This document shows positions 1 to 64,000 of a DNA stretch of 64,000 nt, one piece after another. The DNA comes from a virus. Within the stretch, counting starts at the first letter, position 1. Each line of letters begins with the position of its first letter. The DNA is taken from positions 31,381-95,380 of IMG/VR virus record IMGVR_UViG_3300017991_000008; one strand, 5' to 3'. Both the position numbers and the translations under genes were made by a program. The notes beneath the pieces are model-generated. The model was not told the origin of the DNA. It did no database searches and saw only the letters and a list, made by a program, of their open reading frames with translations.

Positions 1-224
1 TCGCTTCCCTGGGTGAAGAGAGACTGGATCTCCAAGCCCTGATGGAGGAGCAGGCTTGTGGACTTGATACCATGATGGACGTTTTTTGTACGCAATGTCA
101 GGGGAGGTTCGAGCACCCTCTCCCTTTCGATGCGGACTTCTGGGTCCCCCTCGGCAAGATACGGAAGAGACGTCGAGCGAGATCAGCGAGAGCGCATGGT
201 CTTACCGACAAGTTGAACCGATAA
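1..224 (+). CDS. Tail assembly chaperone / T4 gp26-like zinc-motif protein, 3' end only
   Basis: The gene is cut by the window edge; the frame is open from base 3 to the stop at 222-224. The visible part holds a Cys-x2-Cys pair (FCTQC, codons at 84-98) followed by a hydrophobic LPF...F pattern and a basic tail. A late Cys pair followed by such a pattern is typical of the small gp26-like or chaperone proteins encoded just before the tape measure in myophages. The position, one short frame ahead of the tape measure, agrees. These proteins help load tail tube subunits on the tape measure or form part of the baseplate hub. The N-terminal domain is outside the window, so the family call is an inference. 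A -1 slippery heptamer lies inside it at 122-128. Confidence 0.5.
   Translation, partial: ASLGEERLDLQALMEEQACGLDTMMDVFCTQCQGRFEHPLPFDADFWVPLGKIRKRRRARSARAHGLTDKLNR
122..128 (+). promoter_or_regulatory. Candidate -1 ribosomal frameshift site CCCTTTC
   Basis: The heptamer CCCTTTC sits in the correct register for simultaneous slippage: zero-frame codons are CCT (123-125) and TTC (126-128), which re-pair as CCC and TTT in the -1 frame. The -1 frame is open from 86 to the stop ending at 448. Tail chaperone genes ahead of the tape measure are known to use programmed frameshifting in lambda and many other tailed phages. Whether this heptamer is the site actually used is not shown. Confidence 0.35.
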
Positions 225-448
225 GCGTCCTGGAGGGTATTGATCTCGGCCTGTGTTTAAACTGGGAACCACTGCTCGGTGAGTGGTCGAGGAAGGGATT
301 AATGGACCTTGAAATTCTACTGGTTGCCAACTTCCCCTTTGCTATCAGCCTTGGTTTACCCATAGCCACCGTGGAGGCTATGACCCCTGATATGGCAATT
401 GAGTGGGCGGAAACCCTTAATCGTTTACAAGAGAGGATGAAAAAGTAG
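128..448 (+). CDS. -1 frame extension of the tail chaperone, or separate small gene starting at 302
   Basis: This frame is open from before base 86 to a stop at 446-448, three bases before the tape measure start. The part after about 215 reads like a real protein, with a hydrophobic segment (LEILLVANFPFAI) and an acidic/amphipathic C-terminus ending LQERMKK. Between the upstream stop (224) and base 302 there is no ATG in this frame although the translation still looks protein-like, which favours expression as a frameshift product (GT-type chaperone). The alternative is independent initiation at ATG 302, preceded by AGGAAGG, giving 48 residues. Either way its location fits a tape-measure chaperone. 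Confidence 0.45.
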   Translation, partial: RCGLLGPPRQDTEETSSEISESAWSYRQVEPISVLEGIDLGLCLNWEPLLGEWSRKGLMDLEILLVANFPFAISLGLPIATVEAMTPDMAIEWAETLNRLQERMKK

Positions 449-450
449 AG

Positions 451-3057
451 ATGGCCGGCCGTGTTATGAAAACCATATTTGACGTCATTGGACGTGATAG
501 TGGTGCGAGCGCCACGGCCAACCGTGTGTCCACAGCCCTGAACACTATGTCCAACTCGGCCCTGAAGTCAAAAGCCGCCCTGGGGGGAGCCAGTGCGAGC
601 CTGTCACGCACCCAGAAGGTATTGCAATCATCCATGCAGTCCATGATGATCGGTGGTGGTTTTTTAAAAATCGGCAGTGGTCTTCTTGATTTTATGGGTG
701 GGGCTACCGACAAGGCTGGTGAGCTCGAATATGAACTAGCCACTCTACGAGGTATTTCGGGGGCCACGGCCAAGGATTTGGACCGATTAGCGGCGGCAGC
801 TCAGAAGGCCGGTATCGAAACCCAGTTTACCCCCACCGAGGCGGTTCAAGGTCTACAGAACCTAGCACAACAAGGCTTTCTCGTAGAACAGCAACTGGGT
901 GCTCTAATGCCATCCTTGCTGCTTTCTGGAGCGTCGGGGGGAAAGGTGCCCCTTGCGGATGCCGCAAAGCTCACTGCCCAGGTGATAAAGGGGTTCGGAC
1001 GAGAAGCAGAAGACGCTGGGATCATGGTCGATCAGATGGTCAAAACTACCACGAAAAGCGGTATGGCCATTGAAGATCTTGCTGGTGCTATGCAGTATGC
1101 TTCGTCTGCTGCACAGAACATGGATGTGGATTTCACCTCCACGTTGGCAACACTTGGTCTAATTAAGAACGTTATCCCCAGTGCCGAGGTGGCAGGTTCG
1201 GCGTTTCAGATACTCACGGCCAGATTATCAAAACCAACGAACCAGAGAAAACTTAGGCAAAATCTTGGAATAGATGTTATCGACCAGGCGACGGGAGAGT
1301 TTAGGGGATTTGGTGCGCTGTTACTCGATATTAGTAGCAAATTCGGATCGATGAAAGGCGGGGAACGAGCTGGCATGATTCAGGACATATTTGGTCCACG
1401 TGGAATGAAGGCGATAATGCCATTAATGACACAGCTCGAGAAAGGAATAACAACCGAAACAGGCAAGGTTCTCAAGGGTCAGGAGGCATGGCAGTACTGG
1501 ATGAACACCCTAGATCCCGACAAGGTGGCCGGATTTGCCGAAGAGATGAACAATATGAAATTGGACACTCTCAATGGGCAATTACAGCTACTTTCAGGTT
1601 CACTACAGACATTCCAAATAGAACTTGGAAAGGGGACAGCCGCCCTATCCAAGTCCGCGGTGAAGTATGGACTAAAAGCCTTTAATGCGTTTTTGGAAAT
1701 CTTCACCAAGTTACCGAAACCGGTGAAAAATGCTGTTAGCGGGTTCTTGGTATTATCCGGGACACTTATTAAGGTAATAGGTGGCTTCTTCATTTTGAAA
1801 GGTTTGATGTCCTTACTGGATATCTCCTTCGGTGGAGTTCTTCTGACCATAGGAAAAATCCTTTTGCTGGCTGTACCTCTCACACTTCTTTTCTCTGCCC
1901 TGGGTGTGGGGATCTATGGTGTCTATCGAACGATCTCCAAAAACTTTGGAAAAGCCGGAGACGAGACAGCTTCCTTCTTTGAGAAGCTAAAACTGGGATA
2001 CAGGGCGGTCACTGATCTGATATCGGACGGTGCGTTATCAAAAGCCGTTATCGAGGATATGAAGCAGGCAAAGTTCCAGGGGGTGGCCGACTTTATTGGA
2101 ACGTTTGGTGTATGGCTGGGCAAGGCAAAAGAGTTCTTTAAGGGGGTGGTAGACGGATTCGATGCCGGTTTGAGACGTCTCACTGGTCCGTGGAATGAGT
2201 TTAAAGAAGCTGTGCAGGATGCCTTTGGATCTTGGTTCGATAACGCCCAAAGGGGGTCAAAGAGCCTGTCCGAATGGGAGGGCAAAGGAAAGAGCTTTGG
2301 CGCCACGTTATCCGGTTTTTCAAAGACAATTATCAAGATGATGACCAAGTCTGTGGAGATGGGACAGCGGTTCTCTGAGTGGGCCAGTGATTTCACAATG
2401 GCCGATATGATAGATGAAGCCAGGGAGCTTGCCGACACTATCCAGGACGTACTGAACGGACTACGGTGGCTGCTGGACAAGTTCGGTTATGTGGGTCACA
2501 TGGTGGATATAGTAGGCAACTTTGGGGAGAACGTAACCTTTGCCGATTTGATGAGAAAGGGAGAGGGTGGGCCTCTCACAAGCCAAAAACTAATAGAGGG
2601 TTCCAGGACGTTTGCAGAGGGACTTAGAAGGGGATCTACGAGCATAGAAGGGGTTGGAGAAGTTCCCAGTTCCGCCTTCGGATTTGAAAGCGATGTACAG
2701 CGGTTTGTTGGCCGTCGGGCCCGACGTTTGGAAACACTACAAAAGGCAGGACAGTTCGAGGGCAAAGATGAGGCACTTGCTGCCCTTCAGAGAGTTTTGT
2801 TTGTCAGTGCTGTTGAGGCCGGCAAGAAGAGAGCTGCCGACGACAAGGAATCAGCACGACGGTTAGAAAAACAGTGGGACGGCATACTCAAGAGAATGGA
2901 GCTCTCCTTGGTAAACGCCATGAAAGAAGGCGGGGGTTTGAAGGGACTCAAACTGGTTATAGGTGAACACGAGTTTGGACGATTAGTTGACCAAGCCGGA
3001 GAAACCAAAAAAGAAGATAGTTATGACTGGGAGGATATGGGGCCACCTGCTCCCTAG
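451..3057 (+). CDS. Phage tail tape measure protein
   Basis: 868 residues. The region around residues 80-340 matches the TP901-type tape measure core (start GELEYELATLRGIS, then the TPTEAVQGLQNLAQQGF-like stretch, and a G-x-R-G-M-K-A block near 310). Two strongly hydrophobic segments lie at about residues 425-455 and 462-490, as in tape measures that help DNA cross the host membrane; the rest is helical and charged. The protein sets tail length and is ejected with DNA. At about 0.15 nm per helical residue it would correspond to a tail of roughly 130 nm. It follows the chaperone frame by two bases and opens the run of tail genes, as in Mu- and P2-like phages. The ATG at 451 has only a weak GAG upstream, suggesting translational coupling to the chaperone. 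Confidence 0.93.
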   Translation: MAGRVMKTIFDVIGRDSGASATANRVSTALNTMSNSALKSKAALGGASASLSRTQKVLQSSMQSMMIGGGFLKIGSGLLDFMGGATDKAGELEYELATLRGISGATAKDLDRLAAAAQKAGIETQFTPTEAVQGLQNLAQQGFLVEQQLGALMPSLLLSGASGGKVPLADAAKLTAQVIKGFGREAEDAGIMVDQMVKTTTKSGMAIEDLAGAMQYASSAAQNMDVDFTSTLATLGLIKNVIPSAEVAGSAFQILTARLSKPTNQRKLRQNLGIDVIDQATGEFRGFGALLLDISSKFGSMKGGERAGMIQDIFGPRGMKAIMPLMTQLEKGITTETGKVLKGQEAWQYWMNTLDPDKVAGFAEEMNNMKLDTLNGQLQLLSGSLQTFQIELGKGTAALSKSAVKYGLKAFNAFLEIFTKLPKPVKNAVSGFLVLSGTLIKVIGGFFILKGLMSLLDISFGGVLLTIGKILLLAVPLTLLFSALGVGIYGVYRTISKNFGKAGDETASFFEKLKLGYRAVTDLISDGALSKAVIEDMKQAKFQGVADFIGTFGVWLGKAKEFFKGVVDGFDAGLRRLTGPWNEFKEAVQDAFGSWFDNAQRGSKSLSEWEGKGKSFGATLSGFSKTIIKMMTKSVEMGQRFSEWASDFTMADMIDEARELADTIQDVLNGLRWLLDKFGYVGHMVDIVGNFGENVTFADLMRKGEGGPLTSQKLIEGSRTFAEGLRRGSTSIEGVGEVPSSAFGFESDVQRFVGRRARRLETLQKAGQFEGKDEALAALQRVLFVSAVEAGKKRAADDKESARRLEKQWDGILKRMELSLVNAMKEGGGLKGLKLVIGEHEFGRLVDQAGETKKEDSYDWEDMGPPAP

Positions 3058-3070
3058 AGTGTGAGAGACA

Positions 3071-3613
3071 ATGACTTTACCAACTGAAAGCAGAACCAAA
3101 ATCTGGAACGTCAACGAAGACGATCCCACTCAATCGAAGGGTATCGTTTTACATTACGAACCAGAGAGTTTCTCAGGTGGGGTTCGGGCTGCTTACGGAG
3201 GGGAGAGAGCATTGGCAGAACCCAGAAGTCCCATGATCTATGGTGGCACAGATTCGGAAACTTTCTCTTTCACAATAAGGTATGAACGAATACCTCTACA
3301 GTCAAAGAGGAAAATAACAGCGGATGAAGCGTCGGATATTATCGACAAGGCTCGAGCGTTCATACGCTCTCTGGCTGCCCCTGGAATAAGGCCAGCCGGG
3401 ATACTGGGGGGACAGACCCCTCTTGTGTTTTTAGAAGTACCAGGTGTATTCACAGTCTACTGCCGGTTGGAATCTATCGATTGGGATGTCACTCGTAGAA
3501 ATCCAACATCAGGCAGGATTGATTCACTCACAATGCGGACCACGTGGAAAGAGGATCCGCAGTACTGGTATTCAGCAGAGGAGCTGGAAGAGCTCGGCTA
3601 TCAGAGGGCTTAG
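3071..3613 (+). CDS. Baseplate/tube-initiator protein, contractile-injection tube-like
   Basis: 180 residues between the tape measure and a LysM/gpX-like protein. The sequence is beta-rich, with a pattern in which a conserved aliphatic/aromatic strand (PLVFLEVPG) precedes a segment ending SLTMRTTWKED. This resembles the layout of contractile injection system tube/hub-adaptor proteins, where a domain links the tape measure end to the LysM protein. I see no enzymatic motif. The neighbouring order (tape measure, this gene, LysM-like, gpD-like hub) is the main support; the family call is moderate. It could also be a P2 gpU-like or Mu gp43-like tail protein. Confidence 0.5.
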   Translation: MTLPTESRTKIWNVNEDDPTQSKGIVLHYEPESFSGGVRAAYGGERALAEPRSPMIYGGTDSETFSFTIRYERIPLQSKRKITADEASDIIDKARAFIRSLAAPGIRPAGILGGQTPLVFLEVPGVFTVYCRLESIDWDVTRRNPTSGRIDSLTMRTTWKEDPQYWYSAEELEELGYQRA

Positions 3614-3615
3614 AC

Positions 3616-3957
3616 ATGGCGGAGATCACGAGATACAGTGTCTATAGAAACAGCTTGGAACGAACCGACGAAGATGGGAATCTGTACACTACTGACGCCG
3701 AACCGTTCCTGTATGTGGATTTGCCTGACAACAGTGAACACATCGTCTCAGATGGCGAGCAATGGTGGGACATAGCCCACATATACTGGCATCCAATACC
3801 GCAAGCCAAGAGCTACTGGCGTTTCATTGCTGAGTTTCAGCCCGAACCTGTCACCGATCCGTTTATACCACCCAAAAAGGGAACGACTGTCTACGTTCCA
3901 TCAAAAGACACCTTTGAAAAGAAAATACTTGGTTCAAGGACCGGGGTCACGTTTTAA
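3616..3957 (+). CDS. LysM / tail protein X-like baseplate protein
   Basis: About 113 residues from ATG 3616, two bases after the previous stop. The second half reads as a LysM-like module: DGEQWWDIAHIYWHP, then WRFIAEFQPEP, then a P-P-K-K-G-T-x-V-Y-V-P ending, matching the pattern G-(D/E)-x-W-x-I-A ... A-x-x-N ... G-x-x-L-x-I-P seen in P2 gpX and T4 gp53-type proteins. In phage tails this domain clamps the wedge/hub region rather than binding peptidoglycan. The stop overlaps the hub gene start by one base, so the two are translationally coupled. The upstream in-frame extension to 3544 lies inside the preceding gene and has no ribosome binding site. Confidence 0.65.
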   Translation: MAEITRYSVYRNSLERTDEDGNLYTTDAEPFLYVDLPDNSEHIVSDGEQWWDIAHIYWHPIPQAKSYWRFIAEFQPEPVTDPFIPPKKGTTVYVPSKDTFEKKILGSRTGVTF

Positions 3958-5288
3958 TGTGGAGGGGAGGACCAAGGATCTGGATCGGCTCTATCCAGAG
4001 TGACGAGGGTGACGGTCCTTTGGAGGTTTTTCGAGACCGATTGATTAATTTCAAATTCCACGACAAGGATAAGGGGGTAGACAAGGCGGAATTTGTCCTT
4101 AAGAACGAAGATCGCTATTGTTTGGACTTGCCCCATCTAAGAAACGGAGAAAAGTTTCTACTTGCGTGGGGTTGGGCCGATGAAATGTGTATTCCTAGAC
4201 GGATGATAGTTCAAAAAGGTGGACAGACGGGGACCAATTTTACGGTCAAGGCAAAGGATGAATCTGTCCTAATGGACAGAAAAAGACAGTTCCAATCATG
4301 GAGCGGAGCCAAGGACTCGGATGTGGTTCGGGAAATCTTCGCATTTAATGGCTACGAAGGTCTCTTGGCGGACATAGTGGAGACTGAGACAGTACGGGAA
4401 ACCATAACACAGAACCGTTCAGACGCCAGGATGATCCAGAAGTTGGCAAATCGAAATGGCTATGTGTGGTGGATCGATGCAGCAGGAGCTCATTTTACAC
4501 CCAGACCCATGGCATCGGAACCTACCAAGTGGTTCACATATAGGGGATACTATGACGGTGATGGGTATCTGATTTCTGAGCCACAGATAGATGCCAACCT
4601 TTCGAAGGATCTGGCCAAGGTACGGGTTTCAGCAATCGACCCGTATACACACGAAGAGGTCTTTGCCGAGGCCGGTGCTGCGGATGAGGAAGAAACACTG
4701 GGGGAACATATCGCACGGCACATTGCAAGTCTTGGAGAAGAACAAGAGGTAGGGGATCCAGATAACCCAGTCGGAAACCGGCAAGCTCGAATATCACGAC
4801 AGGAATCCGTGAATCTGGGGATAGCCACACAGCAGGAAGTAACCGAAGCAGCGGAAGCCATGTATCGAGAGGTTGCTGGTGGTCGATACAAAATGAATGT
4901 GTCTATCCGGGGGGAACCCCTCCTGGGTGCCAAGATGCTGATTGGTCTAAGAGAGTATGCCGAGGCATTTGACGGCCTGTACTACGTCAAGGAAGCCATT
5001 ACCTTTATAGGGAACGGAACTTACAAGCAAGACCTAGTGACCAGACGGGATGCGCTTGGAAAAATACACTCTAAAAACATACTGAAAATAAAAAAGAAAA
5101 AGAACGAACCCGAGGACAACAAAGAGCCACCACCGAAGGAGTCTTTGGAGCGTGTGGCCGTTTGGGGAATTGGGGATAATAACGAACCTGTAAAAATGTG
5201 GGCCTATGTGGACAAGCAGGGTGAGTCCCATTACTGGGATCAAATGACACCGACAGAGGCTTCACAGAATCAATTGCCAGGAATTTAG
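3957..5288 (+). CDS. Baseplate hub protein, P2 gpD / T4 gp27-like
   Basis: 443 residues. The N-terminal 200 residues show the tandem beta-domain pattern of hub proteins: a short barrel that describes strain (FHDKDKGVDKAEFVLKNED), a 'LAWGW' strand and a later block, SDVVREIF ... ARMIQKLANRNGYVWW, that is close to the late-control gpD/VgrG N-terminal signature (hydrophobic-x-x-L-A-x-x-x-G). In phages this trimer forms the base of the tube and carries the spike. The C-terminal about 90 residues are charged and Lys-rich and may be a flexible linker. Position between the LysM protein and the gpV-like spike is exactly as in P2 and Mu. Confidence 0.8.
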   Translation: MWRGGPRIWIGSIQSDEGDGPLEVFRDRLINFKFHDKDKGVDKAEFVLKNEDRYCLDLPHLRNGEKFLLAWGWADEMCIPRRMIVQKGGQTGTNFTVKAKDESVLMDRKRQFQSWSGAKDSDVVREIFAFNGYEGLLADIVETETVRETITQNRSDARMIQKLANRNGYVWWIDAAGAHFTPRPMASEPTKWFTYRGYYDGDGYLISEPQIDANLSKDLAKVRVSAIDPYTHEEVFAEAGAADEEETLGEHIARHIASLGEEQEVGDPDNPVGNRQARISRQESVNLGIATQQEVTEAAEAMYREVAGGRYKMNVSIRGEPLLGAKMLIGLREYAEAFDGLYYVKEAITFIGNGTYKQDLVTRRDALGKIHSKNILKIKKKKNEPEDNKEPPPKESLERVAVWGIGDNNEPVKMWAYVDKQGESHYWDQMTPTEASQNQLPGI

Positions 5289-5855
5289 ATGAACGGACCA
5301 TTCAAAGGCTTTATTGTAAAAAGAGAAAAGGATCCAGCAGACGACCCAGAGTGCGCCGACATGGACGTCATAGGGCGTGTCAAGGTTCGTATACCGGGCA
5401 AACTGGAAGAGAGTGCCTGGGCTTGGCCTATGAACGCAGGTGGGGCGGAATTGTTTGGTCGTAACCATGTACCACCACGAGGGGCCATGGTAGACGTGTT
5501 TTTTGTAGATGGAGACCCGGACAAATTACAATGGTCACCCGGATCACATACCAGGGATCAAGTCTTTCCGGAGTTTGAACACCCAGATGTGACGGTGGAA
5601 GGAGATAAAAACTTTCGATTTGTACACGACCGCAGAGAGGGTCAACGATCAGCGGTCTTTAAAGTGGTCAAGCCAAATACCAGCGGTGTGGACCAAGATG
5701 TAATAGAACTTCGGTTTGATATTGAGGGCCACGGTGTGCGTCTGTATGCTATGACAGGGTTACAGCTCGAAACACTGGGTGACATGGATCTTAAGGCTAA
5801 CGGCGAAGTACGAATTCAGGGACGTGTGGTGTCAAAGAAGAACGGGATGATTTAA
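5289..5855 (+). CDS. Baseplate spike protein, gpV / gp5 OB-fold type
   Basis: 188 residues, starting directly after the hub stop. The N-terminal half holds the OB-fold signature of gpV/gp5: an IGRVKVRIPG strand, then the AWAWPM strand, then PPRGAMVDVFFVDGDPDKLQW, which aligns with the usual 'P-x-x-G-x-x-V-x-V-x-F-x-x-G-D-x-x-x-P' block. The last about 60 residues have short alternating strands (LRFDIEGHGVRLYAM, DMDLKANGEVRIQGRV) as expected for a beta-helical membrane-piercing tip. There is no lysozyme domain and no obvious terminal HxH iron site. It would sit on the hub trimer and puncture the outer membrane. Confidence 0.8.
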   Translation: MNGPFKGFIVKREKDPADDPECADMDVIGRVKVRIPGKLEESAWAWPMNAGGAELFGRNHVPPRGAMVDVFFVDGDPDKLQWSPGSHTRDQVFPEFEHPDVTVEGDKNFRFVHDRREGQRSAVFKVVKPNTSGVDQDVIELRFDIEGHGVRLYAMTGLQLETLGDMDLKANGEVRIQGRVVSKKNGMI

Positions 5856-6637
5856 TGGCTTTCTCCTGGAATATAAAAGACAACCTGATTTGCGCCGAGC
5901 TCCCGGACTGGAATATTTCTGATGACATTTGTTTTCCAGGTGGAGCATGTCTTTCCAACATAATACAGAAGATCCAAACGATACCGGCGCCATCAGAAAC
6001 AATACTGGGTTATCTGGGACAACTCGGGCCAGCAATGTCGTTTTTAAATCCGTTTTTTAGCCAGCTCGAGACTGTGTTGGCAATCTTTCGATGTATTGAG
6101 GCTATTACCGATTTTGCTACGAGCCTTGATCCGTCTGGTGTTTTGGAATGTGTGCCGGAGTTGGTAGAGAAGATCAACAAGTTGCTTGACCTGATCGCCC
6201 AACTGGCGATTCCCCGAATGGTCATTGCCCTTATAAAAGTTATTGCCGATTTACTCCGCTTTTTGGCAAACGACCTTGAATACATACAGGACAAAATACA
6301 GGACATTTTAGATGCCATCGATACCGCATCCGACATGAACGATGTGAAGTTGGGTGAACTACTGGCCTGTGCTCAGACCAACATGGAAAACCAGTTGATG
6401 ACCACAGCGGATGCCTTGAGGTCGATCGGTCGAATAATTCTTCTCTTGAATATATTACTTGGCTTAATAGGTGGTCCTGAGATACCCTGTTTTGGAGAGC
6501 TGCTTGCAGATCCGAATCTCTTGGACGAAGCTATTGACTTGCTCCGGGAGTTGGCAAACCTACTGGATGAGCTAGTTGCCTTAATACCGGATCCACAACT
6601 GGCCATCACTTTAGCCCTGGGAGAACAACGATGTTAG
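5855..6637 (+). CDS. Helical baseplate-region protein of unknown family
   Basis: 260 residues, almost wholly amphipathic/hydrophobic helices with many Leu, Ile and Asp, and regularly spaced Cys (residues about 12, 26, 33, 79, 97 and later). It starts by a one-base overlap with the spike gene and overlaps the gp25-like gene by seven bases, so it belongs to the baseplate operon. I do not recognise the family. A gene at the same place (between gpV and gp25) in other myophages is often a small wedge or tube-lumen protein. The hydrophobic helices could also mark a protein delivered through the tail. Confidence 0.6.
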   Translation: MAFSWNIKDNLICAELPDWNISDDICFPGGACLSNIIQKIQTIPAPSETILGYLGQLGPAMSFLNPFFSQLETVLAIFRCIEAITDFATSLDPSGVLECVPELVEKINKLLDLIAQLAIPRMVIALIKVIADLLRFLANDLEYIQDKIQDILDAIDTASDMNDVKLGELLACAQTNMENQLMTTADALRSIGRIILLLNILLGLIGGPEIPCFGELLADPNLLDEAIDLLRELANLLDELVALIPDPQLAITLALGEQRC

Positions 6638-6993
6638 GAACCGGAATCATTTTCCCAATTCAGCTGGATGGAAAAGGGGATCTTGGCAAGGGTACCGGTC
6701 GAGATCTCATGGTGACAAACCTAACTCTTCTTTTTGGAATCGAGAAAGGGGAGTGTCAGTGGGACGGCGATCTGGGAATGGAACTAAAAAAGCTGAAACA
6801 CATGAAGATGGTAAAGCTCGCAGGCAAGGCGATTATAATTCGACAAGCTACTGACCAGATAAGAAAATATGCGGTTGGTTACGTGGTAACAAATGCCAAG
6901 CCAGAAATAAGTGGAAACGAGTCAAAAGTCTCGATAGAAGTCGGTGAGCGTGCTAATATGGCTAAAAGGCTAACAGCGGAGGTCAAAATCTAA
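6631..6993 (+). CDS. Baseplate wedge protein, T4 gp25 / P2 gpW-like
   Basis: 120 residues. The start MLGTGIIFPIQLDGKGDL and the following (VTNLTLLFGIEKGEC) fit gp25-like proteins, in which a short beta hairpin is followed by a helix and the acidic conserved W-x-G-(D/E)-L-G block; here the matching residues are QWDGDLGMEL. gp25 proteins carry the trifurcation unit of the wedge and nucleate the sheath. It lies immediately before the gp6/gpJ-like gene and ends one base into it, the universal order gp25-gp6 of contractile tails. Confidence 0.75.
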   Translation: MLGTGIIFPIQLDGKGDLGKGTGRDLMVTNLTLLFGIEKGECQWDGDLGMELKKLKHMKMVKLAGKAIIIRQATDQIRKYAVGYVVTNAKPEISGNESKVSIEVGERANMAKRLTAEVKI

Positions 6994-8498
6994 TGTTTGA
7001 CATCACAAATCAGGATTTCACGCCCAGGGACTTTCAAGCAATAGATGCGAGGCTCCGCGATTTACAGGAATCAGTTTTAGAGGATCTTACTGACCCAACC
7101 GCTATTGCCGTGGTGAATTACTTGCGTTCGGTGTGTAGTTTTACGGGGAGTCTAAAAGACTATTATCTGGCCCAATTAAAGAGAGAATTTTTTGTCCCTA
7201 CCATGAGAGAGAGAAAGAGTGCCATTCTCCACGGAAAGAGACAGGGTTATAGTGTGGCCGGGGCCACAGCAGCCACAGCCGATCTGGTTGTAACGGTACA
7301 GAACGGACCACTGGCGGGAACGATCCTTATCGGGCAAGGTGACAAAGTAAAGACTGCGGATGTGCCCACTTCCGTGCAAGGAGAGATCCAGGAAGACGTC
7401 TTGATCGGAGCCGGAGAACTAACAGCGAATCTGAGTTGGAGACATTCGATAACCAGACAGGCCACCTTTACTTCTACCGGCAAGAAAAACCAGACCTTCA
7501 TGTTACCAGACACACCCTATCTGGACGGGTCGGCTACGGGGGAGAGTGCGGCAGGGGAGTGGACCCCAGTAGACAACTTCCTGCAATCCAGAGCAGAGGA
7601 CCGGGTCTTTAGGGTGTTTGTGGACCAGAATAATCAAGCGTTTCTGAGAACTGGTGACGACAAGAACGGTGCTATACCACGGGGACAAATAACTTTCACC
7701 TATGAAACGGGAGGTGGTAAGGCTGGTGAGGTAGATAAAAACTCATTGACCAAGTTCGTTTCTCAATATTATGACAGTTTGGGAACCAGGGCGATCCTGA
7801 CTGTGACCAACCCTGCAAAAGCAGAAGGTGGTGAAGATAGGGAAACTGTAAATGCTGCCAGGATAAACATTCCCAACAACAGGCGATTAAGCAACGGAAC
7901 TATTGCAGATGAGGACTTCGAGATAAGGGCAGTGAGTGTTGATGGTGTTGGACGAGCCCTGTTTTTGAGTGCTGATAGAGACAGTTCAATACCAGTAAAC
8001 GAAGGAAGAATCTTTATTGTTCCACCGGGTGGTGGAACACCTAGCCAAGCCACTCTCGATGCGGTGGAGCAGTTGGTCACGGTCACCTATCCCACTATGC
8101 CGACCTTCGTTGTGCAGGCTGTACCTGCGGATTATTTAACGATCGACATTTACGCAGTGGTTTACCTCACCAAGGATGCTGACGCCGATACTGTAAGAAC
8201 CACGGTTAACTCCAACTTGGTAACGTGGTTTCAACCACTCAATGACGATTTAACACCGAACATGAATGTGGATTTTGGATGGAACTACCGGGATGTGAAT
8301 GACAACCCGGCAGGACAGATCGCCTTTTCGGATATTTACAATGAGGTGCGGGACGTATCTGGGATCCGCAAAATAGGTGCAGGGGTGGATCAATTCACCC
8401 TGAACGAAAAACACAACGACGTCTCAATCGGCAACTACCAGTTCCCGGTGCTTGGAGAAGTCGTTTTAATTAACGGAGACACAGGCTTAGAACTGTAA
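6993..8498 (+). CDS. Baseplate J protein, gpJ / T4 gp6-like
   Basis: 501 residues. N-terminal helix-rich part with an early pattern DLQESVLEDLTDPTAIAV, then beta-rich core and a typical baseplate-J section near residues 270-340 (AARINIPNNRRLSNGTI, EDFEIRAVSVDGVGRA) in which the 'R...T..DYE..A..V.GV' signature is recognisable. It forms the wedge backbone with gp25 and gp53-like proteins and triggers sheath contraction. One-base overlaps at both ends place it in the same translational unit as the wedge gene and the next structural gene. Confidence 0.82.
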   Translation: MFDITNQDFTPRDFQAIDARLRDLQESVLEDLTDPTAIAVVNYLRSVCSFTGSLKDYYLAQLKREFFVPTMRERKSAILHGKRQGYSVAGATAATADLVVTVQNGPLAGTILIGQGDKVKTADVPTSVQGEIQEDVLIGAGELTANLSWRHSITRQATFTSTGKKNQTFMLPDTPYLDGSATGESAAGEWTPVDNFLQSRAEDRVFRVFVDQNNQAFLRTGDDKNGAIPRGQITFTYETGGGKAGEVDKNSLTKFVSQYYDSLGTRAILTVTNPAKAEGGEDRETVNAARINIPNNRRLSNGTIADEDFEIRAVSVDGVGRALFLSADRDSSIPVNEGRIFIVPPGGGTPSQATLDAVEQLVTVTYPTMPTFVVQAVPADYLTIDIYAVVYLTKDADADTVRTTVNSNLVTWFQPLNDDLTPNMNVDFGWNYRDVNDNPAGQIAFSDIYNEVRDVSGIRKIGAGVDQFTLNEKHNDVSIGNYQFPVLGEVVLINGDTGLEL

Positions 8499-11032
8499 TG
8501 CTGACACCTGTAATACAGAACCAGGACTTTTCTGAGGCTGGGGAAAACCCAGGGGACGCAGAGGACTGGTCGTTAACATATAAGGCATCCGGTCCTGGAT
8601 GGGCCAACTTTGGAGAGAATGGATCCTTGCAACCGCAGGAGAATTTTGACTGGTTTGACTGGTTTGCTCAGCTTGTGGGCGCCACAAATAGTCCATATGT
8701 TTTAAGCAATAAAGAGATAGCCGTCACCTCTATAGATGACGGTAACAATGTGTTCGAGGTTGACAATGCCGATCTGCGGTATCTAATACCTCCCGACTCC
8801 ATAATCCTAGTTGAAACGGTTACCGGAAATGACACCGTGGGCGGATTTTGGAAAGTAAAAAAAGTCAACAACAAGGGAACGATGGCTATGATCTGGGTGG
8901 AAGGGGATGTTATTCTTACACCTCCCACAACTGTGAAGCTGATAATTCCACCGACATTCTATTGTGACGTTGATGGATATGGTTGGCCGGCCAGATTAGT
9001 CGATATGACTTCCTATCCGGTGGCACCTATAGGAGCCGGGGCTAAAGCCTACTTCACTGTGAACCGTGGGTCTGTACAAGAGGTCACGTTTGCCGGTGGC
9101 GAGACTACGGCGCAGGACGTTGCCGATGTATACAACGCCCAGTTGTCCGGCGTGACGGCAACTGTTGAAAGCAATGAGTTGGTACTAGAAACAGAATCCA
9201 AGGGGTGGAACTCTCATCTGTACGTTGATGCGGGAACATCCGGGTTGACATATCCAGATTTAGAAGAACAAGGACGCGGTCAGTACGTGCAGCTCTGGGA
9301 AGAGTTTTTTGAAAACATGGCAGCGGCGACAGCCGAGGAGATCGGCATCGTTATGTTTTCCTATTGGCAGCACGCACGGGTTTCACCCAGAGCATCTTCG
9401 GACGGTGGGTGGATCAAAGTTATATCCGAGCATCAGGGGACCCAGGCTAAGCTTAAGATCGCTGGTCCACGAGGAGTTCTCCAGTCAAAGGCTAGTTGGC
9501 CGATAGCCCCCAGGGCTGGATTAAATGCGATCCTGTTTTTCGAGCTTAACGGCACAGATTCCGTTTCGATAACACTAACGACAGGGATAACGACGGCAGA
9601 AGAGGCAGTTATCGATATAAAGGCAAAGCTGACCGAATACGATCCAACAGCGGACGCAGTGGTAGAGGGGGAACAGATTTATGTCGGTGCCTATGGATCG
9701 ATAGAGTGTACGGGTGGCGGCGCCAATTTGGATATTGGATTTGAAGAAGACATTGTTTCGTATGGCGATCCGGTAGCTTTGAACATTGGCTTTTCTGATG
9801 GGGAGGTGTTCGGGGAAGATGGCGAGCTCTGCAACGATTTTGACGATCTGGTTTATATCGTGGCTTTGTTTGGCGGTGAGGGTGTTGCAGAGCAGTTTGA
9901 CTGGGGACAGCATTTTGAATCGCTAGAAGAGGCTGGCAGCCTACCTGGTGAAATCGAGAATTGGCTACTGGAAGCCAGTACAGCCAACATAGCACAGGTG
10001 AACCAAGCAAATAACGAGATTTCGATTCCGACATCCAAGATAAAGGCTTATCGATTCCGTTCCAAATTAGAGATTTCGGATTCTACAGGCAATGACGGCG
10101 AATATACGGTGGACTCTGTGGTCAGCATGGGACTTCTGTCTAACATAATATTGGCGGAACAACTACCAGATTCAACGGCGGACGGTGTGGCTTCACCTAA
10201 GACCTGGCTACAGGATAATGACACCTTTGAAGATGGCTGGGGTGGGAACTTTGAGGATGGTTGGAAAAATCCACGGCTGTCCATGGGCAAGGTTTTTGGT
10301 GAACCGATATCCTTTCCTTTACAGATAGATGCAAACAGAAATATTCTTTGGCTGGCCGTAGAAGAAACAACCATGGTTTCTCTCCAAATCGAAGGCAAGG
10401 AGTATCAGGGGATCGGGGAATTGGTGACTGAACTCAATGATAAGCTGGACGGGGTTGGACTTTTTGGGGCTTTTTCATTTTCCTATTTGGACGGACCAGA
10501 TGATTCGTATCGTTTGACGTTTGGCTACAATCCCAACGGGGGCGATTTTAATTCACACGAATCGTTCTTTGCTGTGGAATCTACACGTCAACGTGGAAAA
10601 GACATTCGCCCATACATTGGACTAGCAAACCTGTCACCCGAATCCAAAGAACGTTTCGTTATTTATCCTCGTTCAATGTTTGATACGATAAACGGAGCAG
10701 GTCCCAAGTCCGGAGAACTAACAGACGAGGATGCTTTTTTGGTGGATCCCTATAGTTGGGTGGCATGGCAGATAGACGAGGATCCCAAGACAGAGATTAA
10801 ATACGCATTGGAAAACGGTGACAGAATAAGTTCTTTTAACGAATCAGAACCTAGTTTGGAAACCTCGTATGTCGAGAATTTTATTATCGATGGGTGGGGT
10901 GGGGCAAATATCTATGTTTCCCTGGATCCAGATCTTCCAGAGGGACCACCGACGTTCAGTGATTTTGGACTTTTTAATGAAGATCCCGGTCCGTCTACAA
11001 ACTATGAGAGTTTCGAGACCGGGTGGTCATAA
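8498..11032 (+). CDS. Large baseplate/tail structural protein with repeated beta domains
   Basis: 844 residues with no homologue I recognise by eye. Three stretches (about residues 180-253, 340-420 and 602-700) share a pattern: hydrophobic strand with an Asn-Gly or similar turn, a Thr-Ala-x-(E/D)-(V/A) helix start, a short strand with an acidic-Gly turn, then a Gly-Gly/Gly-Phe end. This resembles the flagellin-hook 'IN' type of adhesin module. Short Trp-containing motifs of the type F-E-x-G-W (FEDGW twice near 573-582, FETGW at the C-terminus, DWFDWF near 50) recur and may be assembly contacts. It follows gpJ, where P2 has the gpI/fibre genes, so it is probably an accessory baseplate or fibre-carrying protein. 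Confidence 0.6.
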   Translation: MLTPVIQNQDFSEAGENPGDAEDWSLTYKASGPGWANFGENGSLQPQENFDWFDWFAQLVGATNSPYVLSNKEIAVTSIDDGNNVFEVDNADLRYLIPPDSIILVETVTGNDTVGGFWKVKKVNNKGTMAMIWVEGDVILTPPTTVKLIIPPTFYCDVDGYGWPARLVDMTSYPVAPIGAGAKAYFTVNRGSVQEVTFAGGETTAQDVADVYNAQLSGVTATVESNELVLETESKGWNSHLYVDAGTSGLTYPDLEEQGRGQYVQLWEEFFENMAAATAEEIGIVMFSYWQHARVSPRASSDGGWIKVISEHQGTQAKLKIAGPRGVLQSKASWPIAPRAGLNAILFFELNGTDSVSITLTTGITTAEEAVIDIKAKLTEYDPTADAVVEGEQIYVGAYGSIECTGGGANLDIGFEEDIVSYGDPVALNIGFSDGEVFGEDGELCNDFDDLVYIVALFGGEGVAEQFDWGQHFESLEEAGSLPGEIENWLLEASTANIAQVNQANNEISIPTSKIKAYRFRSKLEISDSTGNDGEYTVDSVVSMGLLSNIILAEQLPDSTADGVASPKTWLQDNDTFEDGWGGNFEDGWKNPRLSMGKVFGEPISFPLQIDANRNILWLAVEETTMVSLQIEGKEYQGIGELVTELNDKLDGVGLFGAFSFSYLDGPDDSYRLTFGYNPNGGDFNSHESFFAVESTRQRGKDIRPYIGLANLSPESKERFVIYPRSMFDTINGAGPKSGELTDEDAFLVDPYSWVAWQIDEDPKTEIKYALENGDRISSFNESEPSLETSYVENFIIDGWGGANIYVSLDPDLPEGPPTFSDFGLFNEDPGPSTNYESFETGWS

Positions 11033-11043
11033 CGGAGGCCGTG

Positions 11044-11772
11044 ATGAGCTCACAAGACTGGCAAGAACTAAGCAACTCTTTGGGATCGGGTATTGTAAAA
11101 AGGGGCGCAACCGAAGCGATTACACCGCCATCCGGGGGTGGAACCCACATGTACGGGATGAACTCGTTGCAGGCAGCCTCGGGAGTGGTGGGTCTTTACT
11201 ACAATAAAGACAACTTCGCCCCAGCGGTAAAGGGAGCAAGTGTCCGTGGGGTGGTTCAAAGGGTAGGCGGAGCCAGGGCAACGGGATTTGCTCCATTTCT
11301 TTTTCTGTGCCTTAGTGGTGCTGACACAAACGACAAAGGCTATCTGCTCGGGCTCGAGGATGTGGATCCGTATCGGATAGTTCTAACCAAGGGAGATTTG
11401 CTCACGGGAATACAGGAGACCGCTGACCAAACATACCTAAGACGTTCTGATGATCAGTATCGAATTCAAGACGGGGCTGTTCACCAACTACGGCTGGATG
11501 CCGTTCTACAACCGAATGGTGACGTGGTGTTGAAGGTTATGGAGAACGACATTTCTACCAACGATGTGGATAACCCAGTGTGGACACCTGTTGACGGCAT
11601 GTCCTTGTTCGTAGATGACGTCCTTGGTCTAAACGGCTATCAGGCGATGGGACTAACAGGGTCAGACGCGGAACCATATTCGGGAGGGTACATGGGTTTC
11701 GCCACCACATTCTACAACCAGGTGGCCGTGGCTACGGCGTTTGATTACTTGCAATTTAGAAGGCAGGTTTAA
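11044..11772 (+). CDS. Structural protein of the tail region, unknown family
   Basis: 242 residues from ATG 11044, which has GGAGG six bases upstream (11034-11038). The upstream in-frame codons overlap the previous gene and lack such a site. The protein is beta-rich with several Asp/Gly turns and a C-terminal segment (GYMGFATTFYNQVAVATAFDYLQF) like the end of a lectin-like jelly-roll fold. In phage tails such proteins are often host-binding or fibre-linked discs. The stop overlaps the next start by one base. No enzymatic motif is visible. Confidence 0.6.
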   Translation: MSSQDWQELSNSLGSGIVKRGATEAITPPSGGGTHMYGMNSLQAASGVVGLYYNKDNFAPAVKGASVRGVVQRVGGARATGFAPFLFLCLSGADTNDKGYLLGLEDVDPYRIVLTKGDLLTGIQETADQTYLRRSDDQYRIQDGAVHQLRLDAVLQPNGDVVLKVMENDISTNDVDNPVWTPVDGMSLFVDDVLGLNGYQAMGLTGSDAEPYSGGYMGFATTFYNQVAVATAFDYLQFRRQV

Positions 11773-12221
11773 TGACCCAGGTTTCACCACCGTCCGTTGA
11801 GGGCAGAGGATCGGAAAGACCCTTGCCTCCACCTTTATTGGACCCGGATTCGGTTGAAGAGGTGCCAGCTTTCATTCAATCACCTGGCACACTATCGGGA
11901 AGGGTAGAAAACGCCGATGGCACCTTTTCTTTTGTTTTGGGCGATCTTGCTAGCTTGCGGTATGAAGAATTTTTAACCGACGACTATATCGAAGTATGGC
12001 AAAACGTGAATTTGACCAAGATGGACAAGGTGATAACCAGCGCAAATATTCCATCGACTCCGGCTGCAGATGACTGGGCTCTGCAAATTCTGATCGATTC
12101 CACGGTTTTTGCAGAGAAGATATTTCCGCAAAGGGTCGAACCGACAAAGATTTATCTGACAGCGCCAGTATCGAGACAATTTGGTGTGTCTCGGGTTGCT
12201 GTGCGCTTAGTTAGGAGATAG
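11772..12221 (+). CDS. Tail-region protein of unknown function
   Basis: 149 residues. The N-terminal 40 residues are Pro-, Ser- and acidic-rich and likely unstructured; the remainder is a compact beta-rich domain (TFSFVLGDLASLRYEEFL, then strands ending SRVAVRLVRR). Overlaps the upstream gene by one base and ends three bases before the next, so it is part of the tail operon. Not recognised. Confidence 0.55.
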   Translation: MTQVSPPSVEGRGSERPLPPPLLDPDSVEEVPAFIQSPGTLSGRVENADGTFSFVLGDLASLRYEEFLTDDYIEVWQNVNLTKMDKVITSANIPSTPAADDWALQILIDSTVFAEKIFPQRVEPTKIYLTAPVSRQFGVSRVAVRLVRR

Positions 12222-12223
12222 AG

Positions 12224-13279
12224 ATGCCAGAGATTGTGATCGATGTAGCAGGCGAATCTGCGGGTGTTCCTGGGGTATCTAGGATCTTTCCGTTCTTTAA
12301 GATAGACCCCACCGGACCACTGGTGACACTATCACTGGACGACAATACTGACATCACTGAATACGACTGGGAACTTATTCCCCCATATGGGTCAAGTGCC
12401 GTATTGGACGATCCCACTAGTGCGACACCCACGTTTACTCCAACCGGTGGTGTTCCTGGATCTTATCTGGTTTATTGCAGGATCAATGAAGAGTTAGATC
12501 TCGACGGCAATGGCGTTGCGTGGCGTACAAAAATTAGGGGAATTCGAATACCGGGCCTCGGGGAAACGATTGAGTTCGGATCTAGGGGTTGGGACACAGC
12601 AATGCGGAAAGTGATCCAGATAGTAGAAGAGATGGAAGATGGCGTTCGACAAAGGGCGTGTCTGGATTATGTGGACGCAACGGCAGCTCCACCCACCGAA
12701 GTGAGTGGGGACAGATACATTCTAGACGACTCTGGGGCTCCTCACGCGGATTGGGATGGTGCCTCGCAGTTGGATATCGTCGAATTCGATGGGGACGTGT
12801 GGGTACCACATACACCGGAAGAGGGGTGGATCGCCCTGGTCGATTCGGCAGGAAAGGACATGTTGTTCGTCGATGATGGTTCGCCAGCCTGGGAATATCG
12901 CCCATTGGCCGAGAAGTTTTTCGATGATGAATACTCCAGCGGATCTGTGGCCGGCAGTGGGGGATCCTGGAAACAGCAGGTTCAAACATTGATCGATGCC
13001 GATACAGGTCTTTTCCAATTTGTTGGAGTAGAAATGACATCCGGCACGTCATCGAGTACAGACATTGAGGTCTGGAACGGTGACCCTGATGGTGCTGGAG
13101 AGCGGATTTATTATAAATTGGCCAAAGATCTAACCGCAGGTGACCATATAGATGCCAGTGTCTGGTGGAATTATAAGCCATTGCAGGTGTCCGGCGAGTT
13201 CTATTTGCGCCTGGTAAACCATGGGGCTGCTGCCGCAGAATACGATTTCAGGGTTCGGTTTAAAAACGACTCTGAATAA
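12224..13279 (+). CDS. Tail structural protein with N-terminal Ig/PKD-like domain
   Basis: 351 residues. The first about 105 residues have the layout of a PKD/Ig-like domain: a strand containing SLDDNTDITEYDWEL, a Pro-rich turn, then TFTPTGGVPGSYLVYCRI, close to the 'Y.W.....S......P.ft....G.Y.v......' signature. A short linker with a helix (AMRKVIQIVEEMED) leads to a second beta domain. Ig-like domains are common on phage surface and tail proteins, where they may bind cell-surface glycans weakly. Located among fibre-region genes; not otherwise recognised. Confidence 0.55.
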   Translation: MPEIVIDVAGESAGVPGVSRIFPFFKIDPTGPLVTLSLDDNTDITEYDWELIPPYGSSAVLDDPTSATPTFTPTGGVPGSYLVYCRINEELDLDGNGVAWRTKIRGIRIPGLGETIEFGSRGWDTAMRKVIQIVEEMEDGVRQRACLDYVDATAAPPTEVSGDRYILDDSGAPHADWDGASQLDIVEFDGDVWVPHTPEEGWIALVDSAGKDMLFVDDGSPAWEYRPLAEKFFDDEYSSGSVAGSGGSWKQQVQTLIDADTGLFQFVGVEMTSGTSSSTDIEVWNGDPDGAGERIYYKLAKDLTAGDHIDASVWWNYKPLQVSGEFYLRLVNHGAAAAEYDFRVRFKNDSE

Positions 13280-13290
13280 GGAGGGAACCA

Positions 13291-13497
13291 ATGTCTTTCG
13301 ATTTTAACGTAGGAGATACGGTAAACGCCGTTGACGGAAGTCGGACATTACAGGGAGAAGTGACCCGCATCAACACCAAGATGGTCGAGGATGCCGAGGT
13401 GGGGATCGCGGTTGAGATTAAAAGGTCGGGTGGTTCGTGTATTGAAATACCGGCTGATTCAGAGGGTACTTTTGATCATATAAGCAAGGTGGTGTGA
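13291..13497 (+). CDS. Small beta-rich protein, possible SH3-like fold
   Basis: 68 residues with a strong upstream site (AGGAGGG, 13279-13285). The sequence has the feel of a small SH3/KOW-like barrel: VGDTVNAVDG, then GEVTRINTK, then GIAVEIKRSG. It lies between two tail structural genes with close spacing (11 bases upstream, 1 base downstream). Function unknown; it may be an assembly factor or minor structural protein. Confidence 0.6.
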   Translation: MSFDFNVGDTVNAVDGSRTLQGEVTRINTKMVEDAEVGIAVEIKRSGGSCIEIPADSEGTFDHISKVV

Positions 13498-13498
13498 T

Positions 13499-14521
13499 AT
13501 GTCTCTTCCAGCAAAAGTAAAAACTTGGAACTTCTCGGTCAATCATGACGTCAGCGAAGCGACTTTGGCCGATACCTGTAAACACGGCATCTTTCAAATG
13601 AAGGAAGCGTTGATCTCCTTTGCACAGTGGGCTGGCGTCGCCTCTTCTAATTCAAGTTCGGTGAAAAACATTGGGGACGGAGGAGACGTGGATTTGTGGG
13701 ATGCATGGGCCACGGATATCGTCAACGGTGCCGGGGCTCATTCCTGGGTAGTTCTCGAGAATAGTGTTACAGGCGCACAACTCTGTTTCGACATGCTGAG
13801 TGCCAGCGTGAATTACATCGACATTGTGTATTCAGCCACGGGTGCTTTTAATGCCGATGGAACCACGTCAGCAAGGCCCACTGATTCGGAATCGATTTAC
13901 ATTCATGACACCAAGCTTTGGGCCCCCTCGGCCATGGATGGCATGGTTGTGAATGCAATGTGCTCCAATGATGGTAAAATAACGAGATGCTATTTCCATG
14001 AAACTGACGGGGCTTCAAGGGGAGGTTTATTTTTTGGATTAGAAGAGATGGCAGGCGTGCCAAGTCAGTGGAACAGTTCCATTCCCCAAGCTGTTCTGAG
14101 GGAAGATGTGAATGTAAGCGTTGCCACAAGTCCCACAGGTCAAACTCCAAAGGTTACCTCTTTCGATAACACAACAGAGCAGAACTACATGTACCTCGAG
14201 GACGATACTCCATATGAGGGTTGGAACCTGGCGTATCTAACGACCGAGTGCTATCATCAGTGGTCTGGAGATCAAGGTAATCCGCTTTATGAAGTGAACT
14301 CCGATATGGATTGGAACGACGGGTTCCCAATTACTGCCATGGGATTGTTCAGGGTCACATCACCCAGACAAGGCGGCATGGGTGCGTTCCAAGATATTTA
14401 TTTAGCACCCGAAGCACATCAGTCTTTAACCAGTTACCCAGATGACGCGAGTTATCAGTGGGTGAAATGGGGTTGTTTCTTTGTTCCGTGGAATGGAACG
14501 GCACCTGTGGAGGCACCGTAA
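13499..14521 (+). CDS. Tail-region structural protein, unknown family
   Basis: 340 residues, beta-rich, with many Trp, Asp and Asn. Nothing enzymatic is seen. The N-terminal part (WNFSVNHDVSEATLADTCKH) and the later AWATDIVNGAGAHSWVVL segment resemble virion surface proteins that share this type of repeat with other phage genes, but I cannot name a family. Its stop codon overlaps the next start (TAATG). Probably a tail or fibre component from position. Confidence 0.6.
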   Translation: MSLPAKVKTWNFSVNHDVSEATLADTCKHGIFQMKEALISFAQWAGVASSNSSSVKNIGDGGDVDLWDAWATDIVNGAGAHSWVVLENSVTGAQLCFDMLSASVNYIDIVYSATGAFNADGTTSARPTDSESIYIHDTKLWAPSAMDGMVVNAMCSNDGKITRCYFHETDGASRGGLFFGLEEMAGVPSQWNSSIPQAVLREDVNVSVATSPTGQTPKVTSFDNTTEQNYMYLEDDTPYEGWNLAYLTTECYHQWSGDQGNPLYEVNSDMDWNDGFPITAMGLFRVTSPRQGGMGAFQDIYLAPEAHQSLTSYPDDASYQWVKWGCFFVPWNGTAPVEAP

Positions 14522-14697
14522 TGGCCGATAGCACAGCAGGCAAAGCCAGTAATTTAACAATGGGCCAGAGCAAGGGTGCAACGAAAGATCCTTTGCCCTC
14601 CAGAACATCTGGTTTAAACAAGGGGCTTGCAGGACCCAGGGGAGAAGGTGGAGAGATAATCAGGGATTTTCCGTTGCTAAGTAGAGACGCACCATAG
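14521..14697 (+). CDS. Small Gly/Ser-rich tail-region protein
   Basis: 58 residues starting at the ATG that overlaps the previous stop (TAATG). Rich in Ser, Gly, Lys and Arg, with no hydrophobic core, so likely unstructured or ordered only on assembly. A longer in-frame reading from 14458 would lie inside the previous gene and has no ribosome site. Ends in two consecutive TAG stops. The coupling to the fibre genes suggests a small structural or chaperone role. Confidence 0.5.
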   Translation: MADSTAGKASNLTMGQSKGATKDPLPSRTSGLNKGLAGPRGEGGEIIRDFPLLSRDAP

Positions 14698-14709
14698 TAG
14701 GAATGATGA

Positions 14710-16839
14710 ATGACTAGCGTTCTAGTACCATATGCCCAGCTTGACTCCATTTTGGAGGAGTTCACCGATGCCACTTTGTGGCTAGTGGTGATGAATCCGG
14801 GTATCGATGAAGAGAACGTCGAGAAGGACGAAAGCTTGGTCCTTCGTGCTGTTCTTCCCAAAGAGGATCCGGCCACTGCCGATCTGTCAACACTCTCGAT
14901 TCTGATACAGATAAACCGCGGTTCTGGTTGGGAAACCATCTACGAAGATGGAACTTTTGCCGCTCCATGGGATGTGTCTAGCACCGTGACCGACAGCGGG
15001 GGGGGGTCTTTGTATACCTACCGTGAGGTTGCTTGCATACCCGGTGAAGATGTTTTTCCAGACAGCTCCACTGTCCAAGTTCGAATAGCAGCGACCAGGG
15101 AGCTTCCGACAGAGGGCTGGGCAGAGTTTTCATGGGGGACCGGTGGGTGGGGAACTGGTAACCTGGGAGGCGTAGCAGAAGCATCCGAATCGTTCTCTTT
15201 TACCATTTTGGACGAGACGGCACCGCAGGCGCTCTTAGTAGAAGCCATAGGGCGCCAAACTATCCGGGTGACCTATTCTGAGTCCATGGCTCCATTAACG
15301 GAAGACGGTGAAGCCAGTGTGGTTTCAACGGTACCTGCTGCTTCATGGCCAGCCTCGAGTTCGTTACCCTGGGAATTTCAGGTGGTGGTCAACGGAGTTC
15401 AGCAGACAGTGTCCATTGACGACACCATGGTTTCCGGTACCGACGTGCTCCCCGAAGAGGTGTCATTTTCCCTATCTGCCTTGCTAGAAGGAGTAACAGC
15501 CGAGGATGACGGGAGCCTGGTGACTTTGTCTACGTCCCTGAGCGGGGACAATGCCACCCTGCAGGTGGTCGGAGGAAATGGTGCTACCATACTCGGCTTC
15601 CCCGATTTGGAGGCTGTGGGGGCGTACAAAGGGGTTCTGGACGCAGCCAACTATAGTGTCACCCGTCATAACGTCTACCCCAATCCGGCTGTAAATTTAG
15701 AAATAGAATCGGCAGCATTCGAAGAAGATTCGACCTCGGTAGTTGAATTGACTACCCAATGGCCTATGACTCATAATGCGCCGTATAAACTTCGCATAGA
15801 TGGAGATATTACCGACACATCCGGGAACGTGATAGATTCAACCACCCTGGTTCATGATTTTATTGGATTCAAACCGGACTGGCCGGATAGGCGCGACACC
15901 GAGATAACACTTCCGCAGGTTATATGGGATCACGACGAAGATCAGGTCATGAGAGCAATCGTCAACATCTGGCAGGAATACTTGGACCAGACAGTAGACG
16001 ACTATGATGAACTCTGGAATTACTTTTCTGCTGATGACATACCGGCAGAGCTCTTGGAGTTGGCCCTGGCGGATATGGGCAACCCGTTTGACTGGGCGGA
16101 GTTGGATCTTGATGAATCTGAAAAAAGGAAACTGCTGGATCTGTTGCCGGAAATTTACGCTTCCAAGGGGCTCGGACCCGGTATAGAATCGGTCGTCTAC
16201 TTGCTACTGACCGTACCTGTACAGGTGGAACCACATATTGAAAACGGTTGGAGACTTGGATTGGACACACTGGGAGACAGTGATCCGGCCATGGTACGCT
16301 GTGCCAACCCGGGACCGTACGACTTGACGGGTGGGGGTTCGTTGACCGTCGAAGTAAATGAGGGGGATGAGCAGACCATAGTCTTAGACGAGGACGATTT
16401 TGACGATCCTTCCGTGGCTACCACGTTGGAGGTCGTAGCAATCATCGACGCGCAATTGGATGGTGGCGGGGCGGAACCGTCGGATGATGGTTCGGGCCCT
16501 AAAATGATCATCTATTCTGAATACTACGGACCAGGGGGAGCAATACAGGTAACAGGGGGCACCGCAAACACCGAGTTCGGATTCGATACCAGTTTACATT
16601 CGAGTTCAGGAGGTTGTCGGCTGGCCCCAGGGGATCCCAAATCCCTCCGAACATTTGATCTAGTTTATGGCGATGTGATACCGTCAGAAGAGCAGATCAT
16701 ATTGATTCGGAGGATCGCCAAATATATGAAAGCGGCAAGTGAATTTGTCGGGACAATCAGACCCACGAAGGTCTACGAGGCAAGTGACCGCTGGAAACTG
16801 GGAGGCTCTACTCTCGGCGTAGACACTGTGATCGGCTAG
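14710..16839 (+). CDS. gpI-like tail protein with Ig-like and inserted beta domains
   Basis: 709 residues. Around residues 155-400 there are Ig-like segments (DETAPQALLVEAIGRQTIRV, then PYKLRIDGDITDTSGNVID), of the kind found between tail domains. From about residue 415 comes a P2 gpI / 'phage tail domain' type region: a helical D-E-x-W-N-Y-F stretch, LELALADMGNPF, LPEIYASKGLGPGIESVVYLLL and GWRLGLDTLG. That domain is then interrupted by an inserted beta domain (about 535-630) of the same type seen in the 844-residue protein, and resumes with IPSEEQIILIRRIAKYMKAA ... RPTKVYE. gpI links fibres to the baseplate; the insertions may be extra surface contacts. Confidence 0.7.
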   Translation: MTSVLVPYAQLDSILEEFTDATLWLVVMNPGIDEENVEKDESLVLRAVLPKEDPATADLSTLSILIQINRGSGWETIYEDGTFAAPWDVSSTVTDSGGGSLYTYREVACIPGEDVFPDSSTVQVRIAATRELPTEGWAEFSWGTGGWGTGNLGGVAEASESFSFTILDETAPQALLVEAIGRQTIRVTYSESMAPLTEDGEASVVSTVPAASWPASSSLPWEFQVVVNGVQQTVSIDDTMVSGTDVLPEEVSFSLSALLEGVTAEDDGSLVTLSTSLSGDNATLQVVGGNGATILGFPDLEAVGAYKGVLDAANYSVTRHNVYPNPAVNLEIESAAFEEDSTSVVELTTQWPMTHNAPYKLRIDGDITDTSGNVIDSTTLVHDFIGFKPDWPDRRDTEITLPQVIWDHDEDQVMRAIVNIWQEYLDQTVDDYDELWNYFSADDIPAELLELALADMGNPFDWAELDLDESEKRKLLDLLPEIYASKGLGPGIESVVYLLLTVPVQVEPHIENGWRLGLDTLGDSDPAMVRCANPGPYDLTGGGSLTVEVNEGDEQTIVLDEDDFDDPSVATTLEVVAIIDAQLDGGGAEPSDDGSGPKMIIYSEYYGPGGAIQVTGGTANTEFGFDTSLHSSSGGCRLAPGDPKSLRTFDLVYGDVIPSEEQIILIRRIAKYMKAASEFVGTIRPTKVYEASDRWKLGGSTLGVDTVIG

Positions 16840-16852
16840 GAGGCTATACAAA

Positions 16853-19402
16853 ATGCATATGCCAGATTTTTATTTCGAGCAGTTAGTCACAGAGGCTTTT
16901 TTGGACCTGGTCTTTGGCTGGGTTGAAGAAGCTGATCTGGCGATTCGACAAGACATTCTCAATCCGTTAAACGGATCGGGGGATCCCAGGGGAGCCATCC
17001 ACAGGGGTGGAGAAGTAACCCCCACAGCGGCACCGTCCATGGCTGTTAAGGCTGCTGCGATCTATGCCACAGATCCAGATGGCAGGCGGGTGTATTGGGG
17101 ATCGGAACAAAATGTGGATTGTTCGGTAGACTACCTCGGGGTGACTACGGATGTTTCCACAGGTGGGAACGAAAAATATCTAGGCATATTTGCCGAGTTT
17201 GATCGAGAACTCACCGAGCAAAAGATAGATGGCAATGGTGTACCGGTATGGACACAACAGCTAGAGTCCTTTGACATTAAGGTGTACCAGGGAACCGAAG
17301 CCACCATTGGCTCCGCATTGCCACCCACGACACCCACCGGCATGATTCGGTTGGCCAATGTCCGTCTGGTGTACAATCAGACACAGATATTGACAGCGGA
17401 CATTGAATACGACACGGCTAGCTACCTCCGTGAAGACTGGGTACGCATGACCGGGGCCGAGCTTGGTGATTTTGTACACGGTATTCCATCGGAAGCTATT
17501 GAGGAATTGTTCGTCTGGTTGGATGACGTGGCTGCCGGTAACGCCACATTCACATCAACGTCCAATTGGCATGACGGATCTTCAATTGCGTCTACAGTGG
17601 TGGCTGGCGCCATAAATGAAATAGTATCCGATCTTGCAGCAACAGCAGGTGCGGACAGGGTAGGGGCTGCTGCTCATACTACGTCCGGGGGATATGCCGA
17701 TCTAGCCGCTGGATCTGTACAAGACCAGCATAACTCTTTAGCCGATGATATTGACGGTCATATTGCTGGAGGGGCTCCAAATCACCCGGCAACTGCTATT
17801 ACGACCGCGGCAGATACGACGGTGTTGATGTATTTCGACGACGTCTCATTTCAAGCTGTGGGAACAACCCTAACCAACGAGGACGACGGCCAGTGTGTTG
17901 TTGCGGAGTATCTAAGCGACAACCATATCCGGGTCAGGGATGTTACTGGCACATGGACACCGGGGGCTGGTGTAGATGTGGGTGGTTCCTATGTAGCCGC
18001 CGAATTCTACTATAATGGTCAAGAAGGGGATCCGGAAAACCTGGCAACCAGTGAGGTTCAAACTGAACTCGAAAAGGCTTTTGTTGCGATAAACGCCCGT
18101 GCCAAGGTGGATCAACGTGAGAGAATAACAGAGAGGTGGAACTTTGATGCTCCACTAACTGTGAACGGTCCAATGCACGTAACAAGTCTGCTTGGAGGTA
18201 CATACCCTAACCTGCCGCTTGAGGACTTGATTGTAAAGAAGGGTTCCGATTCTGTGATCCAGTCGTTAGCCTACGAGTTCCAGGAGACAGTCGGGGCCAC
18301 AAATGTCAACGACATGTGCAAAGGTATCGTCTACAACCTGGGCGGCCAGAAGAACCAGCGTCCCTGTATCTATGTTTCGGGTTACGATGATAACTCAATT
18401 CAGCAGTTGTGGATTGAGGACGACGACGAAGACATAAATGAGCAAACCGTTCCTATAGTTGTGGACGCGGTGGGAACACCGTTACCATCCGGTGACAACG
18501 TCGCTGCTCTTGCTTGTAATGGTGAAAAGTTGTTCATTCTTGTAGACGACGATGGCGCTGGAACCGATGCTTATCTGGTCTGTCTCAATATGAAACGCCG
18601 CGGTGAGTGGGAATGGACCTACGATCTGACCGGGTTTGACTGTGGCTCGGCACCATACAAAAGGTCTAATATGCAGGCAGACGCAAACTACGTCTGGATG
18701 TGTTTTGGTGGTGAGGCCGCGGATGGTACACCTCTGGCCAGGTTGAATGTAGATGGGACAAACATCCAGAGCGGTTCGGGAGACTGGAGCACTGCCGGTT
18801 ATACGCCTTGCGGTGGATTCAGCGTCACGGAAAGCCGTATATGGTTCACGGTTGATCAATTATTAGGGAATAACTGCTATCTGGTCGCAGCAACGTTGAC
18901 CTGTGGAGCTCCCGGCGTTGGAACCACACTCTTAAACGGGGCCGGGTTGAAATGTCGTAGTATAGCAACACCTGGTCGATTTGTGGTGTGTCCATTGGAT
19001 ACAGGAACAGCAACACCTGATGCCAATGTGTATGTCCGGGACACCGTCGGTGACATAGATGGGTTACAACTAACACTTCAAAATCTTCGAGAAGGGGAAG
19101 TACCAGTTAGGGTGACATTTGATGGTCACTATCTGTGGTTTAAGTGTGTGGGGTATTACACCGGCAACGCCGATTCTGGTCCCTCTAAGCAGTGTTTAAT
19201 TCCTGTACATTTGAGCCAAATTCAAGGAGCATCACAGGATATATTTGAACCCAGATTCTTCGTGGAGGCTCCAACCACTACCGGCAATTCGACTAATACA
19301 GGTTTGGTTCTTGCCTGGGGGCCTGGTATTTGGATGACGCCCAGTATCGGAGACCAGCAAGTTGTGTCGGTTCAGATGGGAACTGGGTTGATCATAAATT
19401 AG
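16853..19402 (+). CDS. Tail fibre / receptor-binding protein with C-terminal propeller-like region
   Basis: 849 residues and the last big structural gene of the module. The N-terminal about 230 residues are typical of fibre attachment domains (FYFEQLVTEAFLDLVFGWVEEAD at the start; SFDIKVYQGTE). The middle contains fibre-like low-complexity (SDLAATAGADRVGAAAH, DDIDGHIAGGAPNHPATAI) as in tail fibre shafts. From about residue 450 to the end, repeated strands with W, D and G (ACNGEKLFILVDDDG, ADANYVWMCFGGEA, TFDGHYLWFKCVGY) spaced about 45-60 residues apart look like blades of a beta-propeller, a plausible receptor-binding head. It directly follows the gpI-like gene, as fibres do in P2/Mu. Confidence 0.7.
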   Translation: MHMPDFYFEQLVTEAFLDLVFGWVEEADLAIRQDILNPLNGSGDPRGAIHRGGEVTPTAAPSMAVKAAAIYATDPDGRRVYWGSEQNVDCSVDYLGVTTDVSTGGNEKYLGIFAEFDRELTEQKIDGNGVPVWTQQLESFDIKVYQGTEATIGSALPPTTPTGMIRLANVRLVYNQTQILTADIEYDTASYLREDWVRMTGAELGDFVHGIPSEAIEELFVWLDDVAAGNATFTSTSNWHDGSSIASTVVAGAINEIVSDLAATAGADRVGAAAHTTSGGYADLAAGSVQDQHNSLADDIDGHIAGGAPNHPATAITTAADTTVLMYFDDVSFQAVGTTLTNEDDGQCVVAEYLSDNHIRVRDVTGTWTPGAGVDVGGSYVAAEFYYNGQEGDPENLATSEVQTELEKAFVAINARAKVDQRERITERWNFDAPLTVNGPMHVTSLLGGTYPNLPLEDLIVKKGSDSVIQSLAYEFQETVGATNVNDMCKGIVYNLGGQKNQRPCIYVSGYDDNSIQQLWIEDDDEDINEQTVPIVVDAVGTPLPSGDNVAALACNGEKLFILVDDDGAGTDAYLVCLNMKRRGEWEWTYDLTGFDCGSAPYKRSNMQADANYVWMCFGGEAADGTPLARLNVDGTNIQSGSGDWSTAGYTPCGGFSVTESRIWFTVDQLLGNNCYLVAATLTCGAPGVGTTLLNGAGLKCRSIATPGRFVVCPLDTGTATPDANVYVRDTVGDIDGLQLTLQNLREGEVPVRVTFDGHYLWFKCVGYYTGNADSGPSKQCLIPVHLSQIQGASQDIFEPRFFVEAPTTTGNSTNTGLVLAWGPGIWMTPSIGDQQVVSVQMGTGLIIN

Positions 19403-19432
19403 TTAGAATATGGGGGCAGGAAGGGTTTGGCA

Positions 19433-19972
19433 ATGGCCGATGACAGGGGCTTTTATAGCATGACGAGAGACAGCAGCGAAGAAAAGGTAACCCTTGCCAC
19501 TCTGGGAACGAAGATGGACACCATGGCCGCAACCCTTGTTTCTGTAGACAAAAATGTCCGGGATCTAAGTATTGCGCAAGCAAAGACAGAGCAATCGGTG
19601 AAATCATCTTGGCATGATATTAACACCTTGAAGAAAACAATATCTGAGATCCCCGAAACCTTTAATAAGGGTATAAAAGAGCATGCGGAGGAATGTATAG
19701 CCAGGGAACGTGCTCGCAATAAGGCAATAACCTCTGATTCGGACACAAAAATTGTACGACCAGATGATTCTCAAATAGTACCTTTGCTAGCCAGAGAACC
19801 TCTATCACAAAGTAATTTCAATATTTCAAAGGGGCTTTTGAAGTGGATGATAATTGGATTTATTATTCTTGGGGCTGGATTCGTTGGAGCCGGCATAGTA
19901 ATAGGAGCCACCGTTCAAAATGCACCACAAAATGCCGGTGAGATTTTAAAACCCATAATTCAAAGAAAATAA
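19433..19972 (+). CDS. Coiled-coil protein with C-terminal membrane segment
   Basis: 179 residues from ATG 19433, with AGGAAGG about seven bases upstream. Residues about 15-75 form a coiled coil (heptad-like KMDTMAATLVSVDKNVRDLS), and residues about 140-165 form one strong transmembrane segment (LLKWMIIGFIILGAGFVGAG). The layout (coiled coil, then one membrane span near the C-terminus) resembles XhlA-type phage membrane proteins that act with holins, though it is longer. It closes the tail module and precedes the promoter at 19992. A role in lysis or at the membrane is an inference. Confidence 0.55.
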   Translation: MADDRGFYSMTRDSSEEKVTLATLGTKMDTMAATLVSVDKNVRDLSIAQAKTEQSVKSSWHDINTLKKTISEIPETFNKGIKEHAEECIARERARNKAITSDSDTKIVRPDDSQIVPLLAREPLSQSNFNISKGLLKWMIIGFIILGAGFVGAGIVIGATVQNAPQNAGEILKPIIQRK

Positions 19973-20019
19973 AAAAAGTGTGTTTTGCGTATTGATTCTT
20001 CGCAAAAAATGTGTAAAAT
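19966..20019 (+). promoter_or_regulatory. sigma70-type promoter with upstream A-tract
   Basis: TTGATT (19992-19997) and TAAAAT (20014-20019) are separated by 16 bases, followed by ATAAATA. An A-tract, AATAAAAAAAGTGTG, lies just upstream and could act as an UP element. The same upstream A-tract, 16-base spacer and downstream ATAAATA recur at 56690 and 59547. The promoter would read the HTH regulator and recombination genes after a leader of about 70 bases. Confidence 0.65.
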
Positions 20020-20095
20020 ATAAATAAGCTGGTTGTTTTGGGTTGACGGTTGTCAGCCACGTGCCGTGTGAGTATCAGTCCGGGGAGGTAACTGT

Positions 20096-20593
20096 ATGGA
20101 GATTAGGACAATAGATGTAGCAAAAAAAGTGGACCAGATAAGGGTGGACAAGGCAATGGCTGTGAGCGAGTTTTCTCGATCTCTTGGTGTTCACGAAAAC
20201 ACCATGAGATACTTTCTGAGCAAGAACAACCCCAGGTTGTCCAACGTCTGCGACATAGCAGAAAAACTAGGTGTTTCTGTTGCCTACCTAATATCGGAAG
20301 ATTCAAAGGATCGTGCGTTGTATCTGGTTTATGACGAGAACGGTAAGCAGGTGAAACCAAATGTCACAGCCAGAGTACGCATGATTCTCAAGGAAAGGGA
20401 TCAGTTTATCTCGGACGTAACTAACAGGATAGGCGTGGCAACAAGCTGGTGGTCACCGACGTTGAAACAGAACAACCCAACCATGAAAACGTTGGCAAGA
20501 ATAGCGTATGCTCTACAGGTGGATCCGGTTGACCTGATTATACCGGTCACACATGAAGAGTTCGGAAAAATAATGATACCAAAGGCGGGGTAG
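20096..20593 (+). CDS. Tandem helix-turn-helix (XRE-type) regulator
   Basis: 165 residues with two HTH-like units: residues about 10-65 (AMAVSEFSRSLGVHENTMRYF then NVCDIAEKLGVSVAYLI) and about 85-155 (ISDVTNRIGVATSWWSPTL then TLARIAYALQVDPVDLI). Both follow the XRE pattern of helix 1, recognition helix and the 'L..IA..L.V....L' closing helix. A protein with two such domains could bind a long or double operator on its own. It is the first gene after the promoter at 19992 and has GGGGAGG upstream (20081-20087), so it is a likely early regulator, possibly of its own promoter. No cleavage or cofactor domain is seen. Confidence 0.75.
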   Translation: MEIRTIDVAKKVDQIRVDKAMAVSEFSRSLGVHENTMRYFLSKNNPRLSNVCDIAEKLGVSVAYLISEDSKDRALYLVYDENGKQVKPNVTARVRMILKERDQFISDVTNRIGVATSWWSPTLKQNNPTMKTLARIAYALQVDPVDLIIPVTHEEFGKIMIPKAG

Positions 20594-20617
20594 CAGAAGG
20601 GGAGAGAGCAGAAGACA

Positions 20618-20755
20618 TTGTCAAACAAAAAAAGAAAGACATTAACCCCTGAACAGGAAGAGAAGGTGAATAAAGCCTTTGAGGTTTTTTACGACACCAC
20701 CTTAACCAAAAAAGAAAAACGGAAAAGGTTGAGGGCTCTACGAATCAGAGGGTAA
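20618..20755 (+). CDS. Small basic protein, TTG start
   Basis: 45 residues, highly charged (Lys/Arg-rich, ending KRLRALRIRG). Starts at TTG 20618 after GGGGAGAGAG and runs to TAA 20753-20755, 12 bases before the YqaJ gene. Without it, 174 bases would be left empty between two tightly packed genes. The helix pattern TPEQEEKVNKAFEVFYDTTL is protein-like. Function unknown. Confidence 0.45.
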   Translation: MSNKKRKTLTPEQEEKVNKAFEVFYDTTLTKKEKRKRLRALRIRG

Positions 20756-20767
20756 CCGGAGAAACAC

Positions 20768-21766
20768 ATGTCCACAGAATTATTTCGACAGGAACGTGCG
20801 GGACAGATCCGTGCTTCAGAGTGTTGCGTGTTAATGGGGTGCGAGGGGTACGATGGCAAGATCGCCTTTGACCTATTTTTGGAGTTGAAAAAGGGGGTAG
20901 GGTTTGAACCTGTTTCCAGTTATGATTCCGACAGTGACGAGCACGTTGAGTACGAATCCGATGACATACGCCGTGGCAATCTATACGAGCCCTTTGCTCT
21001 GCGTTTTGCATCCGAGGATCTAGAGATAGGAATCGATTTTGCCAAAGACAAGGACGACGGCATTAGACGGTTCTCTCGCCGGCATCCCAAGCATAAATTC
21101 ATGGGAGCAATGCCGGACGGGGTATTTGAAGACGGATGGATAGCCGAGGCAAAGTGTCCCAGACCCCATGTTCTAAGGAAGCAATTAGAGGAAGGTCCCT
21201 ACGAAAAGTTCATCTGGCAGATGACCATGCAACTGGCGTGTTATCCCGAAGCACCTGGGGCTAGGTTTATTCTGTATGATTGTGTGGAATGTCGTTCGTA
21301 CGTGTACCAGTTTCCCAGGGAGGCCATGAAGATAGAGGCTCTTGAGAAGCGTTGTGTGGATTTTTGGACACGCCATATAGAAGGGGACGAGCCCTTTTCT
21401 CAGGACGATTGGGACAAGCCGGTACCAGTGCCACCGGTTAACCCTTTAAAGCAAGCAGATTACACTGTCGTGGCAGGGAGGGCATGGTCTGAAACCGTTC
21501 GGAGGTTTGTGAAGTCTAAAAATACGATCAAGGCTGCGGAGATAGATCTCGACGCGGCAAAGACAATGATAGCAGACAGTGCACAGGCTGTCGGGCTCGA
21601 GAAGATCAAGGTGGACGGGCATAGGTTCCTGGTTCGATACGCAACTAGAAGGTCTCTGGACAAAAGGTCTGTGAAGGCTGATTATCCAGATTTGGATTTT
21701 GACAAATATATGCGGGACGGGAAACCGTTCCTGGAAGTGAGACACTACCCACCGGGTAGAAGCTAA
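20768..21766 (+). CDS. YqaJ-type viral recombinase / lambda Exo-like exonuclease
   Basis: 332 residues. Motifs in order: an Arg-Ala-Ser-E start-of-core (IRASECCVLMGC) near residue 16; RRGNLYEPFALRF near 75; the metal-binding D-x(n)-E-x-K pair in MPDGVFEDGWIAEAK (about 115-130); and YEKFIWQMTMQLACY near 150, matching the conserved Q..W-x-Q-x-Q-x-Q region of YqaJ/Exo nucleases. Such enzymes resect double-stranded DNA 5'-3' and hand single strands to an annealase. The next gene is RecT-like, forming the classic two-gene recombination pair. Confidence 0.88.
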   Translation: MSTELFRQERAGQIRASECCVLMGCEGYDGKIAFDLFLELKKGVGFEPVSSYDSDSDEHVEYESDDIRRGNLYEPFALRFASEDLEIGIDFAKDKDDGIRRFSRRHPKHKFMGAMPDGVFEDGWIAEAKCPRPHVLRKQLEEGPYEKFIWQMTMQLACYPEAPGARFILYDCVECRSYVYQFPREAMKIEALEKRCVDFWTRHIEGDEPFSQDDWDKPVPVPPVNPLKQADYTVVAGRAWSETVRRFVKSKNTIKAAEIDLDAAKTMIADSAQAVGLEKIKVDGHRFLVRYATRRSLDKRSVKADYPDLDFDKYMRDGKPFLEVRHYPPGRS

Positions 21767-21776
21767 AGGAGAAGAC

Positions 21777-22757
21777 ATGAACGATTCACACAGTGGAGGG
21801 ATCCAGGTATTCAGCACAACCAAGTCTATTTTAAAGAAGTACGAGAACAGTATGAAGTCAGTACTTCCGGCCAGTATCGATATTGACAGGATCAAGGGTA
21901 TTGTGTTTGAGGCTGTGAGAAACAAGCCCAAAGACATGGCCAAGATCTTTACAACGTCCACCGGTCAGGCTTCTTTCATTACGGCAGTGATCAGGTCGGC
22001 CAAGGTGGGGCTGGCACCAGACGGCCAGGTGGCGGCCATTGTCCCTCGCAGGGTAAAGAACGTCTGGATGGCCAACTTCGAACCCATGTGGAGAGGGCTA
22101 GCTGTGCTTGCGTACAACTCGGGACAGGTGAAAGCAATCCGGGGGGACTACGTGTACACCGAGGACGAGTTTGAGTACGAGGACGGGCTTTATGTTAAGC
22201 TCAGGCACAAGAAAGCACCCAAGCCGGATCGGGGCAAGCTAATGGCGGCCTGGGCAGTTGTGGAAACTATCCATGGGGGACTCATACCGAAGGTGGTTTA
22301 CCAGTTCGACGTGGACAGGGCCAGACAGGGGGTTACCCACTCAACCAACCCGAGAGCGGCAGAGAACCAATGGGACGCCGAGATGTGGCGCAAGACGGCA
22401 TACAAGCAAGCACTAGCCACGGCTCCAATGTCAGACGAGCTCAGAACCGCAATAGTGTCCGATGACCAGGGGGTAGCAGCGGAACTATCTGGTGACGAGG
22501 GCATGATTATCGATATCGACCCAGTGATAGGAGACGACGAGGATTTTGACGGAGCAGGGGAGATGTCAGACGCTGAATTGACCATGGCCATGTCTGCGGA
22601 AGCTGCCCAGAAACCCAAAGAAGAACCGGCGCCACATATACAGGAACCGATAACAAAACCCGAACCTGAGAATGAGCCTGAACCTGCTGGGTTACCTGGG
22701 ATTCCCAAAAATACCAGTAATCAAAACACGGAGATATCGAAAAGCAGGGATTTTTAG
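21777..22757 (+). CDS. recT: RecT-type single-strand annealing protein
   Basis: 326 residues. The RecT core lies in residues 15-240: LPASIDIDRIKGIVFEAVRN, SFITAVIRSAKVGLAPDG (the usual 'A...GL.PdG..a...P'), FEPMWRGLAVLAYNSGQV (the 'Q..Y.G...LA..SG' block) and a later YTE-DEFEYEDG. The C-terminal about 80 residues are acidic and Pro/Glu-rich and likely disordered, as in many RecT proteins that bind SSB-like partners. RecT pairs complementary single strands for phage recombination. It follows the YqaJ nuclease by 10 bases and has AAAGGAG upstream. Confidence 0.9.
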   Translation: MNDSHSGGIQVFSTTKSILKKYENSMKSVLPASIDIDRIKGIVFEAVRNKPKDMAKIFTTSTGQASFITAVIRSAKVGLAPDGQVAAIVPRRVKNVWMANFEPMWRGLAVLAYNSGQVKAIRGDYVYTEDEFEYEDGLYVKLRHKKAPKPDRGKLMAAWAVVETIHGGLIPKVVYQFDVDRARQGVTHSTNPRAAENQWDAEMWRKTAYKQALATAPMSDELRTAIVSDDQGVAAELSGDEGMIIDIDPVIGDDEDFDGAGEMSDAELTMAMSAEAAQKPKEEPAPHIQEPITKPEPENEPEPAGLPGIPKNTSNQNTEISKSRDF

Positions 22758-22762
22758 GCTTG

Positions 22763-22883
22763 ATGAAGTACAGGTGCTAGTCTAGTGTAGATTACACCGG
22801 GGGCACCTGTCCTTCATGGGCTGCTACAGACCGGGTCTTCTCCCCCGCGTGAAAAGTTTGTAGCGGTCTATCAAGGGCAGGTG
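22763..22883 (+). ncRNA. Candidate structured RNA / leader between recT and the replication initiator
   Basis: A 169-base gap without a gene holds several pairings visible by eye. Long stem: ATGAAG-x-ACAGGTGC (22763-22777) with GCACCTGT-x-CTTCAT (22803-22817), 14 pairs with one mismatch. Inside its loop GTGTA (22785-22789) pairs with TACAC (22793-22797). Next, GCTACA (22823-22828) can pair with TGTAGC (22859-22864), or GACC (22829-22832) with GGTC (22865-22868), and CGGG (22832-22835) with CCCG (22844-22847). A second CAGGTG at 22878-22883 could compete for the first stem. Mutually exclusive pairings like these are what a switch would need. No terminator tail is seen. Confidence 0.5.
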
Positions 22884-22926
22884 TTAAGTGAGACGATGAA
22901 GACTACTCAACTAAAAGGAAACGCAG

Positions 22927-24015
22927 ATGAGACCACCATTCACGTGCGTTTATCGCGAGATCTGGGATGAAGAACGGTTCTGGGATTTGTCCGACAGTGG
23001 CAAACTGGTTTATTTCTATACACTCACCACCACCCTGGGCAACGGTCTCGGGTGTTTCAAAGCCGGAATCGGAGCGATGGTGGAAGAGTCTCGAATGTTG
23101 GAGGAAACGTTCAAGGAAGGTTTTCAGCAATGTTTAAAGGCTGGCTTCTTTGAATACGACGAATATTACAGGGTATTGTTCCTGCCAAACTATCTGAAAC
23201 GCAACGCACCAATGAACCCCAATGGGCTAATGGCGATAGGTAAAGACTTCGTCAAAATACCCGATTCCATGCTAAAAGTTAAGTGTTATCAATCTGTTAA
23301 GAATTGGGTAGACAGCAAGGGGGACAAGTTTATGGAGGCGTTTGTGATAACGTTTGGCCAAGAACCTGGCAATGTTCCCGGGAATGTTACGGGGAACGTT
23401 CCCGTCAACGATCTGGAAACGTATTCCCAGTCCCAGTCCAATTCCAAGTCCGATAGATATATATCAAATAATAATGACATAACTGTAAAACAAGAACAAA
23501 TTGTAACGGTTCCAGAGAGTAACTATGATAGATCCAGTTTGAAACCGATCAGTCGAAAGCTCGGGGACATACTGTACACATATTTTGCCCACCTGGGACA
23601 GTTTCAATGTGACGATTGGGCGGTTCGTCTCAACTCGGAGTTTGGGAAACATCTGGACCTGCCGGCTCTGTTTACAGAGATGGGAAAGACCTATGAGGGA
23701 AACCAGAAGAAGGTGGTACCGGGGAAGGAATGGGGACACTTCCGTCTGTGGTGTAGAAATGCAATGATGGGTGGGAAAGAGTTCCAGTTGGAATCCAAGA
23801 ACGGAGAGAAGGTCAACCAGGGTGTTGACATCTTCAAGTCCAAGAGTGGCAGACAGCGTTTCGTTGGTTTGTTTAAAGAAGCCGGTAAGACCATTGAAGA
23901 GTGCGTTGAGACGGCATCCGAGGACGGATCCGTTCCTGGTAGTATGATTTTACAATGGCAAAAAGATCTGGAAGAATATGAACAAGAGTTGAAGGAGGCT
24001 GGTGGTGGCGAGTAA
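22927..24015 (+). CDS. Replication initiator / DnaD-like helicase loader
   Basis: 362 residues. The N-terminal about 100 residues fit the winged-helix domain of phage replisome organisers: EERFWDLSDSGKLVYFYTLT, a Gly-Cys turn with GCFKAGIGAMVEES, and a FLPNYLKRN end. A Thr/Asn/Ser-rich linker (with repeated PGNV steps) spans about 150-200, and a second helical domain covers about 210-290 with a DnaD-like end (VVPGKEWGHFRLWCRNAMM). Such proteins bind the origin and load the replicative helicase. It directly precedes the DnaB-like gene and overlaps it by 14 bases. The start ATG 22927 has AAAGGAA upstream. Confidence 0.7.
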   Translation: MRPPFTCVYREIWDEERFWDLSDSGKLVYFYTLTTTLGNGLGCFKAGIGAMVEESRMLEETFKEGFQQCLKAGFFEYDEYYRVLFLPNYLKRNAPMNPNGLMAIGKDFVKIPDSMLKVKCYQSVKNWVDSKGDKFMEAFVITFGQEPGNVPGNVTGNVPVNDLETYSQSQSNSKSDRYISNNNDITVKQEQIVTVPESNYDRSSLKPISRKLGDILYTYFAHLGQFQCDDWAVRLNSEFGKHLDLPALFTEMGKTYEGNQKKVVPGKEWGHFRLWCRNAMMGGKEFQLESKNGEKVNQGVDIFKSKSGRQRFVGLFKEAGKTIEECVETASEDGSVPGSMILQWQKDLEEYEQELKEAGGGE

Positions 24016-25354
24016 AAATCATAGGCCCAGGGTGGAGGGCAGGGTTCCACCTTACAGCCAGGAGGCTGAGACAGCAGTAATAGGGTCCATTCTCTTAAAT
24101 AACGATTGCCTGAACCAAGTATTATCTTCTCTTTCAACAGAGGACTTTTATGCTGAAGCCAACCGAAGGATCTATGAGGCAATTAAGGAACTACACGGTA
24201 CCGGATCCCCTATCGACCATGTGACACTCGGTCAGTATCTAAGTGACAAGGGCGATCTTGAGAAAATAGGTGGGGCAGTGTCCCTGGCTCGAATCACAGA
24301 TGCCGTGGCTACCATGGCTAATGTTGAGTACTACGCAAGGATCGTTCGAGAGAAGGCTAGCCTGCGAGCTCTTATTTACACGGCCCAGGAGATAGCCGCT
24401 AAGGGGCTAGGTGGAAGTTTTGAATCCACAGAAGATTTTATAGCGGAAAGTAGGTCATCGATTATTGAGGTGGCAGCTCAATCTGTTATGGAAGACGGTG
24501 GTCCCACTCACATTGCCCAGGGAATAAAGAATATCTTTTGCCGCGCGGAAAAGGGAGAAACAGCGGTTGAATATTTAAATTTTGGGTTTGGTGGACTACG
24601 GGTCCGCAAGAAGATCCCGACGATCATTGGTGGACGTCCGTCCAATTTGAAATCCATGATTGCCTTAAATGCGTCCATTAATATGGGGAGACAGAAACAC
24701 CGGGGTTTGGTTTTTAATTTAGAAGACGAGGAAGACACACTTTGGGCCAGAGCGTTGGCGTCTGCTTCCATGGTGGATTTGGGCAAAATCGAAGACAACA
24801 AGATGGCTGCAGAGGATTGGCCCAGGTTGATCGAAGGGGCAAACCAACTGTCCACGCTTCCTATTTGGTGTTATGACAAGACACGGGTGTCGTCGGAATG
24901 GATTTATCACAAGGCTGCTGTGCACAAGGAACGCCACGGTCTCGACTGGATCATAGTCGATTATTTACAGCTAATGAGAGACAAGGGGGCTGACCGGTAC
25001 GACCGATTCTCGAATTCGGTGGAGGGTCTCACGGAGGTGGCTAGGGTTCTAGGCGTTGCCATGATTATTATTAGCCAGATAAAACGACCCAAAAACCTGT
25101 CTCCAGGGGTTGTTCCCAATCCACCCACAGAAGAGGAACTCAAAGAAACTGGAGCTCTCGAGCAGGCGGGGAAGACAATCTACTTGTCCCACTATCCGTC
25201 ACACTACGATAAAGAGGGAACGAACCCGAATTGTGACCCGACCAGGGTGAGAATAGAAACAGCAAAACAGAGCAACGGCCCCTGCGGTGTCAGGTGGTGT
25301 TCCTGTGACCCGAGGAGAATGTGGGTAGGGGACAAGGCTGTTGCCGATTATTAA
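24002..25354 (+). CDS. dnaB: Replicative DNA helicase, DnaB family
   Basis: 450 residues. N-terminal domain of DnaB (PYSQEAETAVIGSILLN, about 17-35), linker, and RecA-like C-terminal domain from about residue 180. The Walker A region reads IGGRPSNLKS, where the usual Gly before the Lys (GMGK) is Leu, which is odd; Lys and Ser are kept. Walker B is DWIIVDYLQLM, followed by VEGLTEVARVLGVAMIIISQ, the classic DnaB motif 3 (QL/..Q.nR). An insert with Cys (PNCDP, CGVRWCSCDP) marks the C-terminus. It would unwind DNA at the phage fork. Start is GTG 24002 or 24005, both close to GGAGG at 23994-23998. See the finding on its Walker A. Confidence 0.88.
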   Translation: MVASKNHRPRVEGRVPPYSQEAETAVIGSILLNNDCLNQVLSSLSTEDFYAEANRRIYEAIKELHGTGSPIDHVTLGQYLSDKGDLEKIGGAVSLARITDAVATMANVEYYARIVREKASLRALIYTAQEIAAKGLGGSFESTEDFIAESRSSIIEVAAQSVMEDGGPTHIAQGIKNIFCRAEKGETAVEYLNFGFGGLRVRKKIPTIIGGRPSNLKSMIALNASINMGRQKHRGLVFNLEDEEDTLWARALASASMVDLGKIEDNKMAAEDWPRLIEGANQLSTLPIWCYDKTRVSSEWIYHKAAVHKERHGLDWIIVDYLQLMRDKGADRYDRFSNSVEGLTEVARVLGVAMIIISQIKRPKNLSPGVVPNPPTEEELKETGALEQAGKTIYLSHYPSHYDKEGTNPNCDPTRVRIETAKQSNGPCGVRWCSCDPRRMWVGDKAVADY

Positions 25355-25367
25355 AGGAAGGTGACCA

Positions 25368-25943
25368 ATGCAAAAGAGACCGATTCGATATTTCCTGGTC
25401 TACGTGTGTTCGTTGGCTTGGGACTTGGTGGTTTGGTTAATCATGCTTCTCATGTGGTTATTCTGGGGGACGAAACTACGTTGGGAAGAGGGAGTGTGGT
25501 TTGAGTTCAAGCACAACTCCTGGCCGACCCGTACCTGGTACCGAAAGAAAAAGAACGGCAAACCTGTGGAGATCCCGGTCGAGCAGCAACCCATTTTGGG
25601 CAGGTGGGAAACGTGGGGAGGGACATCATTTTGTCATGGTGGTTTTTTGGGCCCGGGCCGGTCTGGTGGCAAGGGTATCGATACTGACACAGAGGAGCAT
25701 GAACATATCCACACAGAGCAAGCAGAGACGGCCATGATGTACGCTTTGATTATAAACCTAGCCTTTATAGCGGAAAATCTGCTTCGGGGCTATGAGCCGG
25801 TGTGGTGGTTCCACTTGGTCATGTGGGGTATTGGTTGGATCCTGTTTTATGGTTGCAGTGCACTCGTGGCATGGCTCAGGGGGGAGGATCCTTACCGGGG
25901 CAACATAAATGAGGAGTCTGCTTACTCTCAGACGGAGGACTAG
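25368..25943 (+). CDS. Membrane protein with an HExxH motif
   Basis: 191 residues with three membrane segments, about residues 9-35, 124-142 and 149-172. Between the first and second lies a Gly-rich loop (GGTSFCHGGFLGPG) and HEHIH at residues 111-115 followed by TEQAE. H-E-x-x-H is the zinc-binding motif of metallopeptidases, and an HExxH placed next to a membrane span is usual in integral-membrane proteases, but the call rests on five residues. It follows the helicase by 13 bases (AAAGGAAGG upstream). It might instead be a small-solute or structural protein. Confidence 0.5.
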   Translation: MQKRPIRYFLVYVCSLAWDLVVWLIMLLMWLFWGTKLRWEEGVWFEFKHNSWPTRTWYRKKKNGKPVEIPVEQQPILGRWETWGGTSFCHGGFLGPGRSGGKGIDTDTEEHEHIHTEQAETAMMYALIINLAFIAENLLRGYEPVWWFHLVMWGIGWILFYGCSALVAWLRGEDPYRGNINEESAYSQTED

Positions 25944-25945
25944 CC

Positions 25946-26668
25946 ATGGGGGGACAATTTAGATTCGATATGGATGGACGGGACAAGGACACGGTTGAGT
26001 TCGCCTTGGCTCACGCCAGGGTGATCCATGGAAAAAAACCGGAATTCCGAACACGCTCATGGAAGGGACCTGCGTTGCTAGAGCTCGCCAGGTACTACAT
26101 GGCCAACACTGACGAGAGTGTGACAGCCTGTATTGTCGAACAGGACAAGGCAGTGTTGGAAGCAAGAGAGGAGGCTGCGGGCTCGAGCAAAAAATTTACA
26201 CCAAAACATGAATCTAGAATCCGTCAACGGATCCGGGATCAGTGGTTAGAGGAGCAGAAGCAGGGCCACGGCAAAGCGGTGGTGATGGATAATGAGCGCC
26301 TTTACGAGTCCATATTGGTTGCAGGGTCTCGGTACCTGGTAGAATGTCACCGTAACAAACAGGAACGGGAGAACTTTTCCGTGTTTGAATCGGATGCTTT
26401 TGAACGAGCCAAGCAAAGGTGGAATAACAAAGGTGGTTTTTTGCTTCGGATTCGTGGTGATTCGAGATCCCTAACAAAGGGAGACAGTAGACCCGTTTTT
26501 TACCTGTGGATGGAATCAGAAATCGAACTGGCTATAGAAAACGAATACATATCCTTGATGAACGATATCCATTCACCACAGATAGAGATCTCGGAAATAG
26601 TACCACCTGGGGAAGTTGACTGGGATCCACCAGAAATAGCAACGTCACGATTGAAGTTGAAGGAGTAG
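25946..26668 (+). CDS. Unknown soluble protein
   Basis: 240 residues, two bases after the membrane gene. Mixed alpha/beta, Arg-rich, with no motif I recognise. A central helix (SKKFTPKHESRIRQRIRDQW) and a C-terminal acidic/Pro-rich tail are the main features. It stands between the membrane protein and a zinc-ribbon protein, in the same transcription unit as replication genes. Confidence 0.6.
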   Translation: MGGQFRFDMDGRDKDTVEFALAHARVIHGKKPEFRTRSWKGPALLELARYYMANTDESVTACIVEQDKAVLEAREEAAGSSKKFTPKHESRIRQRIRDQWLEEQKQGHGKAVVMDNERLYESILVAGSRYLVECHRNKQERENFSVFESDAFERAKQRWNNKGGFLLRIRGDSRSLTKGDSRPVFYLWMESEIELAIENEYISLMNDIHSPQIEISEIVPPGEVDWDPPEIATSRLKLKE

Positions 26669-26670
26669 TT

Positions 26671-27315
26671 ATGCAAAAAGATATTTGTAAGTTCTGTAAC
26701 CACGTTTTTTGCCCTAGTTGTGAGAACCAGGGAGACATTATCGTCTGCTGTAGATGCGGAACAAGAAATGTACGCGAGATCACAGAGGGCTACGAAAAAG
26801 GAAATACAAAAGAGTTACCACAAACACCGCGCCCACTATCTAAGCCTCCTGGTATGTTTCCGCCCAACGAAGAAGATTCAAGGGGGGGATACTGGCAATG
26901 TTCCCAGTGTAAGCAGGTAAAGTTCTCAGAAGATGAACCACCTCCAAAATGTGAAAAGTGTAGTGCGGAAGAATGGGTCGGAGGCTTGCCAATGGCTACA
27001 GTATGCCCGGTGTGTGGACAACAGGGACAGAAAAAAACCATGTCCGCCCTGGCTGCAGAGGTTGAGAAGCGTATGTGGGAGAATGTAAAAAAGAGGGCAG
27101 AGCAGTTAATCAGAGAAGAATTATCGGCTATCGATGAAATAATTGAAGCCTTCAAAACCGAGATACAGAAAGTTCGTCGCCCCCCTGATCCACCCGTTGA
27201 TCGCGGTCTCGTAACCCAGTATGCTGAACTTCTAAAGGTGCGTACAGACATGAGAACCCAGGCGGTTTCCAATTTACTAAGGGCTAAAAGACCGGAGATC
27301 ATTAAAAAAACCTAA
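26671..27315 (+). CDS. Protein with multiple zinc-ribbon-like Cys pairs
   Basis: 214 residues. Cys pairs appear in CKFCNHVFCPSC (residues 6-17), CCRC (27-30), CSQC (77-80), CEKC (93-96) and CPVCG (111-115), so two to three zinc sites can be built. A long charged helix (about 125-160) follows. Such Cys-rich small proteins in phage genomes often bind nucleic acid or host transcription/replication factors. The start is ATG 26671, two bases after the previous stop. No known family is recognised. Confidence 0.6.
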   Translation: MQKDICKFCNHVFCPSCENQGDIIVCCRCGTRNVREITEGYEKGNTKELPQTPRPLSKPPGMFPPNEEDSRGGYWQCSQCKQVKFSEDEPPPKCEKCSAEEWVGGLPMATVCPVCGQQGQKKTMSALAAEVEKRMWENVKKRAEQLIREELSAIDEIIEAFKTEIQKVRRPPDPPVDRGLVTQYAELLKVRTDMRTQAVSNLLRAKRPEIIKKT

Positions 27316-27373
27316 CATTTGTAAATATTGCACCGAATAGGTTACCATTATTTCCAAAGAAAGGAGATAGGAC

Positions 27374-28249
27374 ATGGAAGAGTTCGCAACACTGAAGTTG
27401 ACCAGGCCGTACATGCACGGACCAGGTGTAAAACGACTTCAAGAGTTTGGGGATCTGCTCGGGTTCGATTACGGACCTAATGACGGGATCTTTGGGGGAG
27501 ATACCGAAAACGCAGTCATTGCTATACAGAATCACTTTGGATTAGAGCCGGACGGTATCTGCGGGAAAAAGACCTGGGACAAAATACTAGAGGCTCTGGA
27601 CTACGACTACGAGGGTTTTGACCAGGAAGACGATGACGCCTTGATTGTCGATATTAGGGGTCAGCATGAACGTCCCAAACTGTATGCACGTCCACGGGAC
27701 TGGAGCGATATCGACGGCGTGGTTATCCATCAAACAGGCTGTGCGATGCCCAAGGACCCGGAGAAGTGGCAACGTCTCAACGCTCACATCGGAGTGACCA
27801 GGGAAGGACGTGTGGTACTCGTCAACGACTATACGGATATGATTTGGCACGCCCAGGGGTTGAGCCAGCACCGCATAGGCATCGAGATAGCGGGGAACTT
27901 CCCAGGTATCGAAGGGGACATGAGAACCCTTTGGAAAGGTGGTGGTGGACCACACAGTTTGACAGCCGGTCAGATGGAGGGGCTCGAGACTGTATTTTAC
28001 ATGCTCAAAAGTGAGTTCAAGCTCAACCGGGCGACGTGGAAGTTTGTAAACGTCCACAGACAAAGTGCTCCTTCTCGTGTGGCTGATCCAGGAAGTGAAA
28101 TCTACAAAAAGATCGTAATGCCGTGGATGGACGAACTTGGCGCCACAGACGGTGGACCAGCCTTTTACACAGGTAAAAAGAAGAAAGGAAACCCGGTTCC
28201 AAAGGAATGGAACCCTAGTTACACATTTGGATACTTTCACAGGGCTTAG
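27374..28249 (+). CDS. Endolysin: peptidoglycan-binding domain plus N-acetylmuramoyl-L-alanine amidase
   Basis: 291 residues. Residues about 12-70 match a PG_binding_1 domain (GVKRLQEFGDLLGFDYGPNDGIFGGDTENAVIAIQNHFGL... the common order of 'V..LQ..L', 'dG.fG..T..Av..fQ...gl..DG'). Residues about 110-250 match the amidase_2 fold: GVVIHQTG (first zinc His), GVTREGRVVLVNDYTDMIWHAQG, IGIEIAGNF, and a second zinc His in FVNVHRQSAP followed by ADPG. The enzyme cuts the lactyl-Ala bond of peptidoglycan and would drive host lysis. It lacks a signal sequence, so it would need the holin (40991). The gap before it, 27316-27373, holds AAGGAG at the start but no clear promoter. Confidence 0.9.
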   Translation: MEEFATLKLTRPYMHGPGVKRLQEFGDLLGFDYGPNDGIFGGDTENAVIAIQNHFGLEPDGICGKKTWDKILEALDYDYEGFDQEDDDALIVDIRGQHERPKLYARPRDWSDIDGVVIHQTGCAMPKDPEKWQRLNAHIGVTREGRVVLVNDYTDMIWHAQGLSQHRIGIEIAGNFPGIEGDMRTLWKGGGGPHSLTAGQMEGLETVFYMLKSEFKLNRATWKFVNVHRQSAPSRVADPGSEIYKKIVMPWMDELGATDGGPAFYTGKKKKGNPVPKEWNPSYTFGYFHRA

Positions 28250-28263
28250 AAAGAGAGTTCGTT

Positions 28264-29100
28264 TTGAGAAATCTGATCACAGTGCTTCTGATGTTGCTCG
28301 TCGGGTGCTCGACGGTACCTGAGAAAGAGAAGGTCGAAGTAGAACAAACAGAACAGCAAGAGACACGAAACCAACCAGTTAAACAAACCCAGGACCCCGA
28401 AGCTGTCAACTCGGTATTTAAACAATTTCCCAACGCCGAACAGGGAGACGTTATATTGAGGATGGCTAGGGGCATACCAAAATGGAAGGAGACTTTTCAT
28501 CACGGATGGTGGGAGTGTGGAGTTCAATACAAACACGATGAGGAGCAAAAAGAAGCCGCATTGATATGGGCGTATCGAATAGTGGAACTGGCAAACGAAT
28601 ATTCGGACGATGAATTCACCATGAATCCATGGGGCATTGCCGGTACCGTGGCCAATGAATCCGGGTTTGATAAGTGCGCCCTTGGTGAATGGCTCCGGGA
28701 GTGGGCCTACGAAGAGAAGGCCATGAAGAAGAAACGTGGTGGTGCGATTTCCCACAGCATAAAAGAGCTCAGACCCTGGTTATTCAAGCCAAAGGTGCTT
28801 GCCAGTTACCAGAGAACCGGGTTCGATTGTGGTCCGATGCAGGAACTTTGGAAGTGCAACGAAGAGGGGTTCTGTCGATCTATTTATTGGGATCGGGATA
28901 CACCGTCGATTTCCTTTGACAAAATGTTCACCATGGATATTCATTTCGATTGGAACGTGCGTGAACTGCGTCGTCGTGCTAGAGTGAATAATACGGACAG
29001 ACCATGGGGTACATGGAGAACCGGGAAATACGCAAAATGGTACGACAAAAAAGTTACTCGTTGGGCTCGTTACATGGGTGCTAAAAAGGGGGAAATATGA
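28264..29100 (+). CDS. Lipoprotein with SLT-type lytic transglycosylase-like core
   Basis: 278 residues starting with TTG 28264. The N-terminus has a signal peptide and lipobox LLVGC with the lipid-anchored Cys at about residue 15. A Glu/Gln-rich linker follows. The middle has PWGIAGTVANESGFDKCALG, the 'E-S-x-F' pattern of SLT transglycosylases in which Glu132 would be catalytic, and later a Gly-rich GFDCGPMQ block that resembles the usual G-x-x-Q/G. It would cleave peptidoglycan in the periplasm. It may assist lysis along with the endolysin just upstream, or degrade the wall during DNA entry. It overlaps the next gene by four bases. Confidence 0.6.
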   Translation: MRNLITVLLMLLVGCSTVPEKEKVEVEQTEQQETRNQPVKQTQDPEAVNSVFKQFPNAEQGDVILRMARGIPKWKETFHHGWWECGVQYKHDEEQKEAALIWAYRIVELANEYSDDEFTMNPWGIAGTVANESGFDKCALGEWLREWAYEEKAMKKKRGGAISHSIKELRPWLFKPKVLASYQRTGFDCGPMQELWKCNEEGFCRSIYWDRDTPSISFDKMFTMDIHFDWNVRELRRRARVNNTDRPWGTWRTGKYAKWYDKKVTRWARYMGAKKGEI

Positions 29101-29447
29101 GCGGAGAGCACATCCTTCTAGACGTTATAAACCAACGTTTAGACGAGGCAGGAGAAGGGAAACTTAAGCTCACAAATACTCAGTTTAAGTATCTGAGAAA
29201 ACTCAAGGGTCTTTCTGAACGCGGTGTGATCCTATCGATGGCGGATCGAGAGTTTCTGGACAGTATTCAACCAGATAGAAAAATAAGAAGGTGTGCCATG
29301 GTCACACCCAGGGGGAAATGCTCGGTGGGCTATGGAGATGAAGAACATGACCGGTGCCCTCACTGGGGGGACTGGTACCAATCAAAAGTCAAATGTGATG
29401 GTTATGACCCGGAAGAGGTTCGGGTGAACCGTTTTATGGGAGGCTAA
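29097..29447 (+). CDS. Small Cys-containing protein, unknown
   Basis: 116 residues starting in ATGA overlap with the previous stop. The N-terminal half is helical; the C-terminal half has Cys near RRCAMVTPRGKCS and DRCPHW...KC, which could form one zinc site. Not recognised. Spacing to the next gene is one base. Confidence 0.55.
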   Translation: MSGEHILLDVINQRLDEAGEGKLKLTNTQFKYLRKLKGLSERGVILSMADREFLDSIQPDRKIRRCAMVTPRGKCSVGYGDEEHDRCPHWGDWYQSKVKCDGYDPEEVRVNRFMGG

Positions 29448-29448
29448 A

Positions 29449-29832
29449 ATGGCAGAAGTATGTGCGATTTTTAAGGTGTTGCCGTGGTTGGACAAATCAA
29501 AACCAAGGCCACAACCGGAGAGGCTCGAAGATATTCTTCTTCCCGAAAGGAATGTCTCTGTTGTGAAAACAAAAAGGGCAGGCAAAGACATTCAGAAGGA
29601 GATAGCAGAAAAAGACGCCGCCTATCTGGGGCGTGTTAAACAGCACGTTCTACAGGAGATCGAAAAGATGGGTCTGGAGGTTAGGTCTACCCCTTCATTG
29701 GTTGCGGACAGGAAAGTACTTGCGGCCACGCTTGTGGCCTACGTACACGCCAAAGGTCCAAAACCGTCGGACATTAAGAGAACCCCCATTGCGAGGGTAG
29801 GAGTAGCAACCAGGCGAAGACCAAAAAGATGA
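29449..29832 (+). CDS. Unknown basic protein
   Basis: 127 residues, basic C-terminus (VATRRRPKR). Helical with a hydrophobic strand-like start (CAIFKVLPWL). It overlaps the next gene by four bases (ATGA). Not recognised; a nucleic-acid-binding role is only a guess from its charge. Confidence 0.5.
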   Translation: MAEVCAIFKVLPWLDKSKPRPQPERLEDILLPERNVSVVKTKRAGKDIQKEIAEKDAAYLGRVKQHVLQEIEKMGLEVRSTPSLVADRKVLAATLVAYVHAKGPKPSDIKRTPIARVGVATRRRPKR

Positions 29833-30224
29833 ACGAGCGACCTCTTGTAGATTTGCTAACTGACCCGTCGGCGCCGTGGGCTTTCTCTCCTGATTTGGAA
29901 GCCGGTGACGTTCTAATGGGCCGTGAAGAATACCCAGACATCGAAGTAGTTAATAACGAACTCTACGATATCCAAAAAATTCAAGTCCAGTTGCTGAGAG
30001 TGAAAGACCCTGGTACCGGTGACGATTGTATCATGCGTCGTTTAATAGGTGTGCTTCACGACGGAAAGCAAGTGGATATAGGTGAAAGGTTTGTTGTTCC
30101 TTCCATACTTGTAGAACACGAAATGGATGTATCCAAATGCAATGCGTGTTTTGAAAAGATACAAGAAGACGAACTGGTAATCTTCGAGGGAAAAGCCTAT
30201 CACGACCGATGCATGGAGGACTAG
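29829..30224 (+). CDS. Small protein with C-terminal LIM-like zinc motif
   Basis: 131 residues. The C-terminal 30 residues carry C-x2-C ... and H-x3-C (CNACFEKIQEDELVIF then AYHDRCM), which has the layout of a single treble-clef/LIM-like zinc finger. The N-terminal 95 residues are alpha/beta without a known motif. It starts by a four-base overlap with the preceding gene and ends directly before a GTG start. Confidence 0.5.
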   Translation: MNERPLVDLLTDPSAPWAFSPDLEAGDVLMGREEYPDIEVVNNELYDIQKIQVQLLRVKDPGTGDDCIMRRLIGVLHDGKQVDIGERFVVPSILVEHEMDVSKCNACFEKIQEDELVIFEGKAYHDRCMED

Positions 30225-30551
30225 GTGAGCACGTTCACAGATATAAGGGACGCGATCATGGCCATAGCGGATGTCCGGGACATCCCTGGTTCGGTTGGTC
30301 TTCGTACCCCTGGGGAAAAGGTTGAATACAGGGGACAGGAACTTGACACTGGCTCGGCGTGGGGGGATGCCAAATCTCTTCAGATATTAGTGGAAGGCAT
30401 AGCAACGTGGATGGACGGTGCGGGAGTGGGTAATATCGGTGCGATCTACAGCAAACTGAACGAACTGATCGGGCAGTACAACCAGCTTCGAGAAGACTAC
30501 ATAGCTGGAGGCGGAACTACCACGGCAACCGAGGTGACCCCGTTACCATGA
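30225..30551 (+). CDS. Unknown protein, GTG start
   Basis: 108 residues. GTG 30225 follows the previous stop at once. Mixed alpha/beta with a helical C-terminal half (IYSKLNELIGQYNQLREDYIAGGG). Four-base overlap with the next gene. Not recognised. Confidence 0.5.
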   Translation: MSTFTDIRDAIMAIADVRDIPGSVGLRTPGEKVEYRGQELDTGSAWGDAKSLQILVEGIATWMDGAGVGNIGAIYSKLNELIGQYNQLREDYIAGGGTTTATEVTPLP

Positions 30552-31000
30552 TAGACGGTGTGACAGAGATCTCGACAGGGGACCTGGCAAATCTGATGCA
30601 GGCAGTAGGGATGGGAGAATCTGAGAAACTAAACTTGCCACAAGAACACCTGGAGGTCTGGTGTAACAGCGTTCCAGTGGCTCGTCTTGCCTGGGAGGAA
30701 GAACGACAAGACCACCGGGTTGTTGCAATCGCTTGTACATCTGGATCTCATGGGGTAATGGATCCCAAATGGAAAGACATAGGGGAGAGGCTCCAGCGGC
30801 TAGCCCAACGATTACCGAAGAGAAAATGTCAGTTGTGCAATGGCACCAAATGGATCCCCGCTGACAGCAAGGCGGCAAAGCTTGTGGCTGTACTATCTGG
30901 CTCTCTCAAAATGTACAGAGGGGTTGTGTACACTCCAACAGAAAAGTTCGCAAAGTTTGCAGAAAAGATGGCGTCGTTATCACTGGTCGAGCTCCTTTAA
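30548..31000 (+). CDS. Small protein with one Cys pair, unknown
   Basis: 150 residues. A single CQLC in KRKCQLCNGTKWIPADS could be half of a zinc site. The N-terminus is helical; no family seen. It overlaps the previous gene by four bases and ends 15 bases before the regulator at 31016. Confidence 0.5.
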   Translation: MIDGVTEISTGDLANLMQAVGMGESEKLNLPQEHLEVWCNSVPVARLAWEEERQDHRVVAIACTSGSHGVMDPKWKDIGERLQRLAQRLPKRKCQLCNGTKWIPADSKAAKLVAVLSGSLKMYRGVVYTPTEKFAKFAEKMASLSLVELL

Positions 31001-31015
31001 CATTTGAGGATCAGT

Positions 31016-31504
31016 ATGGGCGGCAACGGTACGGATTCAAGGAAGACGGGTTTATTCCGATTAGTCGTTGCCCTATGCCTGCTAGAGAAAAGAGCTGTTA
31101 CGATTGATGACATTCAAACACTAACAAACGTTTCCCAAAAGACACTGAGATACACATTGCTGACCTTGGAAGATGAGGGACGAGTGATAAAGACGTCCGT
31201 GGATTTGCCGGAATCAGAACGGAGCCGAACAGCGTGGCTACCGGTGGGAAGGGCAGTATTGGAGAACGGGAGGATAGTTCGGTCTGAATGTGAAATATGC
31301 GGCAAAAGACCCAGGGCGGTTCGTATCAGGGGACGGGAACTTTGTCGATCCTGTATGCGTGGATTTGAAGACGATGATGGCCACTGGATCGTTCTCGGGT
31401 CAAGTGAGAAAACGGAAGCAACCTTCTCCAGGCTTATTCTGCAGAACGAACATCACATGGCGTGTCTTTTTGAGAAAACACAGGAAAATAAGAAAACCAG
31501 TTGA
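31016..31504 (+). CDS. Winged-helix regulator with zinc ribbon
   Basis: 162 residues from ATG 31016 (GAGGA six bases upstream; the extra four codons from TTG 31004 lack this spacing). Residues about 10-60 form a winged-helix unit: LVVALCLLEKRAVTIDDIQTL, then NVSQKTLRYTLLTLEDEGRVIKT, the helix-turn-helix and wing. Residues about 90-120 hold two Cys pairs (CEICGKRPRAV ... CRSCMRG), a zinc ribbon. A MarR/IclR-like phage regulator is likely. The stop codon sits inside the -35 element of the promoter at 31501, so this protein could regulate the next operon. Confidence 0.6.
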   Translation: MGGNGTDSRKTGLFRLVVALCLLEKRAVTIDDIQTLTNVSQKTLRYTLLTLEDEGRVIKTSVDLPESERSRTAWLPVGRAVLENGRIVRSECEICGKRPRAVRIRGRELCRSCMRGFEDDDGHWIVLGSSEKTEATFSRLILQNEHHMACLFEKTQENKKTS

Positions 31505-31529
31505 CACGGAAGCGAAAGAGGCTTATAGG
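31501..31529 (+). promoter_or_regulatory. sigma70-type promoter
   Basis: TTGACA (31501-31506) and TATAGG (31524-31529) are separated by 17 bases. The -35 box overlaps the stop codon of the winged-helix gene. Transcripts would begin near 31536 and start with a leader containing the long hairpin at 31574-31622 before the HNH-like gene. Confidence 0.6.
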
Positions 31530-31573
31530 TATAAAAGGCACAGGGCAATCATTTCAATTTTTATCCCCAGCAC

Positions 31574-31622
31574 AGCGGGGGTCGTTACAAACATCAAACC
31601 CGTGCCTGTAACGATCCCCGCT
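31574..31622 (+). promoter_or_regulatory. Long leader hairpin upstream of the HNH-like gene
   Basis: AGCGGGGGTCGTTACA (31574-31589) pairs with TGTAACGATCCCCGCT (31607-31622): 16 pairs including one G-T wobble, closing a 17-base loop. There is no T-run after it, so it is not a typical terminator. It lies between the promoter and a strong ribosome site (GGAGG at 31631-31635). It could be a protein- or RNA-binding operator, an RNase III site, or a dyad for the upstream regulator. Confidence 0.6.
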
Positions 31623-31639
31623 TCATTTACGGAGGGGCC

Positions 31640-32014
31640 ATGGGCCTAGAGAAATGCAAACCGTTTCGTTCAAAAGAGTTTATGAAGTTTCTACACCGAC
31701 ACCGAAAAAATGAGCTGTGCGCGAGGTGTATGGTGAGGCCGTGGACACAGTTACACCACTTCGGGTATGACGGAGGGAAGGCTTTAAAGCCGTCAGATTT
31801 GTTTGTGGTGAGACTGTGTAAAAAGTGTGCGGATGAAAACGAAATCAAAGCCAGAGCATTAGCACTGGCCGGCAAGTGGGAAGTACTAGCCTGCTTCTTG
31901 CAGGACGCCATGTTAAATGTGGATGCGTGGTTGAAATACAGAAGGGACCGTGGTCGCCTGACAGAGGAGGATCAGGAAACTATGGCTCACATAAACACAG
32001 GGGATTTTTTTTGA
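31640..32014 (+). CDS. HNH-like / DUF968-type nuclease
   Basis: 124 residues with the pattern Cys-x2-Cys (CARC), then LHHFGYDGGKALKPSDLFVV with a His-His pair and the K-P-S-D element, then LCKKCADE. This is the order seen in DUF968-type HNH nucleases of phages, several of which are linked to recombination (HNH or RusA-like junction resolution). The zinc Cys pairs and the HH are visible; the final catalytic Asn/His is not obvious. First gene after the hairpin leader, with strong GGAGG. Confidence 0.6.
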   Translation: MGLEKCKPFRSKEFMKFLHRHRKNELCARCMVRPWTQLHHFGYDGGKALKPSDLFVVRLCKKCADENEIKARALALAGKWEVLACFLQDAMLNVDAWLKYRRDRGRLTEEDQETMAHINTGDFF

Positions 32015-32029
32015 GACAAGGAGACGGAT

Positions 32030-33352
32030 ATGACAGAAAAACTGGTAGATAGTCCACAAACTATCATCGAATTTCAATCAAGAAATGTGAAACGGCTCAA
32101 GGTGGTCAGGATAACACCCGAAGGTGAAATGGTGGTCATCGGAGGTGATAACGAACAAGGAAAGTCATCGATATTGGATTCGATAGTCTATGCGTTCGAG
32201 GGCAAGAGATCATTTCCTAAACAGATTGTGAGAAAGGGGGCAGCCGACGCCGAGATAATGATCAAGACCCAGAATTTGGAGATACGTCGCAAGATCAATG
32301 AGAATGGCAAGGCAGTTTTGGAGCTCAGAAAAGACGGTGTTAAGGTTAAGAACGCCCAGCAAACAGCCTTGGATACTCTCACACACGGTATTTCGTTTGA
32401 CCCGGAAGAGTTTTCGCGCATGGACAAAACCAAACAGGCGGAACACCTTCGCAAACTCATTAAGCTAGATATGAGCGACCTGGAGACCGATTATGAACGG
32501 GAATACAATGACAGATCGGATGTTAATCGAGATCTGCAGAAACAGAAAGCGAAACTGGAATCGATGCCGTTTCACCCTGGGATACCAGACGAAGAGAAGT
32601 CGGCCGCGGACCTCATGGTTGAACTCAGGGAAATACAACAACACAACATGCAACAGGAACGGAGACAGCAGGAACTTAATGATTTAAGGGGTGAGAGAGA
32701 TCGGCTAACCAGAGATGTGGAAGATTGGAAAAAGCAGATAGCAGATCTTCAAGCGAAGGTTGAATCGGCAGAGCAACGGATAGACAAGATCGTGGAGAAA
32801 GGGCAAGCTCTCCGCCAGGAGGCAGACGCCTTTGTTCCCAAATCCGAAGACAATATCACCCAGGCTATGAAAACCATCGAGGACACAAATCGAAAGGTTC
32901 GCGAGAACAGAGAGTGGACCAAGTTGGAGACCAGTGTAAAAAACCTGAATGAACGGTCAGAGCAGTTGTCGGCCTCCCTAAAATCCAACCTAGAAGAAAG
33001 AAAAAGACGCATGGCTTCAGTGGATATGCCAATAGAAGGATTGGCCTTTGACGAGCAGGGTTTCGTGACGTACAAGGGGATCGATTTCGCTGAGTGCTCG
33101 AGCGCGGAACAAACCAGGGTTTCAACGGCAATCGCCCTGCGAACTAATCCCGATCTGCCTGTAATACTGATCCGAAACGGATCACTTATGGGGCCAAAGA
33201 ATCGACAGATAGTGTTGGAAATGGGTGCGGCTGCCGGCGCACAGGTATGGATGGAAAGGGTTACCACAGACAAAAACGAAGGGATCATTATCGAGGACGG
33301 TTCCATACTATCTGAGCCAGAGAAAAAACAAGGGAATCTAAGCCTGAATTAA
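32030..33352 (+). CDS. SMC/RecF-like AAA ATPase with long coiled coil
   Basis: 440 residues. Walker A is GGDNEQGKSS (38-47). Between residues about 155-305 there is a long coiled coil (Gln/Glu/Arg-rich; RRQQELNDLRGERDRLTRD). The C-terminal part carries an SSAEQTRVSTAIALR segment, the SMC 'signature' position, and a strand-loop NPDLPVILIRNGSLM where Walker B is expected. The half-ATPase-coiled-coil-half-ATPase layout is that of SMC/RecN/Rad50 proteins. Phage members work in replication and recombination with nucleases, and an HNH gene lies just upstream. AAAGGAG-like site at 32016-32021. Confidence 0.8.
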   Translation: MTEKLVDSPQTIIEFQSRNVKRLKVVRITPEGEMVVIGGDNEQGKSSILDSIVYAFEGKRSFPKQIVRKGAADAEIMIKTQNLEIRRKINENGKAVLELRKDGVKVKNAQQTALDTLTHGISFDPEEFSRMDKTKQAEHLRKLIKLDMSDLETDYEREYNDRSDVNRDLQKQKAKLESMPFHPGIPDEEKSAADLMVELREIQQHNMQQERRQQELNDLRGERDRLTRDVEDWKKQIADLQAKVESAEQRIDKIVEKGQALRQEADAFVPKSEDNITQAMKTIEDTNRKVRENREWTKLETSVKNLNERSEQLSASLKSNLEERKRRMASVDMPIEGLAFDEQGFVTYKGIDFAECSSAEQTRVSTAIALRTNPDLPVILIRNGSLMGPKNRQIVLEMGAAAGAQVWMERVTTDKNEGIIIEDGSILSEPEKKQGNLSLN

Positions 33353-33364
33353 ACAGGAGAAATT

Positions 33365-33601
33365 ATGGACTGGACGAAGCAAGTTCCACAAACACGGGGC
33401 ATCTATCTTGGTTATTTTATACCAGAGGAAAGGGTAGTTCCTGTGGATGTGGATTGGGCAAACGGCGAGGAGAAATCATTTCTCGAACCATGGATCCCAG
33501 GTTATGAATATGCGCTGGAGTGGGGTGACTTTAAGTTGTGGTTCGGCCCTATAGAATTCAATCTACCAAAAGGTTTCAAGATTCCAAAAGACACCGTATG
33601 A
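33365..33601 (+). CDS. Unknown small protein
   Basis: 78 residues with many Trp, Pro and acidic residues (ALEWGDFKLWFGPIEF). Starts after AGGAG (33355-33359). Ends in an ATGA overlap with the endonuclease V-like gene, so translationally coupled to it. Not recognised. Confidence 0.5.
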   Translation: MDWTKQVPQTRGIYLGYFIPEERVVPVDVDWANGEEKSFLEPWIPGYEYALEWGDFKLWFGPIEFNLPKGFKIPKDTV

Positions 33602-34026
33602 GACTCTGGCATGAAAAATTGATAAGCGTTCTACCGAGGGCTCAACTACTGGGACAGCACAGGGAGTGCTGTGCTCTGAGGGGGCTTGGGTGGGGTCGAA
33701 AACATTCAACTGTCGATTATGTATTTAAGTATTCACCGATGTGTCTTGGTTATTATCACATTAAAGTTCTTTCTGAGATGAAAAAGAGGGGATACAATAT
33801 TGAGGGGAAATGGTGGTACCCGTTTTATAGAGGGAAACGATGCGAGGAGTGGAGGTATTCTCAATTGATTGTCGACACCTGGATGTTTCCCAGAATAGAC
33901 AACGGACTGCCAATCTACCCCGAACACAACGACCGATATTTAGAAAACTGTATTGAGAACCTGAAAGGGAAGGGCATAGAGATATCGCTAAAGGGAGGCG
34001 GACGTGTATCAGTACGGTGTGAATGA
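33598..34026 (+). CDS. T4 endonuclease V-like pyrimidine-dimer glycosylase family protein
   Basis: 142 residues from ATG 33598 (ATGA overlap). The start MRLWHEKLISVLPRAQLLGQ followed by HRECCALRG is the signature of the DenV-related family; Arg22 and Glu23 fall at the same positions as T4 endonuclease V's Arg22 and catalytic Glu23. A later helix (KVLSEMKKRGYNI) also matches the T4 protein (AECLKRGFNI). In T4 the nucleophile is the N-terminal amine of Thr2; here residue 2 is Arg, so the processing or chemistry would differ. It would excise UV-damaged bases. A longer reading from 33538 lacks a ribosome site. Confidence 0.75.
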   Translation: MRLWHEKLISVLPRAQLLGQHRECCALRGLGWGRKHSTVDYVFKYSPMCLGYYHIKVLSEMKKRGYNIEGKWWYPFYRGKRCEEWRYSQLIVDTWMFPRIDNGLPIYPEHNDRYLENCIENLKGKGIEISLKGGGRVSVRCE

Positions 34027-34180
34027 CACTTGCTGTTTGTTATCCGATGCGGGCATTGTATATGCCACGGGTCCATGGAATGAAAAATCATGGTCTGATA
34101 GACAACAACTGCCCGGCGATCATTATGTGACATTGCAGAGCATCGAGTCATTTTGTGTGTCGCCGCCGATGGTGCTCTAA
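34004..34180 (+). CDS. Small hypothetical protein, GTG start, overlapping
   Basis: 58 residues from GTG 34004, which has GGGAGG about four bases upstream (within AAAGGGAGGCGGACGTG). It overlaps the end of the endonuclease V-like gene by 23 bases and ends at TAA 34178-34180. The sequence looks protein-like, with LSDAGIVYATGPWNEKSW and a hydrophobic end (SFCVSPPMVL). Too short to be certain, but the strong ribosome site and codons support it. Confidence 0.4.
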   Translation: MYQYGVNDTCCLLSDAGIVYATGPWNEKSWSDRQQLPGDHYVTLQSIESFCVSPPMVL

Positions 34181-34213
34181 TGCTGCGTAGTAGAAAACAA
34201 AAATATCAGCCAT

Positions 34214-34405
34214 GGTCAGGGTCAGGGGTAGAGTCATGGTCGGGGTCATGGTCGGGGTCATGGTCGGGGTCAGGGTCAGGGTCAGGGCCACGGTCAGAGT
34301 CAGGGTCGCGGTCCTGGTTATGGTCATGGTCAGGGTCAGGGTTATGGTCATGGTCAGGGTTATGGTCAGGGTCGTGGTCAGGGTCGTGGTCACGGTCATG
34401 GTCAG
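34214..34405 (+). repeat. Hexanucleotide minisatellite, 32 units of GGTCAN-type
   Basis: 192 bases made of 32 consecutive hexamers, consensus GGTCAG/GGTCAT with variants GGTCGG, GGTCGT, GGTTAT, GGTCAC, GGCCAC and two AGTCAN. Read in the GGT-NNN frame it would give Gly alternating with Gln/His/Arg/Tyr, but that frame has a TAG at 34229-34231 and two more just upstream (TAGTAG) and no start. Both other frames are open but give Val-Arg/Val-Met and Ser-Gly/Trp repeats. I therefore annotate it as a repeat and not as a gene. It sits between the small gene at 34004 and the Cys-rich cassette genes. Confidence 0.8.
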
Positions 34406-34425
34406 GTTAACAAAGGATTTAACAA

Positions 34426-34668
34426 ATGAAACAACGAATCAAACCAAATTATGAAGGTGAGGAACCTATGTGTAGCGATAAGAGTGGTGATTGTCCGCGT
34501 TTTCCGAGAAATCTAGAAGGTTTTCTTGATAGAAAGTCACATTGTTGGGGTTGTGATGGTTCATGTATTCCTGGCATTAAACGAGATAGAGACAAGTACA
34601 AACAAGCATTAGAAGAGGATCATAAAATACTTTCAAATGGCGAGACTGCACAAAAAACGAAGGGATAA
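34426..34668 (+). CDS. Cys-rich cassette protein, member 1
   Basis: 80 residues, first of a set of related small genes (see 34670, 35799 and related coiled-coil members). Conserved features: N-terminal K-P-x-Y-x-(G)-E-(E/P)-M-C, later CPRF, and [23 protein letters not shown], which aligns with the CIPALRRDRDKLEAEL segment of the other members. Four to five Cys could bind a metal. The ORF starts on the ATG at 34426, just after the minisatellite. Role unknown. Confidence 0.6.
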
Positions 34669-34669
34669 G

Positions 34670-35002
34670 ATGAGTAAAATAAACCCGAAATACGTAGACG
34701 GTGAGCCGGTATGCAGCGAGAATTGCCCTGCGTGGAAACGCGAGGCAGCTCCGGTATACGGCGAGGGATGCACTATATCATGGGCGGGCAGAGCCGGTTC
34801 GCTTTGCATTCCCGCATTGCGTCGAGACCGCGACAAACTAGAAGCCGAGTTGGCAGAGTGCAAGCGGGAAAATGAGCGGTTAAAGGGACTAATAAAAATG
34901 TTAGATTTAGACTGTACAGACTGTGCCAATTGCGACAATCACGAAGCGTGTTCAGAGTGCAGAGGATTTTCGAATTATATCGAGGAGAAAACCGATGAGT
35001 AA
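34670..35002 (+). CDS. Cys-rich cassette protein, member 2
   Basis: 110 residues. N-terminal Cys domain (PVCSENCPAW, GCTISW, SLCIPALRRDRDKLEAEL) followed by a coiled-coil step (LAECKRENERLKGLIKML) and a second Cys cluster (DCTDCANCDNHEACSEC). The start matches the other cassette genes at protein and DNA level. The last bases, GATGAGTAA, overlap the next start by eight bases. Not a family I recognise; the Cys count suggests zinc binding. Confidence 0.65.
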   Translation: MSKINPKYVDGEPVCSENCPAWKREAAPVYGEGCTISWAGRAGSLCIPALRRDRDKLEAELAECKRENERLKGLIKMLDLDCTDCANCDNHEACSECRGFSNYIEEKTDE

Positions 35003-35381
35003 AAAATATCATCAATGGACAGACGACGATGACAAAAAACTCAAAATAGCAATTGAAGAGTGTGAGATTTTATTCGAGCACTACAAAAATCAAAGCGGAT
35101 CATACAATGATGGTAATGTTTGGGACGCTATTGCAGGGCGATTAGTTCCAAATTTATGTGTCACTGGCGCAGCGTATCGCCGCCGATGGGAGGTGCTCAA
35201 TCAGCGTAAAAATGACGCATGGGAAAAAACCTCAGAAATGGTGCGGACGTATGAACGCGATCTGGCAGAAACAACGTTTGACGGTGTATCAGAAATACTC
35301 GGAAACGTTGACGCGCTATTTGATAAATTTGTCGAGCTGGAAAAGAAAATAGATAAACTTTTAGGCATTTGGGAGGCATAG
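34995..35381 (+). CDS. SANT/Myb-like small protein
   Basis: 128 residues from ATG 34995 inside the repeated junction GAGAAAACCGATGAGT. Residues 6-70 have the pattern of a SANT/Myb fold: W-T-D-D-D-D-K-K-L-K-I-A, a middle helix, W-D-A-I-A-G-R-L-V-P, and A-Y-R-R-R-W-E-V-L. Such folds bind DNA or peptides; they are uncommon in phages outside a few annotations. The C-terminus is a coiled coil. It does not have the Cys head of its neighbours, but shares their junction sequence. Confidence 0.55.
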   Translation: MSKKYHQWTDDDDKKLKIAIEECEILFEHYKNQSGSYNDGNVWDAIAGRLVPNLCVTGAAYRRRWEVLNQRKNDAWEKTSEMVRTYERDLAETTFDGVSEILGNVDALFDKFVELEKKIDKLLGIWEA

Positions 35382-35392
35382 GGAGAAAACCG

Positions 35393-35806
35393 ATGAGTAA
35401 ACCCAAAGACTTTTTAGTGGGCACGGGAAAAACTGACGAGGATAAAAGACAAGAAGAAGAACGCCTTGATGAATTGAAAAGAGTTATAGCTGAAAGTAAA
35501 GAAAATAGAAAACCAAAGCAGTTTTTAGATGGAAACCCCTGTATAGGAGACTTCCCTAGCATGGATTGGTATCGAAACAAATGCGAATCCCTCGAAACCG
35601 AGCTGGCAGTGGCACGGGGAAAAAACGAGAGGTTGAAAATAACACTAAAAGATTTCATCAAACAAGCTCTTTCGGATTTTAAAGGAATAGAAGGCGAGAT
35701 GTTAAAAACTAAATTTGCTGAATGGTCTTCAGTTGCCAATACACAACGATGGGGCGAAGAGATATTGGAAAGACTGAGAGGTAAAAAAAAGAAAACCGAT
35801 GAGTGA
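35393..35806 (+). CDS. Coiled-coil cassette protein
   Basis: 137 residues from ATG 35393 in the same junction sequence. It has an early acidic/Lys-rich helix, WYRNKCESLETELAVARG (the LE-x-ELA step of the family) and NERLKITLKDF. The downstream end (KKTDE) overlaps the next gene by eight bases (GATGAGTGA). Part of the cassette array; function unknown. Confidence 0.6.
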   Translation: MSKPKDFLVGTGKTDEDKRQEEERLDELKRVIAESKENRKPKQFLDGNPCIGDFPSMDWYRNKCESLETELAVARGKNERLKITLKDFIKQALSDFKGIEGEMLKTKFAEWSSVANTQRWGEEILERLRGKKKKTDE

Positions 35807-36104
35807 GATCAAACCCAAATACATAGATGGCGAGCCGATGTGTAGTGGTGAGGAATGTTCCCGGTGGGGTTTTGGAAATACGGATGACCCCCAAAATAGA
35901 ACATGTTTTAGGAGTAATTCCCCCTGTATTCCTGCACTACGCCGTGACCGTGACAAACTAGAAGCCGAGCTAGCAGAGTGCAAGAGATCGGAATTAATAG
36001 CAGTTAAGGCTATGACTTATCTAGCTGGAAAGCTATCTAATAAAGATAAGCTATCCCCACAGTGGATTAAAGAAGCTTTGGAAATAGTGGAGAAAACCAA
36101 ATGA
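35799..36104 (+). CDS. Cys-rich cassette protein, member 3
   Basis: 101 residues. The Cys head (PMCSGEECSRWG, TCFRSNSPCIPALRRDRDKLEAELAECK) is close to member 2; about 25 residues around the CIPALRRDRD block are nearly identical. The C-terminal helix differs. The DNA from 35945 to 35984 repeats the block at 34826-34865 almost exactly. ATG 35799 lies in the repeated junction. It ends in an ATGA overlap with the next gene. Confidence 0.65.
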   Translation: MSEIKPKYIDGEPMCSGEECSRWGFGNTDDPQNRTCFRSNSPCIPALRRDRDKLEAELAECKRSELIAVKAMTYLAGKLSNKDKLSPQWIKEALEIVEKTK

Positions 36105-36322
36105 GCATTAGAAATGATACGGTTAGAGATTTAATATCGCATCTACAACACTACGGTGAGGTTACATGTGAACACTGTGAAAGACAATTAGTGCTTGAAA
36201 ATATGATAGATGTGACAATCAATATAAAAAAACTGGTGGACGGAGATAGAATGGTTGGAACGGTATGGTGGGAGTGTCCGGTATGTTTAGATATGGTTAG
36301 TAGCGATTTTTGGATACGATGA
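36101..36322 (+). CDS. Small protein with two Cys pairs
   Basis: 73 residues starting in ATGA overlap. CEHCER (residues about 24-28) and CPVC (62-65) form a probable zinc-ribbon. Not a member of the cassette family by sequence, but embedded in the array. Function unknown. Confidence 0.6.
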   Translation: MSIRNDTVRDLISHLQHYGEVTCEHCERQLVLENMIDVTINIKKLVDGDRMVGTVWWECPVCLDMVSSDFWIR

Positions 36323-36338
36323 CTGGAGGAGAAAACCG

Positions 36339-36812
36339 ATGAGTGAGCAGCACATAACTATTATAAGGGCTCATGAGTGCAAGCCGTTGGATTTACAAGC
36401 GTTGAGGTATTGGCTACACATAACCCGCACAGATAGTGAGTGGATTGTAAAAAATGCCGATGATTGGGGAGCTATACAGCGCGAGGCAATAAAAAAACTC
36501 GAAGCCGAGCTAGCAGAGTGTAAGGCGGAATGTGAGCGGTTAGTAAAAAGCAGAGCAACTATCGCTGAAGAGCAAATAATTTTACGAAAAGATTTAGATG
36601 AAGCTCAGCGTCACTGGGATAAAACTCATCGACAACTTAAACCTCTCGAAACCGAGCTAGCAGAGTGTAAGGCAGGCGTTATGAATCTATGTATTCAATG
36701 GAGAGAAAAAAAAGGCTGCGTTGGCGATGGAGATTGTGAATATGACGGCAATGCAAGTCCCGCATGTCGTTGTGAAATAGCTAAAATACAACAGATCGTA
36801 GCACCTAAATAG
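36339..36812 (+). CDS. Coiled-coil cassette protein with C-terminal Cys cluster
   Basis: 157 residues. Two copies of the LE-(A/T)-E-LAECKA step (DNA at 36497-36524 and 36644-36671) flank a coiled coil. The C-terminal about 30 residues carry Cys (CIQWREKKGCVGDGDCEY then ACRCEI). It starts at ATG 36339 in the junction repeat with GGAGGAG upstream. Internal duplication of the repeated helix step is visible. Function unknown. Confidence 0.6.
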   Translation: MSEQHITIIRAHECKPLDLQALRYWLHITRTDSEWIVKNADDWGAIQREAIKKLEAELAECKAECERLVKSRATIAEEQIILRKDLDEAQRHWDKTHRQLKPLETELAECKAGVMNLCIQWREKKGCVGDGDCEYDGNASPACRCEIAKIQQIVAPK

Positions 36813-36828
36813 AAAAGGAACCTAATAA

Positions 36829-37467
36829 ATGAACGAAAAGAGGATACCATCAGATCACTATCCAACCCCAACGCCACTTGTGGACCGGGGTATAATGATA
36901 GCACTGGATCGCTTTTCCCGGTGCAACAATTGGCTATCAGTAAAACCGAACAGGTTAACATTTTTGGATCCCGGATGTGGTCCAGATGCTCGATTTGCTC
37001 AACACGCTGTTTCCCTGCATGTCAATGAGGTTGTGGGCGTGGATATTAATGAGCCAGGAAAGGGGAAGTTACCTCCACAGATGTACTTCGAGACAGATTA
37101 CTTGAAGAAAAAAGGGAGGTGGTATCGGCCAGGATACTATGACATTATATGTGGAAACCCTCCGTTTTCACTTGCCGAGAAATTTGTTGTGACATCGTTG
37201 GAGTTGGTTTCTCCCTTGGGAGTGGTTTGTTTGCTACTTCGATTAGGATTTTGGGCCTCACAGAAAAGGTTCGATTTTTATGAAAACTATCCCCCGGCCA
37301 AAACGATTGTCTTGGCAGAACGACCATCATTTTATTCCGACACTGGCATGGGGAAGACAGATGGTACGGAGTACGCCTTTTTTTTATGGGATGGTGCTCA
37401 AGTTAGAAAAATTCTAAATGGAATGGGAGTCAAACCTACTATTGAACGCATATCATGGAGGGATTGA
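36829..37467 (+). CDS. DNA adenine-N6 methyltransferase-like protein
   Basis: 212 residues. The class I methyltransferase glycine loop is FLDPGCGP (45-52) with a preceding HYPTP at residues 10-14; the catalytic NPPF motif (IV) is at residues 110-113 in DIICGNPPFSLAEKF. Order and spacing fit small N6-adenine DNA methyltransferases. Methylation of phage adenines could block host restriction. An alternative is an N6-modifying enzyme on RNA or free bases, but NPPF is the usual DNA-adenine form. It follows the cassette array (16 bases) with AAAAGGAA upstream. Confidence 0.75.
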   Translation: MNEKRIPSDHYPTPTPLVDRGIMIALDRFSRCNNWLSVKPNRLTFLDPGCGPDARFAQHAVSLHVNEVVGVDINEPGKGKLPPQMYFETDYLKKKGRWYRPGYYDIICGNPPFSLAEKFVVTSLELVSPLGVVCLLLRLGFWASQKRFDFYENYPPAKTIVLAERPSFYSDTGMGKTDGTEYAFFLWDGAQVRKILNGMGVKPTIERISWRD

Positions 37468-37468
37468 A

Positions 37469-37714
37469 ATGAATACAGTGCAATCAGAATGGGACAGTTT
37501 CAAAGAAAAGGTTATCCCGAAAGATGCACCGCCTGTACAATTAAAGGAAATGAGAAATGCTTTTTACGGTGGGGCTTGGTCGATGCTCAACATGTTAACT
37601 GAACTTGGAAATCTATCGGAGAAAGCTGCAATGGGCATGATTGATGGTCTTGAGGAGGAATTTAAATTGTTCCTTGCAGAAAAAGTAGGAGAGATAGGTG
37701 CCAAACATCAATGA
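37469..37714 (+). CDS. Small helical protein, unknown
   Basis: 81 residues from ATG 37469 (GGAGGG upstream at 37457-37462). Helical, acidic, with the pattern EWDSFKEKVIPKDAPPVQ then MRNAFYGGAWSMLNML. Small proteins of this kind in other phages are unannotated. It overlaps the next gene start by 17 bases. Function unknown. Confidence 0.55.
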   Translation: MNTVQSEWDSFKEKVIPKDAPPVQLKEMRNAFYGGAWSMLNMLTELGNLSEKAAMGMIDGLEEEFKLFLAEKVGEIGAKHQ

Positions 37715-38156
37715 CAGAATAATAGTGACCGAGCTCTGCCAGGTGGACACGTCTCGACGCTTACCTCCAGAGACGTTCGAAAAGATCAACCAGATAAAAG
37801 ACGATAGTACCTTCTGGCAGGTGGTAGCCACTTGCTGGATCAAGTGGGGGCGCACGAAGGATTTAGCTGGATGGAAAAAGTTATTCTCAACCAACAGGCG
37901 TGGCCGTTGGCATATGATGAAAAAGAAAGACCGGAAAGTGTGGCGTTCTCTTCCAAAGGTGGTGACGGCCTATCGGGCCGTGGCACCAGAAGAAGACGTG
38001 GACAGCATGATATCGTGGACGCTCAACAAGGAGGTGCTCGAGCGGATCTATAAGGACACTCGTGAGATAGTAACCAGGCGGTTTAAAAAAGAGGAAGTGA
38101 TAGCTTATTTTGACAGGCGGAAGGAACACGAAATCATAGTTTTGGGAGGTGAGTAA
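37698..38156 (+). CDS. Putative ADP-ribosyltransferase-like protein
   Basis: 152 residues from GTG 37698. The C-terminal half shows the R-S-E order of the mono-ADP-ribosyltransferase fold: Arg93 in TAYRAV, S-W-T at 106-108, and Glu-x-Glu at 143-145 (RKEHEIIV). A helix and 'IAYFDRR' lead to the ExE. T4 phage uses Alt and ModA of this fold to modify host RNA polymerase. The signature is short and spaced as in small ARTs, so the call is moderate; it could be an inactive relative. No signal sequence. Expressed with GAGGAG-poor, coupled start. Confidence 0.5.
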   Translation: MPNINDRIIVTELCQVDTSRRLPPETFEKINQIKDDSTFWQVVATCWIKWGRTKDLAGWKKLFSTNRRGRWHMMKKKDRKVWRSLPKVVTAYRAVAPEEDVDSMISWTLNKEVLERIYKDTREIVTRRFKKEEVIAYFDRRKEHEIIVLGGE

Positions 38157-38443
38157 TGCCTTGCAAGGGGTACGTCGGAGGAGGTTTGATGATCTTTCAA
38201 TGTGATAGACAGAGATCGGAGCCATGCGCCTACTGTGGAAGAAAAGGCGGGATCCAATGTCAATTCCCATTGTCTGGTGAGAAACAGGGGCACACCTGTG
38301 ACAAATCACTATGCCCAAGGTGCGCTTTCATTGTGAACACTGGGGATCTACCAGACGGATTCGAACAGAAAGAAGATGGTGACACGTTGTACGTGTGTCC
38401 AGGGCATTACCGGTTTGTAGAAAGGAAAAAGGAGGGCCAATGA
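38156..38443 (+). CDS. Cys-rich small zinc-binding protein
   Basis: 95 residues starting in TAATG overlap. Cys-x2-Cys pairs: CAYCG, QCQF, TCDKSLCPRC, and CPGH at the end. Likely two zinc sites (treble-clef or ribbon). The order of four Cys groups is typical of phage small zinc proteins with no known role. Ends in ATGA overlap with the next gene. Confidence 0.6.
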   Translation: MPCKGYVGGGLMIFQCDRQRSEPCAYCGRKGGIQCQFPLSGEKQGHTCDKSLCPRCAFIVNTGDLPDGFEQKEDGDTLYVCPGHYRFVERKKEGQ

Positions 38444-38904
38444 CAGGACCATGGTATGACAGAAACTCTCGTTTGTTCACAAAGTTTACAACACCCCAAG
38501 ACAGCCCTTTCCCGAGTGGATTGAAACTCAATTGTAAGACCGGAGAGCATTGTATATATGTCAGCCACGGAGAAGAGATCCCTGATGAATGTCCAATTTG
38601 TGCTGGAAAGAAATGGCCACCGGAATGTGAATGTGCACAGCCTGTTATTGGAGACCGAGATCCCCTAACCAGAACCTGGCATTGCCTCGGGTGCAACTTG
38701 CCTCTAAGAGAAGACAGGCTTGAAGGGTTGATGCCACCACACGATATCGAAGAGGGAGAGTTTCCATGTCTTTGTTTTGTGGATGAAAATGGTATTATAG
38801 ACGGGGTGATCGATGAGTACACACCGGATATTTGTCGGCAAACTATCGGAATAGAGCTGCCCATGAGGTATGCAAGGAGGAAAAAATGCGCAGAGAGCAG
38901 ATAA
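38440..38904 (+). CDS. Zinc-ribbon-like protein, unknown
   Basis: 154 residues from ATG 38440 (GGAGGG upstream). CPICAG and CECAQ in the middle, CLGCN later and CLCF further on can bind metal. It ends 19 bases into the next gene start. Function unknown. The translation from 38395 lies inside the previous gene and has no ribosome site. Confidence 0.6.
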   Translation: MTGPWYDRNSRLFTKFTTPQDSPFPSGLKLNCKTGEHCIYVSHGEEIPDECPICAGKKWPPECECAQPVIGDRDPLTRTWHCLGCNLPLREDRLEGLMPPHDIEEGEFPCLCFVDENGIIDGVIDEYTPDICRQTIGIELPMRYARRKKCAESR

Positions 38905-39314
38905 TTAACCGTGTTGGGATCCTGATTTTAGCGGCTGCCTTGCTGGTTCCGGTACTAGTATCGAGCCAACGGGACGATTCTTGGCCCGAGGTTCGACGGT
39001 ATCCTGCGACCATGGTACGTGTCGTGGATGGTGATACCTTCGACGTGACGGTGGATCTCGGGTTTGACATATTCACCGACCAGAGGCTTCGCCTTGCTGT
39101 GGTAGATGCCTGGGAAACCAGGGGAGAGGAGAAAGAAAAGGGGCTCAAGGCCAAGGGGTTTGTTGAGCAACTTGCGGGTCCAGGTGCTAGCATCGTCGTG
39201 ATCACGGATGGGAAGAAGGGGAAGTATGGCAGGGTGATAGCCAGCATTGACGTGGGGGGAATGGACCTCGGCACCGAACTCCTTGAGAACGGTCACGCTG
39301 AATACTACAAATAG
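38886..39314 (+). CDS. Thermonuclease (SNase-like) with N-terminal membrane/signal segment
   Basis: 142 residues. Residues about 10-25 form a signal or anchor (GILILAAALLVPVLVSS). The rest follows staphylococcal nuclease: VRVVDGDTFDVTVDLGF, then LRLAVVDAWETRG (positions for Asp/Arg/Glu active site), and GKYGRVIASIDV with the second active-site Arg. Shorter than full SNase (about 110 residues of core). It could act in the periplasm on host or incoming DNA, or in the cytoplasm if the signal is not cut. Start ATG 38886 with AGGAGG upstream. Confidence 0.7.
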   Translation: MRREQIINRVGILILAAALLVPVLVSSQRDDSWPEVRRYPATMVRVVDGDTFDVTVDLGFDIFTDQRLRLAVVDAWETRGEEKEKGLKAKGFVEQLAGPGASIVVITDGKKGKYGRVIASIDVGGMDLGTELLENGHAEYYK

Positions 39315-39341
39315 CCCAAGAGGGGGAACAGGAGACAGAAG

Positions 39342-40145
39342 ATGTTTTTAAAATTACAGAGACCAATAATATTTTTCGATCTGGAGACCACCGGAACCGA
39401 TGTGGAGAAGGATCGAATAATCGAGTTGGCGGCTATCGAATTTACACCTGATGGCATGATCCATGAATCAAAAAGGATGAGGTTCAACCCAGGTGTTCCA
39501 ATACCTCCAGAGGCAACGGCCGTCCATGGGTTCACAGATGAAGATGTGAAAAATTGTCCATCGTTTGGAAGTAAGGCATCAGCTATTAACGACTCTTTCA
39601 AGGGGTGTGATCTTGGTGGATACAACATAATTAGATTTGACATTCCTATGTTGCAGTCTGAGTTGGGACGCTGTGGTTACACCTTGGATTTATCCGTGGA
39701 CATTATCGATGTGATGCAAATTTATCATCAGCGCGAGCCCAGGAATCTGGAAGCGGCTGTTCGAAAATACACGGGAAAAGAACACACCGAAGCTCACTCG
39801 GCATTAGAAGATGTGAAGGCTACAATCGACGTGCTCAAGGGTCAGATGGAGGTGTACGACGATTTGCCACGAACACCGTGTGAAATATATGAACAGCTAA
39901 GGGATCCTGACCAAGTGGATTTTGCGGGAAAGATCAGATGGGTGGGCGACGACATGACACTTACTTTTGGAAAGGAGGCTGGGAAGCCATTTCGGCAGAT
40001 ACCAACCGGCTATTTCCACTGGATAAGAAAGAATGGAGTTGTGGGTCCAGATGTAATGCACGTCATTTCGCTGGCCATTGACGGTCGATATTTAAGCAAA
40101 GAGGAATGGGAATATGATCGAGCACGTTTCAGGGGTAGTAGGTAG
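39342..40145 (+). CDS. DnaQ-like 3'-5' exonuclease (DEDD family)
   Basis: 267 residues. The DEDDh order is clear: IIFFDLETTG (Asp13, Glu15), NIIRFDIPML (second Asp), and HSALEDVKATI with the final His-x4-Asp (HSALED). Between them, GFTDEDVKNCPSF matches the usual exonuclease spacer. The C-terminal about 90 residues hold a short domain with DDMTLTFGKEAGKPF that resembles the extra domain found in many DnaQ-like phage proteins. It would proofread or degrade single strands. ATG 39342; AGGAGA upstream. Confidence 0.85.
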   Translation: MFLKLQRPIIFFDLETTGTDVEKDRIIELAAIEFTPDGMIHESKRMRFNPGVPIPPEATAVHGFTDEDVKNCPSFGSKASAINDSFKGCDLGGYNIIRFDIPMLQSELGRCGYTLDLSVDIIDVMQIYHQREPRNLEAAVRKYTGKEHTEAHSALEDVKATIDVLKGQMEVYDDLPRTPCEIYEQLRDPDQVDFAGKIRWVGDDMTLTFGKEAGKPFRQIPTGYFHWIRKNGVVGPDVMHVISLAIDGRYLSKEEWEYDRARFRGSR

Positions 40146-40149
40146 GGTC

Positions 40150-40920
40150 ATGTCTAAATTAAGAGAACAACAGTGGAAGAATCGTGGTGCTATCTATGTA
40201 CCAAAGGGGAGAGCCAGGGAATACGCTGAGTTTGCCGTCTCCCTGTATAGGGGGTGTGAACATGGGTGCACCTATTGTTTTGCTCCGTCGCAACTACGAA
40301 TGTCTCGAGGTCAGTTCTCTCGTGTTGAACGTCGAGATGGAATTCTTCGCAAATTGGAGAGGGACGCCAGGTTTATGAGTGATCTGGGATGGGACGACGT
40401 GCGGGTATTAATGTCTTTCACGACGGACCCGTATCCTGCAATGGAAGAAGATCTTAGAACAACCAGGGGGGGGATTAAGATCTTGCATGACAATGGGATC
40501 GGCGTGACAATACTATCCAAGGCGGGAATGCTTTGTCAACGGGACTTTGATTTACTGGGTGAGAAGGATGAATTCGCTACTACCCTGACTTATCTATCCG
40601 ACGATTTCAAACACTGGGAGCCCAACGCGGCGGACACGATGGAGAGAATCGCCAACCTTAAAAAGGCCAAGGAACTAGGAATCAGAACCTGGGTGAGCAT
40701 AGAACCCGTGTTTGATGCCAAGCAATCGTTTGCCGTGATACAGGTATCCCTGGACTATGTGGACGAATACCGGATCGGAACCCTGAACCACCATCCCAAG
40801 GCAAAAGAAATTAACTGGGCGGAATTCGCCGGTATCTGCACTTCTTTTCTGGAGCGGTACGGCAAGAAATATGTGCTCAAGCGGGACCTTATTGAGTCAG
40901 CAAATCTCCCTAGTAAATAG
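40150..40920 (+). CDS. Radical SAM enzyme, spore-photoproduct-lyase-like
   Basis: 256 residues from ATG 40150. The 4Fe-4S motif Cys-x3-Cys-x2-Cys is CEHGCTYC (36-43), in SLYRGCEHGCTYCFAP, as in SPL-like radical SAM proteins. Later blocks (VLMSFTTDPYPAMEED, TILSKAGMLCQRDFDLL, WVSIEPVFDAKQSFAVI) fit the (beta/alpha)6 barrel. SPL enzymes repair UV thymine photoproducts. A longer start at 40114 is also possible but lies inside the exonuclease gene. Function in repair is a family inference, since many radical SAM enzymes share the core. Confidence 0.65.
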   Translation: MSKLREQQWKNRGAIYVPKGRAREYAEFAVSLYRGCEHGCTYCFAPSQLRMSRGQFSRVERRDGILRKLERDARFMSDLGWDDVRVLMSFTTDPYPAMEEDLRTTRGGIKILHDNGIGVTILSKAGMLCQRDFDLLGEKDEFATTLTYLSDDFKHWEPNAADTMERIANLKKAKELGIRTWVSIEPVFDAKQSFAVIQVSLDYVDEYRIGTLNHHPKAKEINWAEFAGICTSFLERYGKKYVLKRDLIESANLPSK

Positions 40921-40990
40921 GTTCACAACATTTCCCTTTCCAGTTTTTACGTGCTATTCTGTCTTAGGTGAAATACAGAAAGGGGTTACT

Positions 40991-41344
40991 ATGGAAATGC
41001 AATTCAACCTCATGGATGACGTGGTGAAGAACATTAGCGTGTATCTGATTCTTTTCGGAGCGGGTGCCATCACCTGGTTTGCTCGTCAGTTAATACCTGA
41101 CGAGATAGAGGAGAAGAGGGCTTGGAAGCTGTTGTTACGAGCTTTGCCGGTATGTATCGCAACCGGTCTTTCCATAATCCCAGGGCTCCGACCGTTGCCC
41201 GTTTTGTCTCAGTCGATAGTGTTTGGGGTGATCCTGGGAACGTTCTCGACCTTGGCATATGGACTTCTTAGGGCAGCGGCACCAAACAAGATCAAGGCGT
41301 TTCTGGGTTCAAAATCGGAACGACTAAGTGGGGTCTCAAAATGA
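40991..41344 (+). CDS. Holin-like membrane protein
   Basis: 117 residues with three membrane segments: about 14-32 (ISVYLILFGAGAITWF), 47-65 (LLLRALPVCIATGLSII) and 72-95 (SIVFGVILGTFSTLAYGLL), charged loops between and a Lys/Arg-rich tail. Size, three spans, and place immediately before two spanin-like genes make it a probable class I holin. It would open the inner membrane for the endolysin (27374), which lacks a signal. The 70-base gap before it (40921-40990) holds TGCTATTCT, a weak extended -10. Confidence 0.6.
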   Translation: MEMQFNLMDDVVKNISVYLILFGAGAITWFARQLIPDEIEEKRAWKLLLRALPVCIATGLSIIPGLRPLPVLSQSIVFGVILGTFSTLAYGLLRAAAPNKIKAFLGSKSERLSGVSK

Positions 41345-41736
41345 TCCAAAAAGTCATCGCATGGTGGAGGGGCCTGCCACTTTTTGGAAAAATCATTTCT
41401 GCAGTATTCGTGGGGATCATACTGGTTCTGCTGGTGGTTGTCTCCATTTTTGCCAAGAGGGGCTTGGCCAGTGAATCCAAGGTCGTAGACACCGCTGTAG
41501 ACCTGCACGACAAGCACCATGCCGAGAGGATAAAGAACCTTGAGGCGTTGGACGAGGAGGGCAGGGATCGAGTAGACAAGGCGGACAAGGCACTCAGGGA
41601 TCTAAACGGCCAGGGCCAAGACGCAACGGACAAACGGGAGGAACGTGATGAGGAGCTGCGCGACGCTGATAGCTGGTCTGATCTTGATGACGAGCTTGGT
41701 GAAGCCCGCAATCGCGGACGAACCGGATCCAGGTAA
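41341..41736 (+). CDS. i-spanin-like protein: N-terminal membrane anchor plus coiled coil
   Basis: 131 residues, ATGA-type coupling with the holin. One membrane span at about 15-38 (LFGKIISAVFVGIILVLLVVV), then a long charged, coiled-coil rich periplasmic part (Asp/Glu/Arg-rich to the end). This is the layout of an inner-membrane spanin (Rz). The next gene begins inside it in another frame, as Rz1 often does inside Rz. The assignment is structural, since spanins share little sequence. Confidence 0.6.
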   Translation: MIQKVIAWWRGLPLFGKIISAVFVGIILVLLVVVSIFAKRGLASESKVVDTAVDLHDKHHAERIKNLEALDEEGRDRVDKADKALRDLNGQGQDATDKREERDEELRDADSWSDLDDELGEARNRGRTGSR

Positions 41737-42130
41737 AGAATGGACCAGACCGGCCGAGCTTTTTATGATGCCGCCCGGGGAGTGGATAACCGTGGAGGGG
41801 GAGAAGCTCAGGTGCTACAATCAATCAGAGGGTGTCCAGATAGCCCGACTAGTCAATCAGCAACGGGACCTCTTTTATGCCGCTATCAGGTGGGAATCAG
41901 AACGTAATGCCTTTGAAGACAAAGTCGGTGGTTTGGAACTCCGCCTGCAGGCACAAGAGGGTTTGGTACTGGAGCACAAGAATAACGCTGAATGGTACCA
42001 GGGGCTCTGGAAATCCACCCGGGACGAACTGCTAAGAATTGACAAGTATAACCGGTGGAGATTCGTTCCATGGGTTCTACCGGCTTTAATGGGTATAGCC
42101 TGGGGAATCACCTCATCTGTCCGAAAATAG
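41648..42130 (+). CDS. Embedded spanin-like partner with signal peptide and C-terminal span
   Basis: 160 residues starting at ATG 41648 inside the upstream gene (GGGAGGA at 41637-41643). It has a signal peptide with probable cleavage after AIA (residue about 24), a periplasmic part with an extended helix (GLELRLQAQEGLVLEHK), and a C-terminal span (WVLPALMGIAWGITSSV). An o-spanin would be a lipoprotein; no lipobox is seen, so this may be a variant that holds two membranes by signal/TM or a different lysis protein. Its position in the lysis cassette supports the role. Confidence 0.5.
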   Translation: MRSCATLIAGLILMTSLVKPAIADEPDPGKEWTRPAELFMMPPGEWITVEGEKLRCYNQSEGVQIARLVNQQRDLFYAAIRWESERNAFEDKVGGLELRLQAQEGLVLEHKNNAEWYQGLWKSTRDELLRIDKYNRWRFVPWVLPALMGIAWGITSSVRK

Positions 42131-42159
42131 TTGACATATTTTGGGTTCGTTGCTAGCTT
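42131..42159 (+). promoter_or_regulatory. Promoter of the candidate small RNA
   Basis: TTGACA (42131-42136) and TAGCTT (42154-42159) with a 17-base spacer. The -35 is a perfect consensus; the -10 has three of six matches. It begins right after the stop codon of the lysis gene and would start transcription near 42166, with the terminator at 42215-42269 ending a RNA of about 100 bases. Confidence 0.5.
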
Positions 42160-42165
42160 TGAGGG

Positions 42166-42269
42166 GTCTTCTGGTCTCAAGTTGTTGCGCAAGCAATAAC
42201 AGAGCTCAGACTCTAAGCACGTTGTGCGTTTGAGGTGTCCCCCCCCGCCGAGCCCAACGTGCTTTTTTT
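42166..42269 (+). ncRNA. Candidate small RNA with four consecutive hairpins
   Basis: Bases 42159-42269 contain four local stems in a row, with at most a few bases between: TTGAG (42159-42163)/CTCAA (42176-42180); GTTGTTGC (42181-42188)/GCAATAAC (42193-42200) closing a GCAA tetraloop with one wobble; AGAG (42201-42204)/CTCT (42211-42214); and AAGCACGTTG (42215-42224)/CAACGTGCTT (42255-42264) followed by T's. A promoter precedes it and no ORF of note fits the space. A GNRA loop and end-to-end hairpins suggest a stable RNA. It could instead be only the tail of the lysis transcript. Confidence 0.5.
42215..42269 (+). terminator. Rho-independent terminator, long loop
   Basis: A perfect 10-pair stem, AAGCACGTTG (42215-42224) with CAACGTGCTT (42255-42264), is followed by T's to 42269. 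The 30-base loop is unusually long and holds a run of eight C's (42239-42246). It would end the candidate small RNA and/or the lysis operon. Confidence 0.65.
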
Positions 42270-42337
42270 ATCCAGATACATGTGAAAACATACAAAGGCA
42301 TGTTGCAGCATACTGTGGCATATAGTACAAAAATTAA

Positions 42338-42369
42338 TCGGAAACCGAACAGAAGTGATCGGAAACCGA
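42338..42369 (+). promoter_or_regulatory. Two tandem palindromic operator-like sites
   Basis: TCGGAAACCGA occurs at 42338-42348 and again at 42359-42369, a start-to-start distance of 21 bases (about two helical turns), so both lie on the same DNA face. Each is a 4-base palindrome around AAA; the second extends to GATCGGAAACCGATC. They lie 11 bases before the -35 of the promoter at 42381, and the first gene after it encodes an RHH protein, a usual binder of such tandem sites. Confidence 0.6.
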
Positions 42370-42380
42370 TCAGAAAGTCC

Positions 42381-42408
42381 TTGACATCTGCTAAAAAGTG
42401 TACACAAT
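42381..42408 (+). promoter_or_regulatory. sigma70-type promoter of the RHH gene
   Basis: TTGACA (42381-42386), 16 bases, then CACAAT (42403-42408). The spacer holds CTAAAAAGTG, also found in the 59547 promoter (TTAAAAAGTG), and the 16-base spacing matches the other promoters of this window. The first gene follows about 10 bases from the likely start. Confidence 0.6.
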
Positions 42409-42425
42409 AAAGATGAAGGGCAAAT

Positions 42426-42773
42426 ATGAAACGAGTACCGTATACACTAACGAGCGATCAGACGGAGGGGCTAAAAAAAGCAGCGAAGGATTTAGGACTG
42501 ACACAGGCATCGGAGGTGCTCAGAAATATACTGTTCGGATACCTGCCATGTGACATTTGGAGAAATGACCATGTTTTACGGGGCAACGGCAATAAAAATG
42601 GAACAAGTAAAAACCCAGACCGATCCCCGGGAGGTGGAGAGGCTGAAACGACTGGTACAACTTCAGGGGGACGAGATCGAGAAGTTGACCAAGGAGAACA
42701 AGCAGCTTCGGGAACACCTGGAGATGGTGGAGGACAGAAAGCGAAATCCAAGCTAGCCACGGTTAGGGGTTAG
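42426..42773 (+). CDS. RHH (CopG/Arc-like) regulator with unusual C-terminal half
   Basis: 115 residues. The first about 38 residues are a ribbon-helix-helix unit: a beta strand (VPYTLTSDQTEGLKKAAKDL), then TQASEVLRNILFGY. RHH proteins bind tandem palindromes such as those at 42338 and 42359, so autoregulation is likely. From about residue 45 on the sequence is Gly/Ser/Lys-rich and unlike a folded domain, and the same DNA in the +1 frame encodes a good coiled coil (42565-42756). Either the tail is simply low-complexity, or a frameshift joins the RHH unit to that coiled coil. Confidence 0.6.
   Translation: MKRVPYTLTSDQTEGLKKAAKDLGLTQASEVLRNILFGYLPCDIWRNDHVLRGNGNKNGTSKNPDRSPGGGEAETTGTTSGGRDREVDQGEQAASGTPGDGGGQKAKSKLATVRG
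42565..42756 (+). CDS. Coiled-coil small protein overlapping the RHH gene
   Basis: 63 residues from ATG 42565 with GGAG four bases upstream. It contains heptad-like steps (VERLKRLVQLQGDEIEKL, then ENKQLREHLEMVED) typical of a leucine zipper. It lies wholly inside the RHH gene in the +1 frame. It is either a separate coupled gene or the C-terminal dimerisation half of a frameshifted regulator. The coding sense in this frame is better than in the RHH frame after residue 45. Confidence 0.45.
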   Translation: MTMFYGATAIKMEQVKTQTDPREVERLKRLVQLQGDEIEKLTKENKQLREHLEMVEDRKRNPS

Positions 42774-42868
42774 GTTTGTCTGCTGGGGCTCCCATCGAAG
42801 GGGACATATTTGTCGTTCGGAACTATTCTAGCGGGGGCTTGGGATAGTAGAGAGACAGGAGACATAGC

Positions 42869-43558
42869 ATGAACGACGAGACCAAATACTGGCCGAGGTT
42901 ATTTAGAACCTTCCTTATGGAAGCAATCCAAGAAGGACGCAAAAACCAAACTCGAAGACCTCTGACACCGCGTAATACGTGGTTTGACGGTAACCCCTGG
43001 CCACAGTGGGCGAGCTCAAACTTGAGTCAATGGGATTGGGACAACGCGTTTGTAGACCAGGGACCGTCCCCCGTGGGGAACCCTGGTCCATATCTACACT
43101 TGCCGCATATTGATAAAGAGACCTTTGGAACGCATAGGATTTACCCACGAGTGAGACCTGGGGATGTATTCTGGCCAAAGGAGACATTCACGTATTCCAC
43201 CATCGTATCATCTACGGATCCGAAGGTGGATTTTGGTGACCGTCGGGTGCTCTATAAAGCTGCTTGTGATCCAGTGGAGAGGAGCATTATTGACGGTTCG
43301 TGGAAGGCATCTATCTTTCTCAGGTTTGTGGACCGGCGATTTGATTTGCCCATCAACAAGGTGCGGATCGAGAGGGTACAGGATATTTCTGAAGAGGACG
43401 CGAAGGGTGAGGGGGTGGAGCCCGATTTTGAAACGAACAGCTACATTGATAGCTTCATGTTTAAGTGGGACGAGATATACGGCAAACGCCCAGAAAGATG
43501 GGACAGAAATTGGTGGGTGATAGCCTACAATTTCGATAAGCAGGAGGTACAGGAATGA
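42869..43558 (+). CDS. ASCH-domain phage protein
   Basis: 229 residues. The start RLFRTFLMEAIQEGRKNQTRRPL followed by YPRVRPGDVFWPKETF is the pattern of phage ASCH-type proteins ('...A...GRKTQTRR' and 'PGD.lWvrE.f'). Later, SIFLRFVDRRFDLPINKVRIERVQDISEEDAKGEGV and FKWDEIYGK...W..NWWVIAYNF give the remaining signature. The fold is PUA-like and may bind RNA or modified nucleotides; in phages it is widespread and of unknown role. It ends in an overlap with the lipoprotein gene. AGGAGA upstream of ATG 42869. Confidence 0.7.
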   Translation: MNDETKYWPRLFRTFLMEAIQEGRKNQTRRPLTPRNTWFDGNPWPQWASSNLSQWDWDNAFVDQGPSPVGNPGPYLHLPHIDKETFGTHRIYPRVRPGDVFWPKETFTYSTIVSSTDPKVDFGDRRVLYKAACDPVERSIIDGSWKASIFLRFVDRRFDLPINKVRIERVQDISEEDAKGEGVEPDFETNSYIDSFMFKWDEIYGKRPERWDRNWWVIAYNFDKQEVQE

Positions 43559-44514
43559 TTTGGCTTATATTAGTAGCCCTTCTGGTGGGGTGTGGAGCCC
43601 CTGGGGAACGATTTGATACCGATACCGACACTGACACTGATACCGACACAAACACCTATTTCGACACCGATACTGAAACCGATACAAATACAGAAGAAGA
43701 TACGGACACTTCCACCGACACCGGTACCGACACTGACACCGGCACAGACTCTGATATTGACACCGATACAGATACCGACACTGACACAGACACCGATGCG
43801 GATACGGACACCGATACCGACACTGATACCGACACCGATACGGACACCGATACCACGCCGGAGGAGTGTCCGTTTGAATGTATGCCAGGGGCGGAATGTT
43901 ACGGAATAATTCATGATTATCCTTGTCCAGGACCGGAGGTGTGTTGTGAGCAAGGAACGGGAGACACCGACACTGATACAGATACCGATACTGACACGGA
44001 CACAGATTCCGATACGGATACTGACACGGATACTGACACCGATACCGACACTGATACGGATCCAGAGCCCGGTCCCTGTGGTCTCGTGGATATTCCCGAC
44101 GGTGTTTACTGTGATGAGACAACCGGGTTTTTGTGGTGGATTGATCCGCTTGAAGAAATAACGCACGAGAGTGCGGTCACGATCTGTGAATCCTCATCGT
44201 TTGCAGGGCTGACCGAATGGCGAATACCAACCTTTGACGAGGCTCGATCCCTTATACGTGGCTGCCCGGTGACGGAAACCGGTGGTACTTGTGAGGGTGA
44301 ATTCGGAGATGATCCATGCGACGGCAGTTGTAACTGGCAGGAGGGACCGGGACCAGGTGGGTGTTATTGGCCAGACGAGTTTGGTGATCAGTGTGGCAAC
44401 TGGGTAGCCGTCTGGGAGGGATGGCGAATTAGATACATAAACGCCGAGGTCCATCCCTATGGTTGGAGTACGACGATCCTTTTCGACTTGAGATGCTTAC
44501 ACGATCCGCTATAA
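43555..44514 (+). CDS. Lipoprotein with Asp-Thr repeat linkers and DUF1566-like domain
   Basis: 319 residues. Signal peptide with lipobox LVGC, lipid Cys13. Then two long linkers of repeated Asp-Thr pairs (residues about 20-100 and 138-166, with Ser/Gly/Asn variants) around a short Cys-rich unit (CPFECMPGAECYG ... VCCEQG, about 104-130). From about residue 175 to the end is a DUF1566-like module: GFLWWIDP, ESAVTICESSSFAGLTEWRIPTFDEARSLIRG, and a C-terminal LRCLHDPL, with several Cys that could bond. Asp-Thr linkers are typical of secreted proteins of myxobacteria/deltaproteobacteria, so this is a likely moron derived from a host. It would be displayed on the outer membrane. Confidence 0.75.
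   Translation: MIWLILVALLVGCGAPGERFDTDTDTDTDTDTNTYFDTDTETDTNTEEDTDTSTDTGTDTDTGTDSDIDTDTDTDTDTDTDADTDTDTDTDTDTDTDTDTTPEECPFECMPGAECYGIIHDYPCPGPEVCCEQGTGDTDTDTDTDTDTDTDSDTDTDTDTDTDTDTDTDPEPGPCGLVDIPDGVYCDETTGFLWWIDPLEEITHESAVTICESSSFAGLTEWRIPTFDEARSLIRGCPVTETGGTCEGEFGDDPCDGSCNWQEGPGPGGCYWPDEFGDQCGNWVAVWEGWRIRYINAEVHPYGWSTTILFDLRCLHDPL
43618..44060 (+). repeat. GAYACN-type hexamer repeats coding Asp-Thr
   Basis: Two tracts (about 43615-43853 and 43963-44057) are almost wholly hexamers of GAT/GAC followed by ACN. Third positions vary (ACC, ACT, ACA, ACG), which is what selection on the protein repeat would give rather than recent slippage. Translate to Asp-Thr linkers of the lipoprotein. Confidence 0.75.
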
Positions 44515-44543
44515 GATAAACTCGAAACACAGGGCAAAAAAAA

Positions 44544-45086
44544 ATGGCAAATCTTCCTCGACCTTACGACATTAATGATCCCCACGAGATGTTCCGATTG
44601 TATCGTGAACTATACGGCTACATGAAGGTATCACTACACGACGGGACGGATCTAACTGGAAGGCGACATGCTCTTGACGCCCTCCGCGATCTAAGAAGAA
44701 AAGCAGAGAACAACGCAGCTAAACAGGCCAAGGATGCCATTGAATCCGTTAAGCTGTCGAGCCTGGTCGATTTTGAATTTGAGGTGGTGAACGAGATTGA
44801 AAGGGTATTGCGGGAAGACGGTTTTGACGTTATCAGAGAGAAGAAAATAGGACCTCGCAGTCGGATCGACCTGTATCTTCCCCAGTACCGGATCGGGATC
44901 GAAGTAAAGAAGGGGAAACCCAATACAAAGATCGTAGCCGCTCAGCTTGAGCGATATGCCTTTAGCTCAGACATTAATGCTCTGATCCTTGTCAGTGAAC
45001 GGGGGTTGCACCGTCACCTATCCGACGCCCATGGTAAGCAGATCCATTATGTATCTCTGGCCGGAAATTGGGGGCTCACAGTATGA
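44544..45086 (+). CDS. PD-(D/E)xK-type nuclease
   Basis: 180 residues. The C-terminal half has a nuclease core: GPRSRIDLYLPQYRIGIEVKKG, which gives Asp (RIDLY) followed by Glu-x-Lys (IEVKKG), then a helix and a SDINALILVSERG strand-loop. This D-x(n)-E-x-K is the PD-(D/E)xK signature. The helical N-terminus may be a DNA- or partner-binding region. It overlaps the SNF2-type helicase gene by ATGA, so the two are likely made as a pair, similar to VRR-type nuclease plus SNF2 pairs in other phages. Confidence 0.6.
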   Translation: MANLPRPYDINDPHEMFRLYRELYGYMKVSLHDGTDLTGRRHALDALRDLRRKAENNAAKQAKDAIESVKLSSLVDFEFEVVNEIERVLREDGFDVIREKKIGPRSRIDLYLPQYRIGIEVKKGKPNTKIVAAQLERYAFSSDINALILVSERGLHRHLSDAHGKQIHYVSLAGNWGLTV

Positions 45087-46912
45087 CGGTCGTTCCCGAT
45101 TATCTCAAAGAGCCCAGTCTTGAAGGGCATAAGTATGGCAAGCTGTATTGGGATAAGAAGGCCCAGATGTTTGGTTTAATTGGGGAACCAGTACTACTAG
45201 AGTTCGCAAAAAGGATCTTTCCTGGGGCTCGTGTTTCGTACAAGTTCGGATCGGAAAGTAATTACCGTGAATATCAGACGGTCATGTTCCACAAGAGCAG
45301 GAGGGAAGTGTCCGATCTTAACTGGTTGCTTATGAGATTCCCGGTGGAGGTGGTATGTGACAAAATACTCAAACAATATCGCAACGAAGCCATCCAGCAG
45401 TGGAATGACAGGGCGTCTGGGTACGATTTAAAGAGAACAGCACCACCATCTGATTTTTTGGGGAAGCTATACCCGTTTCAAGAGGCAGCGGTGACGTTTC
45501 TCACCACTAATAAAAGGTGCCTGCTCGGGGACGGCATGGGACTCGGGAAAACCTGGGAAGCTCTGGGAGCTGTAGCGGCATCAGGGAAATATCCGGTCTT
45601 GATAGCGTGCGAGACACAGGTACAACGCCAGTGGCAAAGAGTGATCGGTTCACTGTTCGATCTGCCGTGCAAGATGGAGCAGAGTTTTTTTGATTCTCCA
45701 TTCGATCTAGCCTGTAGACGTGGCGAGGCGTTGGCACCGATACTGAGAACCCGTACACCCTACAAACTACCGGACACACCGTTTGCGATTATTCATTACG
45801 GATTACTGAAAGACTGGAAAAAGCAGTTATTGGATCGGGGCTGGCCCACCCTGATTCCCGACGAGGTGCAATCATTTCGACACCAAACCTCTCAGAAATA
45901 TTCCGCCTTCTCTCTACTATCTTCCCAGGCTGAAAACGTCTGGGGCTTATCGGGAACACCGGTCTACGGATACGGGGCCGAAATGTGGGCCGTAATGAAC
46001 ATAATTGACTTTCACTGTTTGGGATCCTGGGAATCGTTTTCACGGGAGTGGTGTACCGGATACGGGGAAAAGATAGTCGAGGATCCCAAAGCACTCCACG
46101 GATTTCTAACCAGGGAGGGTTTCTTACTCAGACGACGGGCTACCGATGACGATGTGAATATCGACCTCCCACCCATTATCCGAAAGATACAGGACGTCGA
46201 ACAGGATGAGGAGCTGTATGAACAATTGATGACAGCGGCCAGACAGAAGGCCAGAAACTACGAAAGAAAGGATATTGACCGTCATTTCCGATGGCGTTTG
46301 GGTGGAGAGATAGAAAGGGAGACCAGACAGGCCGCAGGGCTGGCCAAGGCTCCGTTTGTTGCTGAGGTTATTAAGTCTGTTATTGAGGCCGGGGAACGCC
46401 CCCTGGTATTCGCCTGGCACCACTCTGTGCACGACATATTCCAGGAGAGGTTGAAAGAGTATTCGCCGGCAGTGTTGACCGGCAGACAAACCGAGAAACA
46501 GAAGGACGACAATCTGAGAAGGTTTGTGAATGGTGACACGCCGATGGTGCTGTTATCCCTGCGTTCAACAGCAGGTCTCGATGGGTTACAGCACCGGGGA
46601 ACGATGTGTATCAATGCTGAACTCGATTGGAGTCCAGCTATCCATAGCCAGTGTGAAACCAGACTTGGGCGTATCGGTGTGAATGAAATGATCGCGGAGA
46701 TCCCGTCATTGTATTGCGTTGCTAGATCTGGATACGACGAGACCATGCTCGATGTCTTGGGTTTAAAGGCTGGTCAGTTTGTTGGCATCATGGGTGATGA
46801 GCCCGAATCACACGAGGAGGAGAAACAGCAGGAGCAACGGGTCAAGGGAAGAATTCGTGAATTAGTCAAGAAGCTAAATGCGGAGGCTGAGGGCATTGTG
46901 CTCCAACCATAA
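45083..46912 (+). CDS. SNF2-family helicase / translocase
   Basis: 609 residues from ATG 45083 (a TTG at 45068 in frame lies inside the preceding gene). Motif I is LGDGMGLGKTWEAL; motif II reads IPDEVQSFRH, where the usual D-E-A-H/Q is D-E-V-Q; motif III is LSGTPVYG. The C-terminal domain has the SNF2 motifs V/VI pattern: VFAWHHSVHDIF, VLTGRQTEKQKDDNLRRF, VLLSLRSTAGLDGLQ, and HSQCETRLGRIG. A translocase on dsDNA used in recombination or DNA processing. The nuclease upstream is the probable partner. Confidence 0.8.
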   Translation: MTVVPDYLKEPSLEGHKYGKLYWDKKAQMFGLIGEPVLLEFAKRIFPGARVSYKFGSESNYREYQTVMFHKSRREVSDLNWLLMRFPVEVVCDKILKQYRNEAIQQWNDRASGYDLKRTAPPSDFLGKLYPFQEAAVTFLTTNKRCLLGDGMGLGKTWEALGAVAASGKYPVLIACETQVQRQWQRVIGSLFDLPCKMEQSFFDSPFDLACRRGEALAPILRTRTPYKLPDTPFAIIHYGLLKDWKKQLLDRGWPTLIPDEVQSFRHQTSQKYSAFSLLSSQAENVWGLSGTPVYGYGAEMWAVMNIIDFHCLGSWESFSREWCTGYGEKIVEDPKALHGFLTREGFLLRRRATDDDVNIDLPPIIRKIQDVEQDEELYEQLMTAARQKARNYERKDIDRHFRWRLGGEIERETRQAAGLAKAPFVAEVIKSVIEAGERPLVFAWHHSVHDIFQERLKEYSPAVLTGRQTEKQKDDNLRRFVNGDTPMVLLSLRSTAGLDGLQHRGTMCINAELDWSPAIHSQCETRLGRIGVNEMIAEIPSLYCVARSGYDETMLDVLGLKAGQFVGIMGDEPESHEEEKQQEQRVKGRIRELVKKLNAEAEGIVLQP

Positions 46913-46922
46913 GGAGAGGAAC

Positions 46923-47318
46923 ATGTCAGGACTCAGAGAAGGGGATATAGTTCGAGATCGAAACACAGAGGAGATTTTTAAAATAGAAAAGTGGAGTGAT
47001 GTGACAGGCATAGGTCTCCTTTTGCCACTTAGTAAGGGCGGGAGATATGCTGACCGACGCAAGAGATCACAGGTGGTCCCTTTAAGGGAACAGAATTACC
47101 AGATACTATGCCACCCCGCCGAAGAGTATCAGGCGTATTTACGAGGGTTCAAAGATGGGACCATTATGACAGCCAAAAGGGAACGACACGTTAACAATGA
47201 CAAAGCCTGGATCCGCGTATCTTATCTTCAAGGGTACGAAGATGGAAAGATTAGTAGGGGCAAAGCAATGAAAAAGTGGTGTGAAAAAATAGGGTTTCAC
47301 CCGCAGATATTGAGATAG
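46923..47318 (+). CDS. Unknown small protein
   Basis: 131 residues from ATG 46923 (AAGGAGAGG upstream). A beta-rich first half (EGDIVRDRNTEEIFKIEKW) hints at an SH3/KOW-like strand; the second half is helical with YLRGFKDGTIMT and YLQGYEDGKIS, a repeated Y-L-x-G-(F/Y)-(K/E)-D-G unit. Function unknown. Confidence 0.55.
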   Translation: MSGLREGDIVRDRNTEEIFKIEKWSDVTGIGLLLPLSKGGRYADRRKRSQVVPLREQNYQILCHPAEEYQAYLRGFKDGTIMTAKRERHVNNDKAWIRVSYLQGYEDGKISRGKAMKKWCEKIGFHPQILR

Positions 47319-47326
47319 GAGTAGCC

Positions 47327-47770
47327 ATGATAAGAGACTATGTGACAGTTGAAAGGGTCATCGAGGTATTAAATCGGCTTTACAAGAAAGACAGGGTGGC
47401 CATGGTGGGGATATTGAAGTGCGGCATAGGGTGTAACGAGGAGATGGTGAAGGACGAAGACCTGGTCGTACAGGGCGTGAACCCGGAGCATGTAGAAGTT
47501 GTGGAGTCACAGTATCTAGTTGGATTCCTGGGTATCATTAACGCCTTCTTTGGCAAGGAGTTTGAACTCGGTCCGATATCATTGAGGTGGAACGCCAAGT
47601 GTCCCAATGGATGTGAACTGGACGATGATTCCAAGTTCGGTGAAAAGTGTCCAGTGTGTGGAGACCAGATTCTAATTCCTGGGGAGGTGAACAGGGACAA
47701 ACCTTTCGGGGATCTCCGTCCGGCCATACGTGAGTTCAGGGAGGTTGGAACCAGGGAGCCCGACGCATAG
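47327..47770 (+). CDS. Protein with C-terminal zinc ribbon
   Basis: 147 residues. The C-terminal half has Cys-x3-Cys and Cys-x2-Cys (KCPNGCELDDDSKFGEKCPVCGDQ), a zinc-ribbon. The N-terminal half is alpha/beta (VERVIEVLNRLYKKDRVAMV) without a known motif. GGAG upstream of ATG 47327. Function unknown. Confidence 0.6.
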   Translation: MIRDYVTVERVIEVLNRLYKKDRVAMVGILKCGIGCNEEMVKDEDLVVQGVNPEHVEVVESQYLVGFLGIINAFFGKEFELGPISLRWNAKCPNGCELDDDSKFGEKCPVCGDQILIPGEVNRDKPFGDLRPAIREFREVGTREPDA

Positions 47771-47778
47771 GAGGAGTT

Positions 47779-47820
47779 ATGCAGAAATATCCAAAAATCC
47801 AATTTGTGGCCCAAATGTAA
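47779..47820 (+). CDS. Very short ORF with strong ribosome site, possible leader peptide
   Basis: 13 codons plus stop: ATG 47779 after AGGAGG with six bases between. Codon order MQKYPKIQFVAQM is unremarkable. It ends 13 bases before the next gene start, so it may couple translation of 47834 or be a leader. Existence is only supported by the ribosome site. Confidence 0.25.
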   Translation: MQKYPKIQFVAQM

Positions 47821-47833
47821 AGGAATAGAACCG

Positions 47834-48529
47834 ATGAAAGAGAAAAAGAAGCCTCCCGTGGTAGAAATCAAAGACAATCCTTTTCACAGTTGGGCTCGGG
47901 TGGAGTTGTGGAGGTGGCAGTATGGTGAGCTCCCCCAGCCCGATGACGAGCGGGAACTGGATGTTCCGGTGGCCGTCGAGAAGATGGTGGAGGCATTGAC
48001 GGATGAAACAAGGGACGACAGACCAGGTGTATTCAATTGTGCTCAGGTTTTGTCCTACTTGGGACATCTAATTGGAGAACTCGTGAAACACCCCAGGATG
48101 GCGATACCGTGTACTGAGTATAAAATCCCAGAGAAGTCTCTGAATAAACTAAAAGGGCACATGGAGAATTTGAGGAGTGGTGGGTGTCACATTGTGGTCG
48201 AGGAGTACGACTATTGTCTATACGAGAGCCAGCAAGGGGATTGCCGCAAAAAGGGTGGCACTTGTGATTTCGTTGACGGTAACAAGGGGGATTGTCCGCA
48301 CCACGCCATCAGGGAGAACCGGAGGTTGCTTTTTTCGTTGTCAGTTGAATTGGGGGGTGAACAGGTGTGGGTGGTGGCCAAAAAAAATATGACCAAGGTG
48401 GAGATAGTAGATGAGGTGCGGTGGCAAACCTGCTGGGATGCCAGGTTTGAAGGTGACGATCTAAAATTGATACCACCTAAGGACGCAGGCTGTGGATTAA
48501 GTATACAGATAATAGAGAACAAGGAGTAA
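47834..48529 (+). CDS. Unknown protein with Cys-rich middle
   Basis: 231 residues from ATG 47834. The N-terminal third has a charged, Trp-rich segment (FHSWARVELWRWQYGEL). The middle contains GGCHIVVEEYDYCLYESQQG and CRKKGGTCDFV...DCPHHA, which can bind one zinc. Not recognised. The longer translation from 47804 is less likely since it lacks an SD-like site. Confidence 0.5.
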   Translation: MKEKKKPPVVEIKDNPFHSWARVELWRWQYGELPQPDDERELDVPVAVEKMVEALTDETRDDRPGVFNCAQVLSYLGHLIGELVKHPRMAIPCTEYKIPEKSLNKLKGHMENLRSGGCHIVVEEYDYCLYESQQGDCRKKGGTCDFVDGNKGDCPHHAIRENRRLLFSLSVELGGEQVWVVAKKNMTKVEIVDEVRWQTCWDARFEGDDLKLIPPKDAGCGLSIQIIENKE

Positions 48530-48533
48530 CCAA

Positions 48534-49085
48534 ATGCCTAAACTAGTCGTCCTATGTGGTTCTTCTCGGTTCTGTCAGGAGATGGCAGTTTGTGCCTGGT
48601 TTCTAGAGAGGGATGAGGGCGCCGTCACCTTGGGTCTTCATTTGTTGCCATGGTGGTATGAGTCGGCCTCTCACCACATAGCCGAATACGAGGGAGTCGC
48701 TGACAAGATGGATGCCCTGCACCTATCAAAAATTGACCTGATACCAGAGCACAAGGATGGCGGAGAGGTGTTTGTGGTCAACAAGGGTGATTACATTGGT
48801 GAGAGTACCAGGAGAGAGATCGAGTATGCCAAGAGTAAGGGAATTCCGATCCGGTGGTATACTCACGACCCTATTGGACGCAGAGTTGAGTTTATTCATG
48901 AGGACGCCATGGGGGAGGTCTTGGGGGAAGAACCCGACGAGGTTACGTTTCTGGTGTGTCTGAGATGTGGACACGATCTCCAGACCAATGTTGTTCCCAA
49001 ACATTGTCCAAAATGTGGTACTAAGGAGGATGGTGTGTCGGGTGATTTTAGTATCAGAATCCGTACTGAGGAGGACACAGGGTAA
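48534..49085 (+). CDS. Nucleoside 2-deoxyribosyltransferase-like protein with zinc tail
   Basis: 183 residues. The start VLCGSSRFCQEMAVCAWFLE and later DALHLSKIDL and VFVVNKGDYIGESTRREIEYAKSKGI match the nucleoside deoxyribosyltransferase-like Rossmann fold (G-S-x-R at the start; D-x(n)-E near the Y-I-G-E-S-T loop). The C-terminal 45 residues have a zinc ribbon (CLRCGHDL, CPKCGTKE). The function could be nucleotide salvage for replication; a DNA-linked NAD or nucleotide hydrolase role is also possible. It ends four bases before the tRNA. Confidence 0.6.
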   Translation: MPKLVVLCGSSRFCQEMAVCAWFLERDEGAVTLGLHLLPWWYESASHHIAEYEGVADKMDALHLSKIDLIPEHKDGGEVFVVNKGDYIGESTRREIEYAKSKGIPIRWYTHDPIGRRVEFIHEDAMGEVLGEEPDEVTFLVCLRCGHDLQTNVVPKHCPKCGTKEDGVSGDFSIRIRTEEDTG

Positions 49086-49089
49086 AAAT

Positions 49090-49161
49090 GGGACATTGGT
49101 CTAATGGTAGGGCGCTGGCCTGTCGAGCCAGATGGTACCGGTTCGAATCCGGTATGTCCCG
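49090..49161 (+). tRNA. tRNA-Asp (GTC)
   Basis: The cloverleaf can be drawn completely. Acceptor GGGACAT (49090-49096) pairs with ATGTCCC (49154-49160) leaving discriminator G; anticodon arm CTGGC-CTGTCGA-GCCAG with anticodon GTC; T arm ACCGG-TTCGAAT-CCGGT. D arm GTCT...GGGC is short and has wobble pairs. CCA is not encoded. A hairpin GCGAG...CTCGC follows at 49204. Supplies an Asp codon reader, which may suit the Asp-rich (and Asp-Thr repeat) proteins of this phage. Confidence 0.95.
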
Positions 49162-49305
49162 CCGTGGGTGCCTGGTTATAGAGACGTCAAAGGCTAGGAC
49201 GCAGCGAGGTGAAAAACTCGCACTGTATGAGATGTTGACTACATGTACGCAGGCTTTCGGTGTGCTTATGGACCGAACCCACCTGTTTTTTTTAGGAGGG
49301 AAGCA

Positions 49306-49974
49306 ATGTCGAATAACAAAATACCTACCAACCTAAAGGAGTGTTTTATTGTCCTCAAGGAGATGGCCGAGAAGACCGGAAAGAGCGTTCTCGATGATTT
49401 TAAGAACTCCGATACGTGTGAGTGGCACCACGGGCTTGGTCGTATGCTTCGAAATAATTGGGGCTTATGGTGGGCAGAGGATTGGCCAGAGAAATATAAT
49501 AAGCAGGAGACTGAATTACACAAATACATGGTTGGCCTTGGTCTTCACCATGCAGACGACATGTCCGGCCTGATTTTGACTTCATTTCAGCGCCACTTAA
49601 AGGGGGAACCGCTGGACATTGAAGGCCAGGTGGCGCATTATCAGAATTACTGGAAGGAGCAAAGAGAAATGGATGAAAAGAAGTACCAAGAAGCCCTGGA
49701 ACAGATAACCGAACTGGAAGTCAAGGTAATGGAGATCGCCCAGCAGCGGGACGCCTATGATAATCGACGACGGGAGGCGATGGAGAAAACAGAGGAGTGG
49801 AGGGATAAATACCATGAACTGGAAGCCAGGGTTAGAGAAGAAGAGGGAATTGTGGGGGTCGGCTCCAAGTTAACAGTCAACTTGAGCCATAACAACCAGG
49901 CTAAGGTGACTATTCAGAGGGTTGAGAAAATTCGCGGAGGTTTAACTATCACCTGTTTCAACAGAAAGGAATAG
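49306..49974 (+). CDS. DUF6794-like domain protein with coiled-coil tail
   Basis: 222 residues from ATG 49306 (AGGAGGG upstream). The first about 100 residues fit DUF6794: IPTNLKECFIVL, FKNSDTCEWHHGLGRMLRNNWGLW, and HHADDMSGLILTSFQRHLKG. The rest is a coiled coil (EKKYQEALEQITELEVK...) and a small beta end with SKLTVNLSHNNQAKVTIQRV. The domain is found in phages and bacteria with no known role. Confidence 0.65.
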   Translation: MSNNKIPTNLKECFIVLKEMAEKTGKSVLDDFKNSDTCEWHHGLGRMLRNNWGLWWAEDWPEKYNKQETELHKYMVGLGLHHADDMSGLILTSFQRHLKGEPLDIEGQVAHYQNYWKEQREMDEKKYQEALEQITELEVKVMEIAQQRDAYDNRRREAMEKTEEWRDKYHELEARVREEEGIVGVGSKLTVNLSHNNQAKVTIQRVEKIRGGLTITCFNRKE

Positions 49975-49978
49975 TTCC

Positions 49979-50344
49979 ATGGGAGGGGAGACCGAAGACC
50001 AAGAAACACAGGAACTTTTAGAGTGGTTCAGGAACCTAAAGGCTGTTCATAAAGTCAAACCGGGGGATCTGATAATAGCCCGACATGATCAACCTGGGGG
50101 ACTAACAGATGCCGTCCGAAACATATTCAACAGGGCCGCAGAAATGGCTGGGCTCGAAGGGGTCACTCTTTTAATACTGCCAAGCAGATCTACATTTTAT
50201 GCTATAAATAAAAAACACGCTCGCAGAGAGCTGGAGAAACTTATAAAACAAATCGAAGAAGAAGGAGGCCAAGATGGCGAAGGACAAAGACAAGAAGATG
50301 ACGACACCGGTCGAGACATCGAAGGCGGTATCGATAACCCTTAA
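49979..50344 (+). CDS. Unknown small protein
   Basis: 121 residues. A compact first part (LKAVHKVKPGDLIIARHDQP, LTDAVRNIFNRAAEMAGLEGV, TLLILPSRST) looks alpha/beta, the rest is charged and likely unstructured and overlaps the next gene by 71 bases. Function unknown. Confidence 0.5.
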   Translation: MGGETEDQETQELLEWFRNLKAVHKVKPGDLIIARHDQPGGLTDAVRNIFNRAAEMAGLEGVTLLILPSRSTFYAINKKHARRELEKLIKQIEEEGGQDGEGQRQEDDDTGRDIEGGIDNP

Positions 50345-50564
50345 AGACGGGAAGCTCGAAGTGGATGGTGGAACGATGACCGAGCGGGACAAGGTGATTT
50401 TGTTAGGCAGGGCTGCGGCCAGAATATTCAAGGTGAAGGATCTGGGGCTTGCCGAGAGAACCCTAGTACAGGCGTTTCAGGATGAACGCGGAACCATGAT
50501 GTCCGATTCAAAGAGCTCTGTGTCACCTCAAAAGCCCAAAGAAAAGGAGAAAGAGACAGTTTAG
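50274..50564 (+). CDS. Unknown small protein, overlapping
   Basis: 96 residues from ATG 50274 with GAAGGAGG six bases upstream, inside the previous gene. It begins with a Lys/Asp-rich stretch and has a folded core (SITLKDGKLEVDGGTMTERD, ILLGRAAARIFKVKDLGL). The strong ribosome site supports it over the end of the previous frame. Confidence 0.55.
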   Translation: MAKDKDKKMTTPVETSKAVSITLKDGKLEVDGGTMTERDKVILLGRAAARIFKVKDLGLAERTLVQAFQDERGTMMSDSKSSVSPQKPKEKEKETV

Positions 50565-50588
50565 TCAGATTAGGGCCAGTCCATACGG

Positions 50589-50637
50589 GGACACGGGCAA
50601 ACGGTGTGTCCAGCCAGTCCGTCCGGTTCGAGACCGG
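50589..50637 (+). other. tRNA-like fragment (T-arm plus hairpin), not a complete tRNA
   Basis: CCGGTTCGAGACCGG (50623-50637) is a T-arm-type hairpin; upstream GGACAC (50589-50594) pairs with GTGTCC (50606-50611). The bases after the T-arm (TGGTTCTACT) have no complementary 5' acceptor in this region. It sits between the small gene and queD. A degenerate tRNA or a small stem-loop of unknown use. Confidence 0.3.
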
Positions 50638-50662
50638 TGGTTCTACTAGAAAGAGAGGGCAA

Positions 50663-51145
50663 ATGGTATTTATAACAAAAGAATTTAGATTTGAAGCTGC
50701 TCACAGGCTCCCCTGTCATGAGGGTGCGTGCTGGAATCTCCATGGTCACAGCTACAAAGTGGTGGTGACACTTGGTGGCAATACCCAAACAGAAGGTCCG
50801 GCCACTGGCATGGTTATGGACTTCAAGGATCTGTCGAGCATCATGAAAGACATTCTTGAGGTAGGCAAGTTCAAGGGTCAACCGGTGGTTCCCTGGGATC
50901 ATGCTCTGATCCTGTGGTGTGATGACCCTCTGGTTCAGTGGCTCAAGCAGTTGACCGTAGACAACAGCGACAGGGAGTTTCGTATTTTTAGAACGCTCGA
51001 GCAGCCGACCGCTGAGTACATGGCAGACCTTCTAGCCAGTATGATTCAGGAAGAATTATACTACAGGGGATTCGATAAGATAGTACATCGTGTCGAGGTG
51101 TGGGAGACGGCCAAGGCATTCGCTGCTTGGCAACGGGGGTATTAG
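50663..51145 (+). CDS. queD: 6-carboxy-5,6,7,8-tetrahydropterin synthase, QueD
   Basis: 160 residues from ATG 50663. Zinc ligands His14 (AAHRL), His27 and His29 (LHGHSY), and catalytic Cys23 (CWNLHGH) are all in place. Later, the HALILW and TAEYMADLL segments match the QueD/PTPS fold. QueD converts dihydroneopterin triphosphate to 6-carboxytetrahydropterin, the second step after FolE in 7-deazaguanine (preQ0) synthesis. It is the first gene of the preQ0 cluster. The translation from 50606 has no ribosome site. Confidence 0.93.
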   Translation: MVFITKEFRFEAAHRLPCHEGACWNLHGHSYKVVVTLGGNTQTEGPATGMVMDFKDLSSIMKDILEVGKFKGQPVVPWDHALILWCDDPLVQWLKQLTVDNSDREFRIFRTLEQPTAEYMADLLASMIQEELYYRGFDKIVHRVEVWETAKAFAAWQRGY

Positions 51146-51149
51146 ACCG

Positions 51150-51845
51150 ATGAAGAAGTATCTAATCAGAGAGATCTTTCGGTCGATACAGGGCGAAGGG
51201 CCTAGTGTGGGTCAGGACTGCGTTTTTATACGGTTTTCTGGGTGCAACCTAAACTGCTCATTCTGTGATGAGAACGGTGCGACGAATGTAACCTGGATGA
51301 CAGGGGAGGAGATCCTACAAAGGGTCGATCGGTTGATCCCAGGGGTAAAGCATTTCCGATATCGGGTTGTTCTTACCGGTGGAGAGCCATTGCTCCATGT
51401 AGATTCCGATCTTCTTACAGCGTTATTCGGTGCGGGCTATGTGATCTGTATCGAGACCAACGGAGCCAGGGACACCCAGAAGAAGATGAAGATTGAACTG
51501 GAGGAGCTCTTAAACTGCGAGGAGATGGTGGTATCTCCGAAAGATGTACCTGTGTCCCATCGTCTGCTTAGAGCAGCCACGTGCGTGAAGGTGCTTGTTG
51601 ACGAGAACGGACCCATAGTGGGACAACGTTTTAGTGAGATAGCTAAGAGCGCCTGTGAGGAGAGATCTCGCAAGGATTTGGTTCTACAGCCAGTGACTTT
51701 GAGTCCTGAGAACTGGAGACTGCGGGATGATTCAGTACAAAAGGGAGCTGAGAAGGCTTTGAGAATAGTTCGACGGAGGCGCAAGGCTTACGGCGAGGAG
51801 TGGCGGATCATACCTCAAACACACGTTTGGATGAATCTAAAATAG
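51150..51845 (+). CDS. queE: 7-carboxy-7-deazaguanine synthase, QueE
   Basis: 231 residues from ATG 51150, four bases after queD. Radical SAM Cys32-x3-Cys36-x2-Cys39 (CNLNCSFC), preceded by FRSIQGEGPSVGQ typical of QueE, then VLTGGEPLLH (SAM-binding GGEP). It rearranges carboxytetrahydropterin to 7-carboxy-7-deazaguanine. The Cys cluster has the normal Cys-x3-Cys-x2-Cys of QueE. Confidence 0.93.
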   Translation: MKKYLIREIFRSIQGEGPSVGQDCVFIRFSGCNLNCSFCDENGATNVTWMTGEEILQRVDRLIPGVKHFRYRVVLTGGEPLLHVDSDLLTALFGAGYVICIETNGARDTQKKMKIELEELLNCEEMVVSPKDVPVSHRLLRAATCVKVLVDENGPIVGQRFSEIAKSACEERSRKDLVLQPVTLSPENWRLRDDSVQKGAEKALRIVRRRRKAYGEEWRIIPQTHVWMNLK

Positions 51846-51853
51846 GAGGATAC

Positions 51854-52426
51854 ATGTCGGTCGAGGTACAAGAGGCGAAGAACGCGGTAAAGACCATACT
51901 CAAATTCATAGGAGAGGATCCAGGGAGAGAGGGATTAAGGGACACACCTGATCGGGTGATCCGTTCCTGGCAAAAATTATATGGAGGTTACCGGGAAGAT
52001 CCAGAAAAGGTCCTGAAAGCCAATTTTTCAGACGAAGGTTATGACCAAATGATTATGTTGGGACCGGTGGAGTTCTGGAGCACCTGTGAACACCACATGA
52101 TCCCGTTCTACGGGACTGTTCATGTTGGATATATCCCAGGGGACAGCAGGAAGGTTGTCGGGGTTAGTAAGTTAGCCAGAGTGATCGAGGTGTACGCTCG
52201 GCGCCTGCAGATACAAGAAAGAATGACTAAGCAGATAGCGGACGCTGTGGAGAAGTTCAGCGGAGCCAGTGGCGTCGGTGTAGTCGTTCGTGGCAAGCAT
52301 CTGTGTATGGTAGCCAGGGGAGTTGAGAAACAGCAATCGATAATGACCACGAGCGCCCTGCGTGGAGAATTGCTAAACGACGGAACGGCTCGGGCAGAGT
52401 TCCTGGCTTTTGCGGGGGAGAAGTAG
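51854..52426 (+). CDS. folE: GTP cyclohydrolase I, FolE
   Basis: 190 residues from ATG 51854 (AGGAGG upstream). The FolE motifs are complete: LRDTPDRVIRSWQKLYGGY, then CEHHMIPFYG with zinc Cys78 and His81, VVGVSKLARVIEVYARRLQIQERMTKQIADA, and HLCMVARG (second zinc Cys). It makes dihydroneopterin triphosphate from GTP, the entry to preQ0 synthesis. A phage-encoded FolE would raise the flux independent of host folate control. Confidence 0.94.
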   Translation: MSVEVQEAKNAVKTILKFIGEDPGREGLRDTPDRVIRSWQKLYGGYREDPEKVLKANFSDEGYDQMIMLGPVEFWSTCEHHMIPFYGTVHVGYIPGDSRKVVGVSKLARVIEVYARRLQIQERMTKQIADAVEKFSGASGVGVVVRGKHLCMVARGVEKQQSIMTTSALRGELLNDGTARAEFLAFAGEK

Positions 52427-52428
52427 AC

Positions 52429-53706
52429 ATGTGTTCTATTTTTGGGTGGATACGGGGGCAAGACATTGATCTGGAATTAAAGGCTCATGTCGTAATAAAT
52501 GCACGGGACAGGGGCCGAGATGGGTGGGGGTTCTGGATAGATGAAGAGGAATACCGGGGGCTGGGGGAACTGGACCCAGGGATAGTCGAGAAGCTAATGA
52601 CCGCGGATCGTGTAGTAGGTAACTTCCGTGCAATACCCACCACCGAAGTCGTTTCTACTCCCGATAATCTGCAACCTTACAAAGGAGTCGTTCATAACGG
52701 GGTGATAGCCAATGACAAGGAGTTTGGAGAATATAAGATCGATTCCATGGTTCTTGGCGACCTGTTACCTGGGTGTTCTAATTCGTTTGAATTTCTAAAG
52801 CGACTGGAGAAAATAAAGGGATCCTATGCGTTGGCATTTTTTCAGGGGCGGGATCTTTACTTGGCGGCCAACTATAAACCGATCTATTGGACGGATCGGT
52901 GTGGTGGGTGGATGTTTGCTTCTCAGGCGTACATGCTTCCGCCAGACTCCTACCCTGTAGCATTTCAACCTTACAGCCTTGCCGTAGTAGACGGGAGCTC
53001 ATTGGCGATTGCAGCGACAAGGGCTTTGCCGACCGATCAACCCCGCCGCGTGGTGGTTTCGTGTTCTGGTGGGCTCGATTCCGTGACCGTGGCTTACATG
53101 TTGAGACAGAAGGGTTACGAGGTATGTCTTGCTCACTTTCTGTATAACTGTCTAGCAGAGAATCGGGAGGTGGAAAGGGTCCGCCAAATCGCTGCTCACG
53201 GTGGATTTGAAATGGCGATCATTCAATTGCCCACTGGGGTTATGGCCGGCAGTATTACTGAGGGCAGGTTTGACAGTGGAAAAAACGGGATTACCGGGGC
53301 GGAATATGCGGTGGACTGGGTATCGGCCAGGAATCTTCTTATGTTGTCATGTCTCACGGCTTACGCCGAGACAAATCATTACGGATATATTGCGTTCGGT
53401 GGAAACCTAGAGGAGTCCGGTGCTTATCCAGATAACGAGGAGGAATTTGGAAATAGATTCAATGCGATCCTGCCATACTCTACCCAGAACGGAATAAAAA
53501 TCGAGCTACTTCAACCACTGGCAACGCTGATGAAGCATGAGATAGTGAAGAAGGGGTTAGAGTTGAATGTGCCTTTCGAGCTCACCTGGTCCTGCTACGG
53601 GGATGGAGAAAAGCATTGTGGTGTGTGCGGGCCGTGTTACATGCGAAAAACAGCGTTCGAGCGGAATGGACACAGGGATCCGGTAATGACGGATGCTGGT
53701 GTTTAA
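52429..53706 (+). CDS. queC: Gat-QueC: amidotransferase fused to 7-cyano-7-deazaguanine synthase
   Basis: 425 residues. N-terminal class II glutamine amidotransferase: starts Met-Cys, so Cys2 becomes the N-terminal nucleophile, followed by GAT-type RDRGRDGWGFWI and VVHNGVIAN. From about residue 205 is QueC: PP-loop SGGLDS (213-218), ATP-dependent, then zinc Cys 389, 397, 400 and 403 near the C-terminus. QueC makes preQ0 from 7-carboxy-7-deazaguanine. In archaea Gat-QueC fusions convert preQ0-tRNA to archaeosine. In the present context this suggests that the final DNA base is deoxyarchaeosine (dG+). No transmembrane or signal. Confidence 0.9.
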   Translation: MCSIFGWIRGQDIDLELKAHVVINARDRGRDGWGFWIDEEEYRGLGELDPGIVEKLMTADRVVGNFRAIPTTEVVSTPDNLQPYKGVVHNGVIANDKEFGEYKIDSMVLGDLLPGCSNSFEFLKRLEKIKGSYALAFFQGRDLYLAANYKPIYWTDRCGGWMFASQAYMLPPDSYPVAFQPYSLAVVDGSSLAIAATRALPTDQPRRVVVSCSGGLDSVTVAYMLRQKGYEVCLAHFLYNCLAENREVERVRQIAAHGGFEMAIIQLPTGVMAGSITEGRFDSGKNGITGAEYAVDWVSARNLLMLSCLTAYAETNHYGYIAFGGNLEESGAYPDNEEEFGNRFNAILPYSTQNGIKIELLQPLATLMKHEIVKKGLELNVPFELTWSCYGDGEKHCGVCGPCYMRKTAFERNGHRDPVMTDAGV

Positions 53707-53800
53707 TGCCGGTCAAGCACTCAGAACATGGAGATCAGAAATGCGCCTGTTTTGTGCTGATACCCATTTCGGAACACCGGAAAAGGTAAGAGAGGCCGAA

Positions 53801-54691
53801 ATGAGACTGTTCTGTGCAGGCACCGCTATTGCGAACAGTACTAAAGATGAGGGGTGTGAAAGATTATTTTACTTTGCCGCGGCTCCAATAGGTGACGGTG
53901 AAATGAGCAAGGCTCTGGAAAAGTCGATCGGATCTGGGCTACGCCACCGGCTTCTTTCGTATGCAGATATTGATAAAATAAAGGGAGCCTGGGACTTTTG
54001 GTTGAACCCCAATTTACCTGACAAGAAATTGTTTTTGGATTCGGGGGCTTTCTCGGCGTACACACGGGGCGTGCTTATCGATATCCGTGAGTATGTGGAA
54101 TTTATAAAGAAGAACGAATCGGAACTGTTTTGTTATGCTGCCTTGGATGTTATTGGTGACTGGGAAGGTACCCGTGAAAACTACGACATTATGAAGAAGA
54201 TGGGGGTTGATCCGGTACCTTGTTACCACTACGGAGAACCCTTGGACGAACTCAAGCGGTATTGTGATGACGGTGTGAAGTACATTGCCCTCGGTGGGGC
54301 TGTAGAATATGCCAGTAGCCGTGAGAAACTTGAAGCGTTCTTTGACAGCAGTTGGAGCATTCTCAGGGATTATTTTCCCATTAAAGTTCACGCTTTTGGT
54401 GTCACGGCCCAATGGGCACTCGAGCGGTATCCGTTTTATTCCTGTGACAGCACCGCGGCTATTATGGGAGGGGGCATGGGGAGGGTGCTCACCTTCGAGA
54501 ATCATCAACTCAAGAACACTACCTGGGATAAATTGGGAAAGAAATGTATGTACCCCGATCTCGTAGACGGATTATACAAAGACGGTTCTCAGCATTTGAA
54601 CCGGCGTATCCACAATGTCCGGGTCATGATGGAGTATGAGAAATACATCACCAAGGTATGGAAAACCAGGGGGATCACATGGAACGAATAG
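53801..54691 (+). CDS. dpdA: DpdA-type DNA guanine transglycosylase (TGT-like)
   Basis: 296 residues from ATG 53801. TGT-like barrel with LFLDSGAFSAY (Asp80, conserved in DpdA proteins of phages), YAALDVIGDWEGTRENYD, PVPCYHYGEP and KYIALGGAV. DpdA replaces guanine in DNA by preQ0 or its derivatives. It ends the preQ0 cluster and overlaps the phosphoribosyltransferase gene. Two other ATGs (53693, 53741) are in frame upstream; the bases before 53741 and 53801 are an imperfect repeat with MRLFCA in both, so the true start may be 53741. The typical fold seems complete from 53801. Confidence 0.88.
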   Translation: MRLFCAGTAIANSTKDEGCERLFYFAAAPIGDGEMSKALEKSIGSGLRHRLLSYADIDKIKGAWDFWLNPNLPDKKLFLDSGAFSAYTRGVLIDIREYVEFIKKNESELFCYAALDVIGDWEGTRENYDIMKKMGVDPVPCYHYGEPLDELKRYCDDGVKYIALGGAVEYASSREKLEAFFDSSWSILRDYFPIKVHAFGVTAQWALERYPFYSCDSTAAIMGGGMGRVLTFENHQLKNTTWDKLGKKCMYPDLVDGLYKDGSQHLNRRIHNVRVMMEYEKYITKVWKTRGITWNE

Positions 54692-55107
54692 CCCAACAAA
54701 TACAGGGGCTTGAATTTGATTGGTACGTGACGATCTCTCGTGGGGGGTTGGTACCGGCATGTCTCTTGGCCCAGATTACTGGACAAAGACAAATAGACAC
54801 GTTCTGTGTGTGGAGCTATGCGGGAAATAGACCCACCTTACCGGCCCACGTGCTCAAAGAATCCAAACATCTTGAAGGCCAAACGATTTTGCTAATCGAC
54901 GATCTCGTGGACAGTGGTAAGACAATGGAGTCAGCGGTGTACTGGATCCATCGTTGGCACCCAAAATCCATCACAACAGCGGTGCTTTACAAAAAGGATT
55001 GCTCGATATTCATCCCGGATTACTGGGCGGAAGAGATCTCAAAGGACAAATGGCTAGACTTCCCGTGGGAGAAAGATCAGAGGATAGAGGTCACATGGCA
55101 AAAATAA
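54658..55107 (+). CDS. Phosphoribosyltransferase, purine/xanthine type
   Basis: 149 residues from ATG 54658 (ATG 54679 is also possible). The PRPP-binding loop is ILLIDDLVDSGKTMESA, the hallmark of type I PRTases; a start-side FDWYVTISRGGLVPACLLA gives the strand and G-G-L-(V/I)-P. It ends with W-L-D-F-P-W, like the C-terminal region of xanthine/hypoxanthine PRTases. It could salvage guanine to GMP for FolE, or recycle guanine freed by DpdA base exchange. Overlaps dpdA and the ParB-like gene, so part of the same unit. Confidence 0.8.
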   Translation: MENQGDHMERIAQQIQGLEFDWYVTISRGGLVPACLLAQITGQRQIDTFCVWSYAGNRPTLPAHVLKESKHLEGQTILLIDDLVDSGKTMESAVYWIHRWHPKSITTAVLYKKDCSIFIPDYWAEEISKDKWLDFPWEKDQRIEVTWQK

Positions 55108-55700
55108 CGAAAAAGGGGTGGGTACAATTACCCACCAAAAAACTGGTCAAGGCTGATTGGAACTATAAAGAGGATGATGAAGAGAAGGCGGCGACGCTGA
55201 CGGCCAATATCAGGAGAAACGGCCAGATAGAAAACATCATCGTCCGAGAGGTAGACGGGGGGAAGTTTGAAGTAGCCAACGGGAACCACCGTGTCGATTC
55301 CTTTCTAGATCTCAAATTCAAGACCTGCATATGTTATAATCTGGGTCCTGTATCGGAGCAGGAGGCGAAGCGGGTAGCGGTGGAGACCAACGAAACCAGG
55401 TTTAACAGTGACCGGACGGCGTTGGCGTCGATAATCCACGAACTCGGCTTTGCTGCCGATGCCGAGTTCGACCTAGCGGATCTTGTCGAGACCATGCCCT
55501 ATGATGAGACAGAGCTAAAAGGATTTTCAGATCTTCTGAATTTCGACTGGAGTTCCTTTGAACAGAAACGGGTGCCACCACCAAACTCAGGTGACGAGGA
55601 TGGGGACTCGGGCCCCACGGGGGAGGGTGGAGGTGCTCGGATTATTTGCTGTCCGCACTGTGAAGGGGAGATCAACCTGGACGACCTAGAAAACACATAA
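55095..55700 (+). CDS. ParB-like nuclease/CTPase-fold protein with zinc-ribbon tail
   Basis: 201 residues from ATG 55095. The ParB-N fold is seen as LTANIRRNGQIENIIVREV, then GNHRVDSFLDL (the G-x-x-R box). The C-terminal about 30 residues hold C-C-P-H-C, half of a zinc ribbon, after a Gly/Pro/Ser linker. ParB-like proteins of phages occur near modification genes and may bind DNA as sliding clamps, regulate modification, or act as nucleases. A site-specific role is not visible. The translation further upstream is in another gene. Confidence 0.7.
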   Translation: MAKITKKGWVQLPTKKLVKADWNYKEDDEEKAATLTANIRRNGQIENIIVREVDGGKFEVANGNHRVDSFLDLKFKTCICYNLGPVSEQEAKRVAVETNETRFNSDRTALASIIHELGFAADAEFDLADLVETMPYDETELKGFSDLLNFDWSSFEQKRVPPPNSGDEDGDSGPTGEGGGARIICCPHCEGEINLDDLENT

Positions 55701-55701
55701 T

Positions 55702-55731
55702 TTGGACGGGTGCCCAAATCCGTGGTAGAGT
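55702..55731 (+). promoter_or_regulatory. Weak sigma70-like promoter
   Basis: TTGGAC (55702-55707) and TAGAGT (55726-55731), spacer 18. Both boxes deviate from consensus by two to three bases. The RHH gene begins seven bases after the -10. Only a candidate. Confidence 0.3.
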
Positions 55732-55737
55732 GAGATT

Positions 55738-55935
55738 ATGTGTACACAGAAAAGAAATAAAACAGATCAGCTTCACATACGAGTCCGGCCCGAGGATAAA
55801 CGGGTGGTGAAGGCGGTGGCGGAGCGGCTGGGCATGACTATGTCTCAGTATTTAGAAAAACTCCTCTTTGACAATCTCTATTTCGAGATCGAGAATCAAA
55901 GGCTGAATCAGCCTGTAGAGGGGGTGGAGGTTTAA
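55738..55935 (+). CDS. RHH (CopG-like) regulator
   Basis: 65 residues. RHH pattern: TDQLHIRVRPEDKRVVKAVAE then TMSQYLEKLL. A small dimeric DNA-binding protein, probably a local repressor. It lies next to the weak promoter at 55702 and directly upstream of the small-terminase-like gene. Confidence 0.65.
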   Translation: MCTQKRNKTDQLHIRVRPEDKRVVKAVAERLGMTMSQYLEKLLFDNLYFEIENQRLNQPVEGVEV

Positions 55936-56652
55936 GTGGGGAAGAAAGGCCAGAAGAAGAAGACGTCCCAAAAGGGAGCCAAGGGCGGCAAGAAGGGTGT
56001 CCAAAAGGTAACCCAAAACCGGTCTTGGTTAGGGATCACCATGGAGAAGTACGATCTATTGCTTGCGTCCTGGATAAAGCACCGGAGTATACTACAAGCA
56101 TCGAAGGACGCCGGTGTGGCCAAGTCCACGGCTACCAAGTACATTAATGTAGGAGTACCACAACAGGGAATGCCCTCGATAAGGGAGCAGGCCAAGAAGA
56201 TAGACCAGAAGGCCAATGCACTGAGTCAGCTTACATTGGCCCAGTTTCGCGCCAAGTACCTATCGCAGGTAGAGGAGGCTCTTGGGACATCGGAGATTGA
56301 GTTACGCTTGCACCGGGTATTATCCCAGCACAAGGCCAGGGAGGCGGCGAAACAGCGGTACGAGGTTCAGTTGGACAAGGACGGGAAGCCGGTTAAGGAT
56401 GCCGACGGTAATCTGGTCTTTCAGCGGGACGAGCATGGGGATCTGATACCGGTTAAGGTCTACCCGTCGTTGGCGTTTGATGCCCAGGTTAGAGCCCATG
56501 ACCACCTCGTAAGGCTCGGAGAACGGGCTCTGGGGGCGGCCGATGAGACTTTGGGTGATGCAGCCGAGGAAAATGTGCTTGCTCAACTCACCATGGATGA
56601 GAAAAAAGACTACCTGTTGACAGGTAAGTTGCCGATAAGATTCCGAAAATAG
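55936..56652 (+). CDS. Possible small terminase subunit / HTH DNA-binding protein
   Basis: 238 residues from GTG 55936. The basic N-terminus is followed by a helix-turn-helix (HRSILQASKDAGVAKSTATKYI) typical of small-terminase DNA binding, then coiled-coil/helical segments (ALSQLTLAQFRAKYLSQVEEAL, LHRVLSQHKAREAAK) and an acidic stretch with KPVKDADGNLVFQ. The tail LTMDEKKDYLLTGKLPI is acidic. The N-terminal HTH and central oligomerising helices fit TerS, but the large subunit is not in the window, so the call is moderate. A terminal-replication or condensation role is possible. Confidence 0.45.
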   Translation: MGKKGQKKKTSQKGAKGGKKGVQKVTQNRSWLGITMEKYDLLLASWIKHRSILQASKDAGVAKSTATKYINVGVPQQGMPSIREQAKKIDQKANALSQLTLAQFRAKYLSQVEEALGTSEIELRLHRVLSQHKAREAAKQRYEVQLDKDGKPVKDADGNLVFQRDEHGDLIPVKVYPSLAFDAQVRAHDHLVRLGERALGAADETLGDAAEENVLAQLTMDEKKDYLLTGKLPIRFRK

Positions 56653-56671
56653 CCTGTTAAAAAAAATCATA

Positions 56672-56717
56672 AAAAAATAAAAAAAGTAGTTGACAAGACC
56701 CGACAATGTGTTATTAT
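56672..56717 (+). promoter_or_regulatory. sigma70-type promoter with upstream A-tract
   Basis: TTGACA (56690-56695) and TATTAT (56712-56717) with 16 bases between; upstream AAAATAAAAAAAGTA; downstream ATAAATATGACA. Shares the A-tract, the 16-base spacing and the ATATAAATATGACA segment with the promoter at 59547. Transcription would begin near 56724. Confidence 0.75.
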
Positions 56718-56759
56718 ATAAATATGACAAGGGACACAAAAGACACCAAGGAGCACAAA

Positions 56760-56963
56760 ATGACACCAGCAATGGCAACTATTATAGCAACACTGGCCGG
56801 AAGACAAAGTATCGAATGCGAATTTGGAAAAGCAGTACCTAGCCCGGTAACACAAAACGAGTTGAAAAAAGCAGAGCAGATTTTAGGCTACGACGAATTT
56901 TATAAGCACTATGACGAAGCCGTGGATGCCGCAATGGAATGGATGTCCCAAGGGGATAACTAA
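56760..56963 (+). CDS. Unknown small protein
   Basis: 67 residues from ATG 56760 with AAGGAG seven bases upstream (56748-56753). An ATG at 56724 is in frame but is near the expected transcription start. Mostly helical (TIIATLAGRQSIECEFGK, NELKKAEQILGYDEFYKHYD). First gene after the strong promoter, hence probably expressed early. Function unknown. Confidence 0.6.
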   Translation: MTPAMATIIATLAGRQSIECEFGKAVPSPVTQNELKKAEQILGYDEFYKHYDEAVDAAMEWMSQGDN

Positions 56964-56985
56964 AAATAGGACACGGGAGGATATC

Positions 56986-57174
56986 ATGGGAACAGGCAAC
57001 AAACTAAGAAAAACGGAATCAATCTGGCACGATGCTGATAGCAAAGCATTTGTTGCCGAGATACGTGGTTTATTTGATCAAAACAAGGGCTACCACGAGT
57101 GGATCAGGCTTGGCTACTATGGATCCAGAGAAGCCGCCATGAAAGCCATTTTACAAACCAGGGAAGGGGAATAA
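56986..57174 (+). CDS. Unknown small protein
   Basis: 62 residues from ATG 56986, preceded by GGGAGG. The sequence has SKAFVAEIRGLFDQN and RLGYYGSREAAMKAIL, a small alpha/beta protein. Two bases before the next gene. Function unknown. Confidence 0.6.
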   Translation: MGTGNKLRKTESIWHDADSKAFVAEIRGLFDQNKGYHEWIRLGYYGSREAAMKAILQTREGE

Positions 57175-57175
57175 A

Positions 57176-58051
57176 ATGCAAAGGGGAACACAGGGCAAAA
57201 AATACGACAAGAGCCTAACCACTAAACAGATCACACAGATTATCCGAAACAACATTAAGCAAGCCAAGAAGGACGGGATCCTACCCCAGGATCTGAGGGT
57301 ATCCGTGAGAATGAGAAAGGTGACCTGGGATCACGCAATCGACATGACGATCACCAAGCTCGACACCAAGATCTTTAATGAAGAATTTATCAGGTGGGAA
57401 ATGGAACACCCGCACGATCCCTACCCGGCCAACATACCAAGGTATGAACCTGAGACCCAAAGGATTCTTGATATGCTCCGGGGTTTTCACGACGATTACA
57501 ACTACGACCGATCCGACAGCATGACCGATTACTTTGACGTGAACTACTACGGGGGAGTGAGTATTGATTTTAGACTGGAGGAGCAAGCCAGGGAGGTTCT
57601 CAGGAGCAGGATTGAGAGCGGGGCTGATAACGTTGTGAAAGCACTAGAAGAGACCGTGGACCAGCACCGGGACGGTATAAAGGTGGAAGATAAGGGGGAC
57701 CGGGTGGTTATCGAATCAGACCACCCCTCAGTGGTTGAAGCGACCGAATGCCCTGATACGTTTGACACGAAAATAGACGAGGTTCTTGGGCTCGACGTCA
57801 CTGTGACCTTGCCAGTGATAGGAAAAATGGAAATACCGGGTCTGTGGGGGAGTTTTGGTATCGCCCACATAGCAAAAGGCCCACTTGGTAGAAAATCCTA
57901 TCTTGTTTGGAGGAACACCGATCTTTTTTACGTTCACGAATGGCCCACGGGTGCTTTTGAAGTTTACCGACTTGGTGAAGAGGATCCCTACCTGGTAGGC
58001 GACGAAGGGCAACTAAGAATGGAAATTAGCACCGAGAATAGCAATGCCTAG
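57176..58051 (+). CDS. LPD29-like protein
   Basis: 291 residues. The first about 130 residues resemble the LPD29-type polyvalent domain: LTTKQITQIIRNNIKQA, LRVSVRMRKVTWDHAIDM, and TQRILDMLRGFHDDYNYDRSDSMTDYF. The C-terminal half (VVIESDHPSVVEATE and IGKMEIPGLWGSF) is of an unknown type. Such proteins occur on mobile elements and phages, but the roles are unknown. It overlaps the C5 methyltransferase by 8 bases, so they are co-translated. Confidence 0.55.
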   Translation: MQRGTQGKKYDKSLTTKQITQIIRNNIKQAKKDGILPQDLRVSVRMRKVTWDHAIDMTITKLDTKIFNEEFIRWEMEHPHDPYPANIPRYEPETQRILDMLRGFHDDYNYDRSDSMTDYFDVNYYGGVSIDFRLEEQAREVLRSRIESGADNVVKALEETVDQHRDGIKVEDKGDRVVIESDHPSVVEATECPDTFDTKIDEVLGLDVTVTLPVIGKMEIPGLWGSFGIAHIAKGPLGRKSYLVWRNTDLFYVHEWPTGAFEVYRLGEEDPYLVGDEGQLRMEISTENSNA

Positions 58052-59519
58052 GCCGCCGATTATCAGAGCAGCATTTGAGGGGGAATTGATAGTTGACAAT
58101 TTTGCTGGCGGAGGTGGAGCGTCAACAGGTATTGAGACCGCTATAGGGCGCCCGGTGGATATCGCCATCAACCACAGTCCCGAGGCTATCGCCATGCACA
58201 GGGCAAACCACCCGAGAACGAGACACTATTGCGAAAACATTTGGGAGGTGGACCCAGTCGAGGCTTGCGGTGGAAGGGCTGTCGGGTTGGCGTGGTTTAG
58301 CCCAGATTGTACACACCACTCCAGAGCCAAGGGAGGGAAGCCCCGTAAAAAATCGATCCGTGGTTTAGCGTGGGTTGTGATCCGGTGGGCCAAGAAGGTA
58401 CGACCGAGGGTGATCATGCTTGAGAACGTGGAGGAATTCTCTACCTGGGGACCACTAAACAAAAAAGGATACCCTATCAAATCACGAGCCGGTGAGACGT
58501 TCAACAGATTCGTTTCTAGGTTGTCGGACCTTGGATACCAGGTGGACGTGAAATCCCTTGTGTGCGCCGACTACGGTACGCCAACAACCCGAAAGAGACT
58601 GTTCCTGATCGCCAGGAGAGACGGTCATTCGGTGGTATGGCCAACACCGACACACGGTGAGGGGAGATCGGAGAAATGGATCCCGGCATCAAAAATCATT
58701 GACTGGTCATTGTCGTGCCCCAGTATATTTGACCGGAACCCACCACTGGTTCACAACACGCTCAGGAGGATCGGTGAGGGGATCCGACGGTATGTGGTGG
58801 AGACAGATTCACCATTCATTGTTCCCGGGGGGGTGGGCAGGCCGACAGGACAGTTGGCTTTGCTCGAGCAACCAGACCGACAGACCATGGTAGCCGCGTT
58901 TTTATCCAGATACTTCAAGTCGTCGGTGGGGCAAGGGCTGGACAAACCGGCGCCGACGGTGATGGCCGGTGGTGGCGGCAAGACAGCTCTAGTGGCTGCC
59001 ACCATGATTCAAACCGGATACGGGGAGAGACCTGGACAGAACCCTCGGGCCCTAAATATCGAAAGGCCACTGGGTACCGTGGTAGCCGGTGGAGCAAAAC
59101 ACGCCATTATTGCCGCGTTTCTCAATAAGCATTATGGGGGTGTCGTGGGACATGGGGTGGAGAGACCTATCGGTACCGTCACAGCAGTTGACCACCATTC
59201 GGTGACCTATGCTTTCATGTCCAAGTACTACGGAACCACCACTGGTCACAGCCTGCGTGGGCCAGTGCACACCATAACGGGGCAGGGACAGCACCTAGCT
59301 TTGGTCTTGGTCAAGGGTATCCCCTACCGGATCGTGGACATAGGTATGAGAATGCTTCAACCTCATGAGCTCTTTGCAGCCCAGGGATTTCCCGAGAATT
59401 ATGTCATCGATCCGTGGTTCAAGGGAAAGCCGTTGACTAAGACAGCTCAGATCTCACTTGCTGGCAATGCGGTTCCCCCTCAACCGGTGGAGGGAATGGT
59501 TAGGGATAACGCAGCATAA
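58044..59519 (+). CDS. DNA cytosine-C5 methyltransferase-like protein
   Basis: 491 residues. SAM-binding FAGGGGAST (20-28), motif IV SPDCTH with Cys89 as expected nucleophile (the usual P-C is D-C here), motif VI MLENVEEF, and the motif VIII KRLFLIARRDG. The middle to C-terminal half (residues about 275-430) holds a run of repeats about 45 residues long, with FLSRYFKSSVG or FMSKYYGTTTG, then G-L/V-x-x-P-x-x-T-V-x-(A/G). This repeat replaces or extends the target recognition domain. C-terminal motifs IX/X (VDIGMRMLQPHELFAAQGFP, LAGNAVPP) are present. A phage-type Dcm, giving 5-methylcytosine or a further modified base. Confidence 0.85.
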   Translation: MPRPPIIRAAFEGELIVDNFAGGGGASTGIETAIGRPVDIAINHSPEAIAMHRANHPRTRHYCENIWEVDPVEACGGRAVGLAWFSPDCTHHSRAKGGKPRKKSIRGLAWVVIRWAKKVRPRVIMLENVEEFSTWGPLNKKGYPIKSRAGETFNRFVSRLSDLGYQVDVKSLVCADYGTPTTRKRLFLIARRDGHSVVWPTPTHGEGRSEKWIPASKIIDWSLSCPSIFDRNPPLVHNTLRRIGEGIRRYVVETDSPFIVPGGVGRPTGQLALLEQPDRQTMVAAFLSRYFKSSVGQGLDKPAPTVMAGGGGKTALVAATMIQTGYGERPGQNPRALNIERPLGTVVAGGAKHAIIAAFLNKHYGGVVGHGVERPIGTVTAVDHHSVTYAFMSKYYGTTTGHSLRGPVHTITGQGQHLALVLVKGIPYRIVDIGMRMLQPHELFAAQGFPENYVIDPWFKGKPLTKTAQISLAGNAVPPQPVEGMVRDNAA

Positions 59520-59520
59520 A

Positions 59521-59574
59521 AAAATAAAAAAAGTGTGATTTAGGCGTTGACTAACTGTTAAAAAGTGGTATTAT
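59521..59574 (+). promoter_or_regulatory. sigma70-type promoter with upstream A-tract
   Basis: TTGACT (59547-59552) and TATTAT (59569-59574), 16-base spacer; upstream AAAATAAAAAAAGTGTG; downstream ATAAATATGACAGGGG. The same arrangement is present at 56690 and in a weaker form at 19992. It would drive the small gene at 59617 and possibly the tRNA region. Confidence 0.75.
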
Positions 59575-59616
59575 ATAAATATGACAGGGGATACAGAAGA
59601 CAAAGGCGGGGATAAA

Positions 59617-59937
59617 ATGACCAAAAAACAAATAAGAAGAGCACTGGATTTGGCAGGTATCACGTCAGGGCAAAAGCAGTTGCTAGGGCCTGATCACACC
59701 TGGGTGACCATTGATATCGCCATCAACAGCACAACAGAAGTTGAAGTAAGGGTAACAGAGGAAGATGGCACTCCGGATATCGAGGTAGCCGAGCAGATAG
59801 CGGACAAGGTATCCGAGGTGCTTGGGTTCAGTTATTGGATGATGACTGGTTATCGGTCGATTCTGGTACAGAAGCAGACACCGAGCTATTGTGATGACTT
59901 TGACTACTGTAACAAAGCAAGTAGTCACCATTACTAG
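59617..59937 (+). CDS. Unknown small protein
   Basis: 106 residues from ATG 59617; an upstream ATG at 59581 lies at the probable transcription start. Alpha/beta with a strand pair (TWVTIDIAINS, TEVEVRVTEED) and an acidic C-terminus with a Cys pair (YCDDFDYC). Function unknown. Confidence 0.55.
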   Translation: MTKKQIRRALDLAGITSGQKQLLGPDHTWVTIDIAINSTTEVEVRVTEEDGTPDIEVAEQIADKVSEVLGFSYWMMTGYRSILVQKQTPSYCDDFDYCNKASSHHY

Positions 59938-59938
59938 G

Positions 59939-59966
59939 TTGACGTGGAATCACGGTGGTGTATTTT
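59939..59966 (+). promoter_or_regulatory. Candidate sigma70 promoter ahead of the tRNA
   Basis: TTGACG (59939-59944) and TATTTT (59961-59966) with a 16-base spacer, beginning one base after the previous stop. Transcription would begin near 59973, right at the hairpin at 59973-59991, and continue into the tRNA-Met if the hairpin is not a terminator. Confidence 0.45.
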
Positions 59967-59972
59967 AAAGAG

Positions 59973-59998
59973 AAGGACCAGCAGGGTCCTTTCTTTTT
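59973..59998 (+). terminator. Rho-independent terminator abutting the tRNA
   Basis: AAGGACC (59973-59979), loop AGCAG, GGTCCTT (59985-59991), then TCTTTTT (59992-59998). A seven-pair stem with a T-run, ending directly at the first tRNA base. It would stop readthrough from the gene upstream. If transcription starts at the promoter 59939, the hairpin lies at the 5' end of the RNA. Confidence 0.7.
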
Positions 59999-60069
59999 GC
60001 GGGGTGGAGCAGTGGTAGCTCGTCAGGCTCATAACCTGAAGGCCGTCGGTTCAAGTCCGGCCCCCGCAA
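59998..60069 (+). tRNA. tRNA-Met (CAT), initiator-like
   Basis: Nearly identical to bacterial initiator tRNA: acceptor GCGGGG (59999-60004) with CCCCGC (60062-60067), D arm GAGC...GCTC with the A11-T24 pair of initiators, anticodon arm TCAGG-CTCATAA-CCTGA, T arm with GTTCAAGTC. Differences: T at position 1 pairs with A72 instead of the C1-A72 mismatch, the third of the three G-C pairs in the anticodon stem has become A-T with a compensating change, and the D-loop is two bases shorter. The 3' end is AACAA, so CCA is not encoded. It could act as an initiator or elongator Met tRNA. Confidence 0.85.
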
Positions 60070-60072
60070 CAA

Positions 60073-60102
60073 GGGGAAGGTCACCGGTTCAAATCCGGCC
60101 CC
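60073..60102 (+). other. tRNA 3'-half remnant
   Basis: GGGG (60073-60076) and CCCC (60099-60102) enclose a T-arm-type hairpin CCGG-TTCAAAT-CCGG (60084-60098). It follows the tRNA-Met at once and looks like the 3' half of another tRNA without its 5' half. Confidence 0.35.
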
Positions 60103-60117
60103 TCATCCGGTGGGTAA

Positions 60118-60152
60118 TGGGGGAGGGTAGCTCAGTCCGGTAGAGCGTCCCC
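60118..60152 (+). other. tRNA 5'-half remnant (D-arm)
   Basis: GGTAGCTCAGTCCGGTAGAGC contains a typical D arm (GCTC...GAGC) after a G-rich acceptor-like stretch. No matching anticodon arm, T arm or acceptor follows. Together with the fragment at 60073 this looks like a decayed tRNA cluster. Confidence 0.35.
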
Positions 60153-60186
60153 GCTAATTTAAAAGGGGTGGGAGGAGACAGAAGAC

Positions 60187-60423
60187 ATGAGCCAATTAAA
60201 AATGATGCCGTTAACTGTGGAGAAATTTGACAGAATGGCGGAAGAAGCAATGTTGTTACTTTTTCATTTCAAAACAGAGAAAAACATCTGGGTTGAAAAG
60301 GAGGTGAAACTTTATTCATGCTTGGACGGCACGCTGGTTGTGTTCAGGGGCTCGGTGGAGGTGTACCAGGGCAAGGACAAGGCTGAAGCCGTCAACGCCT
60401 ATAACAAAGCCGTTGGAGTGTAG
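60187..60423 (+). CDS. Unknown small protein
   Basis: 78 residues, GGAGGAG upstream. Starts with an amphipathic helix (VEKFDRMAEEAMLLLFHF) then VEKEVKLYSCLDGTLVVF, a strand-rich end. One base before the next gene. Function unknown. Confidence 0.55.
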   Translation: MSQLKMMPLTVEKFDRMAEEAMLLLFHFKTEKNIWVEKEVKLYSCLDGTLVVFRGSVEVYQGKDKAEAVNAYNKAVGV

Positions 60424-60424
60424 C

Positions 60425-60619
60425 ATGGAATATATAATTCTGACGGGGACAGCAGATGAACTATCCGAAAAGGTCAATGAAAAATTGGCTAAAGGTTGGA
60501 CCCTGCATGGTTTAACGTTCAAGCTTCGTGAGAATGAGCAGCCGGATTTGAACGACTATCCGCCTCGTAGATGGTTTCATGATAGGTTTGCCCAGGCCAT
60601 GATCAAGGTGAATAAATGA
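60425..60619 (+). CDS. DUF1737-like small protein
   Basis: 64 residues from ATG 60425. MEYIILTGTADELSEKVNEK followed by KGWTLHGLTF is typical of DUF1737-like proteins (strand, Asp-Glu-Leu helix, 'G-W'). Short Pro/Asp linker and basic end. Ends in ATGA overlap with the helicase. Role unknown. Confidence 0.6.
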   Translation: MEYIILTGTADELSEKVNEKLAKGWTLHGLTFKLRENEQPDLNDYPPRRWFHDRFAQAMIKVNK

Positions 60620-62148
60620 ATCTCACACAGGAACAGCAAGACATCATTGCAGCGACCCCGGAACCCGGCCGGCCATTGGTTGTGACCGCGTTTGCCGGTA
60701 CCGGAAAGACATTTACCCTCCAACGTTATGCCGAGGCTCGACCAGGGGATCGGATGCTGTACGCAGCTTTTAACAAGGCTATCCAGTTAGAGGCTGAGCG
60801 CAAAATGCCCATGAACGTGATGAGCCGGACGACACATTCCCTGGCTTATCGAGCCTATGGCGGACAGTATCGAGACGCCGAGCTCCTTGAGGCCAATGTA
60901 CCAGTGTGGAGGGTTGCCCGGTACCTGGGGGCAAGTGTGGTGGTGGCTAACTTCGCGTTTGAAGTTGTCAAGAAATATCTATCATCTGCAGACGAGGATA
61001 TCGGACCGGAACACATACCCGAGAACGTGATCGAGTACTACGAAGAGGAGGACAAACCGATGCCACCTCTTGTGGACATGGCCAGGGGGATTTGGGACAG
61101 CATGAAAAGCCTGGCTCCGAACTCGATACCCATGGTCCATGACGGCTACCTGAAGTTGTATCAGTTATCGGGACCGGTGCTGGACTTCGATTACATAATG
61201 CTCGACGAGGCCCAGGACACCACACCATGCGTCTGGGACATTGTGTCCAATCAAAAGGGGCGGAAGGTGGTGGTGGGTGATCCCTTCCAGGCGATCTACG
61301 GTTGGCGGGGTGCCATTGATGCCCTGGGGCTTGTGGGGGACTGTGAGACGTTTTATTTGACACAGAGCTTCCGATTTGGACCGGACGTGGCTCAACTAGC
61401 GTCAACCCTGCTACGACGACACAGGGGGCAGGATAAACCTCTCAGGGGGCTGGATACGTTGTCCACGGAGATCTCGACGGCGACACCCACGGAGAACCGC
61501 ACGATACTGGCTAGGGGCAACGCCCTGATCTTTAAGTCATCGGCCTATGAGTGCGAGTACACGAAACACACCCTGGGCTATGTGGGTGGAACTCATAAGA
61601 GCTATCGGTTTCAAACCTATCTAGACGTCTACAACCTGTATTCCGGTCAGGTGGATTGGATAAAGGATCCGGTTATAAAATCTTTTGATGACTTTGAAAC
61701 CCTGAAGGATTACGCCGACAAGATCAAGAGCCTCGAACTCCAAGGAGCCTGCACAGTGGTGGAGGAGTACAAGGGACGGATTCCATACATTATGAAGGAT
61801 GTTAAGGAACGGGACGTTGGGGAAAGGTATGGGGATCTAGTATACGCCACGGGTCACAAGGCCAAAGGCATGGAATTTCCCATTGTGCAGATAGCCAGCG
61901 ACTTCGAGACGGCCATAGACCACCACCTGGAGGTGCAAGGGTACTTGCCCGAGGAGGAAATGAATCTGCTTTATGTGGCCATCACCAGAGGGACTGAAAA
62001 GGTGTATTTGCCACAGGGGGTGAAAACGTGGATTGAGACAGGGAGCAACGAACACAGGCAGGCAGGGCTTTTTAATAGTAACAATTCCAACAAGTCTACT
62101 TCCGAGTTGATGATTGAGGAATTTAAAAAACGGATCATGAATGGATAA
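60616..62148 (+). CDS. UvrD/PcrA-type superfamily I helicase
   Basis: 510 residues, all SF1 motifs visible: I AFAGTGKT (25-32), II LDEAQDT, III VGDPFQAIYGWRGA, IV QSFRF, V ATGHKAKGMEFP, VI NLLYVAITRG. It resembles short UvrD/FBH1-like proteins used by phages for repair or replication of single-stranded ends. It starts by ATGA coupling with the DUF1737-like gene. The Asn/Ser-rich C-terminus is likely a disordered tail. Confidence 0.9.
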   Translation: MNLTQEQQDIIAATPEPGRPLVVTAFAGTGKTFTLQRYAEARPGDRMLYAAFNKAIQLEAERKMPMNVMSRTTHSLAYRAYGGQYRDAELLEANVPVWRVARYLGASVVVANFAFEVVKKYLSSADEDIGPEHIPENVIEYYEEEDKPMPPLVDMARGIWDSMKSLAPNSIPMVHDGYLKLYQLSGPVLDFDYIMLDEAQDTTPCVWDIVSNQKGRKVVVGDPFQAIYGWRGAIDALGLVGDCETFYLTQSFRFGPDVAQLASTLLRRHRGQDKPLRGLDTLSTEISTATPTENRTILARGNALIFKSSAYECEYTKHTLGYVGGTHKSYRFQTYLDVYNLYSGQVDWIKDPVIKSFDDFETLKDYADKIKSLELQGACTVVEEYKGRIPYIMKDVKERDVGERYGDLVYATGHKAKGMEFPIVQIASDFETAIDHHLEVQGYLPEEEMNLLYVAITRGTEKVYLPQGVKTWIETGSNEHRQAGLFNSNNSNKSTSELMIEEFKKRIMNG

Positions 62149-62584
62149 TAGGGTTGTCAGCATGTACTATAGGGAAATACTGATAACAGTCCTGAGCATA
62201 ACCGTCGTGGCCATGGTTGCCACTACCCGACAACTCTATTTGAAGTGGATATCCACCCAAGAGGGGCAGGAGCGGGTTCTCGAGGAGTATGAAGAATTGC
62301 TGGAACAGAGAAGTGTCTTGTTGGACGAAAAGGCGGACATTCTCGAAAGGCGGCAGATTCTACAGGAAAGCATTGCCCAGGACTTGCTTTACCTGGACGA
62401 TCTAAAAAAAATGTGTTTGGTTGAAACAGCATGGATATATTACAGGGAGACAAGCAATGAAAAGACGTTGGGTCAAAAACAGAAAGAAGTCAGCGAGGAG
62501 ACTAAACCGGGTAAAACCGCAGGCCAAGGTCATCCAGGAATCGGAAGCAAAACGAAGAAAAAAAATTACCACTTCATTAGATGA
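62141..62584 (+). CDS. Membrane-anchored coiled-coil protein
   Basis: 147 residues. One membrane span at about residues 11-31 (REILITVLSITVVAMVATT), then coiled coil to about 100, then a Lys/Gly-rich end that overlaps the next gene. The start is ATG 62141 (eight-base overlap with the helicase) or ATG 62162. Resembles an inner-membrane spanin in layout, but is far from the lysis cassette. Function unknown. Confidence 0.5.
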   Translation: MDNRVVSMYYREILITVLSITVVAMVATTRQLYLKWISTQEGQERVLEEYEELLEQRSVLLDEKADILERRQILQESIAQDLLYLDDLKKMCLVETAWIYYRETSNEKTLGQKQKEVSEETKPGKTAGQGHPGIGSKTKKKNYHFIR

Positions 62585-62714
62585 CATGGGAGTCAGATAC
62601 AGCGACAAGGACACCACGGAGGAACTTTGTCGACAGTTGGTTGCTGCCTGTGATAACTTTCCAGGGTACATCCCGATCTGTGGTTATCCGAGGATGAGTA
62701 ACCGGAAACAATAA
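62457..62714 (+). CDS. Small basic protein, overlapping
   Basis: 85 residues from ATG 62457 (GGGAG upstream) inside the end of the previous gene. Very Lys/Arg-rich N-terminus (MKRRWVKNRKKSARRL) then a small folded part (TEELCRQLVAACDNFPG). One base before the next gene. Possibly nucleic-acid binding from its charge. Confidence 0.5.
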   Translation: MKRRWVKNRKKSARRLNRVKPQAKVIQESEAKRRKKITTSLDDMGVRYSDKDTTEELCRQLVAACDNFPGYIPICGYPRMSNRKQ

Positions 62715-62715
62715 C

Positions 62716-63267
62716 ATGGAGATCCGAATCAAGGGTGAGTATTCGTTTACCAGGGTTAGGAACAACAACGACCTGAGACGGTACGGAACAGGGGTAACCC
62801 TGAAGACTTTGCGCGAGTGGGGTTTGGAGACAGACCAGGTATGGATCGTTAATGAGCCCCTGGATGTGAAGATTGTTGACCAACACCACGACGGATCTTT
62901 ATATGGTTACGAATACCAGTTTGCGATATCCTTCTTGACTGATTTGGCGTCTGTTCCCAAGAAGTTGAGGGGATTAGTGGACAATGACGATCTTCGACTA
63001 ATTGCTCCATCCTTGGTTCACGATTACAATTTTGTCACCCACGCAATGAGCTTTAGGAATTCCAACCGACTGTTCTATCGAATGATCCGTGCACTAGGTG
63101 GGTCTTGGTGGACAGCGACAAAGGCATGGTTGGCAGTTGCATCTCCGTTTGGACACTACTGCTACAAGAACTACAGCTACGACCGTGCAAAGTATTACCA
63201 GAGAACCTGTTCTCGTTATGATTTTATAGAACCCATCACGGACTCAAACTTGAGTAGCGCCGGTTAG
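62716..63267 (+). CDS. DUF1353-like protein
   Basis: 183 residues. The DUF1353 signature is seen in FLTDLASVPKKLRGLV followed by LIAPSLVHDYNF ('TDlaSvP' and 'hDyly'), then helices with WWTATKAWLAVA. The family is found in many phages; the fold resembles a small nuclease or peptidase but no activity is known. One base after the previous gene. Confidence 0.75.
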   Translation: MEIRIKGEYSFTRVRNNNDLRRYGTGVTLKTLREWGLETDQVWIVNEPLDVKIVDQHHDGSLYGYEYQFAISFLTDLASVPKKLRGLVDNDDLRLIAPSLVHDYNFVTHAMSFRNSNRLFYRMIRALGGSWWTATKAWLAVASPFGHYCYKNYSYDRAKYYQRTCSRYDFIEPITDSNLSSAG

Positions 63268-63280
63268 CAGGAGGGGAGTA

Positions 63281-63826
63281 ATGATGAAATATTATTGGGT
63301 ACACGCAAACATAAGCGGACAAGCGAAGTGGTATTTGGTCTATGACAAAAAACCAGGATTGTATTTTATTGAGGAAGACTTTGAGGAAGAGGCATACGAC
63401 ATAGCTATGTACCGGGAAGAGTTCCCTGATAACGAGGTTGTTGACGTGCTCAATGTGCACCAGACAAAACAACCACTAGGAATTTGCGAAGATCACATCA
63501 AGGCGTGGAATCGTGTTGAGTGCCCTTTGTGTGATGTCCTTTTCCTTTACGAGCGTTTGAGGCTGGCATTGGAGGTAATCGATGATGCCGTGTGTCTGTT
63601 GTCCCAAATGCCGGAAATCGAAGCGGGCGTGGATGACGAGGATCAAGATGAGGCGAACCGGGGCAGGGCGTGCATAAATCTCTTGAAGTTCCTTGATTAC
63701 GCAAAGAGCGGGATGTCTGGAGGGAAGTGTTCATGCGATGAAGTCGGTGAGGGACGTTGTCCAGAGCATGGATGGGAAACTTTTGCTGCCAGTTTGCAAT
63801 GGGCAAAGAAGGGAAAAGGCGCGTGA
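63281..63826 (+). CDS. Unknown protein with Cys clusters
   Basis: 181 residues, GGAGGGG upstream. Cys at CEDH, ECPLCDVL and near the end KCSCDEV...RCPEHGW give a possible zinc site of the H-x-C type. N-terminus is a small beta domain (WVHANISGQAKWYLVYD). It overlaps the last gene by one base. Confidence 0.55.
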   Translation: MMKYYWVHANISGQAKWYLVYDKKPGLYFIEEDFEEEAYDIAMYREEFPDNEVVDVLNVHQTKQPLGICEDHIKAWNRVECPLCDVLFLYERLRLALEVIDDAVCLLSQMPEIEAGVDDEDQDEANRGRACINLLKFLDYAKSGMSGGKCSCDEVGEGRCPEHGWETFAASLQWAKKGKGA

Positions 63827-64000
63827 TGCCAGCTCTATTTGAGTGCGAGATGGCACTGGCCGCAGTGGACCCGTTTCGCGGCTTGCGGAAAGACGGGTCA
63901 AGTTATTGGAGCGTCCACTACTTTGACCGCATGGGACGATGGACTGCCAGCGCGACGGGTATGAGCAAGGTGGAGGCTAAGAAAAAAGCTGCCAAGGCAC
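63826..64000 (+). CDS. 5' part of a gene with dsRNA-binding-domain-like sequence
   Basis: Cut by the window edge; 58 codons visible from ATG 63826. The part YWSVHYFDRMGRWTASATG then MSKVEAKKKAAKA resembles the end of a dsRNA-binding domain (strand with an A-x-A-x-G-x-S-K-x-E-A-K-x-x-A-A helix). The rest lies outside, so the call is weak. Confidence 0.45.
   Translation, partial: MPALFECEMALAAVDPFRGLRKDGSSYWSVHYFDRMGRWTASATGMSKVEAKKKAAKA

Follow-up and report, generated by a model that had tools for sequence, protein, structure and literature searches.

The question raised by this locus is which base its genes would place in phage DNA, and what role a phosphoribosyltransferase (PRTase) gene could have directly behind the gene of the DNA-modifying enzyme DpdA. 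Archaeosine, a modified base, protects phage DNA against cleavage by bacterial enzymes, and an earlier note on this sequence had proposed that the phage DNA carries deoxyarchaeosine (dG+) or a relative of it. The stretch of DNA analysed here, referred to as the window, is 64,000 nucleotides long and covers bases 31381-95380 of the 95,380-base virus record IMGVR_UViG_3300017991_000008; as part of that record it is a phage contig. Genes for a tail tape measure protein, a baseplate wedge protein and a DnaB-like protein elsewhere in the window indicate that the phage is tailed, and its tail is probably contractile.

Seven tightly packed genes on the plus strand fill positions 50663-55700 (Table 1), and family searches and motif checks agree on the identity of all seven. 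The intergenic gaps measure 2-8 nt as far as Gat-QueC and 94 nt ahead of dpdA, for which alternative in-frame ATGs lie at 53693 and 53741, and the DpdA/PRTase and PRTase/ParB junctions are 13-nt overlaps. Coordinates, family matches and signature motifs confirm the view of the earlier note that queD, queE, folE, gat-queC and dpdA form one unit, and a profile search of each of the five proteins returned the expected FolE, QueD, QueE, QueC or DpdA family. A tRNA-like stretch 5' of queD gave no match with ARAGORN or Rfam.

Table 1. Genes of the predicted DNA modification unit, with positions in the window, best family matches and signature motifs
Gene product	Position	Strand	Length (aa)	Matches and motifs
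QueD (6-carboxytetrahydropterin synthase)	50663..51145	+	160	PF01242 (PTPS) 4.9e-27; PHROG QueD 7e-28; CWNLHGH
QueE	51150..51845	+		PHROG QueE-like 1.5e-29; PF04055 (Radical_SAM) 4.8e-12; CNLNCSFC and TGGEP
FolE (GTP cyclohydrolase I)	51854..52426	+	190	PF01227 7e-68; NCBIfam FolE 3.7e-71, above cut-off; CEHH, HLC
Gat-QueC (N-terminal glutamine amidotransferase, Cys2, fused to QueC)	52429..53706	+	425	phrog_10428 2.5e-97 over 1-417; PF06508 1.3e-47
DpdA (DNA-guanine transglycosylase)	53801..54691	+	296	phrog_887 4.9e-49; LDSGAF, CDS
Xanthine-guanine-type PRTase	54679..55107	+	142	PF00156 (Pribosyltran) 8e-15
ParB-like protein	55095..55700	+	201	phrog_723 2.5e-18; ParB_N 5e-4; GNHR motif

The synthesis genes are well preserved. 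QueD keeps its Cx3HGH motif, QueE the radical SAM motif Cx3Cx2C, and FolE, which has no PRTase domain in the window, its CEHH and HxC motifs. The family phrog_10428 is the PHROG family that holds Gat-QueC, and the window protein shows a Met-Cys start, HNG, SGGLDS and Cx7CxxCxxC; its amidotransferase, PP-loop and zinc residues are conserved in an alignment of 10 homologues that includes phage 9g, and its identity is 38% to the 9g protein and 40% to that of Vid5. As in dG+ clusters of the 9g type, FolE, QueD, QueE and QueC are all present with their active-site motifs, an amidotransferase domain with an N-terminal Cys is fused to QueC, and DpdA is encoded alongside the preQ0 genes.

The window DpdA has no Pfam match, and PHROG families of queuine tRNA-ribosyltransferases match it at 5e-49. 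A profile built from 39 DpdA relatives reached the solved DNA-guanine transglycosylase PDB 7ui4 (6.9e-5), and the best fold match of the AlphaFold2 model (mean pLDDT 84) was the TGT subunit QTRT1, with a TM score of 0.62. D80 of the LDSGAF motif, H197 and D216 are invariant across the 39 DpdA sequences, and the protein shows two hallmarks of the TGT superfamily, a TIM barrel of the TGT type and an invariant pair of Asp residues (D80 and D216). Loss of active-site residues was not seen on careful alignment, since these three positions and the catalytic columns of Gat-QueC are kept. The earlier description of the motifs as intact holds for all the genes, with one correction: a motif check found the CxCxxC...H zinc site of tRNA TGTs absent from the window DpdA, as it is from the 9g DpdA. 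Lacking this site, the window DpdA is not a canonical tRNA TGT.

On this gene content, the unit very likely serves 7-deazaguanine modification of DNA. An alternative in which the phage boosts the queuosine content of host tRNA with its preQ0 genes and makes no use of DpdA on DNA, a role that has been suggested for phages with preQ0 genes but without DpdA (PMC6884629), is extremely improbable here, where intact dpdA and gat-queC share one unit with the preQ0 genes. Moreover, the 9g Gat-QueC fails to restore Q in E. coli and seems to pass preQ0 on to DpdA (PMC6884629). As for the product, dG+ has been detected in both 9g and Vid5 DNA by mass spectrometry, plasmid DNA in E. coli acquires dG+ when 9g Gat-QueC and DpdA act together (PMC6884629), and 7.55% of G in Vid5 DNA is dG+ (PMC8306585). 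Because the Gat-QueC motifs are conserved and both 9g and Vid5 carry dG+, the best prediction by analogy is that dG+, taking the place of part of the guanine, is the main product in the DNA of the window phage, which we regard as likely; the inference of the earlier note is upheld to this extent, as a prediction from sequence. Forecasts of this kind from gene content have gone wrong in the past, as Dp-1, predicted to carry dG+ or dPreQ1, had dPreQ1, and nt-1 DNA contained mostly dPreQ0 (PMC6884629). By that precedent the DNA could be modified mainly with dPreQ0, dADG or another derivative instead of dG+. This we consider unlikely, since the mispredicted phages used QueF-L or ArcS, whereas the Gat-QueC phages 9g and Vid5 have dG+ and the window phage keeps the catalytic columns of Gat.

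The PRTase gene behind dpdA encodes a protein with PDB matches to GPT-2 (4z1o, 4e-16) and E. coli XGPRT (1a95, 2e-15). It shows RGG and DDLVDSGKT motifs, and has both the PRPP loop DDxxD(S/T)GxT and the WxxxPW(E/D) end typical of Gpt. PADLOC matches to ShosT/PsyrT (8e-5 to 1.5e-4) brought up a defence toxin as a candidate, which was dropped because the PADLOC similarity centres on the PRPP loop and is far weaker than the match to XGPRT. The earlier note had marked this neighbour as worth comparing, and in other phages it repeatedly accompanies the preQ0 pathway. A forward survey of IMG/VR DpdA loci, by motif scan and then profile searches, gave 48 phage DpdA clusters, counted without redundancy, that each held three or more preQ0 genes. 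A PRTase domain is present in 27 of these, fused to the N-terminus of FolE in 20 and encoded by a separate gene in 7, compared with 0/80 control phage loci around a DNA methyltransferase (p 6e-15, or 1e-10 when the controls are collapsed to 46 clusters). In the reverse direction, 79 IMG/VR loci were picked by PRTase similarity alone, and 39 of them carry at least two of FolE, QueC, QueD and QueE, for the most part no more than 250 nt away from the PRTase, although the query profile was drawn mostly from preQ0 clusters and biases this count. At least two preQ0 genes were found in 35/72 clusters at 80% identity and in 24/47 at 50%, against 0/46 among the controls, and 23 of the 39 loci have a DpdA1 or DpdA2-like gene in their flanks. 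No preQ0 gene was present in the examined flanks of 31 of the 79 loci, and many DpdA phages, 9g among them, have no PRTase. Taken together, these associations indicate that the PRTase is very probably tied in function to the 7-deazaguanine pathway.

The fusion is also found in cultured phages. In 33 phage records a match covers 80% or more of the PRTase-FolE fusion, and cultured carriers include Quinobequin-P09, PaMx25, NP1, VpKK5 and MMDA13, with Bhz54 also listed as a fusion phage. The fused proteins, where annotated at all, are annotated as GTP cyclohydrolase only, and the MMDA13 paper likewise names the gene FolE only; the 297-aa FolE of Quinobequin-P09, for example, reads as a PRTase joined to a FolE. 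When six fusion proteins were compared with Pfam, FolE was recognised in all six, and three also reached the curated cut-off for the PRTase domain; the remaining N-terminal domains fell below the cut-off or were missed by Pfam, yet they align with the PRTase family. An N-terminal PRTase was also considered for the FolE of PSTCR7 and rejected, its extension being unrelated. These results suggest that part of the FolE proteins annotated in cultured phages are bifunctional. Term searches of the accessible main texts of papers found no PRTase tied to this pathway, although an earlier mention elsewhere is possible, and relative to known dG+ clusters the PRTase link is a new element.

When DpdA exchanges a base, guanine has to be set free, and FolE consumes GTP; both would fit salvage as the role of the PRTase. 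We propose that FolE, QueD, QueE and the QueC half of Gat-QueC would convert GTP to preQ0, that the Gat half would supply the amino group to give archaeosine (G+), and that DpdA would insert preQ0 or G+ into phage DNA in exchange for guanine. The guanine freed in this way would be joined with PRPP by the adjacent XGPRT-like PRTase to form GMP, which could re-enter the GTP pool on which FolE draws. Such a loop is suggested by the PRTase-FolE fusion and by the position of the PRTase directly behind dpdA in the window; the enzyme activities in the window phage are those predicted from its genes. Guanine salvage, to which gene fusion and context point, is modestly favoured as the PRTase role, and the explanation as a whole, in which one unit provides both for deoxyarchaeosine-type DNA and for recycling of the guanine by-product, appears somewhat better than evenly balanced. 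The broader generalisation, that phage 7-deazaguanine modification is a closed guanine cycle with the PRTase, often fused to FolE, as an undescribed standard component, is more tentative and falls a little short of an even chance. Hosts usually have their own Gpt/Hpt, so that the phage PRTase may be only a boost, a point against salvage.

Standalone PRTases bear on two other readings. The PRTase of Brevundimonas phage StAshley, used as a query against 50,697 phage records, found only 22 matches, 18 of them in Brevundimonas, Flavobacterium, Cellulophaga and Campylobacter phages, and preQ0 genes were directly seen in the matched phages of the first three groups. The gene adjoins FolE in StAshley and in Flavobacterium phage immuto; in StAshley it is also next to or near genes for ribonucleotide reductase (RNR) and dNMP kinase, and in phiST it stands beside dNMP kinase and RNR genes and not beside preQ0 genes. 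StAshley was at one point regarded as lacking a transglycosylase, which was dropped when a DpdA2-like gene was recognised at L112:6975-7775. The nucleotide-gene neighbours in phiST and the 31 loci mentioned above with no preQ0 gene would fit a PRTase that travels with nucleotide-metabolism genes and boosts purine salvage in general to support phage DNA synthesis, independent of guanine released by DpdA; repeated fusion to FolE and the two-way preQ0 linkage, against none of the 80 controls, make this unlikely. The same RNR and dNMP kinase neighbours in StAshley and phiST leave room for a nucleotide-level route, in which the PRTase would ribosylate preQ0 or G+ with PRPP and a kinase and RNR would then provide a modified dGTP for the polymerase. 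However, 6-oxopurine PRTases are thought to act through the purine N7, which deazaguanines do not have, the fusion partner is FolE, the first enzyme, and not QueC, and a DpdA1 or DpdA2-like gene is present in the window phage as well as in most linked loci. Campylobacter phages, which carry a weakly similar PRTase and are reported to be without DpdA (PMC6884629), would suit this route, but overall we judge it rather improbable. Against the preferred reading of modification with guanine recycling count the phiST and Campylobacter PRTases, 9g without a PRTase, and a DpdA of another lineage than that of 9g.

The last gene of the unit also recurs near DpdA. The AlphaFold2 model of the ParB-like protein (pLDDT 86) matches ParB/Noc (6e-8) and sulfiredoxin (5e-5), and a ParB/sulfiredoxin-type fold near DpdA is the pattern described for DpdB, with the PRTase gene standing between the two in the window. 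In 18 of the 48 DpdA clusters a ParB gene is no more than 150 nt from DpdA, and 3 of the 80 control loci have one anywhere. ParB neighbours of DpdA have been proposed to be DpdB (PMC6392294), and by analogy the window protein may be a counterpart of bacterial DpdB, whose ATPase function is required for insertion; a PADLOC scan gave no DpdB match, though PADLOC may hold no DpdB model. The protein probably either assists or targets DpdA or belongs to neighbouring packaging genes. A packaging role is equally possible because in the uncultured phage L012 (IMGVR_UViG_3300031485_000095) two ParB copies lie directly before terminase genes, identified as such by eye.

If the proposed recycling is correct, the PRTase link draws attention to what becomes of the guanine released by base exchange, a fate overlooked so far, and it opens a direct test, in laboratory phages, of the cost of base replacement at the DNA level. 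Should its substrates be deazaguanine bases instead, the PRTase would provide a lead on how phages without DpdA install 7-deazaguanines.

Compared with known systems, the window shares FolE, QueD, QueE, Gat-QueC and DpdA with 9g (KJ419279) and the Queuovirinae. Its gene order, QueD-QueE-FolE-GatQueC-DpdA-PRTase-ParB, differs from the QueE-hypothetical-GatQueC-QueD-FolE-DpdA-clamp-PolB order of 9g, which has neither a PRTase nor a ParB next to DpdA. The DpdA proteins of the two phages are 31% identical, and a quick DpdA tree, in which many inner branches are weakly supported, places the window protein among uncultured phages, apart from 9g and the other sampled Queuovirinae; neither this position outside the 9g clade nor the gene order suggests membership in the Queuovirinae. 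Scans of IMG/VR for close relatives with the window DpdA alone or the PRTase alone found none, and relatives were reached through alignments. The comparison of gene order recommended by the earlier note led to two uncultured phages, L012 and L029 (IMGVR_UViG_3300048611_000085), which share the order QueD-QueE-FolE-GatQueC-DpdA-ParB but lack the PRTase, so that ParB directly follows DpdA. The Gat-QueC of L012 is 58-60% identical to that of the window, whereas its DpdA has only 208 aa. The PRTase-FolE fusion phages likewise have an XGPRT-like PRTase in a preQ0/DpdA cluster, and Quinobequin-P09 a Gat-QueC as well, but their PRTase is the N-terminal part of FolE, and that of the window has a gene of its own between dpdA and parB. 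The bacterial Dpd system, with DpdA, the ParB-like DpdB and DpdC, resembles the window in pairing a TGT-like DpdA with a ParB-superfamily protein (PMC12839542; PMC6392294), but the window unit has no DpdC or restriction genes. Thus, judged by its genes, the core cluster is a divergent member of the known phage dG+ clusters from an uncultured lineage, and the recurrent PRTase, often fused to FolE, makes it a variant of them.

The window also encodes a C5 cytosine DNA methyltransferase, so a second DNA modification may be present besides the predicted 7-deazaguanine. The cluster is flanked by tRNA-Asp(GUC) and tRNA-Met genes, one per side; tRNA-Asp(GUC) is among the normal targets of queuosine modification. 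Immediately 5' of queD lies an inverted repeat, ccggttcgagaccgg, which resembles a tRNA T-arm and gave no match in tRNA or Rfam searches. Directly 5' of dpdA, the DNA-guanine transglycosylase gene, is an imperfect duplicate of its start (local alignment score 38 vs a maximum of 31 among 500 shuffles), and a ribosome-binding-like site precedes both ATGs.

Features of the window and of the comparison loci (L)
Feature	Locus	Position	Remark
C5 methyltransferase	window	58044-59519	PF00145, 1e-24
tRNA-Asp(GUC), tRNA-Met	window	49090-49163, 59998-60070	
T-arm-like repeat	window	50560-50645	
dpdA start duplication	window	53730-53840	ATG 53741 (MRLFCAD), ATG 53801 (MRLFCAG)
DpdA2-like	L112	6975-7775	StAshley
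DpdA2-like	L309	546-1349	example
FolE	L007	8932-9948	PSTCR7
Candidate FolE2	L295	7291-8097	example
Tandem dpdA	L006	670-2751	
Tandem dpdA	L036	5248-6866	
Tandem dpdA	L020	6312-7660	
Tandem dpdA	L088	1989-3712	
Tandem dpdA	L095	6842-8719	own parB after each dpdA
Tandem dpdA	L108	6084-7816	
Gat-QueC + DpdA	L198		Parcubacteria MAG SURF_62
Gat-QueC + DpdA	L200/L232		Anaerolinea MAG
Gat-QueC + DpdA	L199		Paraburkholderia adhaesiva

Six loci hold a tandem dpdA pair within a single cluster, and the paired proteins are possibly heterodimers or differ in base specificity. A DpdA2-like gene, annotated without a transglycosylase label, is present in Brevundimonas phage StAshley and such genes also occur in 19 loci among L248-L311; the family carries the motifs DNSxxELG, HLLG and IDxSNP, and its members match PHROG_19058 ('unknown function') or have no family.

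The FolE of Providencia phage PSTCR7 has a 150-residue N-terminal extension, which was considered as a PRTase (phosphoribosyltransferase) and rejected as unrelated. By eye, a FolE2-type cyclohydrolase appears to replace FolE in some PRTase/QueD/QueE loci; the candidate in L295 has an unknown-function family as its sole PHROG match. Gat-QueC and DpdA are also found together in contigs labelled as bacterial, in the order QueE-GatQueC-QueD-PRTase-FolE-DpdA in L200, and these contigs are probably phage or prophage DNA.
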